From Terriglobia bacterium (GTDB lineage Bacteria > Acidobacteriota > Terriglobia > Terriglobales > Acidobacteriaceae): DNA of 64,000 nt. The notes below the pieces were generated by a model that saw nothing but the letters and a program-made list of their open reading frames with translations, searched no databases and was not told the origin of the DNA. The translations under genes and the position numbers were made by a program. The stretch is taken from assembly GCA_020072845.1 (NCBI GenBank), contig JAIQGF010000012.1:1-64000 (forward strand), in the 5' to 3' direction. Positions 1-64,000 of this stretch are shown here, piece after piece; positions within the stretch are counted from its first letter, which is position 1; each line of letters starts with the position of its first letter.

Positions 1-1792
1 CCTGCACCGCGGTGGAGGTGGTCATCACTGAGGATGCATCGCTCAGATCGCCGAGTGCCGGCTGCGCCGCCGTGAACGTCCCTGCGGTCGCGTTGTACGA
101 TACCAGGAACTTGTGCGACGATGCCGCGATGTTGGCAGCTAGCGCTGGACGGTTCAGCAGGTCACCATAGCTGCCGGTGGTGGCTACCGTCGCCAGCGCC
201 GGAAAATCCGAAACCTGCGATTTGGTGATGGTGCCGCTGATCGTTCCCGCGCTGCCGCTGATGTTGCCGGTAATGGTGCTGCTGAACGTCTTCGTGCCAC
301 TGATCGTCTGGGTGGATCCCAGGTCAACAAAGTTGCCCAGCGGCGCCTGCGCCATCAGGTCCCACTTGGTAGCATCGGTCCCCGGAGGCACGTTGGTATT
401 CGCGGCGAGCGCCACGTACAGGGAACCGCTATTAAATACGCAGTCGTAGGCCACGTATGCCGTCGACGACGACCACGAGCCTTTCCAGGTGTAGCCCTGC
501 CCGGTTGCACCCGTTGCGCCTGGCTGACCTTGCGGCCCTTGCGCTCCGGGCGGACCAACCGGGCCCTGCTGACCTGGCACACCCTGTGGTCCCGGCACTC
601 CTTGCGGCCCGGCGGTACCGGTATCGCCCTTATCTCCCTTTGGGCCTGATGCCGCAAACACCGCCCAGTTCGTGATGTCATGGTCTGGAGGCGACGTCGC
701 ATTGTTGGGCAACAACGCGATGTAGCTGGCGGCGCCATAGTTCACGACATCGTTCGGCGCATAGCTTGTGTCAGCGACAAATGCTCCCTTGGCAGTTGCG
801 CCCGCGCCGGTAGGACCTTGAGGACCTGCGGGGCCTTGCGCACCCTGGGCACCCGGTGGCCCGTTCGGACCAATTGCTCCTGTCGCGCCCTGAGGAATGG
901 TGAAATTCAAGATGGCTGCCGACGTCGTACCCGCGTTGCTCACGCTCGCCGCCGTGCCGGCCGCGCCCGTGATGGTTGAGCCGACCGTCACGGTTGCCGC
1001 CGCCCCCGCGGAACCTTGTGGCCCCGTCGCGCCCTGCGGAATGGTGAAACTAAGCATCGCTGCCGAAGGCGTTCCGGAGTTGGTGACGCTCGCTTGCGTG
1101 CCCGCCGCTCCCGTGGCCGTGCTGCCGATCGTGACCGTCGCGGCTGGACCGGGAGCGCCGGCGACCACAACATTCAATGAAGGATCGTGGCTGGTCGTGG
1201 TGGTCTCTTTGCTGTCGAACGTGATCGAAGTCGAGTAGCCCGGCGTAGGCACCAGAACGATGCCGTAGTTGGAAGCCGGGTTCGTCACCCACGCCTGCAC
1301 CTGCGAACTAATATCAATGATGATGTAGTCGTTCACCTGGCCCTTGGTAATGCACAACGGATGTGTCGGGTCGGCGGTTTTAGGAATCGGGCTAGGACAA
1401 CTGCCGGCGAGCAGAATCGAGCCCGGACCTCCACCCGGCTGGTTCGCCCACGTGAGTGCCCCTTCCGACCACGGGCCATTCGCCAGGCGAATGTCGAACG
1501 CGCCGGCGGTCGCGACCGCGGTGACAAACAACCTCAATGTCGCCTTGGTCAGGCTCGAGCCATTGGGCACCTGAGCTGTGCTGAACGTCATGTAGGTGTA
1601 CGTTGGCTGCGTACCTGCTTGCACGGCGAGCGACTTCACCGTGCCGTAATTGCTGTTAATACTGGTCTGCGTCACGTAGGTGTCGTCGCTGACAGGCGCC
1701 TGGGCCAAGCCCATGGCTGGAACCATAGCCAACATTGCCAGCGCGAGGAGAACTGCAAGCAGGTACCGCCCACGAGGTACGTTGATACTCAT
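1..1792 (-). CDS. Secreted DNRLRE/collagen-like surface protein (3' end outside window)
   Basis: About 597 residues are visible and no stop is reached before the window edge, so the C-terminus is missing. The ATG follows a purine-rich GGAGAGGAGAGGT. Residues 1-31 form a signal peptide (core LLAVLLALAMLAMVPAMG, ending GLAQ). Residues ~32-210 look like a DNRLRE jelly-roll module, with the motif WSEGALTWANQPG near residue 108. Two ~48-residue repeats follow (~212-308), each ending FTIPQGATG. Gly-X-Y collagen-like stretches (~304-331 and ~381-434) alternate with two aromatic-rich modules resembling chitin-binding CBM5/12 folds (~334-375, ~436-482). The visible C-terminal part resembles tail-fibre or surface-fibre sequence. 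Likely an extracellular fibrous adhesin or matrix protein; the precise role is inferred only from domain type. Confidence 0.85.
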   Translation of the reverse strand, partial: MSINVPRGRYLLAVLLALAMLAMVPAMGLAQAPVSDDTYVTQTSINSNYGTVKSLAVQAGTQPTYTYMTFSTAQVPNGSSLTKATLRLFVTAVATAGAFDIRLANGPWSEGALTWANQPGGGPGSILLAGSCPSPIPKTADPTHPLCITKGQVNDYIIIDISSQVQAWVTNPASNYGIVLVPTPGYSTSITFDSKETTTTSHDPSLNVVVAGAPGPAATVTIGSTATGAAGTQASVTNSGTPSAAMLSFTIPQGATGPQGSAGAAATVTVGSTITGAAGTAASVSNAGTTSAAILNFTIPQGATGAIGPNGPPGAQGAQGPAGPQGPTGAGATAKGAFVADTSYAPNDVVNYGAASYIALLPNNATSPPDHDITNWAVFAASGPKGDKGDTGTAGPQGVPGPQGVPGQQGPVGPPGAQGPQGQPGATGATGQGYTWKGSWSSSTAYVAYDCVFNSGSLYVALAANTNVPPGTDATKWDLMAQAPLGNFVDLGSTQTISGTKTFSSTITGNISGSAGTISGTITKSQVSDFPALATVATTGSYGDLLNRPALAANIAASSHKFLVSYNATAGTFTAAQPALGDLSDASSVMTTSTAVQ

Positions 1793-2164
1793 ACCTCTCC
1801 TCTCCGACGAACGAGTCGCCAGCAACCGAGTTGAAGACCTAGAAGCTCGTTGCGCTCGAAGATCGCCCGGCGTCGGTGCTCGATGAAAGTTAAGGGGCCC
1901 AGTTGGCTTGGAAAGGGGCCGCGCCTCAGAGCGTAGGCACTACGTTTGACCGCTCATCGGAGAAGTTATGGGTAGGAATTGTCAATCTCTTGGGAAACAA
2001 GTCAAGAAGAAACCTTCGTCGGCATGTGATTTTTCCGTGTGAGCTTTCTTGAACAGCGGCCCCTGGGAATTTTGTCCCAAAATTGCACGAATTTTAGGGC
2101 CTTTGAACCTCATTCCTACTCGGCATATACTCGCATTCGAATTACAAATTCATCGGGGGCGACC
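1793..2164. other. Intergenic region between divergent genes
   Basis: This 372-base spacer separates the leftward collagen-like gene from the rightward DUF2934 gene and must hold both promoters. It contains a small hairpin at 2068-2084 (AATTTTG, loop TCC, CAAAATT). It is AT-richer than its surroundings near 1960-2150. No RNA gene or further coding sequence is apparent. Confidence 0.5.
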
Positions 2165-2353
2165 ATGAGGACCACGAAGCGCTCCGCACGAACCAGCACG
2201 ATTCCCGATCCCACTCAATTGGAAAAACAAATCCGACTCCGCGCCTATGCACTCTATGAATCCCGTGGCTGCGAAGTCGGCCACGAACTCGACGACTGGC
2301 TGCAGGCCGAAGCGGAGATCCTCGGCAGGCAAGAAGGAGCCAGCGCCGCTTAA
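2165..2353 (+). CDS. DUF2934 family small protein
   Basis: A 62-residue protein. After a basic N-terminus it carries the DUF2934 signature: an RAYALYESRG helix, then a GHELDDWLQAEAEI helix. DUF2934 proteins are short soluble proteins of unknown function, frequent in Acidobacteriota and some Proteobacteria. The ATG at 2165 was chosen because it precedes the conserved core and follows a long AT-rich leader; an in-frame upstream extension to 2039 is possible but adds nothing family-like. It stands alone, 145 bp before nifJ, and may be independently transcribed. Confidence 0.75.
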   Translation: MRTTKRSARTSTIPDPTQLEKQIRLRAYALYESRGCEVGHELDDWLQAEAEILGRQEGASAA

Positions 2354-2498
2354 TCAACCCAGAATCTCCGCCCTGGAAAGTCCGGTCAAAAGCTCCGCGG
2401 GCTCGCTTTATAACGGCTCTTTCTTTTTCAGTCCCGCCGGCAAGACTGGAGTCCAAGGCAGACTCCGCATGACGAATCATTCAGGGAGACCAGCACTC

Positions 2499-6069
<3,571 letters not shown>

Positions 6070-6073
<4 letters not shown>

Positions 6074-7080
6074 CCGATCTTTCTACCAGCTATCTGGGGT
6101 TGCACTTGAAGAACCCGATCGTCGTGTCGGCCGGGCCGCTGCAGCGGGAAGTCGAGGCCGTGCGCGAGATGGAAGAAGCCGGCGCGGCTGCCGTCGTGAT
6201 GCACTCGCTGTTCGAGGAGCAGATCGAAATCGAAAGCGAAGAGCTGAACCGCTTTCTGGAACAGGGCACCGAGAGCTTCGCCGAGTCTCTGCACTACCTT
6301 CCCGACTTGGAGAACTACAACCACGGACCCGAAGCCTACCTGGAACACCTGGCGCGGGTGAAGAAGGCGGTCCACATTCCCGTCATCGCCAGCCTGAACG
6401 GCAGCTCGATTGGCGGGTGGACGCGCTACGCCAAGATGATGGAAGAAGCCGGCGCCGACGCCATCGAGCTGAACACCTACTATGTGGCCGCCAATCCCGA
6501 ACTGTCCGGTCCGGAAGTGGAGCAGATGTACTACGACGTGGTAAGCCAGGTGAAGGCGGCGGTGCGGGTGCCGCTGGCCGTCAAGCTGGGGCATTTCTTC
6601 AGCTCCATTCCGCACATGATGCGCCGCCTGGACTTGGCCGGAGCGGATGGCCTGGTGCTGTTCAACCGCTTTTATCAGCCGGACATCGATCTGGAGCAGC
6701 TCGAGGTGGCGCCCCGCCTGGAGCTAAGCCATTCTTACGAATTGCTGCTGCGGCTCAACTGGGTGGCCATCCTGTTCGGCCATGTGCGCCCCGACCTGGC
6801 CATCACCGGGGGCGTGCATACCGCCGAAGACGTGCTGAAGAGCATGATGGTGGGCGCGCGGGTGGCGATGATGACCTCGGCGCTGCTGGAGAACGGCGTT
6901 GGCCACATCCGCCATGTCTTGCATGACCTCAGCCGCTGGATGGAAGAGCACGAATACGAATCCATCCGCCAGATGCAAGGCAGCATGGCGCGCAAGTCGA
7001 TTGCCGATCCCGCGGCTTTCGAACGCGCCAATTACATGCGCGTCTTGAGCTCTTACGCCATGAAGAAGGTGGCTCACTGA
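6070..7080 (+). CDS. Dihydroorotate dehydrogenase-like flavoprotein coupled to nifJ
   Basis: A 336-residue TIM-barrel protein of the DHOD/PreA-like class. It opens TDLSTSYLGLHLKNPIVVSAGPL, with later FMN/substrate-region motifs IASLNGSSIGGW and ITGGVHTAEDV. The start codon overlaps the nifJ stop (ATGA), so the two are translationally coupled. Annotated homologues of this type are usually named dihydroorotate dehydrogenase-like and often sit beside pyruvate oxidoreductase genes. True pyrimidine biosynthesis is unlikely because no pyr genes are near. An oxidoreductase linked to PFOR electron flow is the better inference, with the actual substrate unknown. Confidence 0.8.
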
Positions 7081-7104
7081 GTTGTGCCCGAGAGGGATGG
7101 GGCG

Positions 7105-10100
7105 ATGATGATCTTCCGCCTCGCGTTGCTTGCCTTGCTGGGTGCGATCCTGCCTGCCGCGGCAACCTCGCTAACCCTTTCAACCAGTACAGCCTCGACT
7201 CAGGAGTCGCAACCGGACACCCGCACCGCCGCCGACCAGGCCTACGCCCAGGCGATGCAGTTGTTCGCGCAGAGAACGCCGGACTCCATACGCCAGGCCA
7301 TCGTGAAAGCCCAGGAAGCGCTCGCTTTGTACGAGCACCTAGGGGACGCCGGCAAACAGGCGGAGTTGCTTGCCGGCCTCGGCGCCGCCAGTCTTACCTT
7401 GGGAGATAAGGCGAGCGCAGCAGATTACCTGCGCAAGGCACTGGTTCTGGTTCGGCGCCTTGGGAATCGCGCCGATGAAGCCGCTGTCCAGGTCATCCTT
7501 GGCAGTGCTTACGAATCAAACCACGAGTTCAAGTCGGCACAGGATACGTATCTGCAGGCGCTGCCGCTTTGCCGCGAGTTGAAGAACAGCCAGGGTGAAG
7601 TTTCGGTGCTCATGGGACTCGGCCGGGTCTCGTTCGCAACCGATGAGAAGCAGCAAGCGTTGGACTACTTCGGCCAGGCGCTTCCGCTTTGGCGTGCCAT
7701 TGGCGACCGGAGAAACCAGGCCTCGACTCTCTACATGCTGGGCATCTTGAACGACCTGCTGAATCAGAAGCAGGCCGCAATCCCTTACTACCTTCAGGCG
7801 CTCCCGCTGTACCGGAACCTGGGCGATCGTCCTTGGGAGGCGCGCACGCTCTACAACCTGGCGGACGCGTACGCGGCTGTGGGGGACGATGCGCGCGCCG
7901 GCGCCTATTACGATCAGGCAATTCCCGCTCTTCATGCCATCAGTGACCAGCCCAAGGAAGCGATGGCTCTGGTCGGCCGCGGCCTGCTCTACGAAGAACG
8001 GGGTGAGATGAAGCAATCCTTCGCCGACCTCACCGCCGCTTTGAACCTGTTTCGCTCGCTCGCGGACCGGCTCATGGAGGCCACGGTGCTGCTTCGGATC
8101 GGCATCGTTCAGTACGAAGCAGGAGAACTGGAGAAATCTCTGGAGTTCGATCGGCAGGCGCTGCAACTGGCGCGGGCGCTACACGAACCCGGACTGGAAG
8201 CTGCCGCCTTGGCTGGAATCAGCAGCGTGTACGTTGCCTTGGGGGACGACAGCAGGGGATTGAGCTACGCCGATCAAGCTTTCAAGCTGATGCCGTCCGC
8301 CGACAGCGGACAACTCGAGCCCGAGGCGCTCTATCACCTCGGCGTTTCGTATCAATCGCTCGACCAGAACGAGAAGGCTCTCGACTGTTTTGCTCGCGAA
8401 GTTCCGCTCCACCGTGCCCGAGGCGATCGCCTGGGAGAGGCTCGTGCGCTCTACGCGCTGGCCGGAGCATACGACGTGCAGGGGCAGCCCAAGCAGGCAC
8501 TCACCTTCTATCAGCAAGCCCTGGAAATACGGCAGGCGGTGGGGGATCGCCGCTCCAAAGCCCAGGCGCTGAACGCTGTCGGCTTCGCGTACGCTGCACT
8601 GTCGCAGCCCGAAACCGCGCTCGGCTACTACCGGCAAGCCGTGGCTCTTTACCAGGCGGTGCACGACCAGCTTGGAGAATCCCAAGCTCTCTTCTGGACC
8701 GCCAAATCCGAACAGGCCGTGGGCGATCTCACCTCCGCTCGCACTCATGTCGAAGCGTCCCTGGCAATCATCGAGTTACGGCGGGCCAACATCGCCAGCC
8801 GTGAACTGCGCACCACCTATCTCGCCACCGCACAGCACGCCTACGAGTTTTATGTCGACCTGCTGATGCAGCAGCACCGTCTGAACCCCGACAAGGGTTA
8901 CAACGCCCAGGCGCTGGAAGCACATGAACGCGCCAAGGCGCGCGGTTTGCTCGATCTGCTCAGCGAAGCCAAGGTCGATCTGCGCCAGGGTGTGAATCCC
9001 GAGTTGTTGCAGCGCGAGATTCATCTCCGGCAGCTCTTGGAAGAGAAGCAGACCGCGGAAATTCGCCTGCTGGCAAGCGGAGACGGCGGCGAACCGGCGC
9101 GTGAACTTCAGAAGGAACTGGAAGCGCTGCGTACCGAGTATCAGCAGGTGGAAGCGCAAATCCGCGCCGGCAGCCCTCATTATGCAGCCCTCACCCAGCC
9201 TCAGCCGCTGGGCGTTTCTGCCATCCAGAAACAGGTCCTGGATCCCGATACTGTGCTCCTGGAATATGCCATGGGCCAGCAGCGCAGCTACCTGTGGGCA
9301 GTCACCACCTCGGGGCTGACCAGCTTTGAGCTGGCGGGACGCGGTGAGATCGAAACCTTGGCGGTGCGTTTATATCGAACCATCATCGGCCGGCGGCCTT
9401 CCGCGCCCGACGACTACCAGAGGACTGCCTGGGCGTTGAGCAAGATCCTTCTAGGACCCGTGCAAGATGAGCTGGGAAGCAAGCGCCTGCTGATTGCGGG
9501 CGACGGCGCTTTGCAGATTGTGCCCTTTGCGGCGCTGCCCTCGCCCAGTCGGGACGCTGGCGCCACCGAGCCTTACGAGCCGCTGATCGTGCGCCATGAG
9601 ATTGTCAGCGTGCCCTCGGCCTCGACGCTGGCTTTGCTTCGGCGAGATGTGGCCGGCCGGCACTCAGCCCCCAGAAATCTTGCCGTGTTTGCCGATCCTG
9701 TTTTTGAACGCGAGGACGGTCGCGTCCCCGGAAGCGTCGCGCCCGCAAGTAGCGGGACGCGCGGCTTTGTGCAGTCTGTCCCGCAAGATCAAGTCCCCCC
9801 GGCTACCCCCACCGGACAAATCCCCGACACCGTGAGCCTTCTCGGACTGGAGCGGCTCCCCTTCACTCGCCAGGAAGCAGAAACCATTCTTCGCCTGGCC
9901 CCGCCCCAATCGCGATTTGCCGCGCTCGACTTCGCCGCCAACCGGTCAACCGCAATCTCCAAGGATCTCAGTCAGTACCAGATCGTCCACTTCGCCACTC
10001 ACGGAGTGGTGAACGACGCGCATCCGGAATTGTCGGGCATTGTGTTGTCGTTGTTCGACGATAAGGGCGCTCCCCAGGACGGGTTTCTCCGCTTGAACGA

Positions 10101-10428
10101 TCTCTTCAATCTGAAGCTCAATGCCGACCTGGTGGTGCTCAGCGCCTGCCGGACCGCCCTGGGCAAGGAAGTGCGGGGCGAAGGCTTTATCGGCCTGGCG
10201 CGCGGCTTCATGTACGCTGGAGCACCCCGCGTGGTGGTGAGCTTGTGGAGCGTGAATGATCAGGCGACCGCGGAAGAAATGGAGCGTTTCTACCAGGGCA
10301 TGCTGGGGAGCCGCCACTTGCGCCCGGCGGCAGCATTACGCGCGGCGCAGATCGAAATGTGGAAGCAGGAAAAGTGGCGCGCTCCGTTTCTCTGGGCTGC
10401 CTTCGTTCTGCAAGGTGAGTGGAAGTAA
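7105..10428 (+). CDS. Secreted TPR-repeat protein with CHAT caspase-like domain
   Basis: About 1107 residues. A signal peptide (MMIFRLALLALLGAILPAAA) is followed by roughly a dozen tetratricopeptide repeats (~35-560), each with the AxxxYxQALPLxRxLGD pattern, then a helical region and a C-terminal CHAT domain (~730-1107). The caspase-type dyad is visible: His in VHFATHGVVND and Cys in VVLSACRTALG. CHAT domains are clan CD peptidases, often in signalling or programmed-death contexts, but no partner substrate gene is adjacent. ATG 7105 was preferred over GTG 7084 because it begins directly at the signal peptide. It lies only 24 bp after the DHOD-like gene and may be cotranscribed. Confidence 0.85.
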   Translation: MMIFRLALLALLGAILPAAATSLTLSTSTASTQESQPDTRTAADQAYAQAMQLFAQRTPDSIRQAIVKAQEALALYEHLGDAGKQAELLAGLGAASLTLGDKASAADYLRKALVLVRRLGNRADEAAVQVILGSAYESNHEFKSAQDTYLQALPLCRELKNSQGEVSVLMGLGRVSFATDEKQQALDYFGQALPLWRAIGDRRNQASTLYMLGILNDLLNQKQAAIPYYLQALPLYRNLGDRPWEARTLYNLADAYAAVGDDARAGAYYDQAIPALHAISDQPKEAMALVGRGLLYEERGEMKQSFADLTAALNLFRSLADRLMEATVLLRIGIVQYEAGELEKSLEFDRQALQLARALHEPGLEAAALAGISSVYVALGDDSRGLSYADQAFKLMPSADSGQLEPEALYHLGVSYQSLDQNEKALDCFAREVPLHRARGDRLGEARALYALAGAYDVQGQPKQALTFYQQALEIRQAVGDRRSKAQALNAVGFAYAALSQPETALGYYRQAVALYQAVHDQLGESQALFWTAKSEQAVGDLTSARTHVEASLAIIELRRANIASRELRTTYLATAQHAYEFYVDLLMQQHRLNPDKGYNAQALEAHERAKARGLLDLLSEAKVDLRQGVNPELLQREIHLRQLLEEKQTAEIRLLASGDGGEPARELQKELEALRTEYQQVEAQIRAGSPHYAALTQPQPLGVSAIQKQVLDPDTVLLEYAMGQQRSYLWAVTTSGLTSFELAGRGEIETLAVRLYRTIIGRRPSAPDDYQRTAWALSKILLGPVQDELGSKRLLIAGDGALQIVPFAALPSPSRDAGATEPYEPLIVRHEIVSVPSASTLALLRRDVAGRHSAPRNLAVFADPVFEREDGRVPGSVAPASSGTRGFVQSVPQDQVPPATPTGQIPDTVSLLGLERLPFTRQEAETILRLAPPQSRFAALDFAANRSTAISKDLSQYQIVHFATHGVVNDAHPELSGIVLSLFDDKGAPQDGFLRLNDLFNLKLNADLVVLSACRTALGKEVRGEGFIGLARGFMYAGAPRVVVSLWSVNDQATAEEMERFYQGMLGSRHLRPAAALRAAQIEMWKQEKWRAPFLWAAFVLQGEWK

Positions 10429-10514
10429 ATCACTTTCCAGGTTTCTTCGGTTTGCAGGTCTCCTCGGTGCTTGGGTGGTTGGTTGACCTTTTATATTCAG
10501 CAATATAGTCAAAT

Positions 10515-10563
10515 AATGCAATATTGCATTGACGATTCCAAGGATAGAATGTAATATTACATT
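10515..10563. promoter_or_regulatory. Twin 16-bp palindromic operators of the toxin-antitoxin operon
   Basis: Two perfect, related palindromes, AATGCAATATTGCATT (10515-10530) and AATGTAATATTACATT (10548-10563), have centres 33 bp apart, about three helical turns. They sit just upstream of the toxin start at 10584, the expected place for cooperative binding of the XRE antitoxin. The palindromes are directly visible; the binding protein is inferred. Confidence 0.75.
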
Positions 10564-10583
10564 GTGAAAGGCTCCTGGATACC

Positions 10584-11000
10584 ATGTCGCCGTGGCGGTT
10601 TATTGCGTACCACCCAAAGGGTGCAGGATGCCCGATCCGCGATTGGTACAACGCGCAACATCCCAAAGTCCGCGCCGCGTTTGAATTCACCGTTGGCATC
10701 CTGAAAGGAACGGATGTTTGGATTGGAACGAGGGAATTCAAGGAACTCGAAGGCGAACACTTGGGCCTCGCGGAAGTCAGATTCAACGTTGAATTCCCTA
10801 AACCAGGAAGTCCGAGCGGCCAAGTGAAGCGCAGGTTTAGGCCATTGGGAGTATGGCGACCGAGAGAACGTGAATTTGTTTTTCTGGTCGGCTATGAAAA
10901 GAGCGGTCGAATGTGGCTGCCACCTAACGCATTCAAGTTGGCATTCAGATTCAAGCGGGAGTTCGAATTAGGAATGGGAGAAGTCAATGACTACCTTTAA
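10584..11000 (+). CDS. HigB/Gp49-like RNase toxin
   Basis: A 138-residue protein resembling the RelE-superfamily HigB/phage Gp49-like toxins. It has an N-terminal strand around WRFIAYHPKG, a central KELEGEHLGLAEVRF strand, and the C-terminal pattern FVFLVGYEKSGRMWLPPNAF followed by a basic helix FKLAFRFKREFELG. Such toxins cleave translated mRNA at the ribosome. It is the first gene of a three-gene operon and overlaps the antitoxin by 14 bp; toxin-first order is typical of HigBA. It is longer than a minimal HigB (~100 residues) by an inserted middle segment. Base composition is AT-richer than neighbouring genes, suggesting transfer. Confidence 0.75.
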   Translation: MSPWRFIAYHPKGAGCPIRDWYNAQHPKVRAAFEFTVGILKGTDVWIGTREFKELEGEHLGLAEVRFNVEFPKPGSPSGQVKRRFRPLGVWRPREREFVFLVGYEKSGRMWLPPNAFKLAFRFKREFELGMGEVNDYL

Positions 11001-11487
11001 CGACCTCTGGCACAAGTTCGCGGATGACAAGGAATATCGCGAGGAATTCGTCGCTGCACAGGTGAAGCGTGGAATCCCTTTTCAGATTCGTGCATTGCTA
11101 AAGCAACATAAACTCTCCCAAGAGCAACTCGCTCAGCAATCAAAACTGACGCAGGGTGTTATTTCGCGTGCCCAGAATCCGAATTACGGCAATCTAACTC
11201 TGAATACGCTTATCCGTATCGCTGCTGGTTTCGATGTAGCGTTCATCGGCAAATTTGTTCCTTTCAGCGAACTTGGCAAGTGGTTTATAGAACTGTCGGA
11301 AGAATCTGTTAAGGTCGCGAACTTCGAGGCTGAAAATAAGTCAATGGCTCTTGGATCAGCGCCTAGGCAAGAGCCTAGTGGCCTGAGTCGTGAACTCGGC
11401 GCAGTGATACCGCCTCGAATCAAAGAGGGAGCTCTTGCCAGAGGCGAAGAGGGAACCCGCAGGAGGGACAGAGATGCAACTGCTTAA
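10987..11487 (+). CDS. XRE-family antitoxin / operon repressor
   Basis: A 166-residue protein with a helix-turn-helix (~38-70: LLKQHKLSQEQLAQQSKL, then LTQGVISRAQ, recognition-helix region with NPNYGNLTLNTLIRIAAG). The region after it, FDVAFIGKFVPFSELGKWF, is typical of XRE antitoxins paired with HigB-like toxins. The last ~45 residues are charged and look disordered. It overlaps the toxin upstream and the third gene downstream (14 bp each), so the three are one transcript. It most likely neutralises the toxin and binds the twin palindromes at 10515-10563. Confidence 0.8.
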   Translation: MTTFNDLWHKFADDKEYREEFVAAQVKRGIPFQIRALLKQHKLSQEQLAQQSKLTQGVISRAQNPNYGNLTLNTLIRIAAGFDVAFIGKFVPFSELGKWFIELSEESVKVANFEAENKSMALGSAPRQEPSGLSRELGAVIPPRIKEGALARGEEGTRRRDRDATA

Positions 11488-12145
11488 TGTTCTAAGCGCA
11501 CGTTCCACGTGGTTATTTGACATCAACGATTTGAATCCGCGCGGAAAGAGCGTAATGGACGAGTTGATTGACTGGCTCAAAGATTCTTACAACTTCGAGA
11601 AAGCCCCGTCGTCACCCACCGATTTTGACGACACGAAAGGATTAGCGTTCAAACGGGGAAGATTCCAAGCAAGGGAAGAGATTTTTGTCGATGTTGAATT
11701 GACGATTTATACGGATGGAATAGTCGCGAATACATGGTCATCAACGCGGGATACCGATGCGTTCATTGAAGATGTACTGAAATCAGCCGCAGCAGAATTT
11801 GGTCTCACGTTCAAGCCCGACATGGTGCGACTCAAGTCACATCTGAGTGAGATTACGATTCGCCTCGATCAGCCTCTGAGCAGTTTGAATGCGCGGCTGA
11901 GTGAGTTTGCAGCTAAGTTGACGAAGAGTGCTGATCCGCAAGGCGCACCGCCGTTTGAAGTAGGCGGTCTAAGCTTTTGGGCCGACGCATCAAACTTAGC
12001 GTTCAAGATTGCGCCGTTCACTCTTGAACGCAAGGTTGGTGCTCCATTTGGAGAGAATCGCTACTACGCAAAAGCCCCGCTACACACAGACGACCACATA
12101 AGGCTGATTGGCGAGCTTGAAGAAATCCTCAAGAAGCCGAATTAA
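11474..12145 (+). CDS. Unrecognised third gene of the toxin-antitoxin operon
   Basis: A 223-residue soluble protein that I do not recognise. It starts at an ATG with AGGAGG 8 bases upstream, inside the end of the antitoxin gene, so translation is coupled. It has no signal peptide or membrane segment. It alternates acidic helical and beta-rich stretches (LTIYTDGIVANTWSS; FKPDMVRLKSHLSEITIRL; ERKVGAPFGENRYYAKAPL). Base composition matches the toxin and antitoxin genes and differs from the high-GC flanks, so all three probably arrived together. A role as a third toxin-antitoxin component (chaperone, activator or target mimic) is inference from position only. Confidence 0.7.
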   Translation: MQLLNVLSARSTWLFDINDLNPRGKSVMDELIDWLKDSYNFEKAPSSPTDFDDTKGLAFKRGRFQAREEIFVDVELTIYTDGIVANTWSSTRDTDAFIEDVLKSAAAEFGLTFKPDMVRLKSHLSEITIRLDQPLSSLNARLSEFAAKLTKSADPQGAPPFEVGGLSFWADASNLAFKIAPFTLERKVGAPFGENRYYAKAPLHTDDHIRLIGELEEILKKPN

Positions 12146-12168
12146 CGCAGCAACACGGATTTGTCCCA

Positions 12169-12957
12169 CTACCGTTTCTTCGCCTGCAGTTCATCGGCGC
12201 GGGCAAAATCCGCGTCTGCCTGTGCCTTGGTCACCTCAATCTGGGCGTAGACCGTCCCCCGTTCCTCGTACAGTTCGGCTCGGTCAGGGAACTGCTTGAT
12301 CAGATCGCTGTACGCGCCGATCGCGTCGTACCAGAGACGGTGGTTCACCAATACGCGGGCGCGTGCTGTTCCTGCCGGGTAGCTGTCCGCTTGCGCGATG
12401 GCCGCCAGCTCCTTTTCAATCTGCTGCCGTTCGGAGTCGGGAACAACCACGAAACCGGCTGCTTGCGAGAATCTGGACTCCACCAATGGCGGAAAAGACC
12501 GCACGCTCCAGTAGTAAGTTTTTCCTGGCTGCAAGCGAGCATCCTTCAGGCGGAACTCCGCTGTGCTCACTTGTTGGCGCAGGATCTCATTGTCGTCGTC
12601 GTCCCGCAGCACGAGTTCGAAGCCCTCGGTGCGGCCCGGATACAGCCAGGCAAACAGCGGCGAGCTGCCATAGAACTTCGCCAGGTCAGGCGCCAGCAGG
12701 AGAGGCAGGCGCGATGGTCCGCCTCGCGTAGCACCCAGCATTGCGCGCTGCTTGCGGGTCCGGTTGGGATCGCTCATCTCAAAGCCGGAAAGATCCGCCA
12801 CCAGCCGCTTGCGCGGGGGCGGCTTGGGAGCATCTTTGGCGGTGGACTCGGGCGGCTTGGGCGGCGGCGGCGGTGGGGAGGGCGGCTGCCCTTGTCCGAT
12901 GGCAAGGTTGGCGGTCAACAGCACACTGGTGAGAAATAGCAGCCTGAAGAATTTCAT
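12169..12957 (-). CDS. Secreted proline-rich protein with fibronectin-like and TPR-like regions
   Basis: A 262-residue exported protein. A signal peptide (MKFFRLLFLTSVLLTANLAIGQ) is followed by a proline-rich stretch (~25-50), a segment resembling a fibronectin-like repeat (FELVLRDDDDNEILRQQV, then LQPGKTYYWSVRSF), and a C-terminal helical part with a TPR-like YDAIGAYSDLIKQFPDRAELYEERG. The start ATG overlaps the stop of the upstream cyclase gene by ATGA, so the two are coupled. FecR/CHASE2 operons of this kind often combine a sensor with a periplasmic partner; function beyond that is unknown. Confidence 0.75.
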   Translation of the reverse strand: MKFFRLLFLTSVLLTANLAIGQGQPPSPPPPPPKPPESTAKDAPKPPPRKRLVADLSGFEMSDPNRTRKQRAMLGATRGGPSRLPLLLAPDLAKFYGSSPLFAWLYPGRTEGFELVLRDDDDNEILRQQVSTAEFRLKDARLQPGKTYYWSVRSFPPLVESRFSQAAGFVVVPDSERQQIEKELAAIAQADSYPAGTARARVLVNHRLWYDAIGAYSDLIKQFPDRAELYEERGTVYAQIEVTKAQADADFARADELQAKKR

Positions 12958-14795
12958 GATGGCACTCCGACAGCTCTCTCGCTCTTCACCCCGTAGAGCA
13001 TCAATTTGCCACTGAACCCTCGCACCTCTGCTTCGCCGAGGGGCACCGAGGGAAAGCTCTCGCGGATTCGTTCCCATGTGCTCGGACTCATCACGATTGC
13101 CGTCTTGAACTCCTTCGTCAGTGACTCCAGGCGTGAAGCCAGGTTTACGGTCTCTCCAATCACCGAGTACTCCAGCCGTTCCGGCGAACCGACATTTCCG
13201 GCGGTCAGTATGCCGGTATGAATGCCGATTCCAATCTTCAGCCTGGGTTCTTCCGTCCCCATGATGGAGTTCAGCACGTCCACTTGCTCCAGCATCTGCA
13301 AGGCGCACTGCACAGCGCGGCAGGCATCCCCCTTCTCGCCCTGGCTCAACGGAACGCCAAAGATGACCATGATGCCGTCGCCAATGAATTTGTTGAGAAA
13401 GCCTTCATTGGCCTTGACGACTTCAGTCATGGCGGTGAGATACCGATTTAACCACGCCAGCACCTCGGCGGAGGGCCGCCCGGCCGTCAGGGCGGTGAAA
13501 TTACGAATGTCGGAGAACAGGACAGTCGCCACCCGCTCCTCGCCGGCCAGTACGATTTCGCCTCGCCGCTTCCAGATTTCAGCCGCCACATCGGCGGACA
13601 CGTACCTCTCGAACAGGTTCATCAATTGCCGGCGCTCGGCTTCACTGCGAACTTTGAGCCGCTGCTCTTCCAGGTAGCGATACCCGAACGCCATGGGCAG
13701 GCCGAACACCAGGCATGCCTCCGTGCTGACCAAAGGCACCCACAGCTGCTGATGCGAAAACAGCCATCCTGCGGCGGCAAGAACCCCAGCCGTCGCAGCC
13801 AGGAAGGCTGCCACCCCGAGCCACCACCGCACCCGCATCACGAGGAGAATCAGCACGGCCGCGAGCAGGAAATTCAGCGTCCATCGCAGCGGGACTGCCG
13901 TACGGCGTGGGAAGCGGCCGTCGAGCAGGCTGGCGATGGCCGCGGCGTGAATTTCCGCCCCCGAGAGGAGGCTGCGACCATTGCTCGAAGCTCGAAAGCG
14001 GAATGCCGGCGTGGAGAACAGGTCTTTGCCCATCTCGCTGCTCTGCCCGATCACCACGATTTTCCCCCGGAAGATGTTCGCATCGAACCCCGGTGCCAGC
14101 AGACGGCTGACCGGCACAACTGCCGCCGGAAGCGAGTTATGAAAATCAACCAGCGCGGAATAGGGGTGCTCTGTAGCGAGCGGAATATCGGCTGTGCCGA
14201 AGCGCAGAAAGCCGCTTCCCCCGGGACGCAGAGACTGTTCCGTGGCATAGGAAGCGACCGCCATTGGAAAGGCAAGCCGCTCGTAGCCTGGCTCGCGCAG
14301 CAACAGGTGCATCCGCCGGACTGTGCCATCGTCATCCTGGGGCAGATCGCCGAAGCCAACGCCCGCCGCCGCCGACTCGAATCCGGGCAGCGGCTCATTG
14401 CGCGACAGGCTCCCGAAACCACGTTCGCTGACCAGGATGACGTTGCCCGCCTGTGCCATGGTCGCAGCCAAATGCTGGTCGGCGGCGGAATCGCGCGGGC
14501 GGTCCAGGATGATGTCCAGGCCAATCACGGCGGGACTCCCGGCGCCGATCCTGCTGATCACTTCCGCCAACAGCGGCCGCGGAACTGGAAAGGCGTTCAG
14601 GGCCAATACGGATTGCTCGTCGAAATCAACGATGACAACTCTGTCGGATGGCGGGGCCGGCCCTCGCATCGCGATCAGGAAGTCGTAACCCTGCAGTTCG
14701 ATGCCCTTCCAGAACGCGGTCTGCGCCAGGGCCAGAGCCAGGAGGCAAACCAACAATGCCAGCAGCACCGCAGCGATTGCAGTTCGAACCTGCAT
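12954..14795 (-). CDS. CHASE2-domain class III adenylate/guanylate cyclase
   Basis: A 613-residue membrane receptor cyclase. It has an N-terminal TM helix (~7-28), a periplasmic CHASE2 sensor (~30-280, VVIVDFDEQSVLALN and GLDIILDRPR typical), three TM helices (~300-370), a short helical linker ending RYVSADVAAEIW, and a C-terminal nucleotidyl cyclase domain (~410-600). Metal-binding Asp residues are in LFSDIRNFTALT and FIGDGIMVIFG; Asn and Arg of the transition-state set are in ETVNLASRLES. The purine-selecting position reads IGET rather than the common IGDT, so substrate choice (ATP or GTP) is not settled. It is coupled to the downstream secreted protein gene. Confidence 0.9.
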   Translation of the reverse strand: MQVRTAIAAVLLALLVCLLALALAQTAFWKGIELQGYDFLIAMRGPAPPSDRVVIVDFDEQSVLALNAFPVPRPLLAEVISRIGAGSPAVIGLDIILDRPRDSAADQHLAATMAQAGNVILVSERGFGSLSRNEPLPGFESAAAGVGFGDLPQDDDGTVRRMHLLLREPGYERLAFPMAVASYATEQSLRPGGSGFLRFGTADIPLATEHPYSALVDFHNSLPAAVVPVSRLLAPGFDANIFRGKIVVIGQSSEMGKDLFSTPAFRFRASSNGRSLLSGAEIHAAAIASLLDGRFPRRTAVPLRWTLNFLLAAVLILLVMRVRWWLGVAAFLAATAGVLAAAGWLFSHQQLWVPLVSTEACLVFGLPMAFGYRYLEEQRLKVRSEAERRQLMNLFERYVSADVAAEIWKRRGEIVLAGEERVATVLFSDIRNFTALTAGRPSAEVLAWLNRYLTAMTEVVKANEGFLNKFIGDGIMVIFGVPLSQGEKGDACRAVQCALQMLEQVDVLNSIMGTEEPRLKIGIGIHTGILTAGNVGSPERLEYSVIGETVNLASRLESLTKEFKTAIVMSPSTWERIRESFPSVPLGEAEVRGFSGKLMLYGVKSERAVGVPS

Positions 14796-14883
14796 CCGGG
14801 CGACCTCTGAGCTCTACGTTGCCGGAAATGAACGGTCACCGGGAGACCCGGTGGTTGTGGATACTAGCTGATTCCGGAGGTCC

Positions 14884-15048
14884 TCACCACATCCTTATCT
14901 CCACCGTGCGGTCTTGCAACGCCGCGGTGTGTGCCGGCTCAGCCTGTGCCGGCGGCGCCTGGCGCTGCATCAGGTAGAAACACAACAGCAGCAGCACGAC
15001 AATCGCCAGCGCCAGTAGCAGTGCGAACATCAGGCTGAACAGGTTCAT
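14884..15048 (-). CDS. Small single-pass membrane protein
   Basis: 54 residues. A hydrophobic helix (~5-27, LMFALLLALAIVVLLLLCFY) is followed by a short polar tail with HTAALQDRTVEIRMW. No family is recognised. It lies 88 bp upstream of the cyclase gene on the same strand. The internal ATG at 15048 places the membrane helix at the N-terminus; a longer start at 15105 is possible. The call rests on composition only. Confidence 0.45.
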   Translation of the reverse strand: MNLFSLMFALLLALAIVVLLLLCFYLMQRQAPPAQAEPAHTAALQDRTVEIRMW

Positions 15049-15174
15049 GGCCGAGGTCCAGCCCAGGGGAGCGCGATGAAAGTCATGGCGATGAGCGGCG
15101 ATCATGTTTCACCAGCCCGAGAACGATCCGAATTAAACCGGAGGGACGCGGAGGGTGCGCGTCCTTCTCGGGTC

Positions 15175-16065
15175 CTACCTCACAGTCATCACCGGGCAAT
15201 GCGCGTCGCAAACCACGCGATGCGCTGTCGACCAGGGCAAATGCGTGGCCGCGAACACGGATTGCGAACGTAGGCCCATGACGATGAGGCTGGCATTCTG
15301 GGCGCGCGCCACCCGCACGATGATCTCGTCCGGGATGCCGACCTCAACAACGACGTCGGCTTTGCTGCCGGCGGGCACGACCTGCCGCAACTGCTCCCGC
15401 GCTTCCTCGCGCTCGCGCTCGACCCAGGCGGTCGCGTCGAAGTCTGCGTCCGGAACGGCGCTGGCCAGGACGTGAAGAAACGTCAGCGACGCCTGCTGCT
15501 GCTGCGCCAGCAAGGTGACATAGGGCAGCGCGTGCATAGACGTCGGCGAAAGATCGCTGGCGAACAGGATGCGACGCAGCCGGCCCTGCTCGAAACACTC
15601 GGGCGCAACGTGTGGCCCGACGGTCACCACCGGGCAAGGCGCACGCCGGAAGACCTCTTCGGCTACGGAACCGAGCACCAGCTTCTTCAGGCCTTCGCGC
15701 CCGTGCGTCCCGATGACCACCAATTCGATGTCATGTTGCTCAATCATGCCCTGCAGTACCAGCCACAGGTCTCCCTGGCCGAGCAGGGTTTCGCGTGCGA
15801 TGCCGGCCATTTCCGGTGAGGACACCAGTTCCTTCATTCGAAACCGTGGATCCTTGGCGATCGTGACGGGGAACACCGGCGCGGCATCCATGGGGATGGG
15901 AGACATGGGGGCGAATGGGAGTACGTGCGCCAGGCATACGCTTCCCTTGGCCTGCCGCGCCAGTACGGCTGCGCAGTGCAGCGCCATCTGTGAACACGCC
16001 GAAAAATCGGTTGCGACCAGGATATTTTGCAGCGATACGAGGGGTGGCGAGCTTACGACTGCCAT
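15175..16065 (-). CDS. Tandem universal stress protein (two UspA domains)
   Basis: A 296-residue cytoplasmic protein made of two UspA folds (~11-150 and ~165-296). Domain 1 starts QNILVATDFS and has the loop VVIGTHGREGLKKLVLGSVAEEVFRRAPCPVV, matching the ATP-binding pattern G-x2-G-x9-G-S/T. Domain 2 starts RRILFASDLSP and ends LIVMGLRSQS with a degenerate loop, so only the first domain is likely to bind nucleotide. The start ATG at 16065 has a strong GGAGGAGGT site. Usp proteins help cells survive stress and arrest; no operon partner is seen. Confidence 0.9.
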   Translation of the reverse strand: MAVVSSPPLVSLQNILVATDFSACSQMALHCAAVLARQAKGSVCLAHVLPFAPMSPIPMDAAPVFPVTIAKDPRFRMKELVSSPEMAGIARETLLGQGDLWLVLQGMIEQHDIELVVIGTHGREGLKKLVLGSVAEEVFRRAPCPVVTVGPHVAPECFEQGRLRRILFASDLSPTSMHALPYVTLLAQQQQASLTFLHVLASAVPDADFDATAWVEREREEAREQLRQVVPAGSKADVVVEVGIPDEIIVRVARAQNASLIVMGLRSQSVFAATHLPWSTAHRVVCDAHCPVMTVR

Positions 16066-16409
16066 GGGACACCTCCTCCGGCATGGTGCGAGAGGCACCC
16101 GTTCTGCTACCTGGAATGGTAAGCGCTTCTTGGCGCATTCGCGGTGACGAACCGCACGGCAGCGTCGTCTCTGTCCTATTTCGGAACTGCGTCGGGACAG
16201 CCGCCGCCCATCCTATGAATACCTCGTTTTGAGGCTTCCCAGCCCGCTAGGAGGCCATGTAGGTTACTTTCGGGGGCTGTCACTCGGGACTTGGCACGGT
16301 TCCCGGGGCTGATATAGTTCGGCACAGCAGGCGCGGTGGGACATTGCGCCGGGTGCGAGTCTGACAGGGTTGGTTACAGACTCTTGGCAGATAGAGAGCG
16401 GTTCCGATC
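16066..16409. other. Intergenic region between divergent usp and pilZ genes
   Basis: These 344 bases separate two divergent genes and should contain both promoters. No RNA gene, clear repeat or extra coding frame with a ribosome site was found. Confidence 0.4.
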
Positions 16410-17072
16410 ATGAGCCAGAGCGTTCCATCCAGCAGCGAACGTCAGTGGCGTGCGCGACGCCGCTACGCCCGGGTTCCCATCCTTGCTCCTGTGGACATTT
16501 ACACCAAGGACACGGTCGGTCCGCCGGTGGTCGGCCGCATCGACAACCTGAGCGTGGGAGGAGTGCTCACGTCCTGCCGCGAGCGATTCGACCTGCAGAC
16601 CGAATTGGCCATGCTGTTCCAGCTTCCCACTGGTTTTCGAATTCACGCTTTCGGCCGCGTCATCTACGTCGTGCCGCAACGGCATTTTGGGGTGGCATTC
16701 ATTGATTTGGATCAAGAGGCCCGGCAGCATCTGGAAGAATTCACCCAGAAGATGCTTGGTTACGCCCGTCGCAGCAGTCGTGTGCCCTATCGTACGCACC
16801 TCACCATCCGGTCCGTGGACGGCGCCGGCCCGCACGAGGAGGAATCCGCGGATTCTGTGCTGGTAAGCAGAAATGGCGGTTTGCTGGTCTGTCGCACGGC
16901 CTACACCGTGGGGCAGGAGGTCTATCTCTGGTCACCGGAGCATAATTGCGGTGCGCGCGCGCGCGTTGTCTTTCAGCATGTGTGGGCCGCGGGCGGCTTG
17001 GTTGAGGTGGGAGTTGAGTTCCTGGCGGATGAGGATTTTTGGAAGGTCGACTTTGCCAGTGAATACGATTAG
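16410..17072 (+). CDS. PilZ-domain protein
   Basis: A 220-residue soluble protein. The first half is a canonical PilZ domain: the arginine box RRRYAR (~16-21), then DNLSVGG (~46-52, matching D/NxSxxG), the c-di-GMP contact motifs. The second half (~118-220) has a similar beta-barrel pattern (SVLVSRNGG) but lacks the paired arginine box before it, so it may be a degenerate second PilZ-like domain. It is probably a c-di-GMP effector. No flagellar, pilus or cellulose gene lies beside it to name the target. Confidence 0.85.
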   Translation: MSQSVPSSSERQWRARRRYARVPILAPVDIYTKDTVGPPVVGRIDNLSVGGVLTSCRERFDLQTELAMLFQLPTGFRIHAFGRVIYVVPQRHFGVAFIDLDQEARQHLEEFTQKMLGYARRSSRVPYRTHLTIRSVDGAGPHEEESADSVLVSRNGGLLVCRTAYTVGQEVYLWSPEHNCGARARVVFQHVWAAGGLVEVGVEFLADEDFWKVDFASEYD

Positions 17073-17098
17073 CTACTGGGGCCGCCGACTCCAACCGT

Positions 17099-17686
17099 TC
17101 ACGCCAGCTTGAACTCCAGATGATGTTTCACGGCCGGCCATTCGGCAGCGACAATCGAGAAAACCACGGTATCGCGCAGACTGCCGTCGGCATACAGTTG
17201 GTGGCTCCGCAAGATGCCGTCCTGTTTCGCGCCCAGGCGCTCGATCGCGCGCCGGCTGGCATGGTTGAAGAATCCGGTGCGGAATTCGACCGCAATACAC
17301 GCCAGGTCCTCGAACGCATGGGTCAGCAGCATGAGTTTGCATTCCGTATTGAGCGGCGTGCGCTGCGCCGATTTTGCGTACCACGTAGAACCGATTTCGA
17401 CACGCCGGTACTTGGCGTCGATATTCATGTACGTCGTCATGCCGACGATCTTGCCGGTGGCCAGGCTACGCACCGTCCACGGCAGCATTGAGCCGGCCTG
17501 CTGCAGCTCCAGCCGGCGCTCGATTTCGGCGCGCATCCCTTCCGGCGATGGAACCGCGGTATACCAGAGTTTCCAGAGTTCGCCGTCACGCGTGGCTTCC
17601 ACCAGGTCGTCGTGATGCGCGGCGGAAAGCGGTTCCAGGGACGCGTGCCGTCCGCGCAGAGTGATGGGGGCGGTGAAGGGAGTCAT
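17099..17686 (-). CDS. GNAT-family N-acetyltransferase (RimJ/RimL type)
   Basis: A 195-residue acetyltransferase of the Acetyltransf_3 type: N-terminal ITLRGRHASLEPLSAAH, core strand GKIVGMTTYMNID, VEIGSTWYAKSAQRTPLNTE acetyl-CoA region, and the C-terminal NHASRRAIERLGAKQDGILR pattern found in RimJ/RimL and related small-molecule acetylases. It would transfer acetyl from acetyl-CoA to a protein N-terminus or small amine; the substrate cannot be told. It is convergent with the PilZ gene (27 bp apart). Confidence 0.85.
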   Translation of the reverse strand: MTPFTAPITLRGRHASLEPLSAAHHDDLVEATRDGELWKLWYTAVPSPEGMRAEIERRLELQQAGSMLPWTVRSLATGKIVGMTTYMNIDAKYRRVEIGSTWYAKSAQRTPLNTECKLMLLTHAFEDLACIAVEFRTGFFNHASRRAIERLGAKQDGILRSHQLYADGSLRDTVVFSIVAAEWPAVKHHLEFKLA

Positions 17687-17840
17687 GTCGCATGCCTACC
17701 TCTCTCGGAGTCCTTATGAGTTTAGGGTCTCGATCCGCCCCGCTGCCATTCCCAAGACGGGTTCCTCACTTCCGCAGCGTGATGGTCGTCACTGCGCGTA
17801 AAGGGCGTTGCGTGCATCCTTAATTGTGGAGGGTGCTGCG

Positions 17841-18002
17841 ATGACCAACCTTACGGCCATGACGCTTACATTGCTGCTTTTCGGCGCCCTGCTGGTCAGC
17901 GCTGTTTTTATCATTCTGTGGGGTGGTGGGCTGTCGTTGCGGCGACGCCAACCCAAGCCGCGCCGGCACCACGAGCATACGGAGCACCGCAAAGCGGCTT
18001 AA
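17841..18002 (+). CDS. Small membrane protein
   Basis: 53 residues with one hydrophobic helix (~4-29, MTLTLLLFGALLVSAVFIIL) and a basic, histidine-rich tail (RRRQPKPRRHHEHTEHRK). The ATG follows GGAGGG with good spacing. No family is recognised; it may be membrane-anchored with a cytoplasmic basic tail. Confidence 0.5.
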   Translation: MTNLTAMTLTLLLFGALLVSAVFIILWGGGLSLRRRQPKPRRHHEHTEHRKAA

Positions 18003-18055
18003 CACCTGCCGCGGCATCGCCGTTGTCGGCCCCGTACGGGTGTTCTGTCCGGTAT

Positions 18056-19000
18056 TCACTTCGCGGCGACGAAGTTTTTTCCCACGATCGCCTGTGCGTC
18101 CTTGGTGAGCATGAAGTCGAGGAAGGCCTTCACGTCGCCGGCAGGCGGGTCCTTCGTGACCAAGATGAGGGGGCGCTTCAGCGGATACGAACCGTCCTGC
18201 ACCGCCGCCGTCGTCGGAGGCGCGCCGTCCACCGCGATCGCCCTCACACCCGGCACGGCAAACGACATGGAGGACGCCGCAATCGCGGTCTCATCCGTCG
18301 CTACGTCCTTCATGTAATCGGCGGCGTCCTCCCGTTCTTTCACCGGGCCGTAAGGCTCGCTGCCGAGCACCATGTCTTTGAACGCCTTCACCGTGGCGCG
18401 GCCGCCGGTGAGCTTTTCGCTGTACACGGTGATCGGCTTGTCTGGCCCGCCGAACACTTTCCAGTTGGTCGCCCGTCCGGCAAAGATTTCTTTCAATTGC
18501 GCGCGCGTCAGCGCCTTCACCGGGTTGCCGGCGTTGACGAACACTCCCATCGCGTCGTACCCGATCACCACGGCGCCCGCGACCTTGCTCTTTTCTGCCG
18601 GCGTCAATTCCCGGGCCACGCCGCCCAGGTCCACCCGACGCTCTTCCGCCGCGCGGAATCCGGCATCGGCGCCGGCGCCGCCAATCTGGCTGAAGGTCAC
18701 GCCCGTGCGCGCCGCGAACAGCTTGGCCGCCTCCGGCATGATCTTGGTCCCGATGGTGGTCGCGCCTTCGTAGCTCAGCGTACGCGCGCCGGTTTTCTCC
18801 ACCGCCTTGTTGGATGTTGCCTGTTGCATGTTCCCGCCTAACGCCGCCGTTGCCATCAACACGATAACGACAGCCGCGACCGCAAGAAGCTGCCTTCGGT
18901 TGCCCCACCCTTGTGCCGCGCGGGTGAGCCTGCCCCGAGCGCAGTCGAAGGGGCGGCACAGGGTGGGGGTCTTCAATGATGGACACTGATTTTCACGCAC
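18056..19000 (-). CDS. PstS-like phosphate/anion-binding periplasmic protein
   Basis: 314 residues. The mature part (~70-314) is a type II periplasmic binding protein of the PstS class: TLSYEGATTIGTKIMPEAAKLF, FSQIGGAGADAGFRAAEERRVDLGGVARELTPAEK, and YPLKRPLILVTKDP. The N-terminus is odd. Before the membrane/signal segment (LLAVAAVVIVLMATAALGG) there are ~30 residues encoded by a 64-bp palindromic repeat (18904-18967), giving PFDCARGRLTRA. No pstCAB genes are near; it lies 4 bp after the MFS gene on the same strand and is probably cotranscribed. Such orphans may act as phosphate sensors or scavengers. Confidence 0.8.
   Translation of the reverse strand: MRENQCPSLKTPTLCRPFDCARGRLTRAAQGWGNRRQLLAVAAVVIVLMATAALGGNMQQATSNKAVEKTGARTLSYEGATTIGTKIMPEAAKLFAARTGVTFSQIGGAGADAGFRAAEERRVDLGGVARELTPAEKSKVAGAVVIGYDAMGVFVNAGNPVKALTRAQLKEIFAGRATNWKVFGGPDKPITVYSEKLTGGRATVKAFKDMVLGSEPYGPVKEREDAADYMKDVATDETAIAASSMSFAVPGVRAIAVDGAPPTTAAVQDGSYPLKRPLILVTKDPPAGDVKAFLDFMLTKDAQAIVGKNFVAAK
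18904..18967. repeat. 64-bp palindromic element, copy 1 (in pstS-like 5' coding region)
   Basis: The element runs from CCCACCC to GGGTGGG. The stem is CCCACCCTTGTGCCGC against GCGGCACA-GGGTGGG with one bulged base, and the loop contains GAGCCTGCCCCGAGCGCAGT. It has the same length and layout as the two copies in mutL, with different but still pairing stem bases. Confidence 0.85.
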
Positions 19001-19004
19001 GCGC

Positions 19005-20288
19005 TCACCTGCCCGTTCCCGCGGCCGCCGGGCTCGCTTCGTCCGTGAACTGACGCTCCGGATGCATGGTGAACGACAAGATCGCTCCTACCAGGATCAC
19101 GCCGATGGACACCTTGAACGGCAGCGTCCAGTTTCCTGTTCTCTGGATCAGGTAGCCGCCCACCACCGGCGACACAATCGCCGCCAGCGCCGACCCGGTG
19201 TTCATCAGCCCGCTCGCCGTGCCCGCGAATTTCGGCGCGATGTCCATCGGGATCGCCCACATCGGGCCGATCGTCATCTCGGCGAAGAAGAAGCCGAACG
19301 TCAGCGCCCACGCCACCACATTGATGTTGCGCGTATACATGAGCGGCACCATGGCAACGCCGCACAGGAACATCATCACCGCCACCATGTTGCAGCGCGC
19401 GAACCGCGGACTGTGCGTCTTCTCGAACAGCTTGTCGCTGACGATTCCGCCCAGCGTGTCGCCCACCACGCCGGCGAAGAACACGCCCGAAGCGAAGACC
19501 GCCGTCTTCTTCAGGTCGAGCTGGTACTGACCTTTGAAGAACGACGGGATCCAGCTCAGGAACAGCCACAGGATCCACCCGTAACAGAAATAGACAATGG
19601 TGACCGGGACCATGCGCTTGATCAGCGGTCCCCAGGGCACCTGCACTTTCGCCTTGGTGGCCGGCGTTGGCAGCGTCGCCAGTTCTTCCTGCGTGATGCC
19701 GGGGTGATCGCCGGGTTTGTCGCGGAAATAAAGTCCCCAGGCCAGCGCCCAGAACATGCTGATGCAGCCGATGATGAGGAACGAAGCGCGCCACGAAATC
19801 GCCGCGATCAGCGTCGCCACCACCCACGGCGTCAGCGAATTCCCCAGCCGCGAGAAGGCGTGCGTGAAGCCCTGCGCAAACCCGCGCCGTTCCTTCGATA
19901 TCCAGTACGACATGGCGCGCGTTGCGGTCGGGAAGGTCGCGCCTTCGCCGAATCCCAGGATCACGCGGGCGACGAACAGGGCCACCATGCCGTGCACCAG
20001 GCCGGTGACGATGGTTGCGCCGGCCCAGATCAGGCCGCAGATGGTGAGCGCTTTCCTTGGCCCGAACTTGTCCGCTACCCAGCCGCCGATCACCTGGAAC
20101 AGCAGGTAGGGATAGGCGAAGGCGGAGAACACCAGCCCGATCTGCACCTTGCTCAGCGGAATTTCCTTCAGGAACTGGTTGGACGCAACCACGGTACTGA
20201 TATTGACCCGGTCAACGTAGGTCAGGAAGTACATCAGGCAGAGCAGTCCGAGCACGACGTTCGTCGCACGGACCAGACGTGGACGCAT
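19005..20288 (-). CDS. MFS transporter, anion:cation symporter type
   Basis: A 427-residue 12-TM major facilitator. The first loop motif reads GGWVADKFGPRKAL, the MFS motif A position, and LTYVDRVNISTV in TM1 is typical of the anion:cation symporter family that carries organic anions such as tartrate, glucarate or phthalate. An aminotransferase is divergent across a 274-bp spacer with a perfect palindrome, suggesting joint control. The pstS-like gene follows 4 bp later. The substrate is not predictable from sequence alone. Confidence 0.9.
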   Translation of the reverse strand: MRPRLVRATNVVLGLLCLMYFLTYVDRVNISTVVASNQFLKEIPLSKVQIGLVFSAFAYPYLLFQVIGGWVADKFGPRKALTICGLIWAGATIVTGLVHGMVALFVARVILGFGEGATFPTATRAMSYWISKERRGFAQGFTHAFSRLGNSLTPWVVATLIAAISWRASFLIIGCISMFWALAWGLYFRDKPGDHPGITQEELATLPTPATKAKVQVPWGPLIKRMVPVTIVYFCYGWILWLFLSWIPSFFKGQYQLDLKKTAVFASGVFFAGVVGDTLGGIVSDKLFEKTHSPRFARCNMVAVMMFLCGVAMVPLMYTRNINVVAWALTFGFFFAEMTIGPMWAIPMDIAPKFAGTASGLMNTGSALAAIVSPVVGGYLIQRTGNWTLPFKVSIGVILVGAILSFTMHPERQFTDEASPAAAGTGR

Positions 20289-20411
20289 GGGGAATCTCTC
20301 CTGGTAACAACGAGAATTGAATCACCTGATAAAGACCGAAGAGCGAATCACCTGACCCTGGCGGGCGGAGTATGATGTGCCTGTTTTTCGCGGCAAGCAA
20401 GCGGATTTTGG

Positions 20412-20427
20412 GCGAAATATATTTCGC
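20412..20427. promoter_or_regulatory. Perfect 16-bp palindrome between MFS and aminotransferase genes
   Basis: GCGAAATATATTTCGC is a perfect inverted repeat in the divergent spacer, ~125 bp from the MFS start and ~135 bp from the aminotransferase start. It looks like a dimeric repressor operator controlling one or both genes. The regulator is not in the window. Confidence 0.6.
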
Positions 20428-20562
20428 TCAGTGAAGTGATTTGCCAAAGGTTGGGTTTTCCGCACTACCGACTACCTCCCGTTTCGCTTGCATTTTCCTG
20501 TTCCCTATGTCGCAATAGCAGGTTCGCTATCATCCGACATCATCGCTTGTGAGGCACGCGTC

Positions 20563-21762
20563 ATGACCTATCGCCCCGGCCGTCACTTCCTGCAAATTCC
20601 CGGCCCCACCAACGTTCCCGACCGCATCCAGCGCGCCATGCACGCCGCTGTCATGGACCATCGCGGTCCCGACTTCGCCCGCCTCGGCCACGAAGTCCTC
20701 GACGGCATCAAATCCATCTTCCGCACCTCCGGCACGGTGATCATCTTTCCGTCTTCCGGCAGCGGTGGCTGGGAAGCCGCCATCGTCAATACGCTTTCGC
20801 CCGGCGATAAGGTCCTGATGTATGAAACCGGCCAGTTCGCCACCCTGTGGCAGCAGGTCGCGCGCCGTCACGGGCTCGATGTGGAATTCGTTCCTAGCGA
20901 CTGGCGCCATGGCGTTGATCCCGCCGACGTCGAGCGCCGCCTGCGCGAAGACGGCAATCACGCGTTCAAAGCCGTCATGATCGTGCACAACGAGACCTCC
21001 ACCGGCGTCACCACTCGCGTTCCCGAAATTCGCAAGGCCATCAACGCCGCCAAGCATCCCGCGCTGTTCATGATTGACGCCGTCTCCTCGCTTGCCTCCT
21101 GTGAACTCAACCAGGACGCGTGGCAAGTGGACGTCGTCGTCTCCGGGTCGCAGAAGGGCCTGATGCTTCCTCCGGGATTGGCCTTCAACTCCGTATCCGA
21201 AAAAGCGCTCGCCGCCAACCAGACCGCGCGCCTCAGCCGCTCCTACTGGGACTGGCAGCAGATGCTCAAGGACAACGCCGCCGGCTACTTTCCCTACACG
21301 CCCGCCACCACTCTGCTCTACGGATTAAAGGAAGCCATCGCCATGCTGCACGAGGAAGGACTCGACAACGTCTTCGCGCGCCACAACCGCCACGCCGCCG
21401 CCACTCGTGCCGCCGTGGAAGGATGGGGACTGGAGAATCTCGCTCTCGATCCGCGAGAGTACTCCAGCTCCGTCACCGCCGTGCTCATGCCGCAAGGCCA
21501 CGACGCCGACGCCTTCCGCAAGATCGCGCTCGAGAAATTCGACATGTCGCTCGGCGCCGGCCTCGGCAAGGTGAAGGGCAAGGTCTTCCGCATCGGCCAC
21601 CTCGGCGACTTCAACGACCTGATGCTGATGGGCACGCTCTCCGGGGTTGAGATGGGGTTGCGCGCCGCCGGCGTCGCGCACAAGTCCGGTGGCGTGCAGG
21701 CCGCGATGGACGTGCTCAGCAAGCCCGCCGTTCCCGCCGCCGAAGGCGTGCTCGCGCGGTGA
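20563..21762 (+). CDS. PLP-dependent class V aminotransferase (serine/alanine-glyoxylate type)
   Basis: A 399-residue fold-type I PLP enzyme. It starts FLQIPGPTNVPDRIQRAM, as in alanine/serine-glyoxylate aminotransferases. The Schiff-base lysine is in SGSQKGLMLPPG (Lys198), the PLP Asp in FMIDAVSSLASCE, and the phosphate site in FPSSGSGGWEA. It would transfer the amino group of serine or alanine to glyoxylate in photorespiration-like or C1/C2 metabolism. ATG 20563 is preceded by GAGG. It is divergent from the MFS gene with a palindrome between them. Confidence 0.9.
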   Translation: MTYRPGRHFLQIPGPTNVPDRIQRAMHAAVMDHRGPDFARLGHEVLDGIKSIFRTSGTVIIFPSSGSGGWEAAIVNTLSPGDKVLMYETGQFATLWQQVARRHGLDVEFVPSDWRHGVDPADVERRLREDGNHAFKAVMIVHNETSTGVTTRVPEIRKAINAAKHPALFMIDAVSSLASCELNQDAWQVDVVVSGSQKGLMLPPGLAFNSVSEKALAANQTARLSRSYWDWQQMLKDNAAGYFPYTPATTLLYGLKEAIAMLHEEGLDNVFARHNRHAAATRAAVEGWGLENLALDPREYSSSVTAVLMPQGHDADAFRKIALEKFDMSLGAGLGKVKGKVFRIGHLGDFNDLMLMGTLSGVEMGLRAAGVAHKSGGVQAAMDVLSKPAVPAAEGVLAR

Positions 21763-21940
21763 GGACTCGTAACCCGTTGTTGCCGACGGCCGATCGCCAA
21801 TCGCCGCCAGCCGCCCCCGCAATTGTTACAAAAGATTTTACAAACCCCCGCCCGTAACCTTTTTCGATTGCCGTGGTCTACTACCACAGGCTTACTGTGT
21901 CCCGCGGATCCTGAGGATGGCTCCGCGGCGGGGGTTCACC

Positions 21941-22402
21941 ATGAACAATCTGAATTCAGCGCTGAGGTTCCCCATGGATCGGCCATCTGTTCCGTCCGCT
22001 GATACTCAGCCCAAGTTCCTGCAGCGGTTTGTCGTCAAGCTCGACGCGCGCGTCTTTGCCGTTCCGGTCGAGCAGGTGGACTGGATCGAGTCGGCGGCCA
22101 ACTACGTCCGCTTGCACGTCGGCCTCAGCACCCACCTGCTGCGCGCCACCATGGCGACCGTGGAAGGGTCGCTCGACCCGCGCCAGTTCATGCGCGTGCA
22201 CCGCAATGCCATCGTCAACCTGTCGCGGGTGCAGCAGTTCCACATGCCCGCGCGCGGCAGCATGAGCGTCGTGCTGCGCGACGGAGCGCGCGTGCCCCTG
22301 AGCCGCGGCTATCAACCGGCGGTGCGCAAGATGCTGGAGCAGGCCGGACATGCGAAAAATTCTTTGCCGACTTCCGCCTCGACCGGCCATCCCATCAGTT
22401 GA
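21941..22402 (+). CDS. Stand-alone LytTR DNA-binding regulator
   Basis: 153 residues. After a ~30-residue lead comes a full LytTR domain (~31-135): AVPVEQVDWIESAANYVRLH, then RQFMRVHRNAIVNLSRVQQF and VVLRDGARVPLSRGYQPAVRKML. There is no receiver domain, so it is not a classical AlgR/AgrA response regulator. A hairpin (CCGCGGA...TCCGCGG, 21903-21928) and a direct repeat TTACAAA at 21826 and 21838 lie upstream, possible autoregulatory sites. The next gene, 9 bp downstream, encodes a membrane protein, which resembles LytTR regulatory systems where a membrane protein restrains the regulator. Confidence 0.85.
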   Translation: MNNLNSALRFPMDRPSVPSADTQPKFLQRFVVKLDARVFAVPVEQVDWIESAANYVRLHVGLSTHLLRATMATVEGSLDPRQFMRVHRNAIVNLSRVQQFHMPARGSMSVVLRDGARVPLSRGYQPAVRKMLEQAGHAKNSLPTSASTGHPIS

Positions 22403-22411
22403 GGTGTTTTC

Positions 22412-22864
22412 ATGTCGGTCACGGCTTCGCCCTCGGCTCCTGCCATGCCCATCCCGGAACCGAAACTCGAAACCAAGGCGCCGCGCTATTCCATCGTCCT
22501 GGGTTCGCTTCCCATCCTGCTGTTTGAAACCGGGTGCGCGATCTTTGTCTTCGCCAACCGCATTTCCATTCTGACCACCGGCGCCGCCACCGGACTGGTG
22601 CTGCAAGCTTCCTGGCTTCATTCCGAGCTGGTGCGTCTGCCGCTGCTCGCACTAGCGGCCATCGGCTCGCTGTTCAACCTGTTCGTGCTCAGGAACGCGC
22701 GCCGGCTTCGCCGCCAGCCCGAGGCGCAATGGCGCATCAAGCCGCTGCGCTTCCGCGACAAGCTGCGCAACGGCATCGTGTTCTCCGCCTCCGTGCTGAC
22801 GCTGTTCATGGTCCTATCCGAGCTCGTGCTCCATCCCAGCGTCTACCCCGGCTGGCATCACTAG
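22412..22864 (+). CDS. Integral membrane protein partnered with LytTR regulator
   Basis: 150 residues with about four hydrophobic helices (~28-50, ~55-72, ~75-92 and ~122-140), basic loops (RNARRLRRQPEAQWRIK) and no enzymatic motif. It begins 9 bp after the LytTR gene on the same strand. No family is recognised. By analogy with known LytTR-membrane protein pairs it could be the membrane antagonist of its neighbour; this is inference from gene order. Confidence 0.7.
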   Translation: MSVTASPSAPAMPIPEPKLETKAPRYSIVLGSLPILLFETGCAIFVFANRISILTTGAATGLVLQASWLHSELVRLPLLALAAIGSLFNLFVLRNARRLRRQPEAQWRIKPLRFRDKLRNGIVFSASVLTLFMVLSELVLHPSVYPGWHH

Positions 22865-22900
22865 ACGGAAACGGAGACGACCCCAGGCTTCAGTCCCGCA

Positions 22901-22975
22901 GAGCCTGCCCTGAGCGAAGCCGAATGGGGACGTGCGCTGGTAGCCCAGAGCCTGCCCTGAGCGAAGTCGAAGGGG
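22901..22975. repeat. Two direct copies of the GAGCCTGCCCTGAGCGAAG repeat
   Basis: Copies at 22901-22928 and 22948-22975 differ only near the end (GCCGAATGGG versus GTCGAAGGGG). Related sequence forms the loop of the 64-bp palindromic elements and recurs near 38275, 43050 and 53120. I recall this motif as widespread in environmental bacterial genomes. Confidence 0.8.
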
Positions 22976-23020
22976 CGATAGCCATGGGTAAAACTTGGAA
23001 GATGATCCTGAGTCCCGTAG

Positions 23021-23181
23021 GTGTCTGTGTCATAGCTCGATTTCGCGCGTTGCAGTGGTCCAAAAGCGAACCGAAACCAGCCGCGGAGCGGCGAAATTCG
23101 TTAGCCCACCGCGGCAGCGGTGGGAAAAGTGGAACAGAACTCGTGAGCGCCAGCGGCGCGGCACGGCTATGACACAGACAC
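23021..23181. mobile_element. 161-bp MITE-like element with 16-bp inverted ends and 5-bp duplication
   Basis: The left end GTGTCTGTGTCATAGC (23021-23036) is the exact inverse of the right end GCTATGACACAGACAC (23166-23181). Both ends are flanked by the direct repeat CGTAG (23016-23020 and 23182-23186), the hallmark of transposition. The interior is non-coding and includes a small hairpin (CCCACCGCGGCAGCGGTGGG). It is probably mobilised in trans by an IS transposase not present here. Confidence 0.8.
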
Positions 23182-23205
23182 CGTAGGGACGAAACGAAAA
23201 AAGAA

Positions 23206-23817
23206 TTGGCCACGCAACCTCAGCCTCGCCCCGACGAGCAGGCGCTCATCGAACGCATCCGCGCCGGCGACTCCGAGGCTTTCTATGACCTGGTTCGGCC
23301 GCACGAACGCTCCATCTACGTCACCGCCTACTCCATTCTCCAGGATCCATCCGAAGCCGAGGACGTCGCCCAGGACACGGTCCTCAAGGCGTTCCGCAAC
23401 CTGCACCAGTTCCGCGGCGACGCCCGCTTCGGCACCTGGCTGGTGACCATTGCCATCAACGAGTCGCGCATGCGCCTGCGCTCGCGCCAGCGCGTACGCC
23501 TGGAATCTCTGGACGCTCCCGACGATCCCGACTATGTTCCCATCCAACTCCGCGACTGGCGCGAAATTCCCTCCCAGGCGCTGGAGCGGCGGGAACTCCG
23601 CGAGGCGCTGACGCGGGCGCTGGCGGCGCTGAACGATAAGTACCGCGAGGTGCTGGTGCTGCGCGACGTCCAACTGCTCAGCGTTGCCGAAACCGCCGCA
23701 ATCCTGGGCATTACTCCCGGCAACGTGAAGGTCCGCCTGCTACGGGCGCGGCTGCAAATGCGCGACCGTCTTGTTACCGAACTGAGTGGCTGGCATCTCA
23801 AGCGGAAGGGGAAATAG
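23206..23817 (+). CDS. ECF-family RNA polymerase sigma factor
   Basis: 203 residues. Sigma region 2 (~10-85) includes SEAEDVAQDTVLKAFRNLHQFRG and FGTWLVTIAINESRMRLR. Region 4 (~130-190) includes LNDKYREVLVLRDVQLLSVAETAAILGITPGNVKVRLLRARLQMRD. This is the SigE/RpoE-like extracytoplasmic-function layout. Translation appears to start at TTG 23206 with a weak ribosome site; no in-frame ATG precedes region 2. The zinc anti-sigma gene begins on the base after its stop codon. A MITE-like element sits directly upstream and may affect its promoter. Confidence 0.9.
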   Translation: MATQPQPRPDEQALIERIRAGDSEAFYDLVRPHERSIYVTAYSILQDPSEAEDVAQDTVLKAFRNLHQFRGDARFGTWLVTIAINESRMRLRSRQRVRLESLDAPDDPDYVPIQLRDWREIPSQALERRELREALTRALAALNDKYREVLVLRDVQLLSVAETAAILGITPGNVKVRLLRARLQMRDRLVTELSGWHLKRKGK

Positions 23818-24060
23818 ATGCAAGTGAGCTGTCACGAGATCTGGCGCGAGATCTCGAACTACCTCGATCACGATGTTGATCCCGGGCTGCGTGAGCGGAT
23901 GGAGCAGCACTTCGCCCACTGCCGCCACTGCGCCGCGCTGCTCGACAGCACCCACAACGTCCTCGTCCTCATCGGCGACAACCGCGCTTTCGCCCTCCCC
24001 GCCGACTTCAGCCGGCGCCTCTACACCAAGTTCGCCGCACATCTTGCCTCGAGCCGCTAG
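23818..24060 (+). CDS. Soluble zinc-binding anti-sigma factor
   Basis: 80 residues. The zinc-finger anti-sigma motif is visible: Cys5 and His6 in SCHEIWREIS, then HFAHCRHCAALL (HxxxCxxC) at ~32-39. There is no transmembrane helix, so unlike RseA-type regulators it is cytoplasmic, as in ZAS proteins of the RsrA/ChrR kind, and could respond to redox or metal state. The gene begins immediately after the sigma stop, indicating coupled expression and a direct partner. Confidence 0.9.
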   Translation: MQVSCHEIWREISNYLDHDVDPGLRERMEQHFAHCRHCAALLDSTHNVLVLIGDNRAFALPADFSRRLYTKFAAHLASSR

Positions 24061-24196
24061 CGCGCGCGCATCCTGCGCGTCGATTCCGGCCATATGCTCT
24101 GTTGTCGAGATAGTAATCTCCGAACCGACGACCATCCGGCCAGAACCCAATGCGAGAGGAATCATAGGCGCAGCATGGGTAAAATGTTGCTCACGA

Positions 24197-24904
24197 TTAC
24201 CAACCCATTTGGCGCATCCGCTCGAGAATGAGCTCGCTGTAGTTATTCATGCGCTCGGGACGTCGCTTCAGGGGAGCCGGCAGAATCGCGGCAAGCCGTG
24301 CCGCCTGTTGCCGGCCAATATTCCGGGCCGCGGTTCCATCGTAGTAACGACACGCCGACTCTGCACCATAAATACCAGGGCCCCATTCGACCACGTTGAG
24401 GTAGATCTCCAGAATGCGCCGCTTGCCGAGGACGAATTCGGCCACCGGTACCAGTGTGAACTCTGCGCCCTTGCGGAGGAAAGAGCGGCCCGTTCCGAAG
24501 AATAGGTTTTTTACGAGTTGCTGCGTGATGGTGGAAGCTCCGCGAATGCGACCGCCTTCCAAATCCTCTTCGGCAGCGATTTGGATCTGGTGCCAATCGA
24601 ACCCATGATGCTGGTAGAAGCGCGCATCCTCCGCGGCGATTACAGAGTGCTGGAGATCGGGCGAGATTTGGCCGAGCGGAATGAATTTGTAGCGTTCGTG
24701 ATACGGCGTGTGGTGAATCCAGGCCTGCAAGCGGCGCTGGATGTGCACCGCGGTTGTCGGTGGGTCGATCCACCGGGCGGCCGCAAGCATCAGCGCGGCA
24801 AGCACCCAAATGAGCACCACGCCGGTGATAAGCCATCGAACAAAGGATCGGAGGAAACCCTTCCGCAGCGGGGTCTTGGGGTGTGGGTTTGGCCTTGGAG
24901 TCAC
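24197..24904 (-). CDS. mtgA: Monofunctional peptidoglycan glycosyltransferase
   Basis: 235 residues, the usual MtgA length. An N-terminal TM anchor (~20-45, LITGVVLIWVLAALMLAAA) is followed by a GT51 domain: motif 1 AAEDARFYQHHGFDW with the catalytic Glu, motif 2 RGASTITQQLVKNLFF, motif 3 FRKGAE-like RKGAEFTLVPVAEFVLGKRRILEIYLN. It polymerises lipid II into glycan strands at the outer face of the inner membrane, without a transpeptidase domain. It is a single gene. Confidence 0.95.
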   Translation of the reverse strand: MTPRPNPHPKTPLRKGFLRSFVRWLITGVVLIWVLAALMLAAARWIDPPTTAVHIQRRLQAWIHHTPYHERYKFIPLGQISPDLQHSVIAAEDARFYQHHGFDWHQIQIAAEEDLEGGRIRGASTITQQLVKNLFFGTGRSFLRKGAEFTLVPVAEFVLGKRRILEIYLNVVEWGPGIYGAESACRYYDGTAARNIGRQQAARLAAILPAPLKRRPERMNNYSELILERMRQMGW

Positions 24905-25138
24905 ATTGCAGAATAACAGCCTGGGTTGGGCTGCCGCTTATGGCCGATCTTGCGCGCGCGAACACGGAGTGCTGCGTTCTACTCAGGCCACTCGGGACAA
25001 AGCCCCTTGGTCCTGAATCACATTGAACCCCGCTACAAAGGTAAAGTAGGATCAGTCCCGAGAAGTCGGCTTGTGGGAAGTGAAATGGGCCCGGATGACG
25101 GGCCACTCGGCAGCGATCCACTTTCGAGAGTAACCACC

Positions 25139-25166
25139 GACAATCGAAAGCCGATAACCGAGAACT
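25139..25166. repeat. Degenerate heptamer array, four units
   Basis: Four successive 7-mers fit GAnAAnC-like spacing: GACAATC, GAAAGCC, GATAACC, GAGAACT. Confidence 0.6.
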
Positions 25167-25273
25167 GGCGTGTGGCCACCCTTGCGCTAGGTTTCGCGAA
25201 GGATGGGAATTTCACGAACGCGCCCGTCACGCGCGCCCTCGCCCTGCTGCCTCTTGCCGGCGAGCGTCCGCTG

Positions 25274-25300
25274 TGATTACAATGTAATTACAGAGGTAAT
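25274..25300. promoter_or_regulatory. Putative mazEF operator
   Basis: Overlapping inverted half-sites lie just before mazE: ATTACA-A-TGTAAT (25275-25287), GTAATTAC (25283-25290) and the arms GATTAC / GTAATC (25274, 25295). MazE proteins autorepress by binding such alternating palindromes. Confidence 0.55.
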
Positions 25301-25306
25301 CGAGGC

Positions 25307-25555
25307 ATGAGGACCGACCTTGTCCGCATCGGCAATTCCCGCGGCGTTCGCATTCCCAAGCCCCTCATCGAGCAATGCGGGTTGGGCGAGACCGTCGACT
25401 TACGAGTCGAGAATGATTGCCTGGTGATTTCTCCGGAACGTCGGCCGCGTCAAGGATGGGAGGAAGCGTTCCGTGCCGCTGGACGGGCTGTACACGACGA
25501 ACTCCTTCTGGAGACCGGACCCAATGAGTTCGACCGCAAGGAATGGAAATGGTGA
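25307..25555 (+). CDS. mazE: AbrB/MazE-type antitoxin
   Basis: 82 residues. The N-terminal swapped-hairpin DNA-binding domain shows the MazE signature: LVRIGNSRGVRIPKPLIEQC, then VDLRVENDCLVISP. The C-terminal half is acidic and probably unstructured until it wraps the toxin. The stop overlaps the toxin start region. Antitoxin-first order and the upstream palindromes fit a classical mazEF module. Confidence 0.9.
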   Translation: MRTDLVRIGNSRGVRIPKPLIEQCGLGETVDLRVENDCLVISPERRPRQGWEEAFRAAGRAVHDELLLETGPNEFDRKEWKW

Positions 25556-25884
25556 GTCAACCGCCACGCCGGGACGAAGTCTGGCTGGTGTCGCTCGATC
25601 CGACCCAGGGTGTTGAGATTCAGAAGACGCGCCCTTGCATAGTGGTCTCGCCGGATGAAATGAACCGGCATCTGCAGACGGTTATGATTGCTCCCATGAC
25701 CACCGTCACGCGCCCCTACCCCACACGAGTGCCGGTACGGTTTCATGGAAAACGTGGACAGGTGGCTCTGGACCAACTCCGCGCCGTAGACCGGCAGCGA
25801 CTTGTGCGAAAGCTCGGAACCGTCTCGACCAGTACCGCGCAGCGGGCCACCACCACGCTGCTGGAAATGTTCACCCGCTTGTAA
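25549..25884 (+). CDS. mazF: MazF/PemK-type mRNA interferase toxin
   Basis: 111 residues, normal for MazF. Motifs: RRDEVWLVSLDPTQGVEIQKTRPCIVVS with the conserved GxEIxKTRP, then MIAPMTT and VALDQLRAVDRQRL. It is a sequence-specific endoribonuclease held inactive by MazE. ATG 25549 is spaced from AAGGA better than ATG 25543; either overlaps the mazE stop, so the pair is coupled. Confidence 0.9.
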   Translation: MVSQPPRRDEVWLVSLDPTQGVEIQKTRPCIVVSPDEMNRHLQTVMIAPMTTVTRPYPTRVPVRFHGKRGQVALDQLRAVDRQRLVRKLGTVSTSTAQRATTTLLEMFTRL

Positions 25885-25922
25885 CATCGAATCGACCGGA
25901 TCCGCCCTCGAACGCCTTCAGC

Positions 25923-27833
25923 CTAGTGCACCACAATTGCGCTGAGCAGTTTTGCTTGGCTGAGAGGGTTCTCGATTTCAAGAGGAATCTCGCCCGGTGA
26001 ATCAGCGCGGAAGGAAAAATCGTACGTTTCACCCGATGTGATGTTCAGGACCGCATCGCCGGAGCGCGCCAGGCGCGGAGGCACATCGGCGCCGTCTTTC
26101 GCCAGAGCGCGCCAGGTCGCGGGTTTGTCCTTGCTGCCGAGGCGGAAGTTCGCGATCAGATTCGGCGCCATGTTGATCAGGCGCAGCCGGTAGGTTGCGC
26201 CCGTGGCGAGCGTCATCGGCTGGGGCTTCTCCATGCCGTTGATGGTGATGCGCTTGGCAAAGAAGAACGTATCCCGCGTGCCGATGACCAGCAGCTTGTC
26301 GTGTTCGGCGTCAAACGGTTTCCCGGGTTCCAGCACGATGAGCGCGCCGTAGATGCCGCCGCTGAGCTGGTTCGGATCGGCCGCGTGCGTGTGATAGATA
26401 AAAGTGCCGGCGCGAGTGGGCGTGAAGCGGGCGACAAAGCTGCCGCCGGGCGGAACCGCCGGCGTGACCTGGTCTCCCACGCCACCGCCGACCACACCGT
26501 CGTAGTAGCTCTCCAGCACCAGGCCGTGCCAATGAATGGTGGTCGGCGCCTTGAGATGATTGAGAACGGTGATCTCGGTGGGTTCGCCGCGCGTGACCAC
26601 AATCGGCGGCCCGACGGCGCGGTCCTCCGACACCAGCACCTTGTTCTTCTCGCGCACCGAGCAGGAGAACTTCGGTTCCTTCCCGGCGGCTTCGACGTTG
26701 GGCTCGATGATGAGATCGATCTTGCGCGCCGGTTTGCCGGCAGTGGCCGCGGGCGGCGTGCCCGCCGCGGGTTTCACGTTGATCGTGAGCACCAGGCCGG
26801 CCATGTCATGCATCGCTTCCATGGCGCCGGCGCCGTGGTGCTGGTGGCCGGCAACGGCCGGCTCTTCGGGGCCGTACTGGCTGGGTATGACGCGCGTGAA
26901 AACCGGGAGGCGTTCGTCGCTCGACATGTGAAACTGAAAATGACAATGAAAAAGCCAACGTCCGGCGTTCTCCGGCGACCACTCCATCATCATCGTGCTG
27001 CCCGGCCGCATGGCTTCGGTGACCACTGACTGGCGGTCGCCGGGTGCGAATTGGGCGTCCTTCTCCGAGTCGCCGAGGCTGAGCAGCTTGAAAAACGCGC
27101 CATGCAGGTGCATGGGATGTACGGCAAAACTGGGATTGATCACGCGCCAGCGGATGGTGTCGCCGGCGGTATATTCCAGCGGCTCGGTAAACGGAAACGA
27201 CTTGCCATTGATACTGACGACTTCGAAGTTGTCGTGGGTGACATCGGGCTTGACGAACATCGCATTGATCACGAACACGCGGTCGGCGGCGACCACGCCC
27301 GGCGGATCCACGATGAAGGCGCCGTTCAGGTGGGCATCCTCGAAAACTGGTTGCCGAAGCACCCCCAGGGGCGGAACGTTCGGAGGCGCCGTGGTGCGCG
27401 CCCAGTAAAAGTACGTTCCGGGATCGCCCGCGAGGAAGGTACGCTCGCGGGTTTCGCCGGGCGGAACTTCGAGCGCGTCCTTGTCATCGCCGGGACGGGT
27501 GTTCAGGCCATGAACGGTGGCCTTCGTTTTCACTTTATTGGCCACGGTCACATGAATCTTGGTGCCCTGCGGCACGCGCAGCAGCGGGCCGGGTATCTGC
27601 GCCGGGTGGCCGGCTTCGCCAAACGCCTGCAAGTTCAACCGCGGTCCGTCCTCGGCCTCGGCGTGCCAGGCGCCTTGCACGATCTCGAGTTGCACATTGA
27701 GGACGCCGGATTCCAGCTTGCCGGCGGGAATGCGGTTCTGGTTGGCAACAATCGCAACCGGTGCGGATTGTGCTGCGACTGAGGCCAGCGCGGACAGGCA
27801 CACCAAGACCGCGCGACAGACAAGACGAACCAT
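25923..27833 (-). CDS. Secreted multicopper oxidase with permuted copper-motif order
   Basis: 636 residues with a signal peptide (~1-22) and about four cupredoxin domains. In typical three-domain oxidases copper motifs run HxHG, HxH, HxxHxH, HCHxxxH. Here the order is HPMHLHG, then HCHFQFHM (first half), then IHWHGL and FIYHTH (second half). The N-terminal domain has ligand-less remnants (TVHGLNTRPGDD, GTYFYWART), and the last domain also lacks ligands. The trinuclear and T1 ligands are therefore all present but circularly permuted, perhaps a duplicated two-domain oxidase that kept only the middle site. It likely oxidises metals or phenolics in the periplasm. It stands alone. Confidence 0.9.
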   Translation of the reverse strand: MVRLVCRAVLVCLSALASVAAQSAPVAIVANQNRIPAGKLESGVLNVQLEIVQGAWHAEAEDGPRLNLQAFGEAGHPAQIPGPLLRVPQGTKIHVTVANKVKTKATVHGLNTRPGDDKDALEVPPGETRERTFLAGDPGTYFYWARTTAPPNVPPLGVLRQPVFEDAHLNGAFIVDPPGVVAADRVFVINAMFVKPDVTHDNFEVVSINGKSFPFTEPLEYTAGDTIRWRVINPSFAVHPMHLHGAFFKLLSLGDSEKDAQFAPGDRQSVVTEAMRPGSTMMMEWSPENAGRWLFHCHFQFHMSSDERLPVFTRVIPSQYGPEEPAVAGHQHHGAGAMEAMHDMAGLVLTINVKPAAGTPPAATAGKPARKIDLIIEPNVEAAGKEPKFSCSVREKNKVLVSEDRAVGPPIVVTRGEPTEITVLNHLKAPTTIHWHGLVLESYYDGVVGGGVGDQVTPAVPPGGSFVARFTPTRAGTFIYHTHAADPNQLSGGIYGALIVLEPGKPFDAEHDKLLVIGTRDTFFFAKRITINGMEKPQPMTLATGATYRLRLINMAPNLIANFRLGSKDKPATWRALAKDGADVPPRLARSGDAVLNITSGETYDFSFRADSPGEIPLEIENPLSQAKLLSAIVVH

Positions 27834-27984
27834 TGAGCCACCCCGCAGGAATTAGGTGCGTGGATTGTTCGCCAAATGGGATCATGCTGTCAATAGGAAG
27901 ATGGGCCTCAGTAGCGCGTTTCGCGAACCAGGCCGACGGTTTATGATTGTTTCAATGCTTGGAAACCGCCGCGGGGAGCAGGTC

Positions 27985-28290
27985 ATGGAGAAAGTCATGC
28001 CGAAGTGGAGAAAAGCACTGGTCATTGGGTCGCTGAGCGCGGGCGCTCTGATGTTCATCAAGGGTCGCCGCCCCGCCGGGATCGCGCTGGCCACCGTGGG
28101 GCTGGCGGTTCTCGCCGCCGAGTATCCGGACAAGTTCGAAACCGCGTGGGAGCAGGCGCCGGGGTTTATCTATCGCGGCACGCAGATCTTCTCCACGCTC
28201 TCACGCATTGCCGAGCGCTTTGCCGACCAAGCCAGCCGGCGCGGCACGATCGAGGCCTTACGCGACATCAGCGCCGAGTACGCGCGCTAA
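27985..28290 (+). CDS. Small hypothetical protein with hydrophobic segments
   Basis: 101 residues. Two adjacent hydrophobic stretches (~10-24 KALVIGSLSAGALMF and ~32-45 GIALATVGLAVLAAEY) are followed by an amphipathic C-terminal helix (IFSTLSRIAERFADQASRRG). ATG 27985 follows GGGGAG; upstream in-frame ATGs at 27943 and 27955 are possible. It ends 19 bp before the UGA-containing peroxiredoxin and may be cotranscribed. No family is recognised. Confidence 0.6.
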   Translation: MEKVMPKWRKALVIGSLSAGALMFIKGRRPAGIALATVGLAVLAAEYPDKFETAWEQAPGFIYRGTQIFSTLSRIAERFADQASRRGTIEALRDISAEYAR

Positions 28291-28309
28291 ACTGAGAAAT
28301 CGTGTGGCC

Positions 28310-28852
28310 ATGAGCGCACCGCGCGTTGGTGATGTAGCGTCCGAGATCGTGCTCTCGGATTCGACGGGCGAGAAGCGCAGCTTGTCGTCCCTGACTCCGT
28401 GCGTCCTGGTTTTCTACCGCGGCCACTGGTGACCCTTCTGCATCCGCCAGTTGGCGGATTATCGCGACCGTACGGACGCCTTTTTGCGGGCGGGATATCG
28501 CGTCGCCGCTTTGTCGGTGGATGAGCCGCAGCGCACCGAGCATCTGCGGCGGACGTTGAGCGTGTCCTTCCCAATTTGGTGCGACGTCGAGCGGCAGGTG
28601 GTGCGCGACTGGGATTTGTTCAATCCTCGCGAGAAGGGCGGCATCGCCGTGCCGGCCACGTTCGTGCTCGACGGCGAGCGGCGCGTGCGCCTCTCCTCCA
28701 TCGAGGACGTGCGACATCGCGCCGGCGCCGACGAGGTGCTGGCGTGCGTGCGCACCCAGGCGACGCAGGCGGCCAAGCGAACGCTGCGCCCCGCCATGTT
28801 GCGCGCGCTGCGCAACATGTTCCGCTACGGCCTCGTCTCGCCGCGAAAATGA
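28310..28852 (+). CDS. Peroxiredoxin-like (AhpC/TSA) protein with in-frame UGA, candidate selenoprotein
   Basis: One continuous frame of 181 codons is interrupted only by TGA at 28430-28432. Read as selenocysteine it gives FYRGHW-U-PFC (Sec41), the exact position of the catalytic Cys in AhpC/TSA-like proteins with FYRGxWCPxC. The frame then continues through IRQLADYRDRTDAF, VAALSVDEPQRTEHLRR and VPATFVLDGERRVR, all thioredoxin-fold features, to a normal stop. A 7-bp hairpin starts 9 bases after the UGA and fits a bacterial SECIS. It probably reduces peroxides using Sec. Start ATG 28310. A nonsense mutation is the alternative, but the sequence beyond the UGA shows no decay. Confidence 0.8.
28442..28459 (+). 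promoter_or_regulatory. Candidate bacterial SECIS hairpin
   Basis: ATCCGCC-AGTT-GGCGGAT is a perfect 7-bp stem with a 4-base loop, in the message just after the in-frame UGA. The loop begins 16 nt after the UGA and has G in its first two bases, matching the published bacterial SECIS rules (loop 16-37 nt away, G among the first two loop bases). Confidence 0.7.
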
Positions 28853-29057
28853 GTTGACGGCCGGGCCCTACTCAATCTGCATCTGATGATGTGAGCGCGT
28901 GTCCCGGCCGAGCGCAGCGAGGATCGACCATATCTCTGCTAGAACGATTCCCCACCGTGGAAATCCAGGCTAGCCGCCATCGTTCCGGGAAGACATGGCG
29001 CCGGACTCTGAACTGCGTACCCGCGCACCGAGCGTTTTCATCCCATAAAATACATTC

Positions 29058-29744
29058 ATGTCGGAGCGAAACCGCTGGCTCGTGGTGGTGTTGTTCGGCA
29101 CGGCGATGGGGTGGATGGAATCCGCCACCGTGGTGTACTTGCGGATGCTGGTGGGCCGCGTCAATCCTTACCAGCTCAACCCGCTGCCGCGGCATCAGGC
29201 GCTGGGCAATACCGAGCTCGTACGCGAGCTGGCCACGCTGCTGATGCTGTTTGCCGTTGGCTGGCTTGCGGGACGCAACTGGCGCACGCGGTTGTCGTAT
29301 TCGCTGATCGCCTTCGGCGTGTGGGACATCCTCTACTACGTTTTTCTGGCGATGATTGCCGGGTGGCCGCAGTCGCTCCTCGACTGGGACGTTCTGTTTC
29401 TCATCCCGCTGCCGTGGTGGGCGCCGGTGATCGCGCCGGTGACGATCGCGGCGCTGATGGTGGTGGGAGGTACCCTGGTCACGCAGTTTGGCGAGGCGCG
29501 CTTCTGGCCTTCGCGCTGGTCGCTGGCGCTGAATGCCGTCGGGATTCTGCTGGCCCTGGCGGTCTTTATGCAGGACTCGATGCGCGCGGTCTCCGGAGGC
29601 GAGCCGGCGCTGCGCACCATGCTGCCCGCGCGATTCAACTGGCCGTGGTTCGGGTTGGCGCTGTTGCTGATGTCGGCGGCCATCTTCGACCTGCTGTGGC
29701 AGATGGCGCGTGGACGGAGTTCGTCTTCGGCGGCCGCCGATTGA
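29058..29744 (+). CDS. Polytopic inner-membrane protein
   Basis: 228 residues with about six predicted TM helices (LVVVLFGTAMGW; LATLLMLFAVGWLAG; LIAFGVWDILYYVFLAMIAG; VIAPVTIAALMVVGGTLV; LNAVGILLALAVFM; FGLALLLMSAAIFDLLW). There is no transporter or enzyme signature. Similar proteins are annotated only as hypothetical membrane proteins. It is a single gene preceded by a 205-base spacer. Confidence 0.75.
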   Translation: MSERNRWLVVVLFGTAMGWMESATVVYLRMLVGRVNPYQLNPLPRHQALGNTELVRELATLLMLFAVGWLAGRNWRTRLSYSLIAFGVWDILYYVFLAMIAGWPQSLLDWDVLFLIPLPWWAPVIAPVTIAALMVVGGTLVTQFGEARFWPSRWSLALNAVGILLALAVFMQDSMRAVSGGEPALRTMLPARFNWPWFGLALLLMSAAIFDLLWQMARGRSSSSAAAD

Positions 29745-29870
29745 TTCCTGATTGCGCTGCACGATGAACTTCTGTCGCTCACCTCAGGCGACCAACGTCG
29801 GTACAATGGCGATTAGGCGGCGGTTTTGCAGGGATACGTCCTGCAGCCTGTGCAGCCTGGAGCCCGGTTC

Positions 29871-30605
29871 ATGGCACGACGCAAGCGCGGCAAATCCACG
29901 GCGGCAAAACTGCTGCAATTCCTGCTGCTGGTGGCGCTGGTCGCCGCCGGCGTGCGGCTGTACTTCATCCTCCGCGAGCGCACGCGCCCGGCGGCCCCCA
30001 AGCCCAAAGCGGCGGTTCGCCCGCTGAATCGCGAAGCCTACGTGGTGCCGCGCAAGCTGCATGCGTACGACTTGGCTTCCGCGCGCGAACTGACCAGGCA
30101 GCCCGTCTGGGTGCAGGAGGGCTACCGCTACACCTACTATCCCTACGACTCCGCCAGGCGGCGCGCCGATTTCGTGCACGAAGCGGGCCTGCTCGGGCCA
30201 ATTGAGGAGCTGCACATCACCAACGTGGTCGCGCAGCCCACGCCCAACAAGCCCAACTATCACCAGATTGCTGCGATTTTCGAGAAATCCGGACGCAGCT
30301 ACGCCGTGCCGGTGGGCACCGAGTCCGGCGGCTCGTTCCAGATCTATGCCGACCAGATGTTTTTTTATGAAGATCCGCGCCAGCTCTACGGCTTCTGGCC
30401 GGCGGAGACCTGGGAGGCGATCCGCAACCACGAGGTCACACTCGGCATGAACGAATTCCAGGCTGACTTCGCGGTCGGCATGGGCGTCCCGCAGCCGCAA
30501 CAAACCGATCCCGACGTGAAAATCGTGAAATACCCCAACGGCGGTCACGCTCTGACCGTTACCTATCGCAAGGGACGGGCGGTAAAGATCGCCAAGAAGG
30601 ATTAA
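29871..30605 (+). CDS. Membrane-anchored hypothetical protein
   Basis: 244 residues. A basic N-terminus and one TM helix (~13-33, LLQFLLLVALVAAGVRLYFI) are followed by a proline/basic linker and an extracytoplasmic domain of ~190 residues rich in aromatic strands (YRYTYYPYDSARRRADFVHEAG; FYEDPRQLYGFWPAETWEAI; VTLGMNEFQADFAVGMG). The domain is unrecognised. ATG 29871 was chosen because GGAG lies 7 bases upstream and the TM helix follows directly. Confidence 0.7.
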   Translation: MARRKRGKSTAAKLLQFLLLVALVAAGVRLYFILRERTRPAAPKPKAAVRPLNREAYVVPRKLHAYDLASARELTRQPVWVQEGYRYTYYPYDSARRRADFVHEAGLLGPIEELHITNVVAQPTPNKPNYHQIAAIFEKSGRSYAVPVGTESGGSFQIYADQMFFYEDPRQLYGFWPAETWEAIRNHEVTLGMNEFQADFAVGMGVPQPQQTDPDVKIVKYPNGGHALTVTYRKGRAVKIAKKD

Positions 30606-30780
30606 CTCTCGATCCGGCGGCGGCCGGCATCCGGCGTTGCGCCGGCCTCATCTTCCTCTACACTCGACGTGAATGACCGCGGCCTACGACTCATTGGTCG
30701 CTGAACGATTCGGCATCGGTACAGTTGTGAGTTTTCCAGGCGTAATCAAAACGCGATCGCGGGGTAATGCAAGGCCAATA

Positions 30781-31050
30781 TCAGTAGCGACCGCCACCGC
30801 CGCTCTTCTTGGGCCGCGCCTCGTTGACCGTGAGCGGACGTCCGCCCGAATCCTTGCCGTTCAATGCTGCAATGGCGGCGGCTGCCTCGGTGTCGTTGGT
30901 CATTTCGACAAAGCCGAATCCGCGCGAGCGGCCGGTGTCCCGATCAGTCACCAGCGAAGCGGTTGCCACCGCGCCAAAGGCTGCGAACATTTCGCGCAGA
31001 TCGCTCTCTGTCGTGGAAAACGAGAGATTGCCAACATAAAGTTTTTTCAT
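30781..31050 (-). CDS. RRM-type RNA-binding protein
   Basis: 89 residues made of a single RNA recognition motif with a Gly-rich basic tail (KKSGGGGRY). RNP2 is LYVGNL at the start and RNP1 is RGFGFVEM (~44-51). This is the bacterial/cyanobacterial Rbp type, often cold- or stress-induced, binding single-stranded RNA. The ATG at 31050 follows GGAAAGGAATTC. It heads a cluster of small leftward genes. Confidence 0.95.
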   Translation of the reverse strand: MKKLYVGNLSFSTTESDLREMFAAFGAVATASLVTDRDTGRSRGFGFVEMTNDTEAAAAIAALNGKDSGGRPLTVNEARPKKSGGGGRY

Positions 31051-31128
31051 AAGAATTCCTTTCCGAAGCTCCCGTGGTGAGCCTTGGCCCATGCGATGCG
31101 CAGGATCACACCCTCCCGCGATCAATTG

Positions 31129-31338
31129 TCAGGCGATGACCTGTACCGAAATTAACTCCGGTTTGCAGCGGGGAGTAGCAATCGATTTGATAACGTCTTC
31201 GGCGGTGAATTTTCCCATTACCAATGCCAATTTGAGGTTGGTGGTCGTCCGCAGGGGAATCGCGTCAATCCGCTGCACGTATTCAACCGTGCGCCTGCCG
31301 ACGCGGTTCACTTTGACAACAAACTTGGTGTTCATCAT
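31129..31338 (-). CDS. Small conserved-looking protein of unknown function
   Basis: 69 residues: a beta-rich N-terminal half (NTKFVVKVNRVGRRTVEYVQ), then a helix (TTTNLKLALVMGKFTAEDVIKSI). Translation probably starts at the ATG-ATG pair at 31338/31335 behind AAAGGGA. About 110 bases further upstream lies a promoter-like block shared with another small gene (32453). A short leader frame of about 50 codons begins at 31435 inside that region and overlaps this start. No family is recognised. Confidence 0.55.
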   Translation of the reverse strand: MMNTKFVVKVNRVGRRTVEYVQRIDAIPLRTTTNLKLALVMGKFTAEDVIKSIATPRCKPELISVQVIA

Positions 31339-31439
31339 GGGTAGTCCCTTTCGCAACGATATTGGGGCACTCACGGAATCGGGTTCGGTTCCAGCCGCTG
31401 AGACCTGCGTCTGGAAAGCTTTCCGACCTTCCCATGTGG

Positions 31440-31490
31440 GCACCTCTCTCATCCTACGCCTGTGCTGACGCTGAAAGTGGTCAATTTTGC
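31440..31490 (-). promoter_or_regulatory. Shared promoter-like block, copy 1
   Basis: On the minus strand: GCAAAATTGACCA, 17 bases, GGCGTAGGATGA, 3 bases, AGGTGC. The same blocks with the same 17-base gap recur at 32459-32510. The TTGACC-like and TAGGAT elements are 22 bases apart, too far for a housekeeping promoter, so an alternative sigma factor or activator site is possible. Confidence 0.55.
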
Positions 31491-31597
31491 ACAAACGCGA
31501 CCAGGCAATGAGGCCATACTAGGTGGAACACGCCCCGGCCAATGGGCCGGTTCTCCTCAAGAGCGGCAGACGGGGCGCAGAGAACAGGAGCAACTGC

Positions 31598-31774
31598 TTG
31601 TCGGAACGCAACGGTGATAAATCGAGATTCGGGCGTTTGCGCAAGAAGAAGATCCTTCGCCGGAAACGCAATCGCGAGTTGTGCGCGGCATTGAGTGCAC
31701 CCGGACCGCGGGTGACAGCGCGCCAGAAGAAGCAAGCAAGTCGCGCCCACGTTGAATCGTCGCCGCCACTCTAG
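31598..31774 (+). CDS. Small basic protein
   Basis: 58 residues, very rich in Lys/Arg: start SERNGDKSRFGRLRKKK, then ILRRKRNRELCAAL. TTG 31598 was chosen because AGGAG stands 8 bases before it. Short basic proteins with a similar SERNGDKSRF opening recur in related bacteria as far as I recall, which supports coding. Nucleic-acid binding is plausible from charge only. Confidence 0.45.
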   Translation: MSERNGDKSRFGRLRKKKILRRKRNRELCAALSAPGPRVTARQKKQASRAHVESSPPL

Positions 31775-31851
31775 CCAGTGATTGCGACGCCGGAACACGC
31801 CCACAATCCGTCCAAACTCGTGGGGCGCGGGGGCCGGCGGCCCAGCAGTGG

Positions 31852-32046
31852 CTACATCTCGGCGTAGACCAGTCGTCCGATTTGCATCTTTTTCAGTTCA
31901 TCGGCGAACGCCTCCAGGATTAACACGGCGCGCCCGGCATCGCTGTCGGGATTCGGCAGCGTCCCATTGCGCGCTTTGAAAGCCTTGACGGTCCCGTAAA
32001 GCCTTTCCAGTTCGTCGATGGCTGCTTGCAACTTGGAGTTCGACAT
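31852..32046 (-). CDS. Small helical protein
   Basis: 64 residues, largely helical (LQAAIDELERLYGTVKAF; AVLILEAFADELKKMQIGRL). The ATG is preceded by AAGGGAGACGA. It is the last of three closely spaced leftward small genes (gap 41 bp). No family is recognised. Confidence 0.55.
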   Translation of the reverse strand: MSNSKLQAAIDELERLYGTVKAFKARNGTLPNPDSDAGRAVLILEAFADELKKMQIGRLVYAEM

Positions 32047-32087
32047 TCGTCTCCCTTCGCCGTCCCTCGGTTAGCGCAAACCTCGTT

Positions 32088-32288
32088 CTAACCACCTGTA
32101 CTTTCAGTTCGCGCATCCGAAAGTGGCGGATACACAAGACCCCGGCCCTTACATTCTCTGCACCTTCGTCCGTACATCTGGCCCACTCCCCCGCAACAGG
32201 AGCACGTTACCACGTGGCACTTCAGGGGTGGCAGGTTTTCCACGAGATGGTAGGTCACGCCCTCGTAGGTCACGTGATTGTCGCTCAT
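32088..32288 (-). CDS. Small DnaJ-type zinc-finger protein
   Basis: 66 residues with two CxxCxGxG-like zinc motifs, CSCCGGVGQMYG and CRECKGRGLV, as in the DnaJ cysteine-rich domain, after a short beta N-terminus (VTYEGVTYHLVENLPP). It lacks a J domain, so it is not a DnaJ co-chaperone but a free-standing zinc-ribbon-like module. AAAGGTG precedes the ATG. It is the middle gene of the three-gene small-protein run. Confidence 0.65.
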   Translation of the reverse strand: MSDNHVTYEGVTYHLVENLPPLKCHVVTCSCCGGVGQMYGRRCRECKGRGLVYPPLSDARTESTGG

Positions 32289-32336
32289 CGGTTTTGCACC
32301 TTTCAGGCGGGACCGTGGCGCGTGCTTGGTCCGCGA

Positions 32337-32453
32337 TCAGAGCAGAAACACGAGCACCCCGCCCAGGATCATTCCGCAGGCGATGATCAAGAACGCTAGA
32401 TTTTGGCCGGGCTGCCAAGCACCGGCCTCTCTGCTGCTTTTGAAATTCTCCAT
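32337..32453 (-). CDS. Very small membrane protein
   Basis: 38 residues: a polar N-terminus (MENFKSSREAGAWQPGQN) then one TM helix (LAFLIIACGMILGGVLVFLL). AGGTG stands 6 bases before the ATG; a second ATG immediately upstream (32456) is an alternative. A promoter-like block conserved at another small gene lies just upstream. It is the first gene of the three-gene leftward run. Confidence 0.5.
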   Translation of the reverse strand: MENFKSSREAGAWQPGQNLAFLIIACGMILGGVLVFLL

Positions 32454-32898
32454 CATGCGCACCTGAAATCATCCTACGCCCGCGCCAAGCCAGGGACTGT
32501 TCAATTTTGCTCGGCCAAAACTCCTTCTGCCCGCTATCGGACAAAGTCGTGTATCATTAGTCTCCGCGTGCGTTAGTGCACACCCCCCTGTATTCGCAGT
32601 CGACCGCGATACTGGTTACTCTCAACCTCCGCTCCTGCCGCTGGATTAAGGGTTACGGCGGCCTTGCCTTCTGGAGCAAACCGGCGTTTCAAGGCGCCGC
32701 AGTTCGAAATATTCATCCGGAACCGCTCTGACAGACTTGCCGTTCCGCCGGCCCAGGGTCACGGCACTTCGGGTTCCGTCAAAGAGGACAACGCAATGTT
32801 GCATACAGCGCCGGCGCGATGCAGATTCACGGTTCTTTGCTGAACGTCATCCTGCACGACTAGCCGGCACTCAATCGGAGGAAACGGGTCATGGGCGC
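32454..32898. other. Intergenic region
   Basis: A 445-base spacer between divergent genes. Its left end holds the promoter-like block described separately. The remainder is unremarkable mixed sequence, and no RNA gene or coding frame with a ribosome site was recognised. An in-frame extension of the following gene back to 32737 is open but has no family features. Confidence 0.45.
32459..32510 (-). promoter_or_regulatory. Shared promoter-like block, copy 2
   Basis: On the minus strand: GCAAAATTGAACA, 17 bases, GGCGTAGGATGA, 4 bases, AGGTGC, running into the start of the 38-residue membrane protein gene. It matches the block at 31440-31490. Confidence 0.55.
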
Positions 32899-34434
32899 AT
32901 GAAGGTCCACCTTGTAAACCCCAGTGATGTGTCGTTCGGAACAGCCGTCATTACTCCGCGATGGCTGTATGTTCTGGCCGCTGCAACCCCGAAGTGTTAT
33001 GGAGACCCGGCGATCGTGGACGAGACCCTCGTCCAGGTTGATCCGGCCAGCATTCAACCCGGCGACGTGGTTGGCATCGGCGTGCATACCGCGAACGCGC
33101 TGCGCGGTTACGAGATTGGGAGAATGGCCCGTGACCGCGGCGCCTACGTGGTCTTCGGCGGAATTCACGCGACGTTATATCCGGAAGAGGCCGCCGAGCT
33201 CGGCGGCGCCCACGCCGTTGTCCAGGGCGATGGCGATCAGGCTTGGCCCATTGTTCTCGGAGATTGCAGCCGCGGCGCTCCCCAGCCGACCTATGCCGGC
33301 GGCCGCATCCAGGCGAGCCAGTTTTCTCCCGCACGCTGGGACTTGCTGCCGCGGAACCGGTACATGTGGGCTTCGGTGCAAACCGTTCGAGGCTGTCCCA
33401 AGCATTGTTCCTTCTGTTCCGTCTGGCGCACCGACGGCCAGCGCCCCCGCCAGCGTTCTTCCGATGCCGTGATCGAGGAAATTGTCGAATTGCGCCGGCT
33501 GGGCTTCCGCTTCATCGCGCTCGCCGACGACAACTTTTATCCGGTAACCCTCGGTGACCTGCGCCTGGCCGCGCAACAGAACAACTCAGCCCGTCTGCAT
33601 GAACTGGAATCGCTGCGCGCGGAACGCTTCGAACTCATGTCGCGTTTGGCGAAGCTGCCTGACGTGCGCTTCTTCACTCAGATCACCATGGAAGCCGCGG
33701 AAGATCCGGAGTTTCTCGACGCCATGCGGGCAGCGCACATAATAGGCGCTTTGGTGGGGGTGGAATCGGTCACCCCCGAAGGTCTCAAAGACGTTTACAA
33801 GGATTTCAATCTGGCGGGTGAACACCTGGTGGAGCGTCTTCAGACCTTCCGGCGCCACGGTGTCCATGTGCTCGGATCGTTCATCTTTGGCTTGCCCAGC
33901 GACAATCCCGCCACGTTCATGGCCACCGAGGATGTAGCCGAGCGGGCCGAAATCACATTTGCGCAGTTTGTGATGCTCACGCCCTTTCCCGGCACCGTGG
34001 ACTTTATTAAATGGGAAAAGACTCTGGGAGACACGCCCGAAACCATTGCGGGCATACCGATCACCCGACGGTGGCTCATCCCCACTGCTCTTCGTCCCAA
34101 GCTTTACTGGCCGCACCCGGTGATGTCGGCAGAGGAGATCCGCCGCCAGACCCAGGCCGTGTGGGACAAGTTTTATACGTGGCGCTCCATCTGGAAACGC
34201 TCCCGGTTTATCAAGTCGCAGAAGGGGCGCGTGGCGTTTCTGCTCATTTCCAGGATCTACCGGCACATGTACGCCGATACCGGCATTGCGACCGACAGCG
34301 CGAGGAAATCTTCGTCGGCGCGATGGGCACGCTGGCTGGCGAAGCCCTGTCGGCTCCTGTTCGCCGGCCGCCCCCTGCCGCACCTGCAAGTTCCCCAGGC
34401 AGACAAGGAGATGCTACCCGTTGCCGCAGATTGA
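32899..34434 (+). CDS. B12-binding radical SAM protein
   Basis: 511 residues. The N-terminal Rossmann-like cobalamin-binding region (~1-145) contains VVFGGIHATLYPEEA, the segment typical of B12-binding radical SAM enzymes. The radical SAM core follows (~165-400) with the cluster motif CPKHCSFC (CxxxCxxC), DDNFYP and GVESVTPEGLKD. The C-terminal ~100 residues are basic and specific. Such proteins methylate or rearrange unactivated carbons (for example in hopanoid or lipid modification); the substrate here is unknown. The start ATG at 32899 begins KVHLVNPSDV, the usual family opening. Confidence 0.85.
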   Translation: MKVHLVNPSDVSFGTAVITPRWLYVLAAATPKCYGDPAIVDETLVQVDPASIQPGDVVGIGVHTANALRGYEIGRMARDRGAYVVFGGIHATLYPEEAAELGGAHAVVQGDGDQAWPIVLGDCSRGAPQPTYAGGRIQASQFSPARWDLLPRNRYMWASVQTVRGCPKHCSFCSVWRTDGQRPRQRSSDAVIEEIVELRRLGFRFIALADDNFYPVTLGDLRLAAQQNNSARLHELESLRAERFELMSRLAKLPDVRFFTQITMEAAEDPEFLDAMRAAHIIGALVGVESVTPEGLKDVYKDFNLAGEHLVERLQTFRRHGVHVLGSFIFGLPSDNPATFMATEDVAERAEITFAQFVMLTPFPGTVDFIKWEKTLGDTPETIAGIPITRRWLIPTALRPKLYWPHPVMSAEEIRRQTQAVWDKFYTWRSIWKRSRFIKSQKGRVAFLLISRIYRHMYADTGIATDSARKSSSARWARWLAKPCRLLFAGRPLPHLQVPQADKEMLPVAAD

Positions 34435-34535
34435 TTGGGACTCGCAATGTGTTCAATACTGACCAGCTATTGAAGGCGTCAGAATAGATACTGACGAATG
34501 TGGCCTCAAATCAACATCAAGATTGGAGGTTTCCC

Positions 34536-35129
34536 ATGAAACTGAATCTGCGTCACGCCGTGTGGGCTTTGGCCCTGGCATTTGCCGTGACTGTGTTGAG
34601 TGCGCCGGCTATCGCCGCCGCGTATCAGTCGGAGCAAGGGCTCGAGCACGGCCGCGGGCACGACAACGACAAGAATAACGACAACGCCTACGCCAACAAC
34701 CCCAATTACCAGCAGGGCTTGAAACACGGGCAGGAAGACCGCGACAACCACCGCGCTCTCCGCTACCGTGTGCATCCCAACAATGACGCGGACCGGCGCG
34801 CCTACGAATTCGGTTACAACCAGGCTTATCAAGGCCACGGCACATACCAAGGTCGGCCCGGCCAGCGCGGGCCCACCGGCAATCGCCCATACGGCAACGA
34901 TGTCCAGCGCCTGGCCTACGACAATGGTTTCAAGACTGGCTTGGATTACGGACGAGCGGACCGCAACAACGGCCACAGTAATCGTCCTACCTACAGCAGC
35001 ACTTACCAGAATGGAACCAGCGGCTACAACTCTTCGATGGGCAGCGAGACGGCGTACAAAAACGCCTTCCGGGAGGGTTACAGAGCCGGTTACGCTGAGG
35101 GATACAACGCGGGCGGCCGCCGAAGGTAG
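34536..35129 (+). CDS. Secreted repeat protein rich in Gly, Asn and Tyr
   Basis: 197 residues with a signal peptide (~1-28, ending APAIAA). The mature part is made of imperfect repeats of a short motif, A-Y-x-x-G-[YF]-x-x-G-x-x-x-G-[RQ]-x-[DN]: examples are GLEHGRGHDNDKNND, GLKHGQEDRDNHR, AYEFGYNQAYQGHG, FKTGLDYGRADRNNG and FREGYRAGYAEGYN. No enzyme motif is present. GGAGG precedes ATG 34536. It probably acts outside the cytoplasm as a structural or envelope protein; function unknown. Confidence 0.75.
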   Translation: MKLNLRHAVWALALAFAVTVLSAPAIAAAYQSEQGLEHGRGHDNDKNNDNAYANNPNYQQGLKHGQEDRDNHRALRYRVHPNNDADRRAYEFGYNQAYQGHGTYQGRPGQRGPTGNRPYGNDVQRLAYDNGFKTGLDYGRADRNNGHSNRPTYSSTYQNGTSGYNSSMGSETAYKNAFREGYRAGYAEGYNAGGRRR

Positions 35130-35232
35130 TTGGTTTCTTCCGGATCGTTCCAGGCAATCGCGGGCAGCGGGAACTCTCGCCGCCCACGGTTGACTTTGAT
35201 ATGGGACCGCCGGTGTGCGCTTTAAAAAGAAC

Positions 35233-35309
35233 TGGCGCGCCCGGAGAGATTCGAACTCCCGACCTATTGCTCCGGAGGCAATCGCTCTATCCAGCTGAGC
35301 TACGGGCGC
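35233..35309 (-). tRNA. tRNA-Arg (anticodon CCG)
   Basis: A complete 77-base cloverleaf: acceptor GCGCCCG/CGGGCGC, D-stem GCTC/GAGC, anticodon stem ATTGC/GCAAT around loop CTCCGGA (anticodon CCG), T-loop TTCGAAT, and an encoded 3' CCA. It reads CGG arginine codons. A TATAAT box lies ~10 bases upstream. Confidence 0.95.
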
Positions 35310-35318
35310 GCGTTTTTG

Positions 35319-35324
35319 ATTATA
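35319..35324 (-). promoter_or_regulatory. -10 box of the tRNA-Arg promoter
   Basis: TATAAT on the minus strand lies ~10 bases before the tRNA 5' end, in the short gap after xdhC. It suggests the tRNA has its own promoter; the -35 is not distinct. Confidence 0.5.
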
Positions 35325-35366
35325 CCGTGGCCATCCGGTTTCTGGCCGCCACAGCCTTTTCCGCTC

Positions 35367-35394
35367 GGTACCCCCTACTCGGTACTCGGTACTT
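35367..35394. repeat. Heptamer array overlapping the xdhC stop
   Basis: GGTACCCCCTACTC is followed by GGTACTC and GGTACTT. The array encodes the last residues of XdhC and spans its stop codon. The unit is the same GGTACTC used before cofE. Confidence 0.6.
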
Positions 35395-36208
35395 GTTTTT
35401 CCTGGTTCTGCGCGAGCTTCTTGCGCGCCACCGCCGTTTCGCAATTACGCCGGAACGCGATCAGTTCGGCGACAATCGCCACCGCAATTTCTTCCGGAGT
35501 GACCGCCCCGATTTCCAGCCCGACCGGCGCATTGACGCGTTCAAACAGCGCCGCATCGAGCCCCTCGTTTTCCAGTTCCTTGTAGATGGAGATGGTCTTG
35601 CGGCGCGACCCGATCATGCCGATGTAGCGCGCCGGAGTCGTGACCGCCCAGCGCAGCACGCGCATATCGTCGCGGTGCCCGCGGGTGACGATCACGATGT
35701 AGGAATTCTCATTCGGCGCCAGCCGCGCGCAGGCCTGGTCGAAGTCCTCGGCGATGACGTCGCGCGCGTCGGGAAAGCGCTCGCGGTTGGCATAGCTCTC
35801 GCGGTCATCCACGATGACCACGTCGAACCCCGCGCCGCGCGCCACCTTGAACGTGTTGTAGGCAACGTGCCCGGCGCCAAACAGGTAAAGCACAGGGATG
35901 GGCAGTACCGGTTCGATGAACACCTCCAGCGTCCCGCCGCAAACCAGCCCGCTATCGTACTTCGGATTCTCGTTTAAGTTGAAGGTCAGGGTGCGCGGTT
36001 TTTCCTGCTCCATCACCTCGCGCGCCGCCTGCCAGACCTCGGCCTCGACGCAGCCGCCGCCGATCGTGCCCACGATCGAGCCGTCGTCGCGCACCAGCAT
36101 TTTCGATGTCTGGAACGAGGGGATCGAGCCGCGGACGTTGGTGATGGTGGCCAGCGCGCCGCGCCGCCCCGCCTGCCGCAACCCCACGATCTCCTGGTAA
36201 ATATCCAT
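35375..36208 (-). CDS. xdhC: XdhC/CoxI-family molybdoenzyme maturation factor
   Basis: 277 residues. An N-terminal XdhC/CoxI domain (RRGALATITNVRGSIP, GTIGGGCVEAEVW with conserved GGGCVE) is followed by a C-terminal Rossmann XdhC_C domain (LYLFGAGHVAYNTF, VIVTRGHRDDM, YIGMIGSRRK). These proteins bind molybdenum cofactor and help insert its sulfurated form into xanthine or CO dehydrogenase-type enzymes. It is divergent from the mocA-cofG fusion, whose first half is a Moco cytidylyltransferase-like domain, so the pair fits Moco maturation. The target enzyme is not in the window. Start ATG 36208; longer upstream frames have no family support. Confidence 0.9.
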   Translation of the reverse strand: MDIYQEIVGLRQAGRRGALATITNVRGSIPSFQTSKMLVRDDGSIVGTIGGGCVEAEVWQAAREVMEQEKPRTLTFNLNENPKYDSGLVCGGTLEVFIEPVLPIPVLYLFGAGHVAYNTFKVARGAGFDVVIVDDRESYANRERFPDARDVIAEDFDQACARLAPNENSYIVIVTRGHRDDMRVLRWAVTTPARYIGMIGSRRKTISIYKELENEGLDAALFERVNAPVGLEIGAVTPEEIAVAIVAELIAFRRNCETAVARKKLAQNQEKQVPSTE

Positions 36209-36359
36209 CGCGCATCGATTATGTTGGATGAACCGGGGCAAGTCAAAGTCACGGGTGCCCCCCATCCGCGTTCTTGGCAGATGTAGGTCTTTCCGCCCTC
36301 TGGCCTTCAGTTGAGCAAGAGAAGCGCCCCACGCCGCGTTTGATGTAAGCTCAGCCCTT

Positions 36360-38393
36360 ATGCGTGGGGACGGCACCATCGTTCCGATCATCCTGGCCGC
36401 CGGCGCCTCCGACCTGGGGTTCCCCAAGGCGCTGGCCAGATTCGGCGGCAGAACCGCGCTGGAAATCGCGGTCGAAAACTGCGCCGCGCTGCAAGCCCCG
36501 GTTGTCGTGTTGGGTAGTGAGGCGGAGCGCGTGCGCGAATTCATCCCTGCCGGCGCGCGCGTCGTGGTCAACGCGAACTGGCGTGCGGGACAGATGTCGT
36601 CGCTGCAGGCAGCTCTTGCCGGGATCGCGCCCGGCGCCGATTTCATGCTCTACCCGGTGGATTATCCACTGCTCACGCGCCCGGTGATTGCGAAGCTGGC
36701 GGCGGCATTCCGCACGCGCTTAACCGGGCAAGCGATCGCGATACCGAGATGCAAGCGTCGCGGCGGACATCCGGTGATCTTTGCGTCGGAGCTGCGCGCG
36801 GAATTTGAACAATCGCAGACGGCGCGCGAAATCGTGTACCGCGATGCCGCGCGCGTCAGATCGGTGCCGGTCGCAACCGACGCCATCTGGCGCGATCTCG
36901 ACAGCCCGGCTGCGTACCGCGCTCGCGTGCGGGAGTACGCCGCAGTCTCCAGTCGCCAGTCTCCAGTCGCCAGGACCTTTCGCCTGGAGACTGGCGACCG
37001 GCGACCGGCGACTCGCTTGAAAAGTCCCGAAGGGACGGCACGCCTCTCTTCCTATCTCGACGAGGTCCGCGCCGGCCTCCCGGTCACGCCCGAGCGGGCG
37101 CTGCACCTCATCCAATGCACTGATCGCGACTTGCCCGAATTGCTCGCCACCGCCATCCGCCTCAAAGAGCAATTCAAACCCGGCGTCATTACCTACTCGC
37201 GCAAGGTCTTCCTGCCGCTCACCAATCTTTGTCGCGATTATTGCGGCTACTGCATCTTCCGGCGCGATCCCGGCCAGCCCGGCGCGCACACCATGACGCC
37301 CGACGAAGTCCTGCGCGTGGCCCGCGAAGGCGAGCGCCTGGGCTGCCGCGAAGCGCTGTTCAGCCTGGGCGACAAGCCGGAACTCGTCTTCCCGGAAATG
37401 CGCGCTGCCCTGCGCCGCCTCGGGTACAAATCCACTCTGCATTATCTGGAAGCGATGTGCGAGCTGGTGCTGCGCGAGACCGGCACCATTCCCCACGCCA
37501 ATCCCGGCCTCATGAGCCCGCAATGGCTGCGGCGTCTGCGCGCGGTTTCGCCCAGCGTCGGCCTGATGCTGGAAACCACCAGCGACAAGCTCATGAAACT
37601 GGCGGCCCACCGCGGCGCGCCCGACAAGGCGCCAGCGCTGCGCTTGGCGGTGATCGAGGCCGCCGGCCGTCAGGCGATTCCGTTCACCACCGGAATCCTG
37701 GTCGGCATCGGAGAAACCGCGCGCGACCGGGTGGACTCGCTGTTCGCCATCGCCGAACTGCACCGCCGCTACGGGCACATCCAGGAAGTAATCGTGCAGA
37801 ATTTCCGTGTGAAAGCCGGGATCCCGATGTCGCGCCGTGCCGAGCCGAGCATGGGCGTGATGCTGCGCACCGTCGCCGTGGCGCGGCTCATTCTGCGTAA
37901 CATGAATGTTCAGGCGCCGCCGAACCTGTCCGCGCCGAATTATCACGAACTGCTCTCGGCGGGCATCAACGACTGGGGCGGGATTTCGCCGCTCACGCCC
38001 GATTACATCAATCCCGAGCGCCCATGGCCTCATCTCCGCGAACTGGAAGAGCGTACCCGCGCTGCCGGGTGTGCGCTGCGCCAGCGCCTGCCGGTCTATC
38101 CGGAGTTTCTGGAGAACGTCGCACAGGCCGGAGGTCCGGCCGCGCAGAAAACGCGCGCCGCGGCGGATGCGGACGGATACGCCATGAGCACGAGCTCAGC
38201 CCAGGGTCTCCCTGCGAATCAAGTGCCTCCTTTTAGAGGTGTCATCCCGAGCGAGGGCGCACGCCCGAGTCGAGAGCCTGCCCTGAGCTCGTCGAAGGGG
38301 ACCCCTACGGTGCCGAACGCCACCGTGCCGTCCGCAGCTTCTCGATCCGGCAGTTCGGCAATTCAACCGATAACCGATAACCGTGAACCGTAA
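36360..38393 (+). CDS. cofG: MocA-like nucleotidyltransferase fused to CofG (Fo synthase subunit 1)
   Basis: 677 residues in one frame. Residues ~1-195 are a MobA/MocA-like NTP transferase (PIILAAGASDLGFPKALARF, VDYPLLTRPV, RRGGHPVIF). Residues ~230-590 are CofG, 7,8-didemethyl-8-hydroxy-5-deazariboflavin synthase, with the radical SAM motif CRDYCGYCIF, then FSLGDKPE and APPNLSAPNYHELL. CofG works with CofH to build Fo from tyrosine and a flavin precursor. The linker (~195-220) is encoded by inverted heptamer arrays, and the last ~60 residues by dispersed repeat sequence, so the fusion may be accidental read-through. TTG 37017 could start a separate CofG. Confidence 0.85.
   Translation: MRGDGTIVPIILAAGASDLGFPKALARFGGRTALEIAVENCAALQAPVVVLGSEAERVREFIPAGARVVVNANWRAGQMSSLQAALAGIAPGADFMLYPVDYPLLTRPVIAKLAAAFRTRLTGQAIAIPRCKRRGGHPVIFASELRAEFEQSQTAREIVYRDAARVRSVPVATDAIWRDLDSPAAYRARVREYAAVSSRQSPVARTFRLETGDRRPATRLKSPEGTARLSSYLDEVRAGLPVTPERALHLIQCTDRDLPELLATAIRLKEQFKPGVITYSRKVFLPLTNLCRDYCGYCIFRRDPGQPGAHTMTPDEVLRVAREGERLGCREALFSLGDKPELVFPEMRAALRRLGYKSTLHYLEAMCELVLRETGTIPHANPGLMSPQWLRRLRAVSPSVGLMLETTSDKLMKLAAHRGAPDKAPALRLAVIEAAGRQAIPFTTGILVGIGETARDRVDSLFAIAELHRRYGHIQEVIVQNFRVKAGIPMSRRAEPSMGVMLRTVAVARLILRNMNVQAPPNLSAPNYHELLSAGINDWGGISPLTPDYINPERPWPHLRELEERTRAAGCALRQRLPVYPEFLENVAQAGGPAAQKTRAAADADGYAMSTSSAQGLPANQVPPFRGVIPSEGARPSREPALSSSKGTPTVPNATVPSAASRSGSSAIQPITDNREP
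36943..37011. repeat. Inverted heptamer arrays inside the mocA-cofG frame
   Basis: CAGTCTC, CAGTCGC, CAGTCTC, CAGTCGC (36943-36970), then after 13 bases CTGGAGA, CTGGCGA, CCGGCGA, CCGGCGA (36984-37011). The second set is the inverse family of the first. It encodes the interdomain linker. Confidence 0.8.
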
Positions 38394-38399
38394 ACCGCA
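38365..38399. repeat. Heptamer array before cofD
   Basis: Five tandem units AACCGAT, AACCGAT, AACCGTG, AACCGTA, AACCGCA, ending three bases before the cofD ATG and overlapping the 3' end of the fusion gene. Confidence 0.85.
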
Positions 38400-38402
38400 A
38401 CC

Positions 38403-39392
38403 ATGATCACCGTACTCACCGGCGGAACCGGCGGCGCAAAATTCGTCCAGGGACTGGTGCGCGTTGTGCCGCCCGAAGAAGTCACGGCCATCGTCAACAC
38501 CGGCGATGACCTCACCTGGTGGGGGCTGCACGTTTCCCCCGATCTCGATTCCATCACCTATGCGCTGGCCGGCATCCTGAGTCGCGAGCGCGGCTGGGGC
38601 GTCGAGGGCGACACCTTCACTTGCCTGGAGCGCATGCGGCAGCTCGGCGCGCCGGCCTGGTTCCAACTCGGCGACCGCGACCTGGCCACCCATCTCCGCC
38701 GCACCCAACTGCTCACCGTGCACACGCTCACCGAGGCCACTTCGGAGATCGCGTCGGAAATGGGCGTACGCGCGCGCATCCTGCCGATGTCGGACGACCG
38801 CGTGCAGACGCGCGTCCTCACCGACGCCGGCGAATTGAGCTTCCAGGAATACTTCGTGCGCGAGCGCTACCGCGTGCCGGCCAAGGGCGTGCGTTTCGTG
38901 GGCGCGGAACAAGCGCAGGCCGCGCCCGGTGTCGTCGCAGCGATCCGTGACGCCGCGGCGGTGCTGATCGCACCCAGCAATCCCATCACCAGCATCGGCC
39001 CCATCCTCAGCGTGCCGGGCATTCGCGCTGCGCTTTGCCAGACCGCGGCCCAGGTGGTCGCGGTGAGCCCGATCGTCGGTGGCGCTGCCGTGTCCGGCCC
39101 CGCCGGCGAATTGATGAAGACGCAACAGTTGCCGGTCTCGATCGCCGGCGTCGCACAAGCTTATCAAGACTTTCTCGACGCGCTGATCGCCGACGAGCGC
39201 GATCGTCCGCACGCCGCCGACATCGAAAAGCTCGGCATTCACGTCACCTTCACCAACACCATCATGGATTCCGACAACGCCAAAGCCGAACTCGCGCGCG
39301 CGGCGGTTTCGGCCATCATCCCGGCGCGCGCCGCACTGGGGTCCCCAGCGCGCGCCGCGCGCGATGGGGTGGTAGCAGGCAGGGCGCGATGA
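38403..39392 (+). CDS. cofD: 2-phospho-L-lactate transferase (F420 biosynthesis)
   Basis: 329 residues. The CofD/FbiA signature opens the protein: ITVLTGGTGGAKFVQGL. Then come VNTGDDLTWWGLHVSPDLDSITY and LIAPSNPITSIGPILSVPG. CofD joins the activated C3-acid-GMP donor to Fo, giving F420-0. The gene begins 9 bp after the fusion gene and its stop overlaps the cofC start (ATGA). The start lies directly behind a heptamer array with no obvious ribosome site. The last ~20 residues are Ala/Arg-rich and unconserved-looking. Confidence 0.95.
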   Translation: MITVLTGGTGGAKFVQGLVRVVPPEEVTAIVNTGDDLTWWGLHVSPDLDSITYALAGILSRERGWGVEGDTFTCLERMRQLGAPAWFQLGDRDLATHLRRTQLLTVHTLTEATSEIASEMGVRARILPMSDDRVQTRVLTDAGELSFQEYFVRERYRVPAKGVRFVGAEQAQAAPGVVAAIRDAAAVLIAPSNPITSIGPILSVPGIRAALCQTAAQVVAVSPIVGGAAVSGPAGELMKTQQLPVSIAGVAQAYQDFLDALIADERDRPHAADIEKLGIHVTFTNTIMDSDNAKAELARAAVSAIIPARAALGSPARAARDGVVAGRAR

Positions 39393-40054
39393 TCCTGGTT
39401 CCGGTGAAGGAAATGTCCACCGCCAAGCAGCGGCTCGCCTCGGTGCTGACCCAGGAGCAGCGCACCACGCTGGCGCGCACCATGCTGAAGGACGTCTGTG
39501 CTGCCTTGGCGGAGGTCAAGCCCCGGCCCGCCATTGCTCTTGTCACCGATGATGCCTTCGCCACCGGCTTGGCGCGCCACTACGGTTTCCAGATCATCGT
39601 TGACAACGACAATCTCGGCGAGAGCGACGCCATTGCCATGGCCACTGCCGAGGCGGAAAAGCGCGGCGCCCAGTTCACCATGGTGCTGCCGGGCGACATT
39701 CCGCTGCTGCGCGCCTGCGAAGTCGAGGCGGTGCTCGCGGCCATGCCCGAGGAAGGTTCGGTGCTGGTGCCCGCCGCCGACGCCCGCGGCACCAACGCGG
39801 TGTTGCGCCGGCCGTGCGCGTTGTTCCCGCTGCGTTTTGGTAACGACAGCTTCCTGCCCCATCACGCCGCCGCGCGCGCTACCGGCAAGACCTCAGTCGT
39901 GCTCGACAACGCCGATCTTCCCGGGATCGCGCTCGACATTGACCGTCCCGCCGACCTCGCCCAACTGCTCGGCTTTCCCATGCGCACCCTCACCCAGAAG
40001 CTGCTCTGCGAGTGGAAGCTTCCGGAGCGCTGGCGCGGCAAGGCAAGTGCTTGA
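39389..40054 (+). CDS. cofC: 2-phospho-L-lactate (C3-acid) guanylyltransferase
   Basis: 221 residues. The opening MILVPVKEMSTAKQRLASVL is the CofC/FbiD signature. Further motifs are NLGESDAIAMATAEAEKRGA, MVLPGDIPLL and DARGTNAVLRRP, characteristic of this GTP-using nucleotidyltransferase. It activates phospholactate, phosphoenolpyruvate or phosphoglycerate for CofD; which one cannot be read by eye. The start overlaps the cofD stop, so the two partner enzymes are translationally coupled. Confidence 0.95.
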   Translation: MILVPVKEMSTAKQRLASVLTQEQRTTLARTMLKDVCAALAEVKPRPAIALVTDDAFATGLARHYGFQIIVDNDNLGESDAIAMATAEAEKRGAQFTMVLPGDIPLLRACEVEAVLAAMPEEGSVLVPAADARGTNAVLRRPCALFPLRFGNDSFLPHHAAARATGKTSVVLDNADLPGIALDIDRPADLAQLLGFPMRTLTQKLLCEWKLPERWRGKASA

Positions 40055-40064
40055 AAAGATAAGT

Positions 40065-40083
40065 CCCGGGCCGTGAGCCCGGG
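40065..40083 (+). terminator. Possible hairpin after cofC
   Basis: CCCGGGC-CGTGA-GCCCGGG is a perfect 7-bp GC stem 10 bases after the cofC stop. No T-run follows, so termination is uncertain and the cluster may read through. Confidence 0.4.
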
Positions 40084-40203
40084 TCGGCGCTGACCGCCGC
40101 CAGGTTACCTTCGTCACGAGCGATGTTACCCGCGTGACATTTTCCCGCCTTTCCCTCCGCGATATTGTCTTCCCCGGATGGGGTTCATTTCCGGAGGCGC
40201 CTG

Positions 40204-40347
40204 ATGATGTCGTTTCTAGCGGTGACGTCGCTGTCCTTCATTACGCTTTATCTCGGCACGTATTTGGCTGACCGGATTGAATCCCGCCGCTGCTCCGCCC
40301 GCAGCCAAACTTTCGACGAGCCAGGAGGCCGCCGGTCCGGACAATAG
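40204..40347 (+). CDS. Very small membrane protein inside the F420 cluster
   Basis: 47 residues: one hydrophobic helix (FLAVTSLSFITLYLGTYLA) followed by a polar, Arg-rich tail. The ATG follows GGAGGCGCCTG. No family is recognised; it lies between cofC and cofE. Confidence 0.5.
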   Translation: MMSFLAVTSLSFITLYLGTYLADRIESRRCSARSQTFDEPGGRRSGQ

Positions 40348-40394
40348 ACAGGAAATAATTCCTCCTCACCACTTTTGATAGCCCCTCACGTCCC

Positions 40395-40429
40395 GGTACT
40401 CGGTACTCAGTACTCGGTACTCAGTACTC
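40395..40429. repeat. Heptamer array before cofE
   Basis: Five tandem units: GGTACTC, GGTACTC, AGTACTC, GGTACTC, AGTACTC, ending 22 bases before the cofE start. Confidence 0.85.
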
Positions 40430-40451
40430 CCTGATACATTTATTCCGCCTC

Positions 40452-41204
40452 ATGTCTCCCCTCACCGCCATACCGGTTCCCGGCATCGGGGAAGTCCTGC
40501 CGGGAGACTCGATTCCGGACATCATCCGCGCGGCGATGACGCGCGCGCGCATATCGTTCCGGCGCGGCGACATCCTGGTTGTCACCCACAAGATTGTCTC
40601 CAAGGCCGAAGGGCAGATCATCGCCCTCGACCAGGTGCGCCCGCGGGCGACGGCGCGGCGACGGGCGCAGCTCCACCACCTCGATGCCCGCGTCGTCGAA
40701 CTTGGGCTGGCGCAGGCGGCGCGCGTGGTCCGCAGCCGCCGCAACGTGCTCATCACCGAGACGCCGCACGGCTTCGTTTGCGCCAACAGCGGCGTGGACG
40801 TGTCCAACGTGGATGGCGGGCACAGCGCGGTGCTGCTGCCCCATGACCCCGACAAGTCGGCGCAGCGGATCTATGGCGCATTGCGGCGCCGCCTGGGCTT
40901 CGCCGTTCCGGTTATCATTACCGACACCTTCGGGCGCCCGTGGCGCGAAGGATTGGCGGAGGCGGCCATCGGCGTGGCCGGCATGAAGGCATTTCGCGAT
41001 TACCGCGCGCAGCGCGATCCCTACGGTTACCCGCTGCGGGTGAGCCTGGAAGCCGCTGCCGACGAGTTGGCCGGGATGGCCGGGCTGGCCTGTGGCAAGC
41101 TCTCGCGCCTGCCGGCGTGTATCATTCGCGGGTTCGACTATGAGCCGGGACGCGGCCGCGGTCGCGACCTGATCCGCCCCGCGAAGCGCGATTTGTTTCG
41201 CTGA
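40452..41204 (+). CDS. cofE: Coenzyme F420-0:L-glutamate ligase
   Basis: 250 residues, the length of the monofunctional enzyme, without the C-terminal nitroreductase domain found in actinobacterial FbiB. Motifs: VPGIGEVLPGDSIPDII, DILVVTHKIVSKAEGQ, TPHGFVCANSGVDVSNVDGG and ITDTFGRPWREGLAEAAIGVAG. It adds glutamates to F420-0 using GTP. The missing FbiB-like domain matters if the side chain is made from phosphoenolpyruvate, because dehydro-F420 would then need another reductase. Confidence 0.95.
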   Translation: MSPLTAIPVPGIGEVLPGDSIPDIIRAAMTRARISFRRGDILVVTHKIVSKAEGQIIALDQVRPRATARRRAQLHHLDARVVELGLAQAARVVRSRRNVLITETPHGFVCANSGVDVSNVDGGHSAVLLPHDPDKSAQRIYGALRRRLGFAVPVIITDTFGRPWREGLAEAAIGVAGMKAFRDYRAQRDPYGYPLRVSLEAAADELAGMAGLACGKLSRLPACIIRGFDYEPGRGRGRDLIRPAKRDLFR

Positions 41205-41235
41205 CGATCAGAGGAGATGTTGCCCGGAGGCACGG

Positions 41236-41778
41236 ATGTTTGTATCGAGTTTCGCTGCTATGAAAAGACTCCCGGTGTTCCTGCTGATGTTCGCATTCTT
41301 CGCGATGGCCCAGGAGCCACTGGACGGACCCAATCGCATCTTCCACGACGACCTGCTCGACAACTTGCAAGGCCAGTGGAAGGTAAGCGGTCCAGTGATG
41401 GGCCGGCAGCTCGAAATGCGATTAACAGCGGAGTGGGTGCTGAACCACCAGTTCCTGCGGTTCCACGAGAAGGCCGTCAGCGCAGCGCCGGGCCAGCCGC
41501 CGTACGAGGCCGACGTCTATATCGGCTACGACAACACTAGCGAACGCTATGTCGCCCACTGGCTCGACATCTATGGGGGACGATACTCCGAGTTCCTCGG
41601 CTACGGAACGCGCTCGGGCAACAGCATCCGCTTCACCTTTGAATATGCTGACGGGCCGTTTCACAATACCTTCACCTGGAACCCGCAGGCGAAGAGCTGG
41701 CGCTTCCAGTTGGAAAACAAAGACGCGACAGGGAAGTGGAAGAGCTTCGCCGATCAGCAGGCCGTCAAGCCTGAATAA
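41236..41778 (+). CDS. Secreted DUF1579-like protein
   Basis: 180 residues with a signal peptide (~1-25, LPVFLLMFAFFAMAQ). The rest is a beta-barrel-like domain: LQGQWKVSGPVMGRQLEMRLTAEWVLN, RFHEKAVSA, YIGYDNTSERYVAHWLD, SGNSIRFTFEYADG. This resembles DUF1579/lipocalin-like proteins that gauge small ligands. It sits between cofE and cofH, 31 and 21 bp away, hence within the F420 transcript, but has no known link to the pathway. GGAGG precedes ATG 41236. Confidence 0.7.
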   Translation: MFVSSFAAMKRLPVFLLMFAFFAMAQEPLDGPNRIFHDDLLDNLQGQWKVSGPVMGRQLEMRLTAEWVLNHQFLRFHEKAVSAAPGQPPYEADVYIGYDNTSERYVAHWLDIYGGRYSEFLGYGTRSGNSIRFTFEYADGPFHNTFTWNPQAKSWRFQLENKDATGKWKSFADQQAVKPE

Positions 41779-41799
41779 ACACGGCGCCTCAGAGGGCAA

Positions 41800-43098
41800 A
41801 TGACCGCGAGACCGCATCGAATGACGGACTTCAATCACCTGGGAACGATTGGCTGGCGCGACGTTTGTCAGCAAGCTTCGCCGGACATCCGCGCTGCCTT
41901 GGAGGCCGTGCTCGAAACCCACGACGGCGCCTGCCTCACGCGCCAACAATGTCTCCGCCTCGCCGCCGCCGAAAATTCTGACCTGCTTGCCCTGGCCGTT
42001 GCTGCCGACGAATTGCGCCGCTCCATCGTCGGCGACGTCGTCACCTACGTCGTCAATCGCAATATTAATTTCACCAACGTCTGCTTCGTCGGCTGCAAGT
42101 TCTGCGCCTTCAGCCGCGGCCCGCGCGAACAAGACTCCTATTTTCTGACCCTCGAAGACGTCGCCCGCCGCACCTGTGAAGCTCGCCAGCGCGGCGCCAC
42201 CGAGGTCTGCATTCAGGGCGGGCTGCCGCGTGGCCTGCCGCCTTTCTACTATCGCGACATTCTCCGCGCCGTCAAAAGCGCCGTGCCCGACATGCATACC
42301 CACGCCTTCTCGCCCATGGAGGTCTCCTACGGCATCGAGCTTACCGGCATGAGCACGCGCGATTACCTCACCATGCTGCGCGACAACGGCCTCGACACCC
42401 TGCCCGGCACCGCCGCCGAAATTCTCGACGACGACGTCCGCGCGCTCATCTCCCGCAACAAGCTTTCCACCGCGCGCTGGCGCGAGATCATCACCACCGC
42501 GCATCAGTGCGGCATCCGCTCCACCTCAACCCTGATGTACGGCCACATCGAGACCACCGCACACTGGGTCAACCAGTTGCTGCTGCTGCGCGACATTCAA
42601 GCTCAGACCGGCGGCTTCACCGAGTTTGTGCCGCTTGGCTTCATCCACCAGAACACGGTTTTGTTCCAGGAGGGCATGGCGCGTCCCGGCCCCACGCTCG
42701 CCGAGCATTTGAAGATCCACGCCCTGGCCCGGGTGATGCTTGCCGGCGCCATCCGCAACGTGCAGGTGTCGTGGGTGAAGCTCAGCCGCGAGACGGCGCA
42801 ACTTTGCTTGCGCGCCGGCGCCAACGACTACGGCGGCACGCTGATGGAGGAAAGCATTTCGCGGCTGGCGGGCGCCACCTCCGGCGAGTACCTCAGCCCG
42901 GAGCAGTTCCACGAGCGCATTCGCGAACTCGGCCGCACCCCCGCCGAGCGCAATACCACCTACACAAGATTGAAATTGATGGATGACACAGCAGTCGGGA
43001 ATGCCAATGTTTTCGGGAAGGGTACGGCTTTCGGGAAGGGCACGGCGGAACTTGTCCCGAGCGAAGTCGAGGGAGCCGTGCCGCACGAGCCCATTTAG
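41800..43098 (+). CDS. cofH: Fo synthase subunit 2
   Basis: 432 residues. The radical SAM motif is CFVGCKFCAF (CxxxCxxC), preceded by TYVVNRNINFTN. Further CofH motifs: EVCIQGGLPRGLP, HAFSPMEVSYG, LPGTAAEILDDDVR, SGEYLSPEQF. CofH makes the tyrosine-derived radical product used by CofG to form Fo. The last ~35 residues (GNANVFGKGTAFGKGTAE then LVPSEVEG) derive from tandem and dispersed repeats, so the natural end was probably near DDTAV. Start 41800 behind GAGGG; 41821 is an alternative. Confidence 0.95.
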   Translation: MTARPHRMTDFNHLGTIGWRDVCQQASPDIRAALEAVLETHDGACLTRQQCLRLAAAENSDLLALAVAADELRRSIVGDVVTYVVNRNINFTNVCFVGCKFCAFSRGPREQDSYFLTLEDVARRTCEARQRGATEVCIQGGLPRGLPPFYYRDILRAVKSAVPDMHTHAFSPMEVSYGIELTGMSTRDYLTMLRDNGLDTLPGTAAEILDDDVRALISRNKLSTARWREIITTAHQCGIRSTSTLMYGHIETTAHWVNQLLLLRDIQAQTGGFTEFVPLGFIHQNTVLFQEGMARPGPTLAEHLKIHALARVMLAGAIRNVQVSWVKLSRETAQLCLRAGANDYGGTLMEESISRLAGATSGEYLSPEQFHERIRELGRTPAERNTTYTRLKLMDDTAVGNANVFGKGTAFGKGTAELVPSEVEGAVPHEPI

Positions 43099-43123
43099 TT
43101 TTGTCATTCCGAGGGGCTCGGTA

Positions 43124-43145
43124 GGTCACGGCTTCAGCCGTGACC
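43124..43145. repeat. Hairpin in a dispersed intergenic repeat
   Basis: GGTCACGGCT-TC-AGCCGTGACC is a perfect 10-bp stem inside the cofH-npdG spacer, within a larger repeat beginning GTCATTCCGAGG. It could stabilise the transcript or act as a weak terminator. Confidence 0.6.
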
Positions 43146-43217
43146 GAGGCGCGAAGCGCCGAAGCCCCGAGGAATCTCGGTTTTGCGTGTCGTCATGGCA
43201 AAGCTGGGAACTAACAG

Positions 43218-43241
43218 CTGAAACTGAAACTGAAACTGAAA
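43218..43241. repeat. Hexamer array before npdG
   Basis: Four tandem CTGAAA units end 5 bases before the npdG ATG. A hexamer rather than heptamer period. Confidence 0.8.
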
Positions 43242-43246
43242 CTCTC

Positions 43247-43942
43247 ATGCTTTCCACCGTTGCCATCGTCGGCGGTACCGGCCCCGAAGGACGCGGCCTG
43301 GCCTCGCGCTGGGCGCGCGCCGGGCTGCGCGTCATCATCGGCTCGCGCGACGAGAACCGCGCCCGCATGACTGCCCAGGACCTCTGCGGCCGCCTTGGAC
43401 CGGACGCCGTCGTCGAAGGCATGGAAAATTCCGCCGCCGTCCGCGCCACCGATGTCGTGGTGCTGGCGGTTCCCTTCGAGGGTCAGGCAGCAATCCTCAA
43501 GCAGTTGCGCAATCACTTCCGCCCCGGCACGGTGCTGGTCTGCGCCACCGTACCGCTGGCCAGCGGCGTCGGCGACCGCGGCTCGCGCGTGCTCGGCGTG
43601 TGGCAGGGCTCGGCGGCGCAGCAAGCCGCGGAAATGGTGCCGCAGGGCATCGCGGTCGTGGGCGCGTTTCAGAACATCTCGGCCGCGCTGCTGGAAGCCG
43701 ATTTGCCCGTTGAATGTGACGTCATTGTCTGCACCGACCACGAGAAGGCGAAAGAAGTCGCCTACGAGCTTGCCCGCAAGATTCCCGGCGCGCGCCCGCT
43801 CGACGGCGGCAAATTGGAGAACACGCGCATCGTGGAGCAGATCACCGCCCTGCTTATCACCCTCAACATCCGCCACAAAGTGCATTCGGCGGGTTTGAGG
43901 ATCACGGGAATCGAAGAAGATGTGCGATCTAGTGATTTGTGA
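43247..43942 (+). CDS. npdG: NADPH:F420 oxidoreductase
   Basis: 231 residues. An N-terminal NADP-binding fold with VAIVGGTGPEGRGLASRWARAG and IIGSRDENRAR (Arg favours NADPH), then the F420-reductase pattern VLAVPFEGQAAIL, CATVPLAS, VVGAFQNISAALL and GKLENTRIVEQITALLITLN. It moves hydride between NADPH and F420, so the cell can both make and reduce the cofactor. Last gene of the F420 cluster. A hexamer array lies at its start and a long inverted repeat spans its stop. Confidence 0.95.
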   Translation: MLSTVAIVGGTGPEGRGLASRWARAGLRVIIGSRDENRARMTAQDLCGRLGPDAVVEGMENSAAVRATDVVVLAVPFEGQAAILKQLRNHFRPGTVLVCATVPLASGVGDRGSRVLGVWQGSAAQQAAEMVPQGIAVVGAFQNISAALLEADLPVECDVIVCTDHEKAKEVAYELARKIPGARPLDGGKLENTRIVEQITALLITLNIRHKVHSAGLRITGIEEDVRSSDL

Positions 43943-44008
43943 TTTAGCGATTTCTGTTTGCCATCTACTGATCTATCGAAATCACTAAATCACAAATCAC
44001 TAAATCAC
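43931..44008. repeat. 24-bp inverted repeat and heptamers at the npdG stop
   Basis: AGTGATTTGTGATTTAGCGA plus four bases (43931-43954) pairs with 43978-44001 at 23 of 24 positions. The right arm is built of AAATCAC heptamers. The npdG stop lies in the left arm. It may serve as a terminator, though no T-run follows. Confidence 0.75.
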
Positions 44009-44089
44009 CAATGCCATCACCTCAGTCCCGCTCCGCTCTCTCGTTTATAATGAAATGATTGCGCACGTATTTCTGGAGCAACTAGACCC

Positions 44090-46081
44090 ATGATTCGATT
44101 TCTGCAAACCCCCGGCAAGGTGAAGAAGATTGTCCTTGGCGGGCTGCTGGTCGTCATCTGCGGCGCCATGGCCATCACCCTCATCCCGGGCGGCATCCTC
44201 GGCGATGCCTTCGGTTTCGGCAACCCGCAGGGCAACATCATCGCCAAGGTCGGCGACCAGGAAGTCACCGTCAGCGAAGTGCAGGACGCCGCCCGTCAAA
44301 TGGGCAAGCAGCAATTCCCGCGCGGTTTCCCGCAGCAGTTCATGCCGTTCCTGATGCAGCGCGCGGCGCAGCAGCTTATCGTCCAGAAGGCGATGGTCGC
44401 CGAGGCCCATCGCATGGGCTTCAAAGTCACCGACGCCGAGCTGCAGAGCGAATTGCAGCACGGCAGCTTCGCCTCGGCGCTGTTCCCCGGCGGCACCTTC
44501 GTCGGCCAGGAGAATTACGAGAACTTCATCCAGCAGAACTTCAACATGGGCGTGCAGAACTTCGAGGCGCTGCTCAAGAGCGACCTACTGATCCGCAAGC
44601 TTACCGCCGCGATCCAGGGCGGCGTCACCGTCTCCGATCAGGAACTGGCGCAGCAGTACCAGCGCGAGAACACCAAGGTCAAGTTCGACTACGCCATCGT
44701 TACCCTCGAAGACCTGATGAAGCAGGTCCACCCCACCGACGCCGAGCTGAAGGCTTACTTTGACCAGCACAAGCAGCAGTACGCCAACGCCATTCCCGAG
44801 AAGCGCCAGGCGCGCTACATCGTGATTGACACCAACCGGGTGCGGCAGCAGGTGCAGGTCACGCCCCAGGAGCTCCAGCAGTACTACAACTCGCATCGCG
44901 ACCAATACCGTGTGCCCGAGCAGGTGAACGTCCGCCACATTCTGATCAAGACGCCGGCGCCCGGTCCTGACGGCAAGGTGGACGAGGCGGCGGTGAAGGC
45001 GGCGCGCGAGAAGGCCGAATCCGTCCTCAAGCAGGTGCAGGCCGGCGGCAATTTCGCGGAGCTGGCCAAGAAATTTTCCGAAGATCCCGGCAGCAAGGAC
45101 AACGGCGGTTCCATCGGATGGATCCAGCGCGGCCAGACCGTCCCCGAATTCGAGCAGTCGGCGTTCTCTATGCAGAAGGGCCAGACCAGCGGCATCGTGC
45201 GCTCCACCTTCGGCTTCCACATCATCCACGTGGATGACAAGCAGGACGCGCACGTCAAGCCGCTCGACGAGGTCAAGCCGCAGATCGAGCCGCAGCTCGC
45301 CTCCGACAAGGCGGCCAGCCGTGCCGACGCGCTCGCTTCCAAGGCCCAGAACGAAGCCCGCACCGCCGGCCTCGACAAGGCGGCCAAGGACAATGGCTTC
45401 GAAGTCGTGGACACCGGCCTGTTCACACGCACCGATTCACTGCCCGGCGTCGGCAATGCGCCGGAGTTGATGTCCGCCATCTTCGGGGCGCGCGACAAGA
45501 GCGCGCCCGACCGTGTCCACATCCCGGCGGGATACGTCATCTACCAGGTCACCAAGGTCGAGCCGGCGCGCAGCCCCAGCTTCGAGGAAATCCGCGCCCG
45601 CGTCGAGCAGGAGTTCAAGGGCGACAAGTCGGCCCAGATGCTGCAGCAGAAAACCGCTGAGCTCTCGGAGAAAGCGCGCTCCCTGCACGACCTCAAGAAG
45701 GCCGCCAAGGAAGTCGGGGCCACGGTGAAGACCAGCGATCTGGTCGGACCGACTGGCCAGGTGCCCGACCTCGGTTCGCTCTCCGGTCCGGCGCAGGCCG
45801 TCTTTGAAATGAAGCCGGGCGAGATCAGCGCGCCCATCAACACCGGACGCAACGGCGTCGTCGTCGCCCTGCTGGAAAAACAGGAGCCGCCGCCGGCGCA
45901 GTTTGCCGCCTCCAAGGAGCGGCTGCGCGACCAGCTCCTGCAGAAAAAGCGCAACGAGTTCCTCGAGGTCTTTGCCACCAACCTCCAGAAGCAGATGGAG
46001 AAAAGCGGCAAGATCAAGATCAACCAGCAGGAGCTCAAACGGATTACGACGCCGACCCAGGGCTCCGAAACCGGCTACTAA
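44090..46081 (+). CDS. PpiD/SurA-like peptidyl-prolyl isomerase
   Basis: 663 residues, close to PpiD length. It has an N-terminal TM anchor (~15-38, IVLGGLLVVICGAMAITLIPGG), a SurA-N-like helical chaperone domain (~50-250), and a parvulin domain (~285-395: VNVRHILIKTP, FAELAKKFSEDPGSKDNGGSIGW, FGFHIIHV). A second, degenerate parvulin-like region covers ~560-620 (AVFEMKPGEISAPI). It probably folds secreted proteins at the periplasmic face of the inner membrane. Confidence 0.9.
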   Translation: MIRFLQTPGKVKKIVLGGLLVVICGAMAITLIPGGILGDAFGFGNPQGNIIAKVGDQEVTVSEVQDAARQMGKQQFPRGFPQQFMPFLMQRAAQQLIVQKAMVAEAHRMGFKVTDAELQSELQHGSFASALFPGGTFVGQENYENFIQQNFNMGVQNFEALLKSDLLIRKLTAAIQGGVTVSDQELAQQYQRENTKVKFDYAIVTLEDLMKQVHPTDAELKAYFDQHKQQYANAIPEKRQARYIVIDTNRVRQQVQVTPQELQQYYNSHRDQYRVPEQVNVRHILIKTPAPGPDGKVDEAAVKAAREKAESVLKQVQAGGNFAELAKKFSEDPGSKDNGGSIGWIQRGQTVPEFEQSAFSMQKGQTSGIVRSTFGFHIIHVDDKQDAHVKPLDEVKPQIEPQLASDKAASRADALASKAQNEARTAGLDKAAKDNGFEVVDTGLFTRTDSLPGVGNAPELMSAIFGARDKSAPDRVHIPAGYVIYQVTKVEPARSPSFEEIRARVEQEFKGDKSAQMLQQKTAELSEKARSLHDLKKAAKEVGATVKTSDLVGPTGQVPDLGSLSGPAQAVFEMKPGEISAPINTGRNGVVVALLEKQEPPPAQFAASKERLRDQLLQKKRNEFLEVFATNLQKQMEKSGKIKINQQELKRITTPTQGSETGY

Positions 46082-46089
46082 CGCGAAGG

Positions 46090-46117
46090 CAGCTGTCAGC
46101 TATCAGCTATCAGCTCT
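46090..46117. repeat. Heptamer array after ppiD-like gene
   Basis: CAGCTGT, CAGCTAT, CAGCTAT, CAGCTCT in tandem, starting 9 bases after the stop codon. Its inverse family appears at 46211-46252. Confidence 0.85.
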
Positions 46118-46210
46118 CAAGCTGACCAGAGAGACACAAGCTTGGGACCGAAGTCGTGAGCGTTGTGGCTTGACCCTTCGCAGGCATCTGACTCAATCGT
46201 TAAACTGACG

Positions 46211-46252
46211 CTGACGGCTGATAGCTGACAGCTGATAGCTGAGAGCTGAATT
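46211..46252. repeat. Heptamer array running into malQ
   Basis: CTGACGG, CTGATAG, CTGACAG, CTGATAG, CTGAGAG, CTGAATT in tandem, reaching the TTG start of malQ. These are the inverse of the CAGCTnT-type units at 46090. Confidence 0.85.
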
Positions 46253-47799
46253 TGATCTCCGAACGCGCCTCCGGAATCCTGTTGCATCCCTCGTCGCTGC
46301 CCGCGCGCGGCGGCATCGGCGACCTCGGCCCGGCCGCCTATGAATTTCTTGACTTCCTCTCCGCCGCCCATCAGACGCTGTGGCAGATCCTTCCTTTGGG
46401 GCCGATGGCGATCGGCAACTCTCCCTATTCTTCCATCTCCGCCTTTGCCGGAAATCCGCTGCTCGTCAGCCTGGAACGACTCGCCGATGCCGGCTGGATT
46501 GACCGCGGCCGCCTCGCGGTTTTGTCGGAACACCACGGAGCGATTGACTACGACCACGTGCGCGCCATCAAGTTGCCGCTGTTGCGGGAAGCGGCCGGCA
46601 ACTTCCTGGCCAACGCCGGCGCTGCCGCGCGCAGCCGGTATGAAAAATTCTGTTCCGACAACGCCTTCTGGCTCGACGACTACGTCCTCTTCGTTCGCCT
46701 CCGCGACCGTTACCCGCGCGGCGCCTGGAACCAGTGGCCGCGCGACCTCGCTCGCCGCCAGCCGCAGGCGCTGGCCCGCGTGCGCCGGGAACTCGGCGCC
46801 GCCCTCGACGTTTCCCGCGTCACCCAGTTCGCATTTTTCGAGCAGTGGCGCGCCCTCCATCAGGCCGCACGCCGGCGCGGCATTCGCGTCATTGGCGATG
46901 TCGCCATCTTCGTGGATTACGACAGCGCCGATGTGTGGACGCATCCCGATCTCTTCCAGCTCGACGACCAACTGAATCCCACCGTCGTTTCCGGCGTGCC
47001 GCCCGATGCGTTCAGCGCCACCGGCCAGCGTTGGGGCAACCCCATTTATCGCTGGGACGTGTTGCAATCGCGCGGCTACGACTGGTGGGTGCAACGCATG
47101 AAGTGGGCGCTCGAGCTGTGCGACAACTTGCGTCTCGACCACTTCCGCGGCTTCGAGTCCTATTGGGAAATTCCGGCGCATGAGCCTACCGCGATTCATG
47201 GCCGCTGGGTGCGCGGTCCCAACGACGACATTTTCCAGGTATTGCGCCAGGCCCTCGGCGGCTTCCAGTTCATCGCCGAAGACCTCGGCATGATTACCCC
47301 CGAGGTCCACGCCCTCCGCGAGCGGCTCGGCGTCCCCGGCATGAAGGTGCTGCAATTCGGCTTCGGCAACCCCGGCGCGCACATCCACCTGCCCCACCGC
47401 TGCCCGCCCAACAGCGTCGTCTACACCGGCACGCACGATAACGACACCACCCTCGGCTGGTTCAACTCCATCTGGGGCGAGGAGCGCCGCGCTGCCCAAG
47501 ACTACGTCGGCAGCGATCCCGCGGGCATACACTGGGCCTTCATTCGTGCTGCCATCACTTCGCCCGCGCGGCTCGCCGTCGTTCCTTTGCAGGATGTTCT
47601 CGGGCTGGGCAGCGAGGCGAGAATGAACGTTCCCAGCCGCCGCGACGGCAACTGGACCTGGCGTTATCGTCCGGGGGATTTGAAGGCGGAATACGCCGAA
47701 CGTCTGGCGCGGCTTTCCGCGGTCAGCGACCGCAACTCCGCCGCTCCATCCGCCGATCAGCAGCGCCCCGGAGAAGCGAGCGAAGATTTCGCGGCATGA
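46252..47799 (+). CDS. malQ: 4-alpha-glucanotransferase
   Basis: 515 residues, standard GH77 length. Signature: ERASGILLHPSSLPARGGIGDLG, LPLGPMAIGNSPYSS, VIGDVAIFVDYDSADVW, the catalytic-region LRLDHFRGFESYW (nucleophile Asp), FIAEDLGMI (acid/base Glu) and YTGTHDNDTTLGW. It moves glucan segments between maltodextrins in glycogen or maltose metabolism. Translation appears to start at TTG 46252, directly after a heptamer array and without a clear ribosome site. No other glycogen genes are adjacent. Confidence 0.95.
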   Translation: MISERASGILLHPSSLPARGGIGDLGPAAYEFLDFLSAAHQTLWQILPLGPMAIGNSPYSSISAFAGNPLLVSLERLADAGWIDRGRLAVLSEHHGAIDYDHVRAIKLPLLREAAGNFLANAGAAARSRYEKFCSDNAFWLDDYVLFVRLRDRYPRGAWNQWPRDLARRQPQALARVRRELGAALDVSRVTQFAFFEQWRALHQAARRRGIRVIGDVAIFVDYDSADVWTHPDLFQLDDQLNPTVVSGVPPDAFSATGQRWGNPIYRWDVLQSRGYDWWVQRMKWALELCDNLRLDHFRGFESYWEIPAHEPTAIHGRWVRGPNDDIFQVLRQALGGFQFIAEDLGMITPEVHALRERLGVPGMKVLQFGFGNPGAHIHLPHRCPPNSVVYTGTHDNDTTLGWFNSIWGEERRAAQDYVGSDPAGIHWAFIRAAITSPARLAVVPLQDVLGLGSEARMNVPSRRDGNWTWRYRPGDLKAEYAERLARLSAVSDRNSAAPSADQQRPGEASEDFAA

Positions 47800-47821
47800 C
47801 AGCGCGTGGTTGGCCCGTCCG

Positions 47822-49069
47822 TCATACCCTCAGCGTCGAGAGTACTCGTTGTCGTTTCTCTTCTTCCGCGACCCTGCGAGCAAGTTCGCGTCGCTTCGCG
47901 TCAGTTTCTTGTCGATGCTGCTCTTGAGCCCAAGCAGCATAAGCCGTGTTTGCCTGCTGCAGATACTGCTTGAAATAGTCTACGGCCCGCTGAGTGTATC
48001 GTTCGTCGGCAATGCGGATGACCGCGCGAATACCGTGAAAGGCAAAAAGGTTGGGCTGCACCATTCCGTCAATGAAAGTGTAGCCGCCGCTCGGATTCTG
48101 GAAAAGCCGAATCCATTGCGGGTTGGGTGCACCGCTGAGCTTCAGCACCAGCTGGTCTTTATCGTAATCTTCTGGTGCGATCAGCGTAATTGGATTCCTG
48201 ACCAAAGGATCGTCAATGTCTGTCTCAGGCACCACCTGTTTCTTCAGCGCATCGAGTTTCTGCTGGCTGATGAATTCGTTGCCACGGGCGATCAGTTCCT
48301 CCTTCACCGCTGCAACAGTGGGCCTCCGCTCCGGAACCTGCTGTCTCATGGCGTCGACGAGCCCATCTAAGTAGGCAAAATCGGGCGCGACTGCCCCCAC
48401 AGGTTTGAACCCGGCACCCTGCGGGATTTCAGCGGTGAACATTTCGTTAAGAATCAGTCCCGCTGCGTAGATGTCAGCCGGCTGCCCTACCACGCGGCCA
48501 GGGACGCGCTGCTCAGGTGCTGCATACATGAAATTTGCCAATCGCTCATGCTTGCCGGTTTCCACGAGAGTGTGCAGATCCGCCTCCCCGAACCTGGCAA
48601 TTCCGAAATCCGCCAGAACATAAGTGTTTGATTTGGGGTCATGCAGGATGTTCTGGGGCTTCAAGTCGCGGTGGCACACGCCCATCAGATGGGCGGCTTC
48701 AAGTCCGCTGAGCAACTGGTCAAATACCGGTAACACATCAGCAGGTTTGATTCCAGCGGCCATGACCTTGTGCAGCGTGCTCGGGTACAGCGGCATAACG
48801 TAGAACGGCGATTCGTCTTCGGTGATGCCGGAGCCTAGAACGTGAATGATGTTGCGGTGCCGCTCGGTCGAACAGAAGTGAATCTCGTTCTCGAACCGCT
48901 TCCGCTTCTCGCGTGTCGCCTTGGTCTTGTCCAACACCTTTAGCGCGTAGTGCTCTCCGTCCGACGCGGTTACTTCAAACACGGCCCCGGTTCCACCAGC
49001 ACCAACCTGCTGCACGAACTCGTAGGTCTCGAAGGCAGTCTTGAATTGACGAGGCGTTTGTTGCGCCAT
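47822..49069 (-). CDS. Soluble Hanks-type Ser/Thr protein kinase with unrecognised C-terminal domain
   Basis: 415 residues. Kinase domain ~10-270: glycine loop QVGAGGTGAVFEV, Lys in YALKVLDK, catalytic loop CHRDLKPQNIL, DFGIARFGE and APEQRVPG. The C-terminal ~145 residues (KLSGAPNPQWIRLFQNPSGG, then a VDYFKQYLQQAN helix and a charged coiled coil) match nothing I recognise. There is no TM segment, PASTA or TPR, unlike typical PknB kinases. Codon use is visibly AT-richer than cmk and malQ on either side, which suggests acquisition. Confidence 0.85.
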   Translation of the reverse strand: MAQQTPRQFKTAFETYEFVQQVGAGGTGAVFEVTASDGEHYALKVLDKTKATREKRKRFENEIHFCSTERHRNIIHVLGSGITEDESPFYVMPLYPSTLHKVMAAGIKPADVLPVFDQLLSGLEAAHLMGVCHRDLKPQNILHDPKSNTYVLADFGIARFGEADLHTLVETGKHERLANFMYAAPEQRVPGRVVGQPADIYAAGLILNEMFTAEIPQGAGFKPVGAVAPDFAYLDGLVDAMRQQVPERRPTVAAVKEELIARGNEFISQQKLDALKKQVVPETDIDDPLVRNPITLIAPEDYDKDQLVLKLSGAPNPQWIRLFQNPSGGYTFIDGMVQPNLFAFHGIRAVIRIADERYTQRAVDYFKQYLQQANTAYAAWAQEQHRQETDAKRRELARRVAEEEKRQRVLSTLRV

Positions 49070-49115
49070 TACTTACTCCAACACTACGTTTGCGAACTGC
49101 TCCATGGTAACGCTC

Positions 49116-49796
49116 TCAGCTCCAGTTAACCTTCATCTTCACCCTGACCAACGCCTCCGCTTTTTCCACGACCTCATCGATGCTGAGATGCGTCGAATCC
49201 AAGACCACAGCGTCCTGCGCCGCCACCAGCGGCGACGCCGCCCGCGTTCGGTCCCGCTGGTCGCGCTGCTGCAACTCCGCCGCGACGTCTTTCTCCTCGC
49301 CGCTGCCCTGCTTCAGCCGCCGCTCCACTCGCACCTCGGGCGCCGCTTCCAGGAAGATCTTTACGTCGGCGTTGGGAAACACCACCGTCCCGATATCGCG
49401 CCCTTCCATCACCACCCCGCCGCGCGCGCCCATCTCCTGCTGCCGCGCCACCATGTAGGTACGCACCGCCGGGTGTACCGACACGCGCGACGCCGCTGCG
49501 GTCACATCCGTCTCGCGAATGCGTTCACTGACATCGCGTCCATCCAGCAGCACGCGGTTGCCGTCCACCCGCGGCTGCAGTTCGATGCGCGAATTGCGCG
49601 CCAGCTCCAGTAGCGCGCCTTCGTCGTCGAACGAGACATCGTTCTCGATCGCTTTCAGGCCCAGCGCGCGGTACATCGCTCCGCTTTCCAGGTTCACGTA
49701 GCCGAGCTTGCGCGCCAGCCGCGACGCAATCGTGCTCTTGCCCGCTCCCGCCGGCCCATCAATCGCGATCACCAGGTTCTTGCTCTCTTCCGCCAT
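49116..49796 (-). CDS. cmk: Cytidylate kinase
   Basis: 226 residues, normal length. P-loop IDGPAGAGKST, then LESGAMYRALGLKA, VMEGRDIGTVVFPNADVKIFL and QRDQRDRTRAASPL as in bacterial CMP kinases. It phosphorylates CMP/dCMP with ATP in pyrimidine nucleotide supply. Usual neighbours (aroA, rpsA) are absent here. Confidence 0.95.
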   Translation of the reverse strand: MAEESKNLVIAIDGPAGAGKSTIASRLARKLGYVNLESGAMYRALGLKAIENDVSFDDEGALLELARNSRIELQPRVDGNRVLLDGRDVSERIRETDVTAAASRVSVHPAVRTYMVARQQEMGARGGVVMEGRDIGTVVFPNADVKIFLEAAPEVRVERRLKQGSGEEKDVAAELQQRDQRDRTRAASPLVAAQDAVVLDSTHLSIDEVVEKAEALVRVKMKVNWS

Positions 49797-49828
49797 TCCT
49801 CGATCTATCGATAACCCTTGAAGGCGTC

Positions 49829-49863
49829 ATCCTGAGTGCGCCCGCTTTTGGCGCACTCAGGAT
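49829..49863 (-). terminator. Strong hairpin at the end of the AlkZ-related gene
   Basis: ATCCTGAGTGCGCC and GGCGCACTCAGGAT form a perfect 14-bp stem with a 7-base loop (CGCTTTT). It includes the stop codon of the leftward AlkZ-related gene. It may terminate that transcript and also resembles a dispersed repeat. Confidence 0.55.
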
Positions 49864-50759
49864 CTATGCTTTCTTGGCCACTCGCTAACACGTTGCGCCG
49901 AACGTGCTTTCGCCACGAATGCCTCTCTTCTCTGCGCCACCTGCACCATCGACTTCTTCCCGACGTTGACGAAACTCAACTCGCGCGCCGCCAGCAGCGC
50001 GTTGATCGCCTCCTTCACCCGCGATTTCGGCACCATGTGCCCGAAAAATTCCTCGACCTCCGACTGCTCCGCCGCCACCACCGCCTCCAGATATTTGGAC
50101 ACCAGCGCCGACAGCGCTTCCGGCAGCGAGGTATGCATTCCCGCCCGCACCCGGTCCGGCGCCCAGCGATACAGCGCGTCCCACTTCGCGCCCTCTTCCG
50201 GCGTGTAATCCACCCGCGTGATCCGCAGCCGCGACCACAACTCGTTCAGCGCCCGGTCCAGTGCCGGCGCCGATGGTTCGCCGCCGAGCAGTTCGCGCAA
50301 GCGCGGCTTGGACATCGCACCATGCGTTCGGATCGCCTCAAACGCGTCGCGTGCCAGCGGCGAGTACTCCGAGTGCGCTCCCGGCTTCGGCGTCTGCCGG
50401 GGATTCTTGTCGCCGAAGGCGCCGTACAGGTACGGGAACACCGCCTCCGACACCAGAAACCCGGCTTCGCCGAACACACTGCCCTCGAACGCCGCCTTCT
50501 CGCGCAGCAGGCGCACCATCAACTCGATCGCCTCATGTGCCCGCGCGTCGGCAAACGCGAGCTTCGCCGTCGGCAACCCCTCGTCGGTTCCCGCCAACGC
50601 CCCCAGAAACGTCGGCGCCAGCACCGCCGGCTTGGTGGGATACAGCAGGCACATGCCGACGCTTTCCATGAACTCGCGCGCCTCCTCCACCGTGCGCATG
50701 CCGCGCCCGTCCAGGCGCCATTTTTGACGTCGAGCTTGCTGCAATTCCTGTTCAGTCAT
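49857..50759 (-). CDS. AlkZ-related winged-helix protein
   Basis: 300 residues. It opens ARRQKWRLDGRGMRTVEEAREFMESVGMCLLYP and has three helix-turn-helix-like segments (for example AMSKPRLRELLGGEPSAPALDRALNELWSRLRI). The overall impression is of the AlkZ/YcaQ-related DNA glycosylase superfamily that repairs crosslinks, but I cannot confirm the catalytic Gln-x-Gln motif. It lies just downstream of mutL on the same strand, which fits a DNA-repair role. The last codons lie in a strong hairpin. Confidence 0.6.
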   Translation of the reverse strand: MTEQELQQARRQKWRLDGRGMRTVEEAREFMESVGMCLLYPTKPAVLAPTFLGALAGTDEGLPTAKLAFADARAHEAIELMVRLLREKAAFEGSVFGEAGFLVSEAVFPYLYGAFGDKNPRQTPKPGAHSEYSPLARDAFEAIRTHGAMSKPRLRELLGGEPSAPALDRALNELWSRLRITRVDYTPEEGAKWDALYRWAPDRVRAGMHTSLPEALSALVSKYLEAVVAAEQSEVEEFFGHMVPKSRVKEAINALLAARELSFVNVGKKSMVQVAQRREAFVAKARSAQRVSEWPRKHRS

Positions 50760-50817
50760 GGCTGATGTAGTGCATGCGCGATCGGGCGATTTGCGACAAC
50801 CATGGGTGCGGGTTCAA

Positions 50818-50865
50818 GATCACCCGATCACCCGATCATCAGATCACCCGATCGTCAGATCCTCT
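50818..50865. repeat. Octamer array at the mutL stop
   Basis: Six units of 8 bp, GATCACCC, GATCACCC, GATCATCA, GATCACCC, GATCGTCA, GATCCTCT, overlapping the last codons and stop of mutL. Confidence 0.8.
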
Positions 50866-52954
50866 TAAACGCTTTCTGGATGTCGCGAACAGAATACCGC
50901 AACACCACCGGCCGCCCGTGGGGACATGAAAACGGGCACTCGGTCTTGGCCAATTCGCGCAGCAGCCATTCCATCTTGTCCGCGGTCAGCGGCGTGTTGA
51001 TCTTGATGGCCGCGTGACAAGCGATGGAAGCGGCGATGCGCGCCCGCGCGATCTCCAGGTTGAGCGCCTGCTCTTCGCGCTCGAACTGCGTCAGCAACTC
51101 GTGCAGCATGCGTTCCACGTCGCCGGCGTCCACGCCGGCGGGCGCGGTCTTCACCGCCACCGTGCGCGATCCGAAGGGCTCCGCGTCGAAGCCGTTGTGC
51201 CGCAACTCGTCGCAGATTTCGGCAAAGATCGCCTGCTGCTGCGGCGACAGCTCCACGATCAGCGGCATCAGCAGCCGCTGCGACTCCACCCGCTCGGCCG
51301 CGCGCTGCCGCAGTACTTTCTCAAACAGCACGCGCTCGTGCGCCACGTGTTGATCGATGATCCACAGCCCTTCTTCATTCACCGCCAGGATGAACGACTC
51401 GCGCACCTGCCCCAGCGGTTTCAGCGATTCGAACGGCGGCGCATCGCTGGGCGGCAGATCGGCAAGTTCGCGCCCGCATCCGCCGTCGGGCGCCACCGCC
51501 TGCGATGCAAAACGCGCGACCGGGACCGCCGCATTGCCCTCCACCTCAATCGAGCCCTGAAATTCCAGCCGCTGCGAAACCGGCGGCAGTGTCGGCGCGC
51601 GCAGCGCAAAATCCGCGTCCGCCTGCGTGATTCCGAGCTCACCCGGGTGGCCCACCCTTGTCGCGCCTGGGAGAGCCTGCCCAGAAGCGAAGCGAGGGGG
51701 CGCGACAGGGTGGGGGCTTTCGGGAAATCTCGCACCGGGCGTGAGACCCGGCGACGCCGTCGGCTGCGCCGTGATCTCTCGGGTGAACTGCGGCACCGGG
51801 CGCGCCTTCATCAGCGCCGCTCTCACCGAGTCGCGCACAAAGTCGTGCACCACCGAACCCTGCCGAAACCTCACCTCCACCTTCGATGGATGCACGTTCA
51901 CGTCCACCTCGGTGCTCGGCAACTCCAGGAACAGCAGGACGACCGGGTACACCGTCGGCGGCAGGATGTTGCGGTAGGACTCGGTCAGGGCGTGCTGCAC
52001 CACCTTGTCGCGGATCAGCCGCCCGTTGACGAACACGAACATCGAATTCCGGTTCAGCTTCTGAATTTCCGGCTTGGATACGAACCCGTGGAGCCGCAAC
52101 TCGCCCGGCACGAACTTTTCCTGCGGTTCGTCTTCGTCGCGCTTTGCCCACGGTGGTGGTTGCGGCAGACCCACGCGCGCCAGCGGCAGCACCGCCGCCA
52201 ACGGCAGCAACTGATCGAGCGTCTCCCGCCCGAACACCTGGTAAATGCGCTCCTGGTGCGACCCCACCGGCGCCGCGATCAGCATCGCGTTCACCGACGA
52301 ATGCAGCTCGAAATGCTTGTCCGGATGCGCCAGCGCGTAGTGCGTCACCAGGGAAGCGATCTGCGCCAGCTCGGTCGATTCGGAGCGCAGAAATTTCCGC
52401 CGCGCCGGCACATTGAAGAACAGGTCGCGCACCGTGATCGAGGTCCCCGCCGGCAGCCCCGCTTCCTCCACCCGCAGGATTTTTCCCCCCGCAATCTCGA
52501 CCACCGTGCCAGACGGAACGAGAGTTGCCCCACCCTTATCGCTCCCGGTGGAGCCTGCCCCGAGCGCAGTCGAGGTGGAGCGATAGGGTGGGGATGGTTC
52601 TGAATCCGCCGCGCACGTCTCCAGCCTCAGTCTCGACACCGACGCAATCGACGGCAGCGCCTCGCCGCGGAACCCCAGGGTCGCGACCGTCAGTAAATCG
52701 TCGGCACTGCGGATCTTCGATGTCGCGTGCCGCTCAAACGCCAGCAGGGCATCGTCGCGCACCATGCCGCAGCCGTCATCGGTGACCTGGATCAGCTTCT
52801 TGCCGCCGCCTTCCACCTGCACCCGAATGCGCCGCGCCCCCGCGTCCAGCGCGTTTTCCAGCAGTTCCTTCACCACCGAAGCCGGGCGCTCCACCACCTC
52901 GCCGGCGGCGATCTTGTTGGCAACGTGCTCGGGGAGAATGTGAATGCGGCCCAT
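50855..52954 (-). CDS. mutL: DNA mismatch repair protein MutL with two repeat insertions
   Basis: 699 residues. The N-terminal GHKL ATPase is clear: LPEHVANKIAAGEVVERPASVV, ENALDAGA, TDDGCGM, ATSKI, LGFRGEAL. The C-terminal dimerisation part ends CPFSCPHGRPVVLRYS with the conserved CPHGRP. An endonuclease DQHAxHERxxYE motif is only partial (DQHVAHERVLFEK). MutL couples MutS mismatch recognition to strand removal. Two in-frame 64-bp palindromic elements are inserted, one within the ATPase region (SPPYRSTSTALGAGS, ~120) and one in the natural linker (~430), where they appear tolerated. Confidence 0.95.
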   Translation of the reverse strand: MGRIHILPEHVANKIAAGEVVERPASVVKELLENALDAGARRIRVQVEGGGKKLIQVTDDGCGMVRDDALLAFERHATSKIRSADDLLTVATLGFRGEALPSIASVSRLRLETCAADSEPSPPYRSTSTALGAGSTGSDKGGATLVPSGTVVEIAGGKILRVEEAGLPAGTSITVRDLFFNVPARRKFLRSESTELAQIASLVTHYALAHPDKHFELHSSVNAMLIAAPVGSHQERIYQVFGRETLDQLLPLAAVLPLARVGLPQPPPWAKRDEDEPQEKFVPGELRLHGFVSKPEIQKLNRNSMFVFVNGRLIRDKVVQHALTESYRNILPPTVYPVVLLFLELPSTEVDVNVHPSKVEVRFRQGSVVHDFVRDSVRAALMKARPVPQFTREITAQPTASPGLTPGARFPESPHPVAPPRFASGQALPGATRVGHPGELGITQADADFALRAPTLPPVSQRLEFQGSIEVEGNAAVPVARFASQAVAPDGGCGRELADLPPSDAPPFESLKPLGQVRESFILAVNEEGLWIIDQHVAHERVLFEKVLRQRAAERVESQRLLMPLIVELSPQQQAIFAEICDELRHNGFDAEPFGSRTVAVKTAPAGVDAGDVERMLHELLTQFEREEQALNLEIARARIAASIACHAAIKINTPLTADKMEWLLRELAKTECPFSCPHGRPVVLRYSVRDIQKAFKRI
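51651..51714. repeat. 64-bp palindromic element, copy 2 (mutL linker)
   Basis: From CCCACCC to GGGTGGG. The stem is CCCACCCTTGTCGCGCC against GGCGCGACA-GGGTGGG with the same single bulge as the other copies; the loop contains GAGCCTGCCCAGAAGCGAAG. Confidence 0.85.
52529..52592. repeat. 64-bp palindromic element, copy 3 (mutL ATPase region)
   Basis: From CCCACCC to GGGTGGG. The stem is CCCACCCTTATCGCTCC against GGAGCGATA-GGGTGGG; the loop contains GAGCCTGCCCCGAGCGCAGT. Stem bases differ from the other copies but still pair. Confidence 0.85.
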
Positions 52955-52999
52955 GGCAAGAGTGTGAGGTCAATCGCAGTATACGAAAAACAGGTTGTC

Positions 53000-53034
53000 G
53001 GTCATTGGTTTTCGGTTCTCGGTCGTCAGTTCTT
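53000..53034. repeat. Heptamer array
   Basis: GGTCATT, GGTTTTC, GGTTCTC, GGTCGTC, AGTTCTT in tandem, just upstream of mutL. Confidence 0.7.
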
Positions 53035-53160
53035 GCTTCCGTCGCAAAAGCATGAGCAGAAGTTCACCGCCTCCCGGAAGCTCGCCGCCTCCCTAAGGAG
53101 TGTCATCCCGAGCGCGCCTTTAGCCCTGAGCGAAGCCGAAGGGGAGGGATCTGCTTTCCA

Positions 53161-53266
53161 AATCGGCAATCGACAATCGGCAATCGGCAATGGGTTTGAT
53201 CCGCTAACCGCCAACCGAGAACCGATCCAGGTTTTCCCAATCGGCAATCGATAATCGACAATCGAG
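53161..53266. repeat. Three neighbouring heptamer arrays
   Basis: AATCGGC, AATCGAC, AATCGGC, AATCGGC (53161-53188); AACCGCC, AACCGAG, AACCGAT (53206-53226); AATCGGC, AATCGAT, AATCGAC, AATCGAG (53239-53266). The first and third share a unit and both end with AATGGG. Confidence 0.85.
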
Positions 53267-53319
53267 AATGGGCGGCTTACCTTGACACGGCCACTGCCGG
53301 TGGTACGATCCAGCATTCC

Positions 53320-53754
53320 ATGGAATGGGGTAGGTGGCTCTTGAGAAAACGCGCTGTTCTTCTCACGTTTTTCCTGGTGTGTTCTGCTGCGGCGGGGGAC
53401 GTCGGCACCGTCACGATCTTCCGATTGGTGGATCATCACCGGGGCTGGAAGCCGATCGCGTTCTGCGATGGGCAACGCATCGCAGCGGTGCAGGGCGGGA
53501 AGTACGTAAAAATGAACGTCGCCGCCGGCAAACACACGTTTACCTCGAATAACGCCAAGACCGGCATTGATCTGGAAGTGAAGCCTGGCGGGGACTACTT
53601 CCTTCGGGTCGTCGGCACGACAGGTCCGTTCAGTGAGAATGGAACGTTCGAGCTTGTCGATGCGGTGCAGGCGCGACAACAGATTGATCGCTTGGAACCA
53701 CTCAAAGCCGACCAAGTCGCCGGCGTGTGTCGGAACCCAGCAGGCGGGCAATGA
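53320..53754 (+). CDS. Secreted DUF2846-like protein
   Basis: 144 residues with a signal peptide (~1-26, AVLLTFFLVCSAAAG). The mature domain is beta-rich: GTVTIFRLVDHHRGWKPIAF, GQRIAAVQGGKYVKMNVAAGKHTF, LEVKPGGDYFLRVVG. This matches the DUF2846 pattern of small exported proteins of unknown role. It is a single gene, convergent with aspS. Confidence 0.75.
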   Translation: MEWGRWLLRKRAVLLTFFLVCSAAAGDVGTVTIFRLVDHHRGWKPIAFCDGQRIAAVQGGKYVKMNVAAGKHTFTSNNAKTGIDLEVKPGGDYFLRVVGTTGPFSENGTFELVDAVQARQQIDRLEPLKADQVAGVCRNPAGGQ

Positions 53755-53860
53755 TTGAGCAGATCGCCAGGCGCGATCTCGATCACCGTCCCGCTCTGGC
53801 CGGTGTGGCCCGGTATCCGGGGCAAGATCTGCAATCGCAGCCTCGGCACGGGTGCGATAT

Positions 53861-53908
53861 ATACTACTAAAGTAGTATTATTCGCCGTAATTACTACTAC
53901 AGTAGTAA
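53861..53908. promoter_or_regulatory. Two BlaI/CopY-like palindromic operators without an adjacent target gene
   Basis: ATACTACT-AA-AGTAGTAT (53861-53878) and TTACTACT-AC-AGTAGTAA (53891-53908) have centres 30 bp apart. The TACTAC/GTAGTA arms resemble BlaI/MecI-type operators. They lie between two convergent gene ends, so no promoter is expected there. Confidence 0.65.
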
Positions 53909-53918
53909 AAATGGCGAA

Positions 53919-55766
53919 TTACTCCCCCGCGCTTTCTTTCTTCGCCTTCACCTCGATGCTCAGCTCGCGCAACTGCTGATTGCTCACCGGCGTCGGCGCG
54001 TCCATCATCAGGTCCACCGCCCGGGCGGTCTTGGGGAAGGGAATCACCTCGCGCAGGGAATCCGCGCCCGCCAGGATCATCACGATCCGGTCCAGACCCA
54101 GAGCGATTCCGCCGTGGGGCGGCGTGCCGTAGGTCAGCGCCTCAAGAAAAAATCCAAACCGCGCCTGCGCCTCTTCCGGCGTCATGCCCAGCGCCTTGAA
54201 AATTTTCTGCTGGATGTCCTGCCGGTGAATACGGATCGAGCCGCTGCCCAACTCGGTGCCGTTGAGCACCACGTCGTACGCCAGCGCGCGCACCGACGCC
54301 GGATCGCTCTCCAGCTTGTCCATGTCCTGCTCGTGCGGCGAAGTGAAGGGATGATGCGCCGCGGCCCAGCGCTGGCCATCCTCGTCCCACTCGAACATGG
54401 GAAAATCGGTCACCCACAGGAACTGGTACGACGCGGCATCGTTGCGCGCGCCGGCGTACGCCTTGTGCCGCTCGGCATATTTCTGCCCCAGCGCCAGGCG
54501 CAGCGCGCCCGCCGCCGTGTACACCGGACGATCGTGCTGCTTGACCTCCGGTTTCACTCCGCCTTCGGACTTGTGCTCCGCCGGGCGCTCCGGACCCGCG
54601 ACCAGCACGATCAAGTCATCCGCCACGGCCTCGGCGATGTGCCGCACTTTCTCCAGCGCCTCCGGCCACGATTTTTCCAGGCGCTTGAAATCCTCGAAAA
54701 CCTTGGCCTCGGAGCGCTGGCCGAACAGTGGCTTGATTTCGTCGCGCTCTTTGCGGGAAAGCTCGCCTACCTTGGGAATGCGGATTGCCATCACCGGCGC
54801 GTCCGCCGCGACCTTCAATTGCGCGATCATCTCCGCCGGCAGCGCGTGGCCCACCTCGTACATCGGCGGCAGGCGCAGGTCGGGCTTGTCCGTGCCGTAG
54901 AAGCGGATCGCCTGGTCGTAGGTCATCTGCGGAAACGGCGTCGGGATCGTGACGCCCGCCGCCGCGAACGCCGCCTTCAGGAATCCCTCGGTGACCTCGA
55001 ACACCCGCTCCTGCTGCGGGAAGCTCATCTCCAAATCGATCTGCGTGAACTCCAGTTGGCGGTCGGCGCGTAGATCTTCGTCGCGGAAGCAGCGCACGAT
55101 CTGGAAATACTGGTCGAAGCCCGAGATCATCAGGATCTGCTTGAACAACTGCGGCGACTGCGGCAGGGCATAGAAGCTGCCGGGTTGCACCCGGCTGGGG
55201 ACCAGGAAATCGCGCGCGCCTTCGGGGGTGGAGCGCGTCAGGAACGGCGTTTCGATTTCCAGGAAACCTCGTGAGGCGAGATATTGCCGGATCGCCGCCG
55301 CGACATTGTGCCGCAGCTCGATGTTGGCCTGCATGGCCGCGCGCCGCAGGTCAATGTAGCGGTACTTGAGCCGCACTTCTTCATTGGGCAGCGTCGGCTC
55401 GGAGGGCAGGAACGGCGGCGTCTTCGACTCGTTCAGCAGCAGCAGGTCTTCCGCCACCACCTCGATCTCGCCGGTCCCGATGTTGCGGTTCACCGTGCCC
55501 GGATCGCGCTGCTCGACTTTGCCGATCACCGCGATCACGAACTCCGAACGCAGCGAGGCCGCCTTGTCGTGCAGGCCTGGGCTGCGCTCGCGGTCGAACA
55601 CCACCTGCGTGATCCCGGTGCGGTCGCGGACGTCAATGAAAATCAGGTTGCCGAGGTCGCGCCGGCGGTTCACCCATCCCATGAGCACGGCGCGCAATCC
55701 GGCATCGCCGGCGCGCAGCGCACCGCAGGTGTGAGTGCGTCGAAGATCACCTAAAAAGTCGAGCAT
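53919..55766 (-). CDS. aspS: Aspartyl-tRNA synthetase
   Basis: 615 residues, full bacterial class II length. It has the N-terminal OB-fold anticodon domain (LRAVLMGWVNRRRDLGNLIFIDVRDR), motif 2 FRDEDLRADRQLEFTQIDLEMSF, the bacterial GAD insertion (~300-420) and motif 3 GIALGLDRIVMILAG. It charges tRNA-Asp; whether it also charges tRNA-Asn depends on whether the genome has asnS. It is the last gene of a leftward hisS-methyltransferase-aspS run; the hisS-aspS pairing is common. Confidence 0.97.
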   Translation of the reverse strand: MLDFLGDLRRTHTCGALRAGDAGLRAVLMGWVNRRRDLGNLIFIDVRDRTGITQVVFDRERSPGLHDKAASLRSEFVIAVIGKVEQRDPGTVNRNIGTGEIEVVAEDLLLLNESKTPPFLPSEPTLPNEEVRLKYRYIDLRRAAMQANIELRHNVAAAIRQYLASRGFLEIETPFLTRSTPEGARDFLVPSRVQPGSFYALPQSPQLFKQILMISGFDQYFQIVRCFRDEDLRADRQLEFTQIDLEMSFPQQERVFEVTEGFLKAAFAAAGVTIPTPFPQMTYDQAIRFYGTDKPDLRLPPMYEVGHALPAEMIAQLKVAADAPVMAIRIPKVGELSRKERDEIKPLFGQRSEAKVFEDFKRLEKSWPEALEKVRHIAEAVADDLIVLVAGPERPAEHKSEGGVKPEVKQHDRPVYTAAGALRLALGQKYAERHKAYAGARNDAASYQFLWVTDFPMFEWDEDGQRWAAAHHPFTSPHEQDMDKLESDPASVRALAYDVVLNGTELGSGSIRIHRQDIQQKIFKALGMTPEEAQARFGFFLEALTYGTPPHGGIALGLDRIVMILAGADSLREVIPFPKTARAVDLMMDAPTPVSNQQLRELSIEVKAKKESAGE

Positions 55767-55769
55767 AAG

Positions 55770-56669
55770 TCAGCTCATCTTGCGGCCGATAAACAGGAAA
55801 TGGTCCGAGTACGCCATGCCTTCCGGCCACTGGCCGGTGGCCTCCACGATGTCGAGCCAGCCGGCGGCCTCTTCCGGGGGCATCGACGCTAGCTTGTCCT
55901 GCCAGGGCGCGGTGAACGATTCCGTGCCCACCAGCGCAAGCTCCTCGAAGTGCGCCGTCAACAGCGCATGGAATTTCGTCGCCGTGGTCAGATGCGCGTA
56001 CCCGATGGGCGGCGCGTGCTCGGGATCGAGATTGCCGCTCTTGAGAAAGTCCGCAACGAACTGGCCGCGCAGGTCTTGACGCAATGTGCGGCTGGCTTCC
56101 TGGCTCTGCGCGTCGAAGAAGTCCTTGGTGAACGGGTCCGACATGTAGCGGAACATGTCCCGGAGAAACGAAATGCGGTTGATGGCGGCGGCGGCGACCA
56201 GCCCGCCCGCTTTCAGTACTCGCGCCGCCTCCCACACTGACTGTTCCCGGTCTTGCGGGTCGCGCAGGTGGTAAAGCGGCCCCATCAACAGGACCGCGTC
56301 CATGCTGGCGTCGGCCAGCGGCAGATCCGTGCCGGAGGCGCGGTGGACCGAGCCGATGTTCTGTTCCAGCCCGGAGGAGCGCAGCCGATGACGCGCCGCC
56401 TGCAGCAGGCCCTCGGAAACGTCCACCAGGTGCAGCGTGCACCCGCGCCGCGCGAAAAATTCCGCGTAATGTCCGGTGCCAACGCCGACCTCGGCGATGG
56501 TGATTCCCGGCGGCAGCAGGCGGGAGAAGTAGCGCAACGTGATGGCGTACTCGACCGGTGAATACTTCTCCAGGCGCGCCGCTTCCGCGTCCACGCAGGA
56601 ATCGTAATGCCTGCCGACCAGAGCGGCATCGCCCTGCAACGGCTTCGCTTGTGGCTTGGAAACAGACAT
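55770..56669 (-). CDS. Class I SAM-dependent methyltransferase
   Basis: 299 residues. SAM-binding motif I is IAEVGVGTGHYAEFF, with LHLVDVSEGLLQAARHRL (motif II acidic residue) and MDAVLLMGPLYHLRD (motif IV). The C-terminal half carries an unusual SYxFT-like lid (AYSDHFLFIGRKM). The substrate is unknown. It is sandwiched between hisS (46 bp) and aspS (3 bp) on one strand, so it is cotranscribed with translation genes; a tRNA, protein or antibiotic-like target is possible but unproven. Confidence 0.85.
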   Translation of the reverse strand: MSVSKPQAKPLQGDAALVGRHYDSCVDAEAARLEKYSPVEYAITLRYFSRLLPPGITIAEVGVGTGHYAEFFARRGCTLHLVDVSEGLLQAARHRLRSSGLEQNIGSVHRASGTDLPLADASMDAVLLMGPLYHLRDPQDREQSVWEAARVLKAGGLVAAAAINRISFLRDMFRYMSDPFTKDFFDAQSQEASRTLRQDLRGQFVADFLKSGNLDPEHAPPIGYAHLTTATKFHALLTAHFEELALVGTESFTAPWQDKLASMPPEEAAGWLDIVEATGQWPEGMAYSDHFLFIGRKMS

Positions 56670-56715
56670 GATGGCCGCCCCTGCCGGGGCAATCCATCAT
56701 TTTACACGCGGCATC

Positions 56716-58080
56716 CTACGCAGCTTGAATTCGCGCTGCGAGTTCCGTCCGCGGCACCGTCACCTGCTCGCCGCTGGCAAGGTTCTTCAGCGCGAAGGCG
56801 CCGGCTTTGACCTCGTTTTCTCCGACGATCACCACGTAGCGCGCGCCGATCTTGCTCGCCGTCTCCAGCGACTTCTTCAGCCGGAAGCTCTCATCGCCCA
56901 GTTCGACGATCAGATCGTGACGGCGCAGCTCGCGCGCCAGGTTCGCCGCCTCGGCATTCATGCCGGCGCCGAGCGGGGCGATGTACGCGTCCGGCTTTTT
57001 CGCCAGCGCTTCCGCGGTCTCTCGCAGCGACAGGATCAGCCGGTCCTCGCCAATCGCGAACCCGATTCCCGGCGCCCGCGGTCCCCCCAGCGTCTCCGAC
57101 AATCCGTCGTACCTTCCTCCGCCCAGGATCGCGTTCTGCGCCCCCAGCGCTCCATGGGTGAACTCAAAAGCGGTTTTTTCGTAATAATCCAGGCCTCGGA
57201 CCAGCCGATCGTTCAGCACGAATGGGATGTTGAGCCCGGAAAGGATGCGCTGGACTTCGCCGAAATGCACGCGGCAGGGCTCGTCGAGAAATTTGCCGAT
57301 CGTGGGGAGCTTGGCGATAATGGGCTGGTCTTGCGGGACTTTGCAGTCGAAGACGCGCAGCGGGTTGGTGACTTCGCGGCGCTGACAGTCGGCGCACATT
57401 TTCGCGACCACGGGCGAAAGCGCGGCGCGCAGGGCTGCGTGGTAGCGCGGGCGGTCGTTGGCGCAGCCCACGGTATTCAGTTCCAGCGTCCAGCCCTGGA
57501 TGCCGGCCCGGTCAAGGAACGTGGCGAGCATTTCCAAAATTTCGGCGTCGCGCGCCGGCGATTCGCTGCCGGCGGCGGGCGGGCCGATGGCCTCAGCGCC
57601 GATCTGGTAGAACTGGCGATAGCGCCCCTTCTGCGGGCGCTCGCGGCGGAACTGCGGTCCGATGTAGAACAGCTTTTGCACCCCGGGGCGCTCCCACAGT
57701 TTGTGCTCGATGTAGGCGCGCACCACGCCGGCGGTGTTCTCAGGACGCAGCGCCAGCCATTGGCCCTTCACGGCGCGCATGAAACCCGCTGCTTTCTCGG
57801 CGTCAGTCTTCGCGTCTCGGAACTCCTCCACGACTGCCCGCCCAACTTCTTCACTCGTCCGGTGCCGCACGCGGTCTTCCCAGGCGAACATCTCCTTGGA
57901 CACGATGTCGGTTTCCTCGCCGACGGAGCGCTGGAACAGCGACAGGTCCTCGAGGACGGGGGTGCGGATTTCCTGAAAGTTGTAGGCGCGGAAAACGTCG
58001 CGGGCGGCGGCCTCGACAAAATTCCACAGCGCCGTTTCCGGCGGCAGCAGGTCGCGGGTTCCTCGGACGGACTTAATCAT
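56716..58080 (-). CDS. hisS: Histidyl-tRNA synthetase
   Basis: 454 residues. Class II motif 1 region KSVRGTRDLLPPETALWNF, motif 2 YIGPQFRRERPQKGRYRQFYQIGAEAIG, the HisRS-specific LVRGLDYYEKTAFEF and GGGRYDGL, and the C-terminal anticodon domain (AYIAPLGAGMNAEAANLARELR). ATG 58080 begins the conserved opening; the upstream frame is encoded by heptamer repeats and was rejected. Confidence 0.97.
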   Translation of the reverse strand: MIKSVRGTRDLLPPETALWNFVEAAARDVFRAYNFQEIRTPVLEDLSLFQRSVGEETDIVSKEMFAWEDRVRHRTSEEVGRAVVEEFRDAKTDAEKAAGFMRAVKGQWLALRPENTAGVVRAYIEHKLWERPGVQKLFYIGPQFRRERPQKGRYRQFYQIGAEAIGPPAAGSESPARDAEILEMLATFLDRAGIQGWTLELNTVGCANDRPRYHAALRAALSPVVAKMCADCQRREVTNPLRVFDCKVPQDQPIIAKLPTIGKFLDEPCRVHFGEVQRILSGLNIPFVLNDRLVRGLDYYEKTAFEFTHGALGAQNAILGGGRYDGLSETLGGPRAPGIGFAIGEDRLILSLRETAEALAKKPDAYIAPLGAGMNAEAANLARELRRHDLIVELGDESFRLKKSLETASKIGARYVVIVGENEVKAGAFALKNLASGEQVTVPRTELAARIQAA

Positions 58081-58086
58081 GTCGTT

Positions 58087-58161
58087 GGTCGACGGTCGAC
58101 GGTCGATGGTCGACGGCAAGAACACCGCTAACAGCTAACAGCTAACAGCTAATCGCTAATC
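58087..58161. repeat. Two heptamer arrays upstream of hisS
   Basis: GGTCGAC, GGTCGAC, GGTCGAT, GGTCGAC (58087-58114), then GCTAACA three times and GCTAATC twice (58127-58161), filling the gap between hisS and the gamma-carbonic anhydrase gene. Confidence 0.85.
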
Positions 58162-58162
58162 G

Positions 58163-58678
58163 CTACTTCCTCTCCCGCAGATAGCTTTCCTTGTACTCCA
58201 GGTATCGCTTGGCGTAGGCCATGATGGTCTGCTCGTCGTCGTGGCCGAGCTTCTTGCGGAAGCGGCCGGGGACGCCCATCCACAGTGACCCCGGCTCGAC
58301 GTGCGTGCCCTCGGGGATGACCGTGCCGGCGGCGATGATTGAGCCCTTACCGATGCGCGCGCCGTTGAGGATGATGGATCCCATGCCGATCAGGCAGCGG
58401 TCCTCAATCACGCAGCCGTGCAGGGTGACCGAGTGGCCGACCGTGACCCACTCGCCGAGTTCCACCGGCCACTCCTCCTTCATGCCGTGCAGCACGCTGT
58501 TGTCCTGGATGTTGGAGTGGGCGCCGACCTTGATGTAGTGCACGTCGCCGCGCAGCACGGTGTTCATCCAGATGCTGGCGTGCTCGCCCAGGGTGACGTC
58601 GCCGATCACTTGGGCGGAGTCGTCCACGAATGCGGTGGCGGGAACGCGCGGGGTGATGCCTTTATAGCTTCGGATCAT
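58163..58678 (-). CDS. Gamma-class carbonic anhydrase family protein
   Basis: 171 residues of left-handed beta-helix hexapeptide repeats: AFVDDSAQVIGDVTLGEHASIWMNTVLRGD, then HSNIQDNSVLHG, EWVTVGHSVTLHGCVIEDRCLIGMGSIIL and GSIIAAGTVIPEGT. The three zinc-ligand histidines of the family fall in IQDNSVLH-type and VGHSVTLHG positions. Family members (YrdA/PaaY/CamH) hydrate CO2 or hydrolyse thioesters; activity is not certain here. ATG 58678 gives the usual N-terminus. Confidence 0.9.
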   Translation of the reverse strand: MIRSYKGITPRVPATAFVDDSAQVIGDVTLGEHASIWMNTVLRGDVHYIKVGAHSNIQDNSVLHGMKEEWPVELGEWVTVGHSVTLHGCVIEDRCLIGMGSIILNGARIGKGSIIAAGTVIPEGTHVEPGSLWMGVPGRFRKKLGHDDEQTIMAYAKRYLEYKESYLRERK

Positions 58679-58716
58679 GGCGCGAAAGAAAAGAACATAG
58701 CACAAGCCGGGGGATT

Positions 58717-58819
58717 AACCACAGAGGACACAGAGGACACCGAGGCAAGGCAGCGGATTTTCTGGTTCTTCCTTCTTCCGCTTTCTCTTTCTCTGTGTCC
58801 TCCGTGAACTCTGTGGTTG
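58717..58819. repeat. Dispersed inverted repeat AACCACAGAGGACAC
   Basis: The left arm AACCACAGAGGACACAGAGG (58717 on) faces an imperfect inverse, CTGTGTCCTCCGTGAACTCTGTGGTT (58793-58818). This occupies most of the spacer before the next gene. I recall this repeat as common between genes in environmental bacterial genomes. Confidence 0.7.
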
Positions 58820-58970
58820 ATTCTGTGCTTCTGCTTTCTCTTCCTCTCTGTCCTCTGGGGCTGATTCCGCGTACATCCAGATTGGGAAGGGAACCAAAGC
58901 GGGCAGAGGCACCGGCAAAAATGCTGCGAATCGCTTGGGCCGGAGTGGTGGGCGCAGTACAACCGTAGCC

Positions 58971-59213
58971 ATGGACCAGACGCTGATTGATCTCGGAATA
59001 TTCTTTCTGGGCGCCGCCAGCGGCGCTGCGCTGAGCTACTTAAAGGACCGGCGGTTGCTGCACTTGTATGGCGACCTGGTGCGGGAGTTGTCGGGTGCGT
59101 TGCAGGAGCAGGTGGAGCATATGCCCGCCGACGCCGACGCGCAGGCGCGCGGGTTGCGCAAGCAGCCGGAATCAGTCCGGGAGACGAGCGCGTCGTGTCC
59201 AACTGTAGTTTGA
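58971..59213 (+). CDS. Small membrane-anchored protein
   Basis: 80 residues. One weak TM helix (~4-22, TLIDLGIFFLGAASGAALSYL) is followed by a helical, amphipathic stretch (LHLYGDLVRELSGALQEQVEHM) and a polar tail. No family is recognised. ATG 58971 places the helix at the N-terminus. Confidence 0.5.
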   Translation: MDQTLIDLGIFFLGAASGAALSYLKDRRLLHLYGDLVRELSGALQEQVEHMPADADAQARGLRKQPESVRETSASCPTVV

Positions 59214-59364
59214 GTTTGTAATCTGGAAATTTGCCGGAGCCGGTTGAGGGTGGGGAACCGGCTTCAAGACCTCTTGGTTCCAGTTCGGGAACAAGTCTAG
59301 ATTGGAAAGACGATTTCGGCTCGGGGCGGTGCCGCGCGTGCTATAGAAACCTGTTTCCCCCACG

Positions 59365-62300
59365 GTGAACAGGTTGGCAGAGGCGGAAGCCAACTCGCAC
59401 CCGGCGCAAGGCTGCGCTCGATCAACGGCATGGCCGATTGTGCGCACTCGAGGGCGACCGCGCTCCATCATTCTTCTTGCCTGCATCGCCATCCCCCTTC
59501 TATTGACCCCTACCACCGCGGCCCAGGACTCGGCCACCGGGGCGATTCGCGGCATGGTTGAAGACGCCGCCGGAGCGCGGGTGGCGGGCGCCAGGGTGCT
59601 GGTTACCGAAACCGCCAAGGGGCTGACGCGCGCCACCGTTACCGACGACGAAGGCGGCTTCAGCGTGCCCTTGCTCACGCCGGGGGAATACACCGTACGG
59701 GTGGCAGCCCCGGGGATGTCGCCGCTGCAGCAGGCCGCGCTGGTGGAGGTCGGGGGCACGGTCGAACTCACGCTGCGGCTGCGGCTGCCCACCGCGCAAC
59801 AGACCGTGGAAGTCGCGGGCGAGGCGGGCATGGTCGCCGTCGAGACCAGCGCCATTTCCACCGTCCTGAGTGAAGAAGAAATCTCCGACCTGCCGCTGAA
59901 CGGGCGGCGGTTTGCCGACCTGGCGCTGCTCACGCCGAACATGACCACGGATCCGCGCTCGCTCACCTCGGCCACCAATGGTGATCTGGCGTATGGCGGC
60001 ATTCGCGGCGTGTACTCCAGCTACCTGGTGGACGGCGCCGACAACAACAACGCCTTCTTCGCGCAGGCGCGAGGCCGCTATCGCGCGCCCTACCAGTTCA
60101 GCAACGAGGTGGTGCAGGAATTCCGGGTTTCCTCGAACACCTACGGCGCCGAGCTGGGACGGGCGGGCGGAGCGGTGATCAACGTGGTCACGCGCAGCGG
60201 TTCCAATTATTTTCACGGTACCGGGTTCTATTACCTGCGCGACAGCGGCTTCAATGCCACCCCGGATTACGTAGGCTTCAAGCCGCAGGACCGGCAGCAC
60301 CAGTTCGGCGGAACGCTGAGCGGCCCGATCAAGAAGAACCGCGCGTTTTTCTTTGCCGGCTTCGACCAACACATCTTCCAGGTGCCGACGGTGGTGCACT
60401 TCCTCAATGGCTACCCGGTACTGATGCCGACGGTGAACGACTTCGAGTACAGCGACTACTCGCTGGTGATGGCGACCGCCGCGGCGCTGTCGAAAATGGG
60501 CGGCGAGTTCCGTTCGCGGCTGCTGGGCAACGCCGCCTTCGCCAAGCTGGACGTGGCGATCACGCCGCGGCATCACCTGAGCGCGCGCGTGAACACCTCG
60601 CGCTATTACGGCGCGAACAACGTCTTCTTCGATCCGGCCAGCCCCATCACCACCTATGCGCTCAGCGAAAATGGCGAAGAGGACGTAGCCACCGAGACCG
60701 CTTCTGTGACGCTAGCCAGCGGCCTCACCAACAACCTTACCAGCCATTTACGGCTGCAGTTTTCGCGCGACCTTCAGCAGTCGTACCCCAATTCGGCTTT
60801 TCCGCTGACCCGCATTTACGGCGCCGTCGATGGATTCGGGCGCTCTTCCATCCTGCCGCGCGCAACCCGCGAGCACCGCCTGCATGCCGCCGAGACGCTG
60901 GCGTTTTCCGGGCGGCGGCATTCGTTCAAGTTCGGCGGCGATCTCATCAGCACCTGGATTTACAACTTTTTCCCGTCGCTGTTCGGCGGAGAGTACATCT
61001 TCGACGACGTGACCGTGGACCCGTGGACGTTTGCCCCGCAGACCTACGGGATGCGGATCACGCCGCTGCGCGCGTACGCCCACATGGTGCCGCATTACTA
61101 CATTCAGAATTTCGGCACGGCGGTGTCGCATCCCGATACCACCGAGTACGCCGCCTTCGTGCAGGACACCATCCGCGTCACCGGCCACTTTGGGCTGACG
61201 CTGGGCGTGCGCTACGATTTCCAGGCGTTCCGCACCGACAATCTGGTCTCGAACTACTACTTCCGTGATTCCGGCCGCGTGCCGGTGGACCGCAACAACG
61301 TTGCGCCGCGGGTGGGATTCGCGTACTCCATCGGCGAGCGCCATCCGCTCGTGATCCGCGGCGGGTACGGGCTGTTCTACACCCGCATTCCCTCGATGTA
61401 CACCTCGGCGATCGAGACGGAGAACGGCGACCGGCGGATGAACCTGATGCTGAGCAACGCGCGCCAGGAGGACCGGCCGCTGTTCCCGGCGTATCCGGCC
61501 CCACTGGTTTCGTGCGCGACCTCGGCCACGGTATGCGCGCCGCCGCCGGAACTGCTCAGCCACATGACGACGGAGGTGTCGGCCTTCGCGCGCAATTTCC
61601 AGATCCCGGTGGTGCAGCAGACCAGCCTCAGCGTGGAGAAGGAGATCGGGACGCGTACCGCCGTCGGCGTGAATTACCTGTACGTGCACGGCATGCACCT
61701 GATCCGCGCGCGCGACGTCAACCTGCCGCCACCCACGCCGGTGACCTATCCGTTGTATGACCAGTCGGGCGTGAACCTGCTCGGCTACTACACCGTGGAT
61801 TCCTTCGCCGCCTGGGACACAACGCAAACTCTGAGCTGCCCCTTTCCGCCGTGTCTGGGCGATGTGCAGCGCCCCATGCCGCAGTTGGGTTCGGTGAATG
61901 TCTTCGAGAGCAGCGCCACCAGCATCTATCACGGGCTGACGGTCTCACTGCGGCGGCGTATGCACCACGGCTTCGGAATACGGCTGGCGTACACCTGGGC
62001 GCGCGCGATGGACGACGGCCAGGACGCGCTGGTAGTGGGCAGGCCGGCGACGGTTCAGAACTCCTACTTGCCGAACCTGGAATGGGGGCCGAGCACCACC
62101 GACCAGCGGCACCGCTTCGTGGCGGCGTGGACGGCGGAGCCGCGCCCGTTTCATCGCGAGCGCCCGGCGCTGCGCTGGTTGTTGAACGACTGGCGCTTCG
62201 CGGGCGTAGTTACCATCGGCAGCGGCCGGCCGGTGAGCGCCCGCATCGTGGGCGACGCCAACGCTGACGGCAACACCTACAACGATCGCCTGCCGGGGTA

Positions 62301-62610
62301 TCGGCGTAATTCCTTTACCGGGCCGGATTACGCCACCACGGATTTGCGGGTGGCGCGCGTGTTTCTGGTGCGCGATCGCTACAAGCTGCAGTTCCTGGCG
62401 GAGAGCTTCAATCTGTTGAACCGGGCGAATCGGCGGGTGGAGATTTCTGATGATGGGTTCTTGAATACGGCGGCCAGTTTTGTGCTGGGCGACGTCACCG
62501 TGGGCGGCAAGCAGTATCCAGCGTCGTTCCGGGCGACGCGGGGTTTCTTGTCGCCTACCAGCGCCTATGCCCCGCGGCAGGTGCAGTTTGGGGTGAGGAT
62601 CAGCTTTTAG
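59365..62610 (+). CDS. TonB-dependent receptor, Oar-like, with carboxypeptidase-regulatory domain
   Basis: 1081 residues, typical for the very large acidobacterial receptor family. After a long leader and signal segment (~35-53, IILLACIAIPLLLTPTTAAQ), a CarboxypepD_reg domain (~57-140) contains GAIRGMVEDAAGARVAGARVLV, then the plug (ISDLPLNGRRFADLALLTPN; YLVDGADNNN) and an outer-membrane barrel (~260-1081, ending in the aromatic VQFGVRISF). It probably binds a large substrate such as a polysaccharide or siderophore. Start GTG 59365 gives a long N-terminus; GTG 59440 is an alternative. It stands alone. Confidence 0.9.
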   Translation: MNRLAEAEANSHPAQGCARSTAWPIVRTRGRPRSIILLACIAIPLLLTPTTAAQDSATGAIRGMVEDAAGARVAGARVLVTETAKGLTRATVTDDEGGFSVPLLTPGEYTVRVAAPGMSPLQQAALVEVGGTVELTLRLRLPTAQQTVEVAGEAGMVAVETSAISTVLSEEEISDLPLNGRRFADLALLTPNMTTDPRSLTSATNGDLAYGGIRGVYSSYLVDGADNNNAFFAQARGRYRAPYQFSNEVVQEFRVSSNTYGAELGRAGGAVINVVTRSGSNYFHGTGFYYLRDSGFNATPDYVGFKPQDRQHQFGGTLSGPIKKNRAFFFAGFDQHIFQVPTVVHFLNGYPVLMPTVNDFEYSDYSLVMATAAALSKMGGEFRSRLLGNAAFAKLDVAITPRHHLSARVNTSRYYGANNVFFDPASPITTYALSENGEEDVATETASVTLASGLTNNLTSHLRLQFSRDLQQSYPNSAFPLTRIYGAVDGFGRSSILPRATREHRLHAAETLAFSGRRHSFKFGGDLISTWIYNFFPSLFGGEYIFDDVTVDPWTFAPQTYGMRITPLRAYAHMVPHYYIQNFGTAVSHPDTTEYAAFVQDTIRVTGHFGLTLGVRYDFQAFRTDNLVSNYYFRDSGRVPVDRNNVAPRVGFAYSIGERHPLVIRGGYGLFYTRIPSMYTSAIETENGDRRMNLMLSNARQEDRPLFPAYPAPLVSCATSATVCAPPPELLSHMTTEVSAFARNFQIPVVQQTSLSVEKEIGTRTAVGVNYLYVHGMHLIRARDVNLPPPTPVTYPLYDQSGVNLLGYYTVDSFAAWDTTQTLSCPFPPCLGDVQRPMPQLGSVNVFESSATSIYHGLTVSLRRRMHHGFGIRLAYTWARAMDDGQDALVVGRPATVQNSYLPNLEWGPSTTDQRHRFVAAWTAEPRPFHRERPALRWLLNDWRFAGVVTIGSGRPVSARIVGDANADGNTYNDRLPGYRRNSFTGPDYATTDLRVARVFLVRDRYKLQFLAESFNLLNRANRRVEISDDGFLNTAASFVLGDVTVGGKQYPASFRATRGFLSPTSAYAPRQVQFGVRISF

Positions 62611-62670
62611 CGATTAGCCAGTAGCGTTCAACCGGAAGGAAAGCGTAGGTCGCCCCGGGTGCTGCAAATT

Positions 62671-62691
62671 GCCAATCGCTAACTGCTAATT
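62671..62691. repeat. Short heptamer array
   Basis: GCCAATC, GCTAACT, GCTAATT in tandem, in the spacer before rpsU. Confidence 0.6.
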
Positions 62692-62804
62692 GCTTGCTTT
62701 TGTTTCATTTTGAGCCGCTAACTTCAAATGGAGCTTGACTTTGACACCAAAAGCTTGGGATAAGTACCTTGGTCCAACTGGGCTGGTTTGGGGGTGTTTC
62801 GTTT

Positions 62805-63002
62805 TTGGCGGAAGTACGCTTGCAGGAAGGCGAATCGTTAGAAAACGCCCTACGCAGATTTAAGCGCAAGGTCCAGCAGGAGGACATCATCAAGGAGGTC
62901 AAGCGGCACTCCTTTTACCTCAAGCCGGGCGAAAAAAAACGCGCGAAGGAAGCGTTGGCACGCAAACGCAGCCGGAAGAAAGCGCGCAAGGAGCAAGACT
63001 AA
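62805..63002 (+). CDS. rpsU: Ribosomal protein bS21
   Basis: 65 residues. From TTG 62805 the protein reads as the S21 family: AEVRLQEGESLENALRRFKR, KVQQEDIIKEVKRHSFYLKP, ending in a basic tail rich in KRSRKKARK. GGGGGTG lies 8 bases before the TTG. It binds the 30S platform near the 3' end of 16S rRNA. A terminator follows. Confidence 0.93.
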   Translation: MAEVRLQEGESLENALRRFKRKVQQEDIIKEVKRHSFYLKPGEKKRAKEALARKRSRKKARKEQD

Positions 63003-63011
63003 TCGAGTAAC

Positions 63012-63049
63012 GCGGGCCGCAGTATCCCCCCAAGCGGCCCGCTCTATTT
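63012..63049 (+). terminator. Intrinsic terminator of rpsU
   Basis: GCGGGCCGC (63012-63020) pairs perfectly with GCGGCCCGC (63034-63042) across a 13-base loop, followed by TCTATTT. It lies 10 bases after the rpsU stop. Confidence 0.75.
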
Positions 63050-63250
63050 ATAACCCGCTGCGTCATTGCGGGGGCCTTCGCATTCATACTCAGCACTGGC
63101 ATTATTCGCTGTGTCGCAAGGGCCGCCGTACCTGGCGGCTCCGGCAAGGCCCCACGTGGAAGTCAGCAAGCTCGTGGGTGGGACCAAAGGCTGATCCTGT
63201 TTCGCGCAAGCAGGGGCGCGGGATGGGGACCCTGAAGGGAGCAAGGTTCG

Positions 63251-63562
63251 ATGGAATTCCAGGACAAGGTCTTGAAGTGCATCGACTGCGGCGCCGAGTT
63301 CGTGTTTACCGCGGGGGAGCAGCTGTTCTTCCACGACAAACAGTTCAAGAACGAGCCCAAGCGTTGCAAGCCGTGCAAAGCAAAGCGCGCCAGTATGCTG
63401 GGGACCGCCACCCCCGGCAGTTATCCCAAGGTGGAGACCCGGACCGTCTGTTCGCAGTGCGGAAAAGAAACCACGGTGCCTTTTAAGCCGACGCAGGGAC
63501 GCCCGGTATTTTGCCGGGAGTGTTTTCAGTCGTCGAAACGAAGTTCGGCCGCAAGCGCCTGA
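63251..63562 (+). CDS. Zinc-ribbon protein
   Basis: 103 residues with paired CxxC motifs: KCIDCGAEFVF and RCKPCKAKRA (first ribbon), then VCSQCGKETTVPF and FCRECF (second ribbon). This is a small cytoplasmic zinc-binding protein of a conserved family (probable zinc-ribbon domain), with unknown role; nucleic-acid binding is plausible. AAGGGAGC precedes the ATG. Confidence 0.85.
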   Translation: MEFQDKVLKCIDCGAEFVFTAGEQLFFHDKQFKNEPKRCKPCKAKRASMLGTATPGSYPKVETRTVCSQCGKETTVPFKPTQGRPVFCRECFQSSKRSSAASA

Positions 63563-63702
63563 CTTTCTGACCAGTCTCTGACCGGGCCACTTAAGTAGGA
63601 CACCAGACCTGTGTGTCCGAAATCGAAGAGGTGTGCTCGCGCGTGGTCGCGCGACCGCTCTTTCCCTCCCCAGCCATTTTTCCGGGAAAAACTTACGCCT
63701 GC

Positions 63703-64000
63703 TTATCCGGCCTTCTTGGCCTCGTGGCGCGTGGACCGCGAGCCGGAAACGGCTTTGTTGGCGGCGGCGGCGGCGGTGCGTTTCTGGTCTTCGTGCGCGA
63801 TCAGCAGCGCCTCGATCTGCCGCAACAGGTCCTGGGTATTCACCGGCTTGACGAGCAGAGATTGCGCGCCCTTGCTTTTCCAGTCGCTGCCCAGCGACGG
63901 GTACGCGGTCAGAATGGAAGTGGCGGGATTGTAGGGCTGCTGTTTGGCCGCGCGGATGACGTCGTAGCCGGTGGTTTCGGTCTCCAGGCGCATGTCGGTG
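63703..64000 (-). CDS. Response-regulator receiver domain (5' end outside window)
   Basis: The frame is open to the right edge, so the N-terminus is missing. The visible part begins TDMRLETETTGYDVIR, with the phospho-acceptor Asp followed by MRL, then TSILTAYPS (conserved Thr region) and LLVKPVNTQDLLRQIEALL (conserved Lys-Pro). The tail is Ala/Lys-rich, and no output domain follows. It is a CheY-like single-domain regulator or a C-terminal receiver of a larger protein. Confidence 0.85.
   Translation of the reverse strand, partial: TDMRLETETTGYDVIRAAKQQPYNPATSILTAYPSLGSDWKSKGAQSLLVKPVNTQDLLRQIEALLIAHEDQKRTAAAAANKAVSGSRSTRHEAKKAG

Follow-up and report, generated by a model that had tools for sequence, protein, structure and literature searches.

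The window analysed here is a stretch of 64,000 nucleotides from the genome of a Terriglobia bacterium of the phylum Acidobacteriota (assembly GCA_020072845.1, contig JAIQGF010000012.1, positions 1 to 64,000). At 28310-28852 on its forward strand lies a candidate gene for a UxxC peroxiredoxin-like (Prx-like) selenoprotein. It consists of a single 180-residue frame with an AhpC/TSA fold, which opens with an ATG at 28310 and closes with a TGA terminator at 28850-28852. The sole internal stop of this frame is the TGA at 28430-28432, codon 41. When it is translated as selenocysteine (Sec, U), residue 41 becomes the first position of a U-P-F-C motif, whose second half, Cys44, is encoded at 28439-28441; the codon for Pro115 lies at 28652-28654, all on the forward strand. 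The Pfam model AhpC-TSA (PF00578) matches the product across the UGA, over residues 6-127, with an E-value of 1.6e-22 and 80.2 bits (cut-off 26). The first-pass annotation had described a continuous AhpC/TSA-like frame with one internal TGA, and both the translation and this match bear it out. The coding sequence is further delineated by homologues of the same architecture and by an AlphaFold2 model. In a codon-usage scan of the window's TGA codons with an open frame on both sides, four TGAs outrank 28430-28432; by reading of their coordinates, three mark where adjoining frames end and the fourth is opposite a longer frame. Judging from the sequence evidence set out below, 28310-28852 is almost certainly a real selenoprotein gene. 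Its stop at codon 41 is very probably read as selenocysteine, yielding a small redox enzyme of a class known in bacteria.

The identity of codon 41 was followed through two sets of homologues. Of 150 related genomes searched, 142 yielded a match; among the best 30, fetched as L021-L050, this codon is TGA in 29, the exception being L047 with TGC. When a profile was run against 396 genomes of the phylum, 132 of them matched at an E-value of 1e-20; in the 30 loci fetched from these (L055-L084), TGA is found in 26 and a Cys codon in four (L071, L079, L083 and L084). Pooled, the 60 fetched loci carry 55 UGA and five Cys codons, including two repeats that were removed, namely L056, which is the window itself, and L055, which equals L025. 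A contig scan added three distant Cys homologues from Pseudomonadota, as well as L054, which has ACG (Thr) at column 41, lacks the motif and was dropped from the counts. The loci kept comprise 53 with UGA and eight with Cys (TGC or TGT) at the same column, three of the latter from named Pseudomonadota. These shares are not population frequencies, since the loci were selected as top matches to a query from a Sec family, and many weaker matches in both searches of relatives have no internal stop. In a tree of the 61 rows, whose bootstrap had not settled, the Cys label needs three changes. The nearest relative, with 91.7% protein identity, has the same UGA and no further stop. The expectation that homologues would show either Cys or UGA at residue 41 is matched by the fetched relatives, in which the frame around it is intact.

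The genome to which the window belongs (4.23 Mb in 27 contigs, 100% complete) is equipped for Sec insertion, with tRNA-Sec, selA, selB and selD all present; such machinery had been implied for the host beforehand. The tRNA-Sec gene is located at C19:37445-37539, reaches 66.8 bits and is called SeC by ARAGORN, which assigns a second hit above the cut-off (48.8 bits) to tRNA-Ser. Scores of 563.7 bits for selA, 364.7 bits for selB and 352 bits over two pieces for selD were obtained. At an E-value of 0.001, the models for tRNA-Sec, selB and selD match in all 14 of 14 control genomes and that for selA in four; over the cut-offs, the numbers are five of 14 for tRNA-Sec, two each for selB and selD, and one for selA. 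Because weak matches are so common in the controls, it is the high scores, together with the assignment by ARAGORN, that carry the claim of a Sec machinery. The selD gene (L017, G000:C11:217051-218031) has an in-frame UGA of its own in the context VKAAG-U-ASKLS, which is presumably the usual Sec site of SelD. Judged by this codon, SelD of this genome would itself be a selenoprotein.

Among the relatives, the occurrence of the internal TGA was compared with that of selA, which exceeds its cut-off in 114 of the 150 related genomes. TGA is present in 84 of 122 matches from genomes with selA versus 2 of 28 from genomes without it, among the 150 matches listed (Fisher p 1.2e-9); the test takes rows as independent, and the place of the TGA was checked in the fetched loci only. 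The TGA-bearing matches found without selA come from two drafts, G099 (82% complete) and G005 (84% complete). By elimination, the genome whose best match is the Cys form L047 (G115) has no selA.

A perfect hairpin, ATCCGCC-AGTT-GGCGGAT, starts nine bases past the TGA, at 28442-28459 on the forward strand. This putative bacterial SECIS element has a 7-bp stem (28442-28448 with 28453-28459) and an AGUU loop (28449-28452) that starts 16 nt past the UGA; the second base of the loop is G, followed by U. The bacterial SECIS rule, as worded in PMC13188914, asks for a loop 16-37 nt from the UGA, a loop of 3-9 nt, a stem of 4-16 bp and a G in the first two loop positions. The hairpin agrees with this rule, its 16 nt being the lower edge of the distance range, and so its earlier description as a SECIS-like element with an AGUU loop 16 nt from the UGA holds. 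In the window gene alone, 3.45% of 2000 synonymous recodings yield a hairpin of 7 bp or more that obeys the rule, and the folding energy is ordinary in comparison with synonymous recodings (p 0.144; seven of 29 UGA rows fall below 0.05). For these two reasons the hairpin of a single sequence is only suggestive, and it is the relatives that decide.

Since folding energy did not single out the window gene, a count of rule-abiding hairpins was used in its place, with no choice of rows by the AGTT loop. It covered 52 of the 53 UGA loci, one being dropped for an N or a short end. Of the 52 UGA codons, 51 are followed by a hairpin that obeys the rule with 5 bp or more, whereas 200 synonymous shuffles gave a mean of 23.5 and a highest count of 31. 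At 6 bp the count is 42 versus 11.3 in shuffles, and at 7 bp it is 25 versus 3.4. Such a hairpin (at least 5 bp) follows the Cys codon in two of eight rows. The best loop starts at 16 nt in 28 of the 53 rows (window included); spacings of 20-21 nt and of 23-25 nt account for 12 rows each, and the remaining row has no such loop. These several spacings indicate that the SECIS elements of different clades sit on different codons.

Covariation in the 7-bp helix was scored on 24 of 29 UGA loci (22 of them distinct) picked for an AGTT loop at the same place, a choice that favours the structure; five of the seven pairs are changed on both sides. The score of 0.326 exceeds the 0.133 of shuffles and that of every slid control, the maximum there being the 0.224 of the control displaced by +1, which also has five pairs with double changes. 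Pairing is incomplete across the alignment: among the 22 rows, the outer two pairs are open in 13 and 7, and each of the inner two in 7, the latter belonging to a group with a 5-nt loop. Additionally, the codon for Leu48 is TTR in 25 of 29 UGA loci of L021-L050 and in 29 of all 53; elsewhere in these sets, TTR accounts for 95 of 461 and 143 of 794 Leu codons, respectively. The counts treat related rows as independent. A first version of this test, with TTR in 24 of 24 rows, was rejected as circular, its rows having been chosen by the AGTT loop. A search of 28200-28900 against Rfam at an E-value of 5 gave no match to a SECIS family, and one chance-level hit to another family. A covariance model of the hairpin, run over 41 genomes, returned 14 matches below an E-value of 0.001, which are the window gene and relatives among the model's own rows. 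It found no further genes of the same kind in these 41 genomes, the other hits being weak (E 0.26 and above).

The AlphaFold2 model of the product has a mean pLDDT of 88.1, and the best matches in a structural search with it are peroxiredoxins, led by BcpB (5epf; Z 22.0, rmsd 1.9 over 149). Peroxiredoxins are recognised by a catalytic PxxxTxxC signature and an Arg. The window protein has R37 for the Pro, U41 for the Thr and P115 for the Arg, with C44 kept. In four Prx alignments, residue 41 falls on the Thr/Ser of TxxC, Cys44 on the peroxidatic Cys and Pro115 on the Arg. Pro115 may be the counterpart of the cis-Pro of thioredoxin. Against ResA, and only there, W40-U41-P-F-C44 aligns with W-C-P-H-C, which makes residue 41 the first Cys of a CxxC motif. 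Over the 61 rows, R37 is conserved in 61, W40 and C44 in 60 each and P115 in 54. Cys44 is present in 52 of 53 Sec rows and in all eight Cys rows, and Pro115 in 47 and seven, respectively. R137 is kept in 44 of the 53 Sec rows, but its column differs from that of the Prx Arg. Judging by the alignments and the model, the product is a Prx scaffold with a thioredoxin-like active site. The first-pass annotation had proposed a Sec peroxiredoxin with Sec at the catalytic Cys. Its selenoprotein part stands, while the peroxidatic position does not, the motif being UxxC with Cys44 on the peroxidatic column.

Two kinds of relatives differ in their active sites. A second UGA-bearing UxxC group (L043, L045, L048 and L050) has its SECIS loop about 24-25 nt from the UGA, and three of its four members, L043, L045 and L048, retain Arg at column 115; this group may be intermediate between a Prx and a thioredoxin-like site. 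The other is L046 (1498-1881), on a long branch, which has Sec41 together with Asp44 (U-P-K-D). It is possibly an enzyme with one Sec and no resolving Cys in this motif, and it fits a catalytic role of Sec41, long-branched as it is.

The computed part of the account comprises the conservation of the UGA, the conservation and covariation of the hairpin, the full Sec machinery and selection past the UGA; for actual Sec insertion, the order of the chemistry, the substrate and the reductant, we infer the following. The hairpin at 28442-28459 would recruit SelB loaded with Sec-tRNA(Sec), and the UGA at 28430 would thereby be recoded. Sec41 would then act as the nucleophile, attacking a disulfide, a sulfenic acid or a hydroperoxide, and Cys44 would resolve the intermediate as a selenenylsulfide, which thioredoxin or a similar dithiol may reduce. 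Taken as a whole, with both the recoding and this chemistry, the account of the 28310-28852 product is held with high confidence.

The best-surviving alternative overlaps with this account and concerns function. The protein might be a Sec-dependent peroxidase, although not a Prx by motif, with Sec41 attacking hydroperoxides and Cys44 resolving. The combination of the Prx Arg with UxxC in L043, L045 and L048 speaks for it, as does L046, whose Asp44 implies that Sec41 can stand alone. However, Pro replaces the Prx Arg in 47 of the 53 Sec rows, and L046 sits on a long branch. A peroxidase mode is conceivable for some members, given the Arg retained in those three loci; as an explanation of the window gene, we regard it as unlikely, though worth keeping in mind. 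Far less probable is a true Sec-peroxiredoxin, in which Sec would be the peroxidatic residue. Its appeal lies in the fold and in the best sequence matches, which are peroxiredoxins, but that class is given as TxxU in PMC2398784 and PMC1088965, whereas the motif here is UxxC. Moreover, residue 41 lies on the Thr/Ser column, and R37 and P115 replace the Pro and the Arg of peroxiredoxins.

The preferred reading, a UxxC selenoprotein, also has to be weighed against the idea that the codon is not recoded at all. A pseudogene or an assembly error, in which a sense codon has become TGA, can always be argued when one draft genome shows a lone TGA, yet 53 distinct loci have UGA at this codon, with hairpins, and the nearest relative has no further stop. 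In addition, dN/dS on the 3' side of the UGA is 0.32-0.51 in comparisons with six relatives (dS exceeds 0.9 for all but the nearest), which indicates that the downstream part is under purifying selection. This possibility is hardly credible. The signs named in the first-pass annotation as speaking against recoding, namely a genome without sel genes or close relatives with the same TGA and other disabling mutations, are not what was found: the sel genes are there, and the nearest relative (91.7%) shares the TGA with no other stop. Least credible of all is decoding of the UGA as another amino acid or plain read-through, since the gene's own terminator is TGA, Cys is the alternative residue in all eight other rows kept (the Thr row L054 having been dropped), and TGA-bearing matches track selA.

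By domain and motif, the assignment of the gene to the known Prx-like pfam00578 UxxC class is well supported. A Prx-like selenoprotein with UxxC, as opposed to the TxxU of Sec-peroxiredoxins, is reported in the Sargasso Sea survey (PMC1088965). Table 2 of the GOS survey has the entry 'Prx-like 1, pfam00578, UxxC' and gives Sec-peroxiredoxins as TxxU (PMC2398784). Reviews name the class 'Prx-like thiol:disulfide oxidoreductase' (PMC9312934, PMC13188914). The window gene shares the Pfam domain and the UxxC motif with these proteins, for which WP_010940744.1 is a listed example; the likeness established is one of domain and motif. The window gene differs from the published examples in its occurrence in Acidobacteriota, in a C-terminal tail common to some relatives and in an R-Q-L-A hairpin that characterises its clade.

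Other known systems resemble the window protein in part. Sec-peroxiredoxins (pfam00578, TxxU) share its fold and Pfam family, but they have Sec at the opposite end of the motif, and the Pro, Thr and Arg of peroxiredoxins are not kept in the window protein. The best NCBIfam match is the SelL-related redox protein NF040769 (8.2e-10, residues 10-103), at 38.6 bits versus a cut-off of 120, too low for the window protein to count as a member by this model. ResA-type oxidoreductases (CxxC) align their W-C-P-x-C with W-U-P-F-C (phmmer 1.4e-8, 3c71), with Cys in ResA where the window protein has Sec. The structural matches (the best 50 in each list) are peroxiredoxins, and the absence of ResA from the best 50 shows nothing.

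With regard to the phylum, a table in PMC1794560 gives three selenoprotein families for Acidobacteria, and a table in PMC12013277 gives three selenoprotein genes for one Acidobacteriota genome. PMC5029168 names three other groups as selenoprotein-rich. Among the papers listed in a literature search, none was devoted to the selenoproteome of Acidobacteria or Acidobacteriota, as judged by title and the beginning of the abstract, which is weak evidence of absence.

DNA comparisons point to an apparent transfer unit at 28299-28974 (forward strand), which G062, a genome from a different genus, shares at 93% DNA identity although the surroundings are otherwise unrelated. The protein is 91.7% identical to its G062 counterpart, while SelA of the same pair of genomes reaches only 68%. 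SelA identity is 80-84% for three genomes that belong to the window's own genus, yet these show no DNA match to 28299-28974 at an E-value of 1e-5. Among 398 genomes of the family, the whole segment is found only in G062 besides the window's own genome. The surroundings in G062, a 21-kb contig, gave no DNA match to those in the window. In G002, two matched neighbours are 118 bases apart (32677 to 32796), whereas the window has 2.1 kb between them. On these comparisons the segment looks horizontally acquired, transfer being the simplest reading, and a misbinned contig in G062 is a conceivable alternative.

The surrounding region is a variable spot, at 27806-29893, between a multicopper oxidase gene (25923-27833) and a frame at 29826-30605, the interval for which G002 has the 118 bases. 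In G003 this spot extends over some 17 kb, and that genome has the small gene corresponding to 27985-28290 elsewhere, about 10 kb from the first gene. An integron cassette was considered for 28299-28974 and rejected, as no attC-like ends were seen by eye and no repeat pair occurs at the borders. An operon with the small gene 27985-28290 and the membrane protein gene 29058-29744 was likewise rejected: neither matches in L021-L084 except in L021 and L056, which are the window itself, the flanks of loci from G genomes measuring about 1.5 kb or less in this comparison.

Elsewhere in the window, a pyruvate:ferredoxin oxidoreductase (2247-6073) is split over two frames, with a frame change near 5180. 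Positions 1-878 of TIGR02176 are matched by 2247-5246 and positions 888-1166 by the frame 4532-6073, and the split is either an assembly frameshift or a real break. A 677-residue fusion at 36360-38393 joins a MobA-like NTP transferase domain (residues 10-155) to CofG of coenzyme F420 synthesis (TIGR03550, residues 278-586). An Acido-Lenti-1 RNA (RF01687) is located at 23079-23124 on the reverse strand, with 53 bits; this RNA family points to Acidobacteriota.

A broader picture of the family can be offered tentatively, with somewhat less than even confidence. The UxxC Prx-like family in the phylum may be mainly carried in its Sec form, Cys forms being few in number and restricted phylogenetically. 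The SECIS elements of the family may be laid over different codons by clade, with loops that start 16, roughly 20-21 or roughly 23-25 nt past the UGA, and single genes with their SECIS may move between genera as self-contained units into Sec-equipped hosts. With its natural Sec/Cys pairs and its SECIS elements in several registers, the family lends itself to work on how such an element is accommodated within coding sequence. The finding also bears on annotation. Gene callers would at best give the 133-residue frame past the UGA (28451-28852), and nine NCBIfam models match the full protein at an E-value of 0.01 with none reaching its cut-off. On both counts, the half with the active site would be lost from annotation, so that the earlier claim that the gene would be missed is probably right. 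Most of the top matches in the sampled phylum are Sec forms and, with the UGA form so frequent among them, many redox enzymes there are probably mis-annotated.
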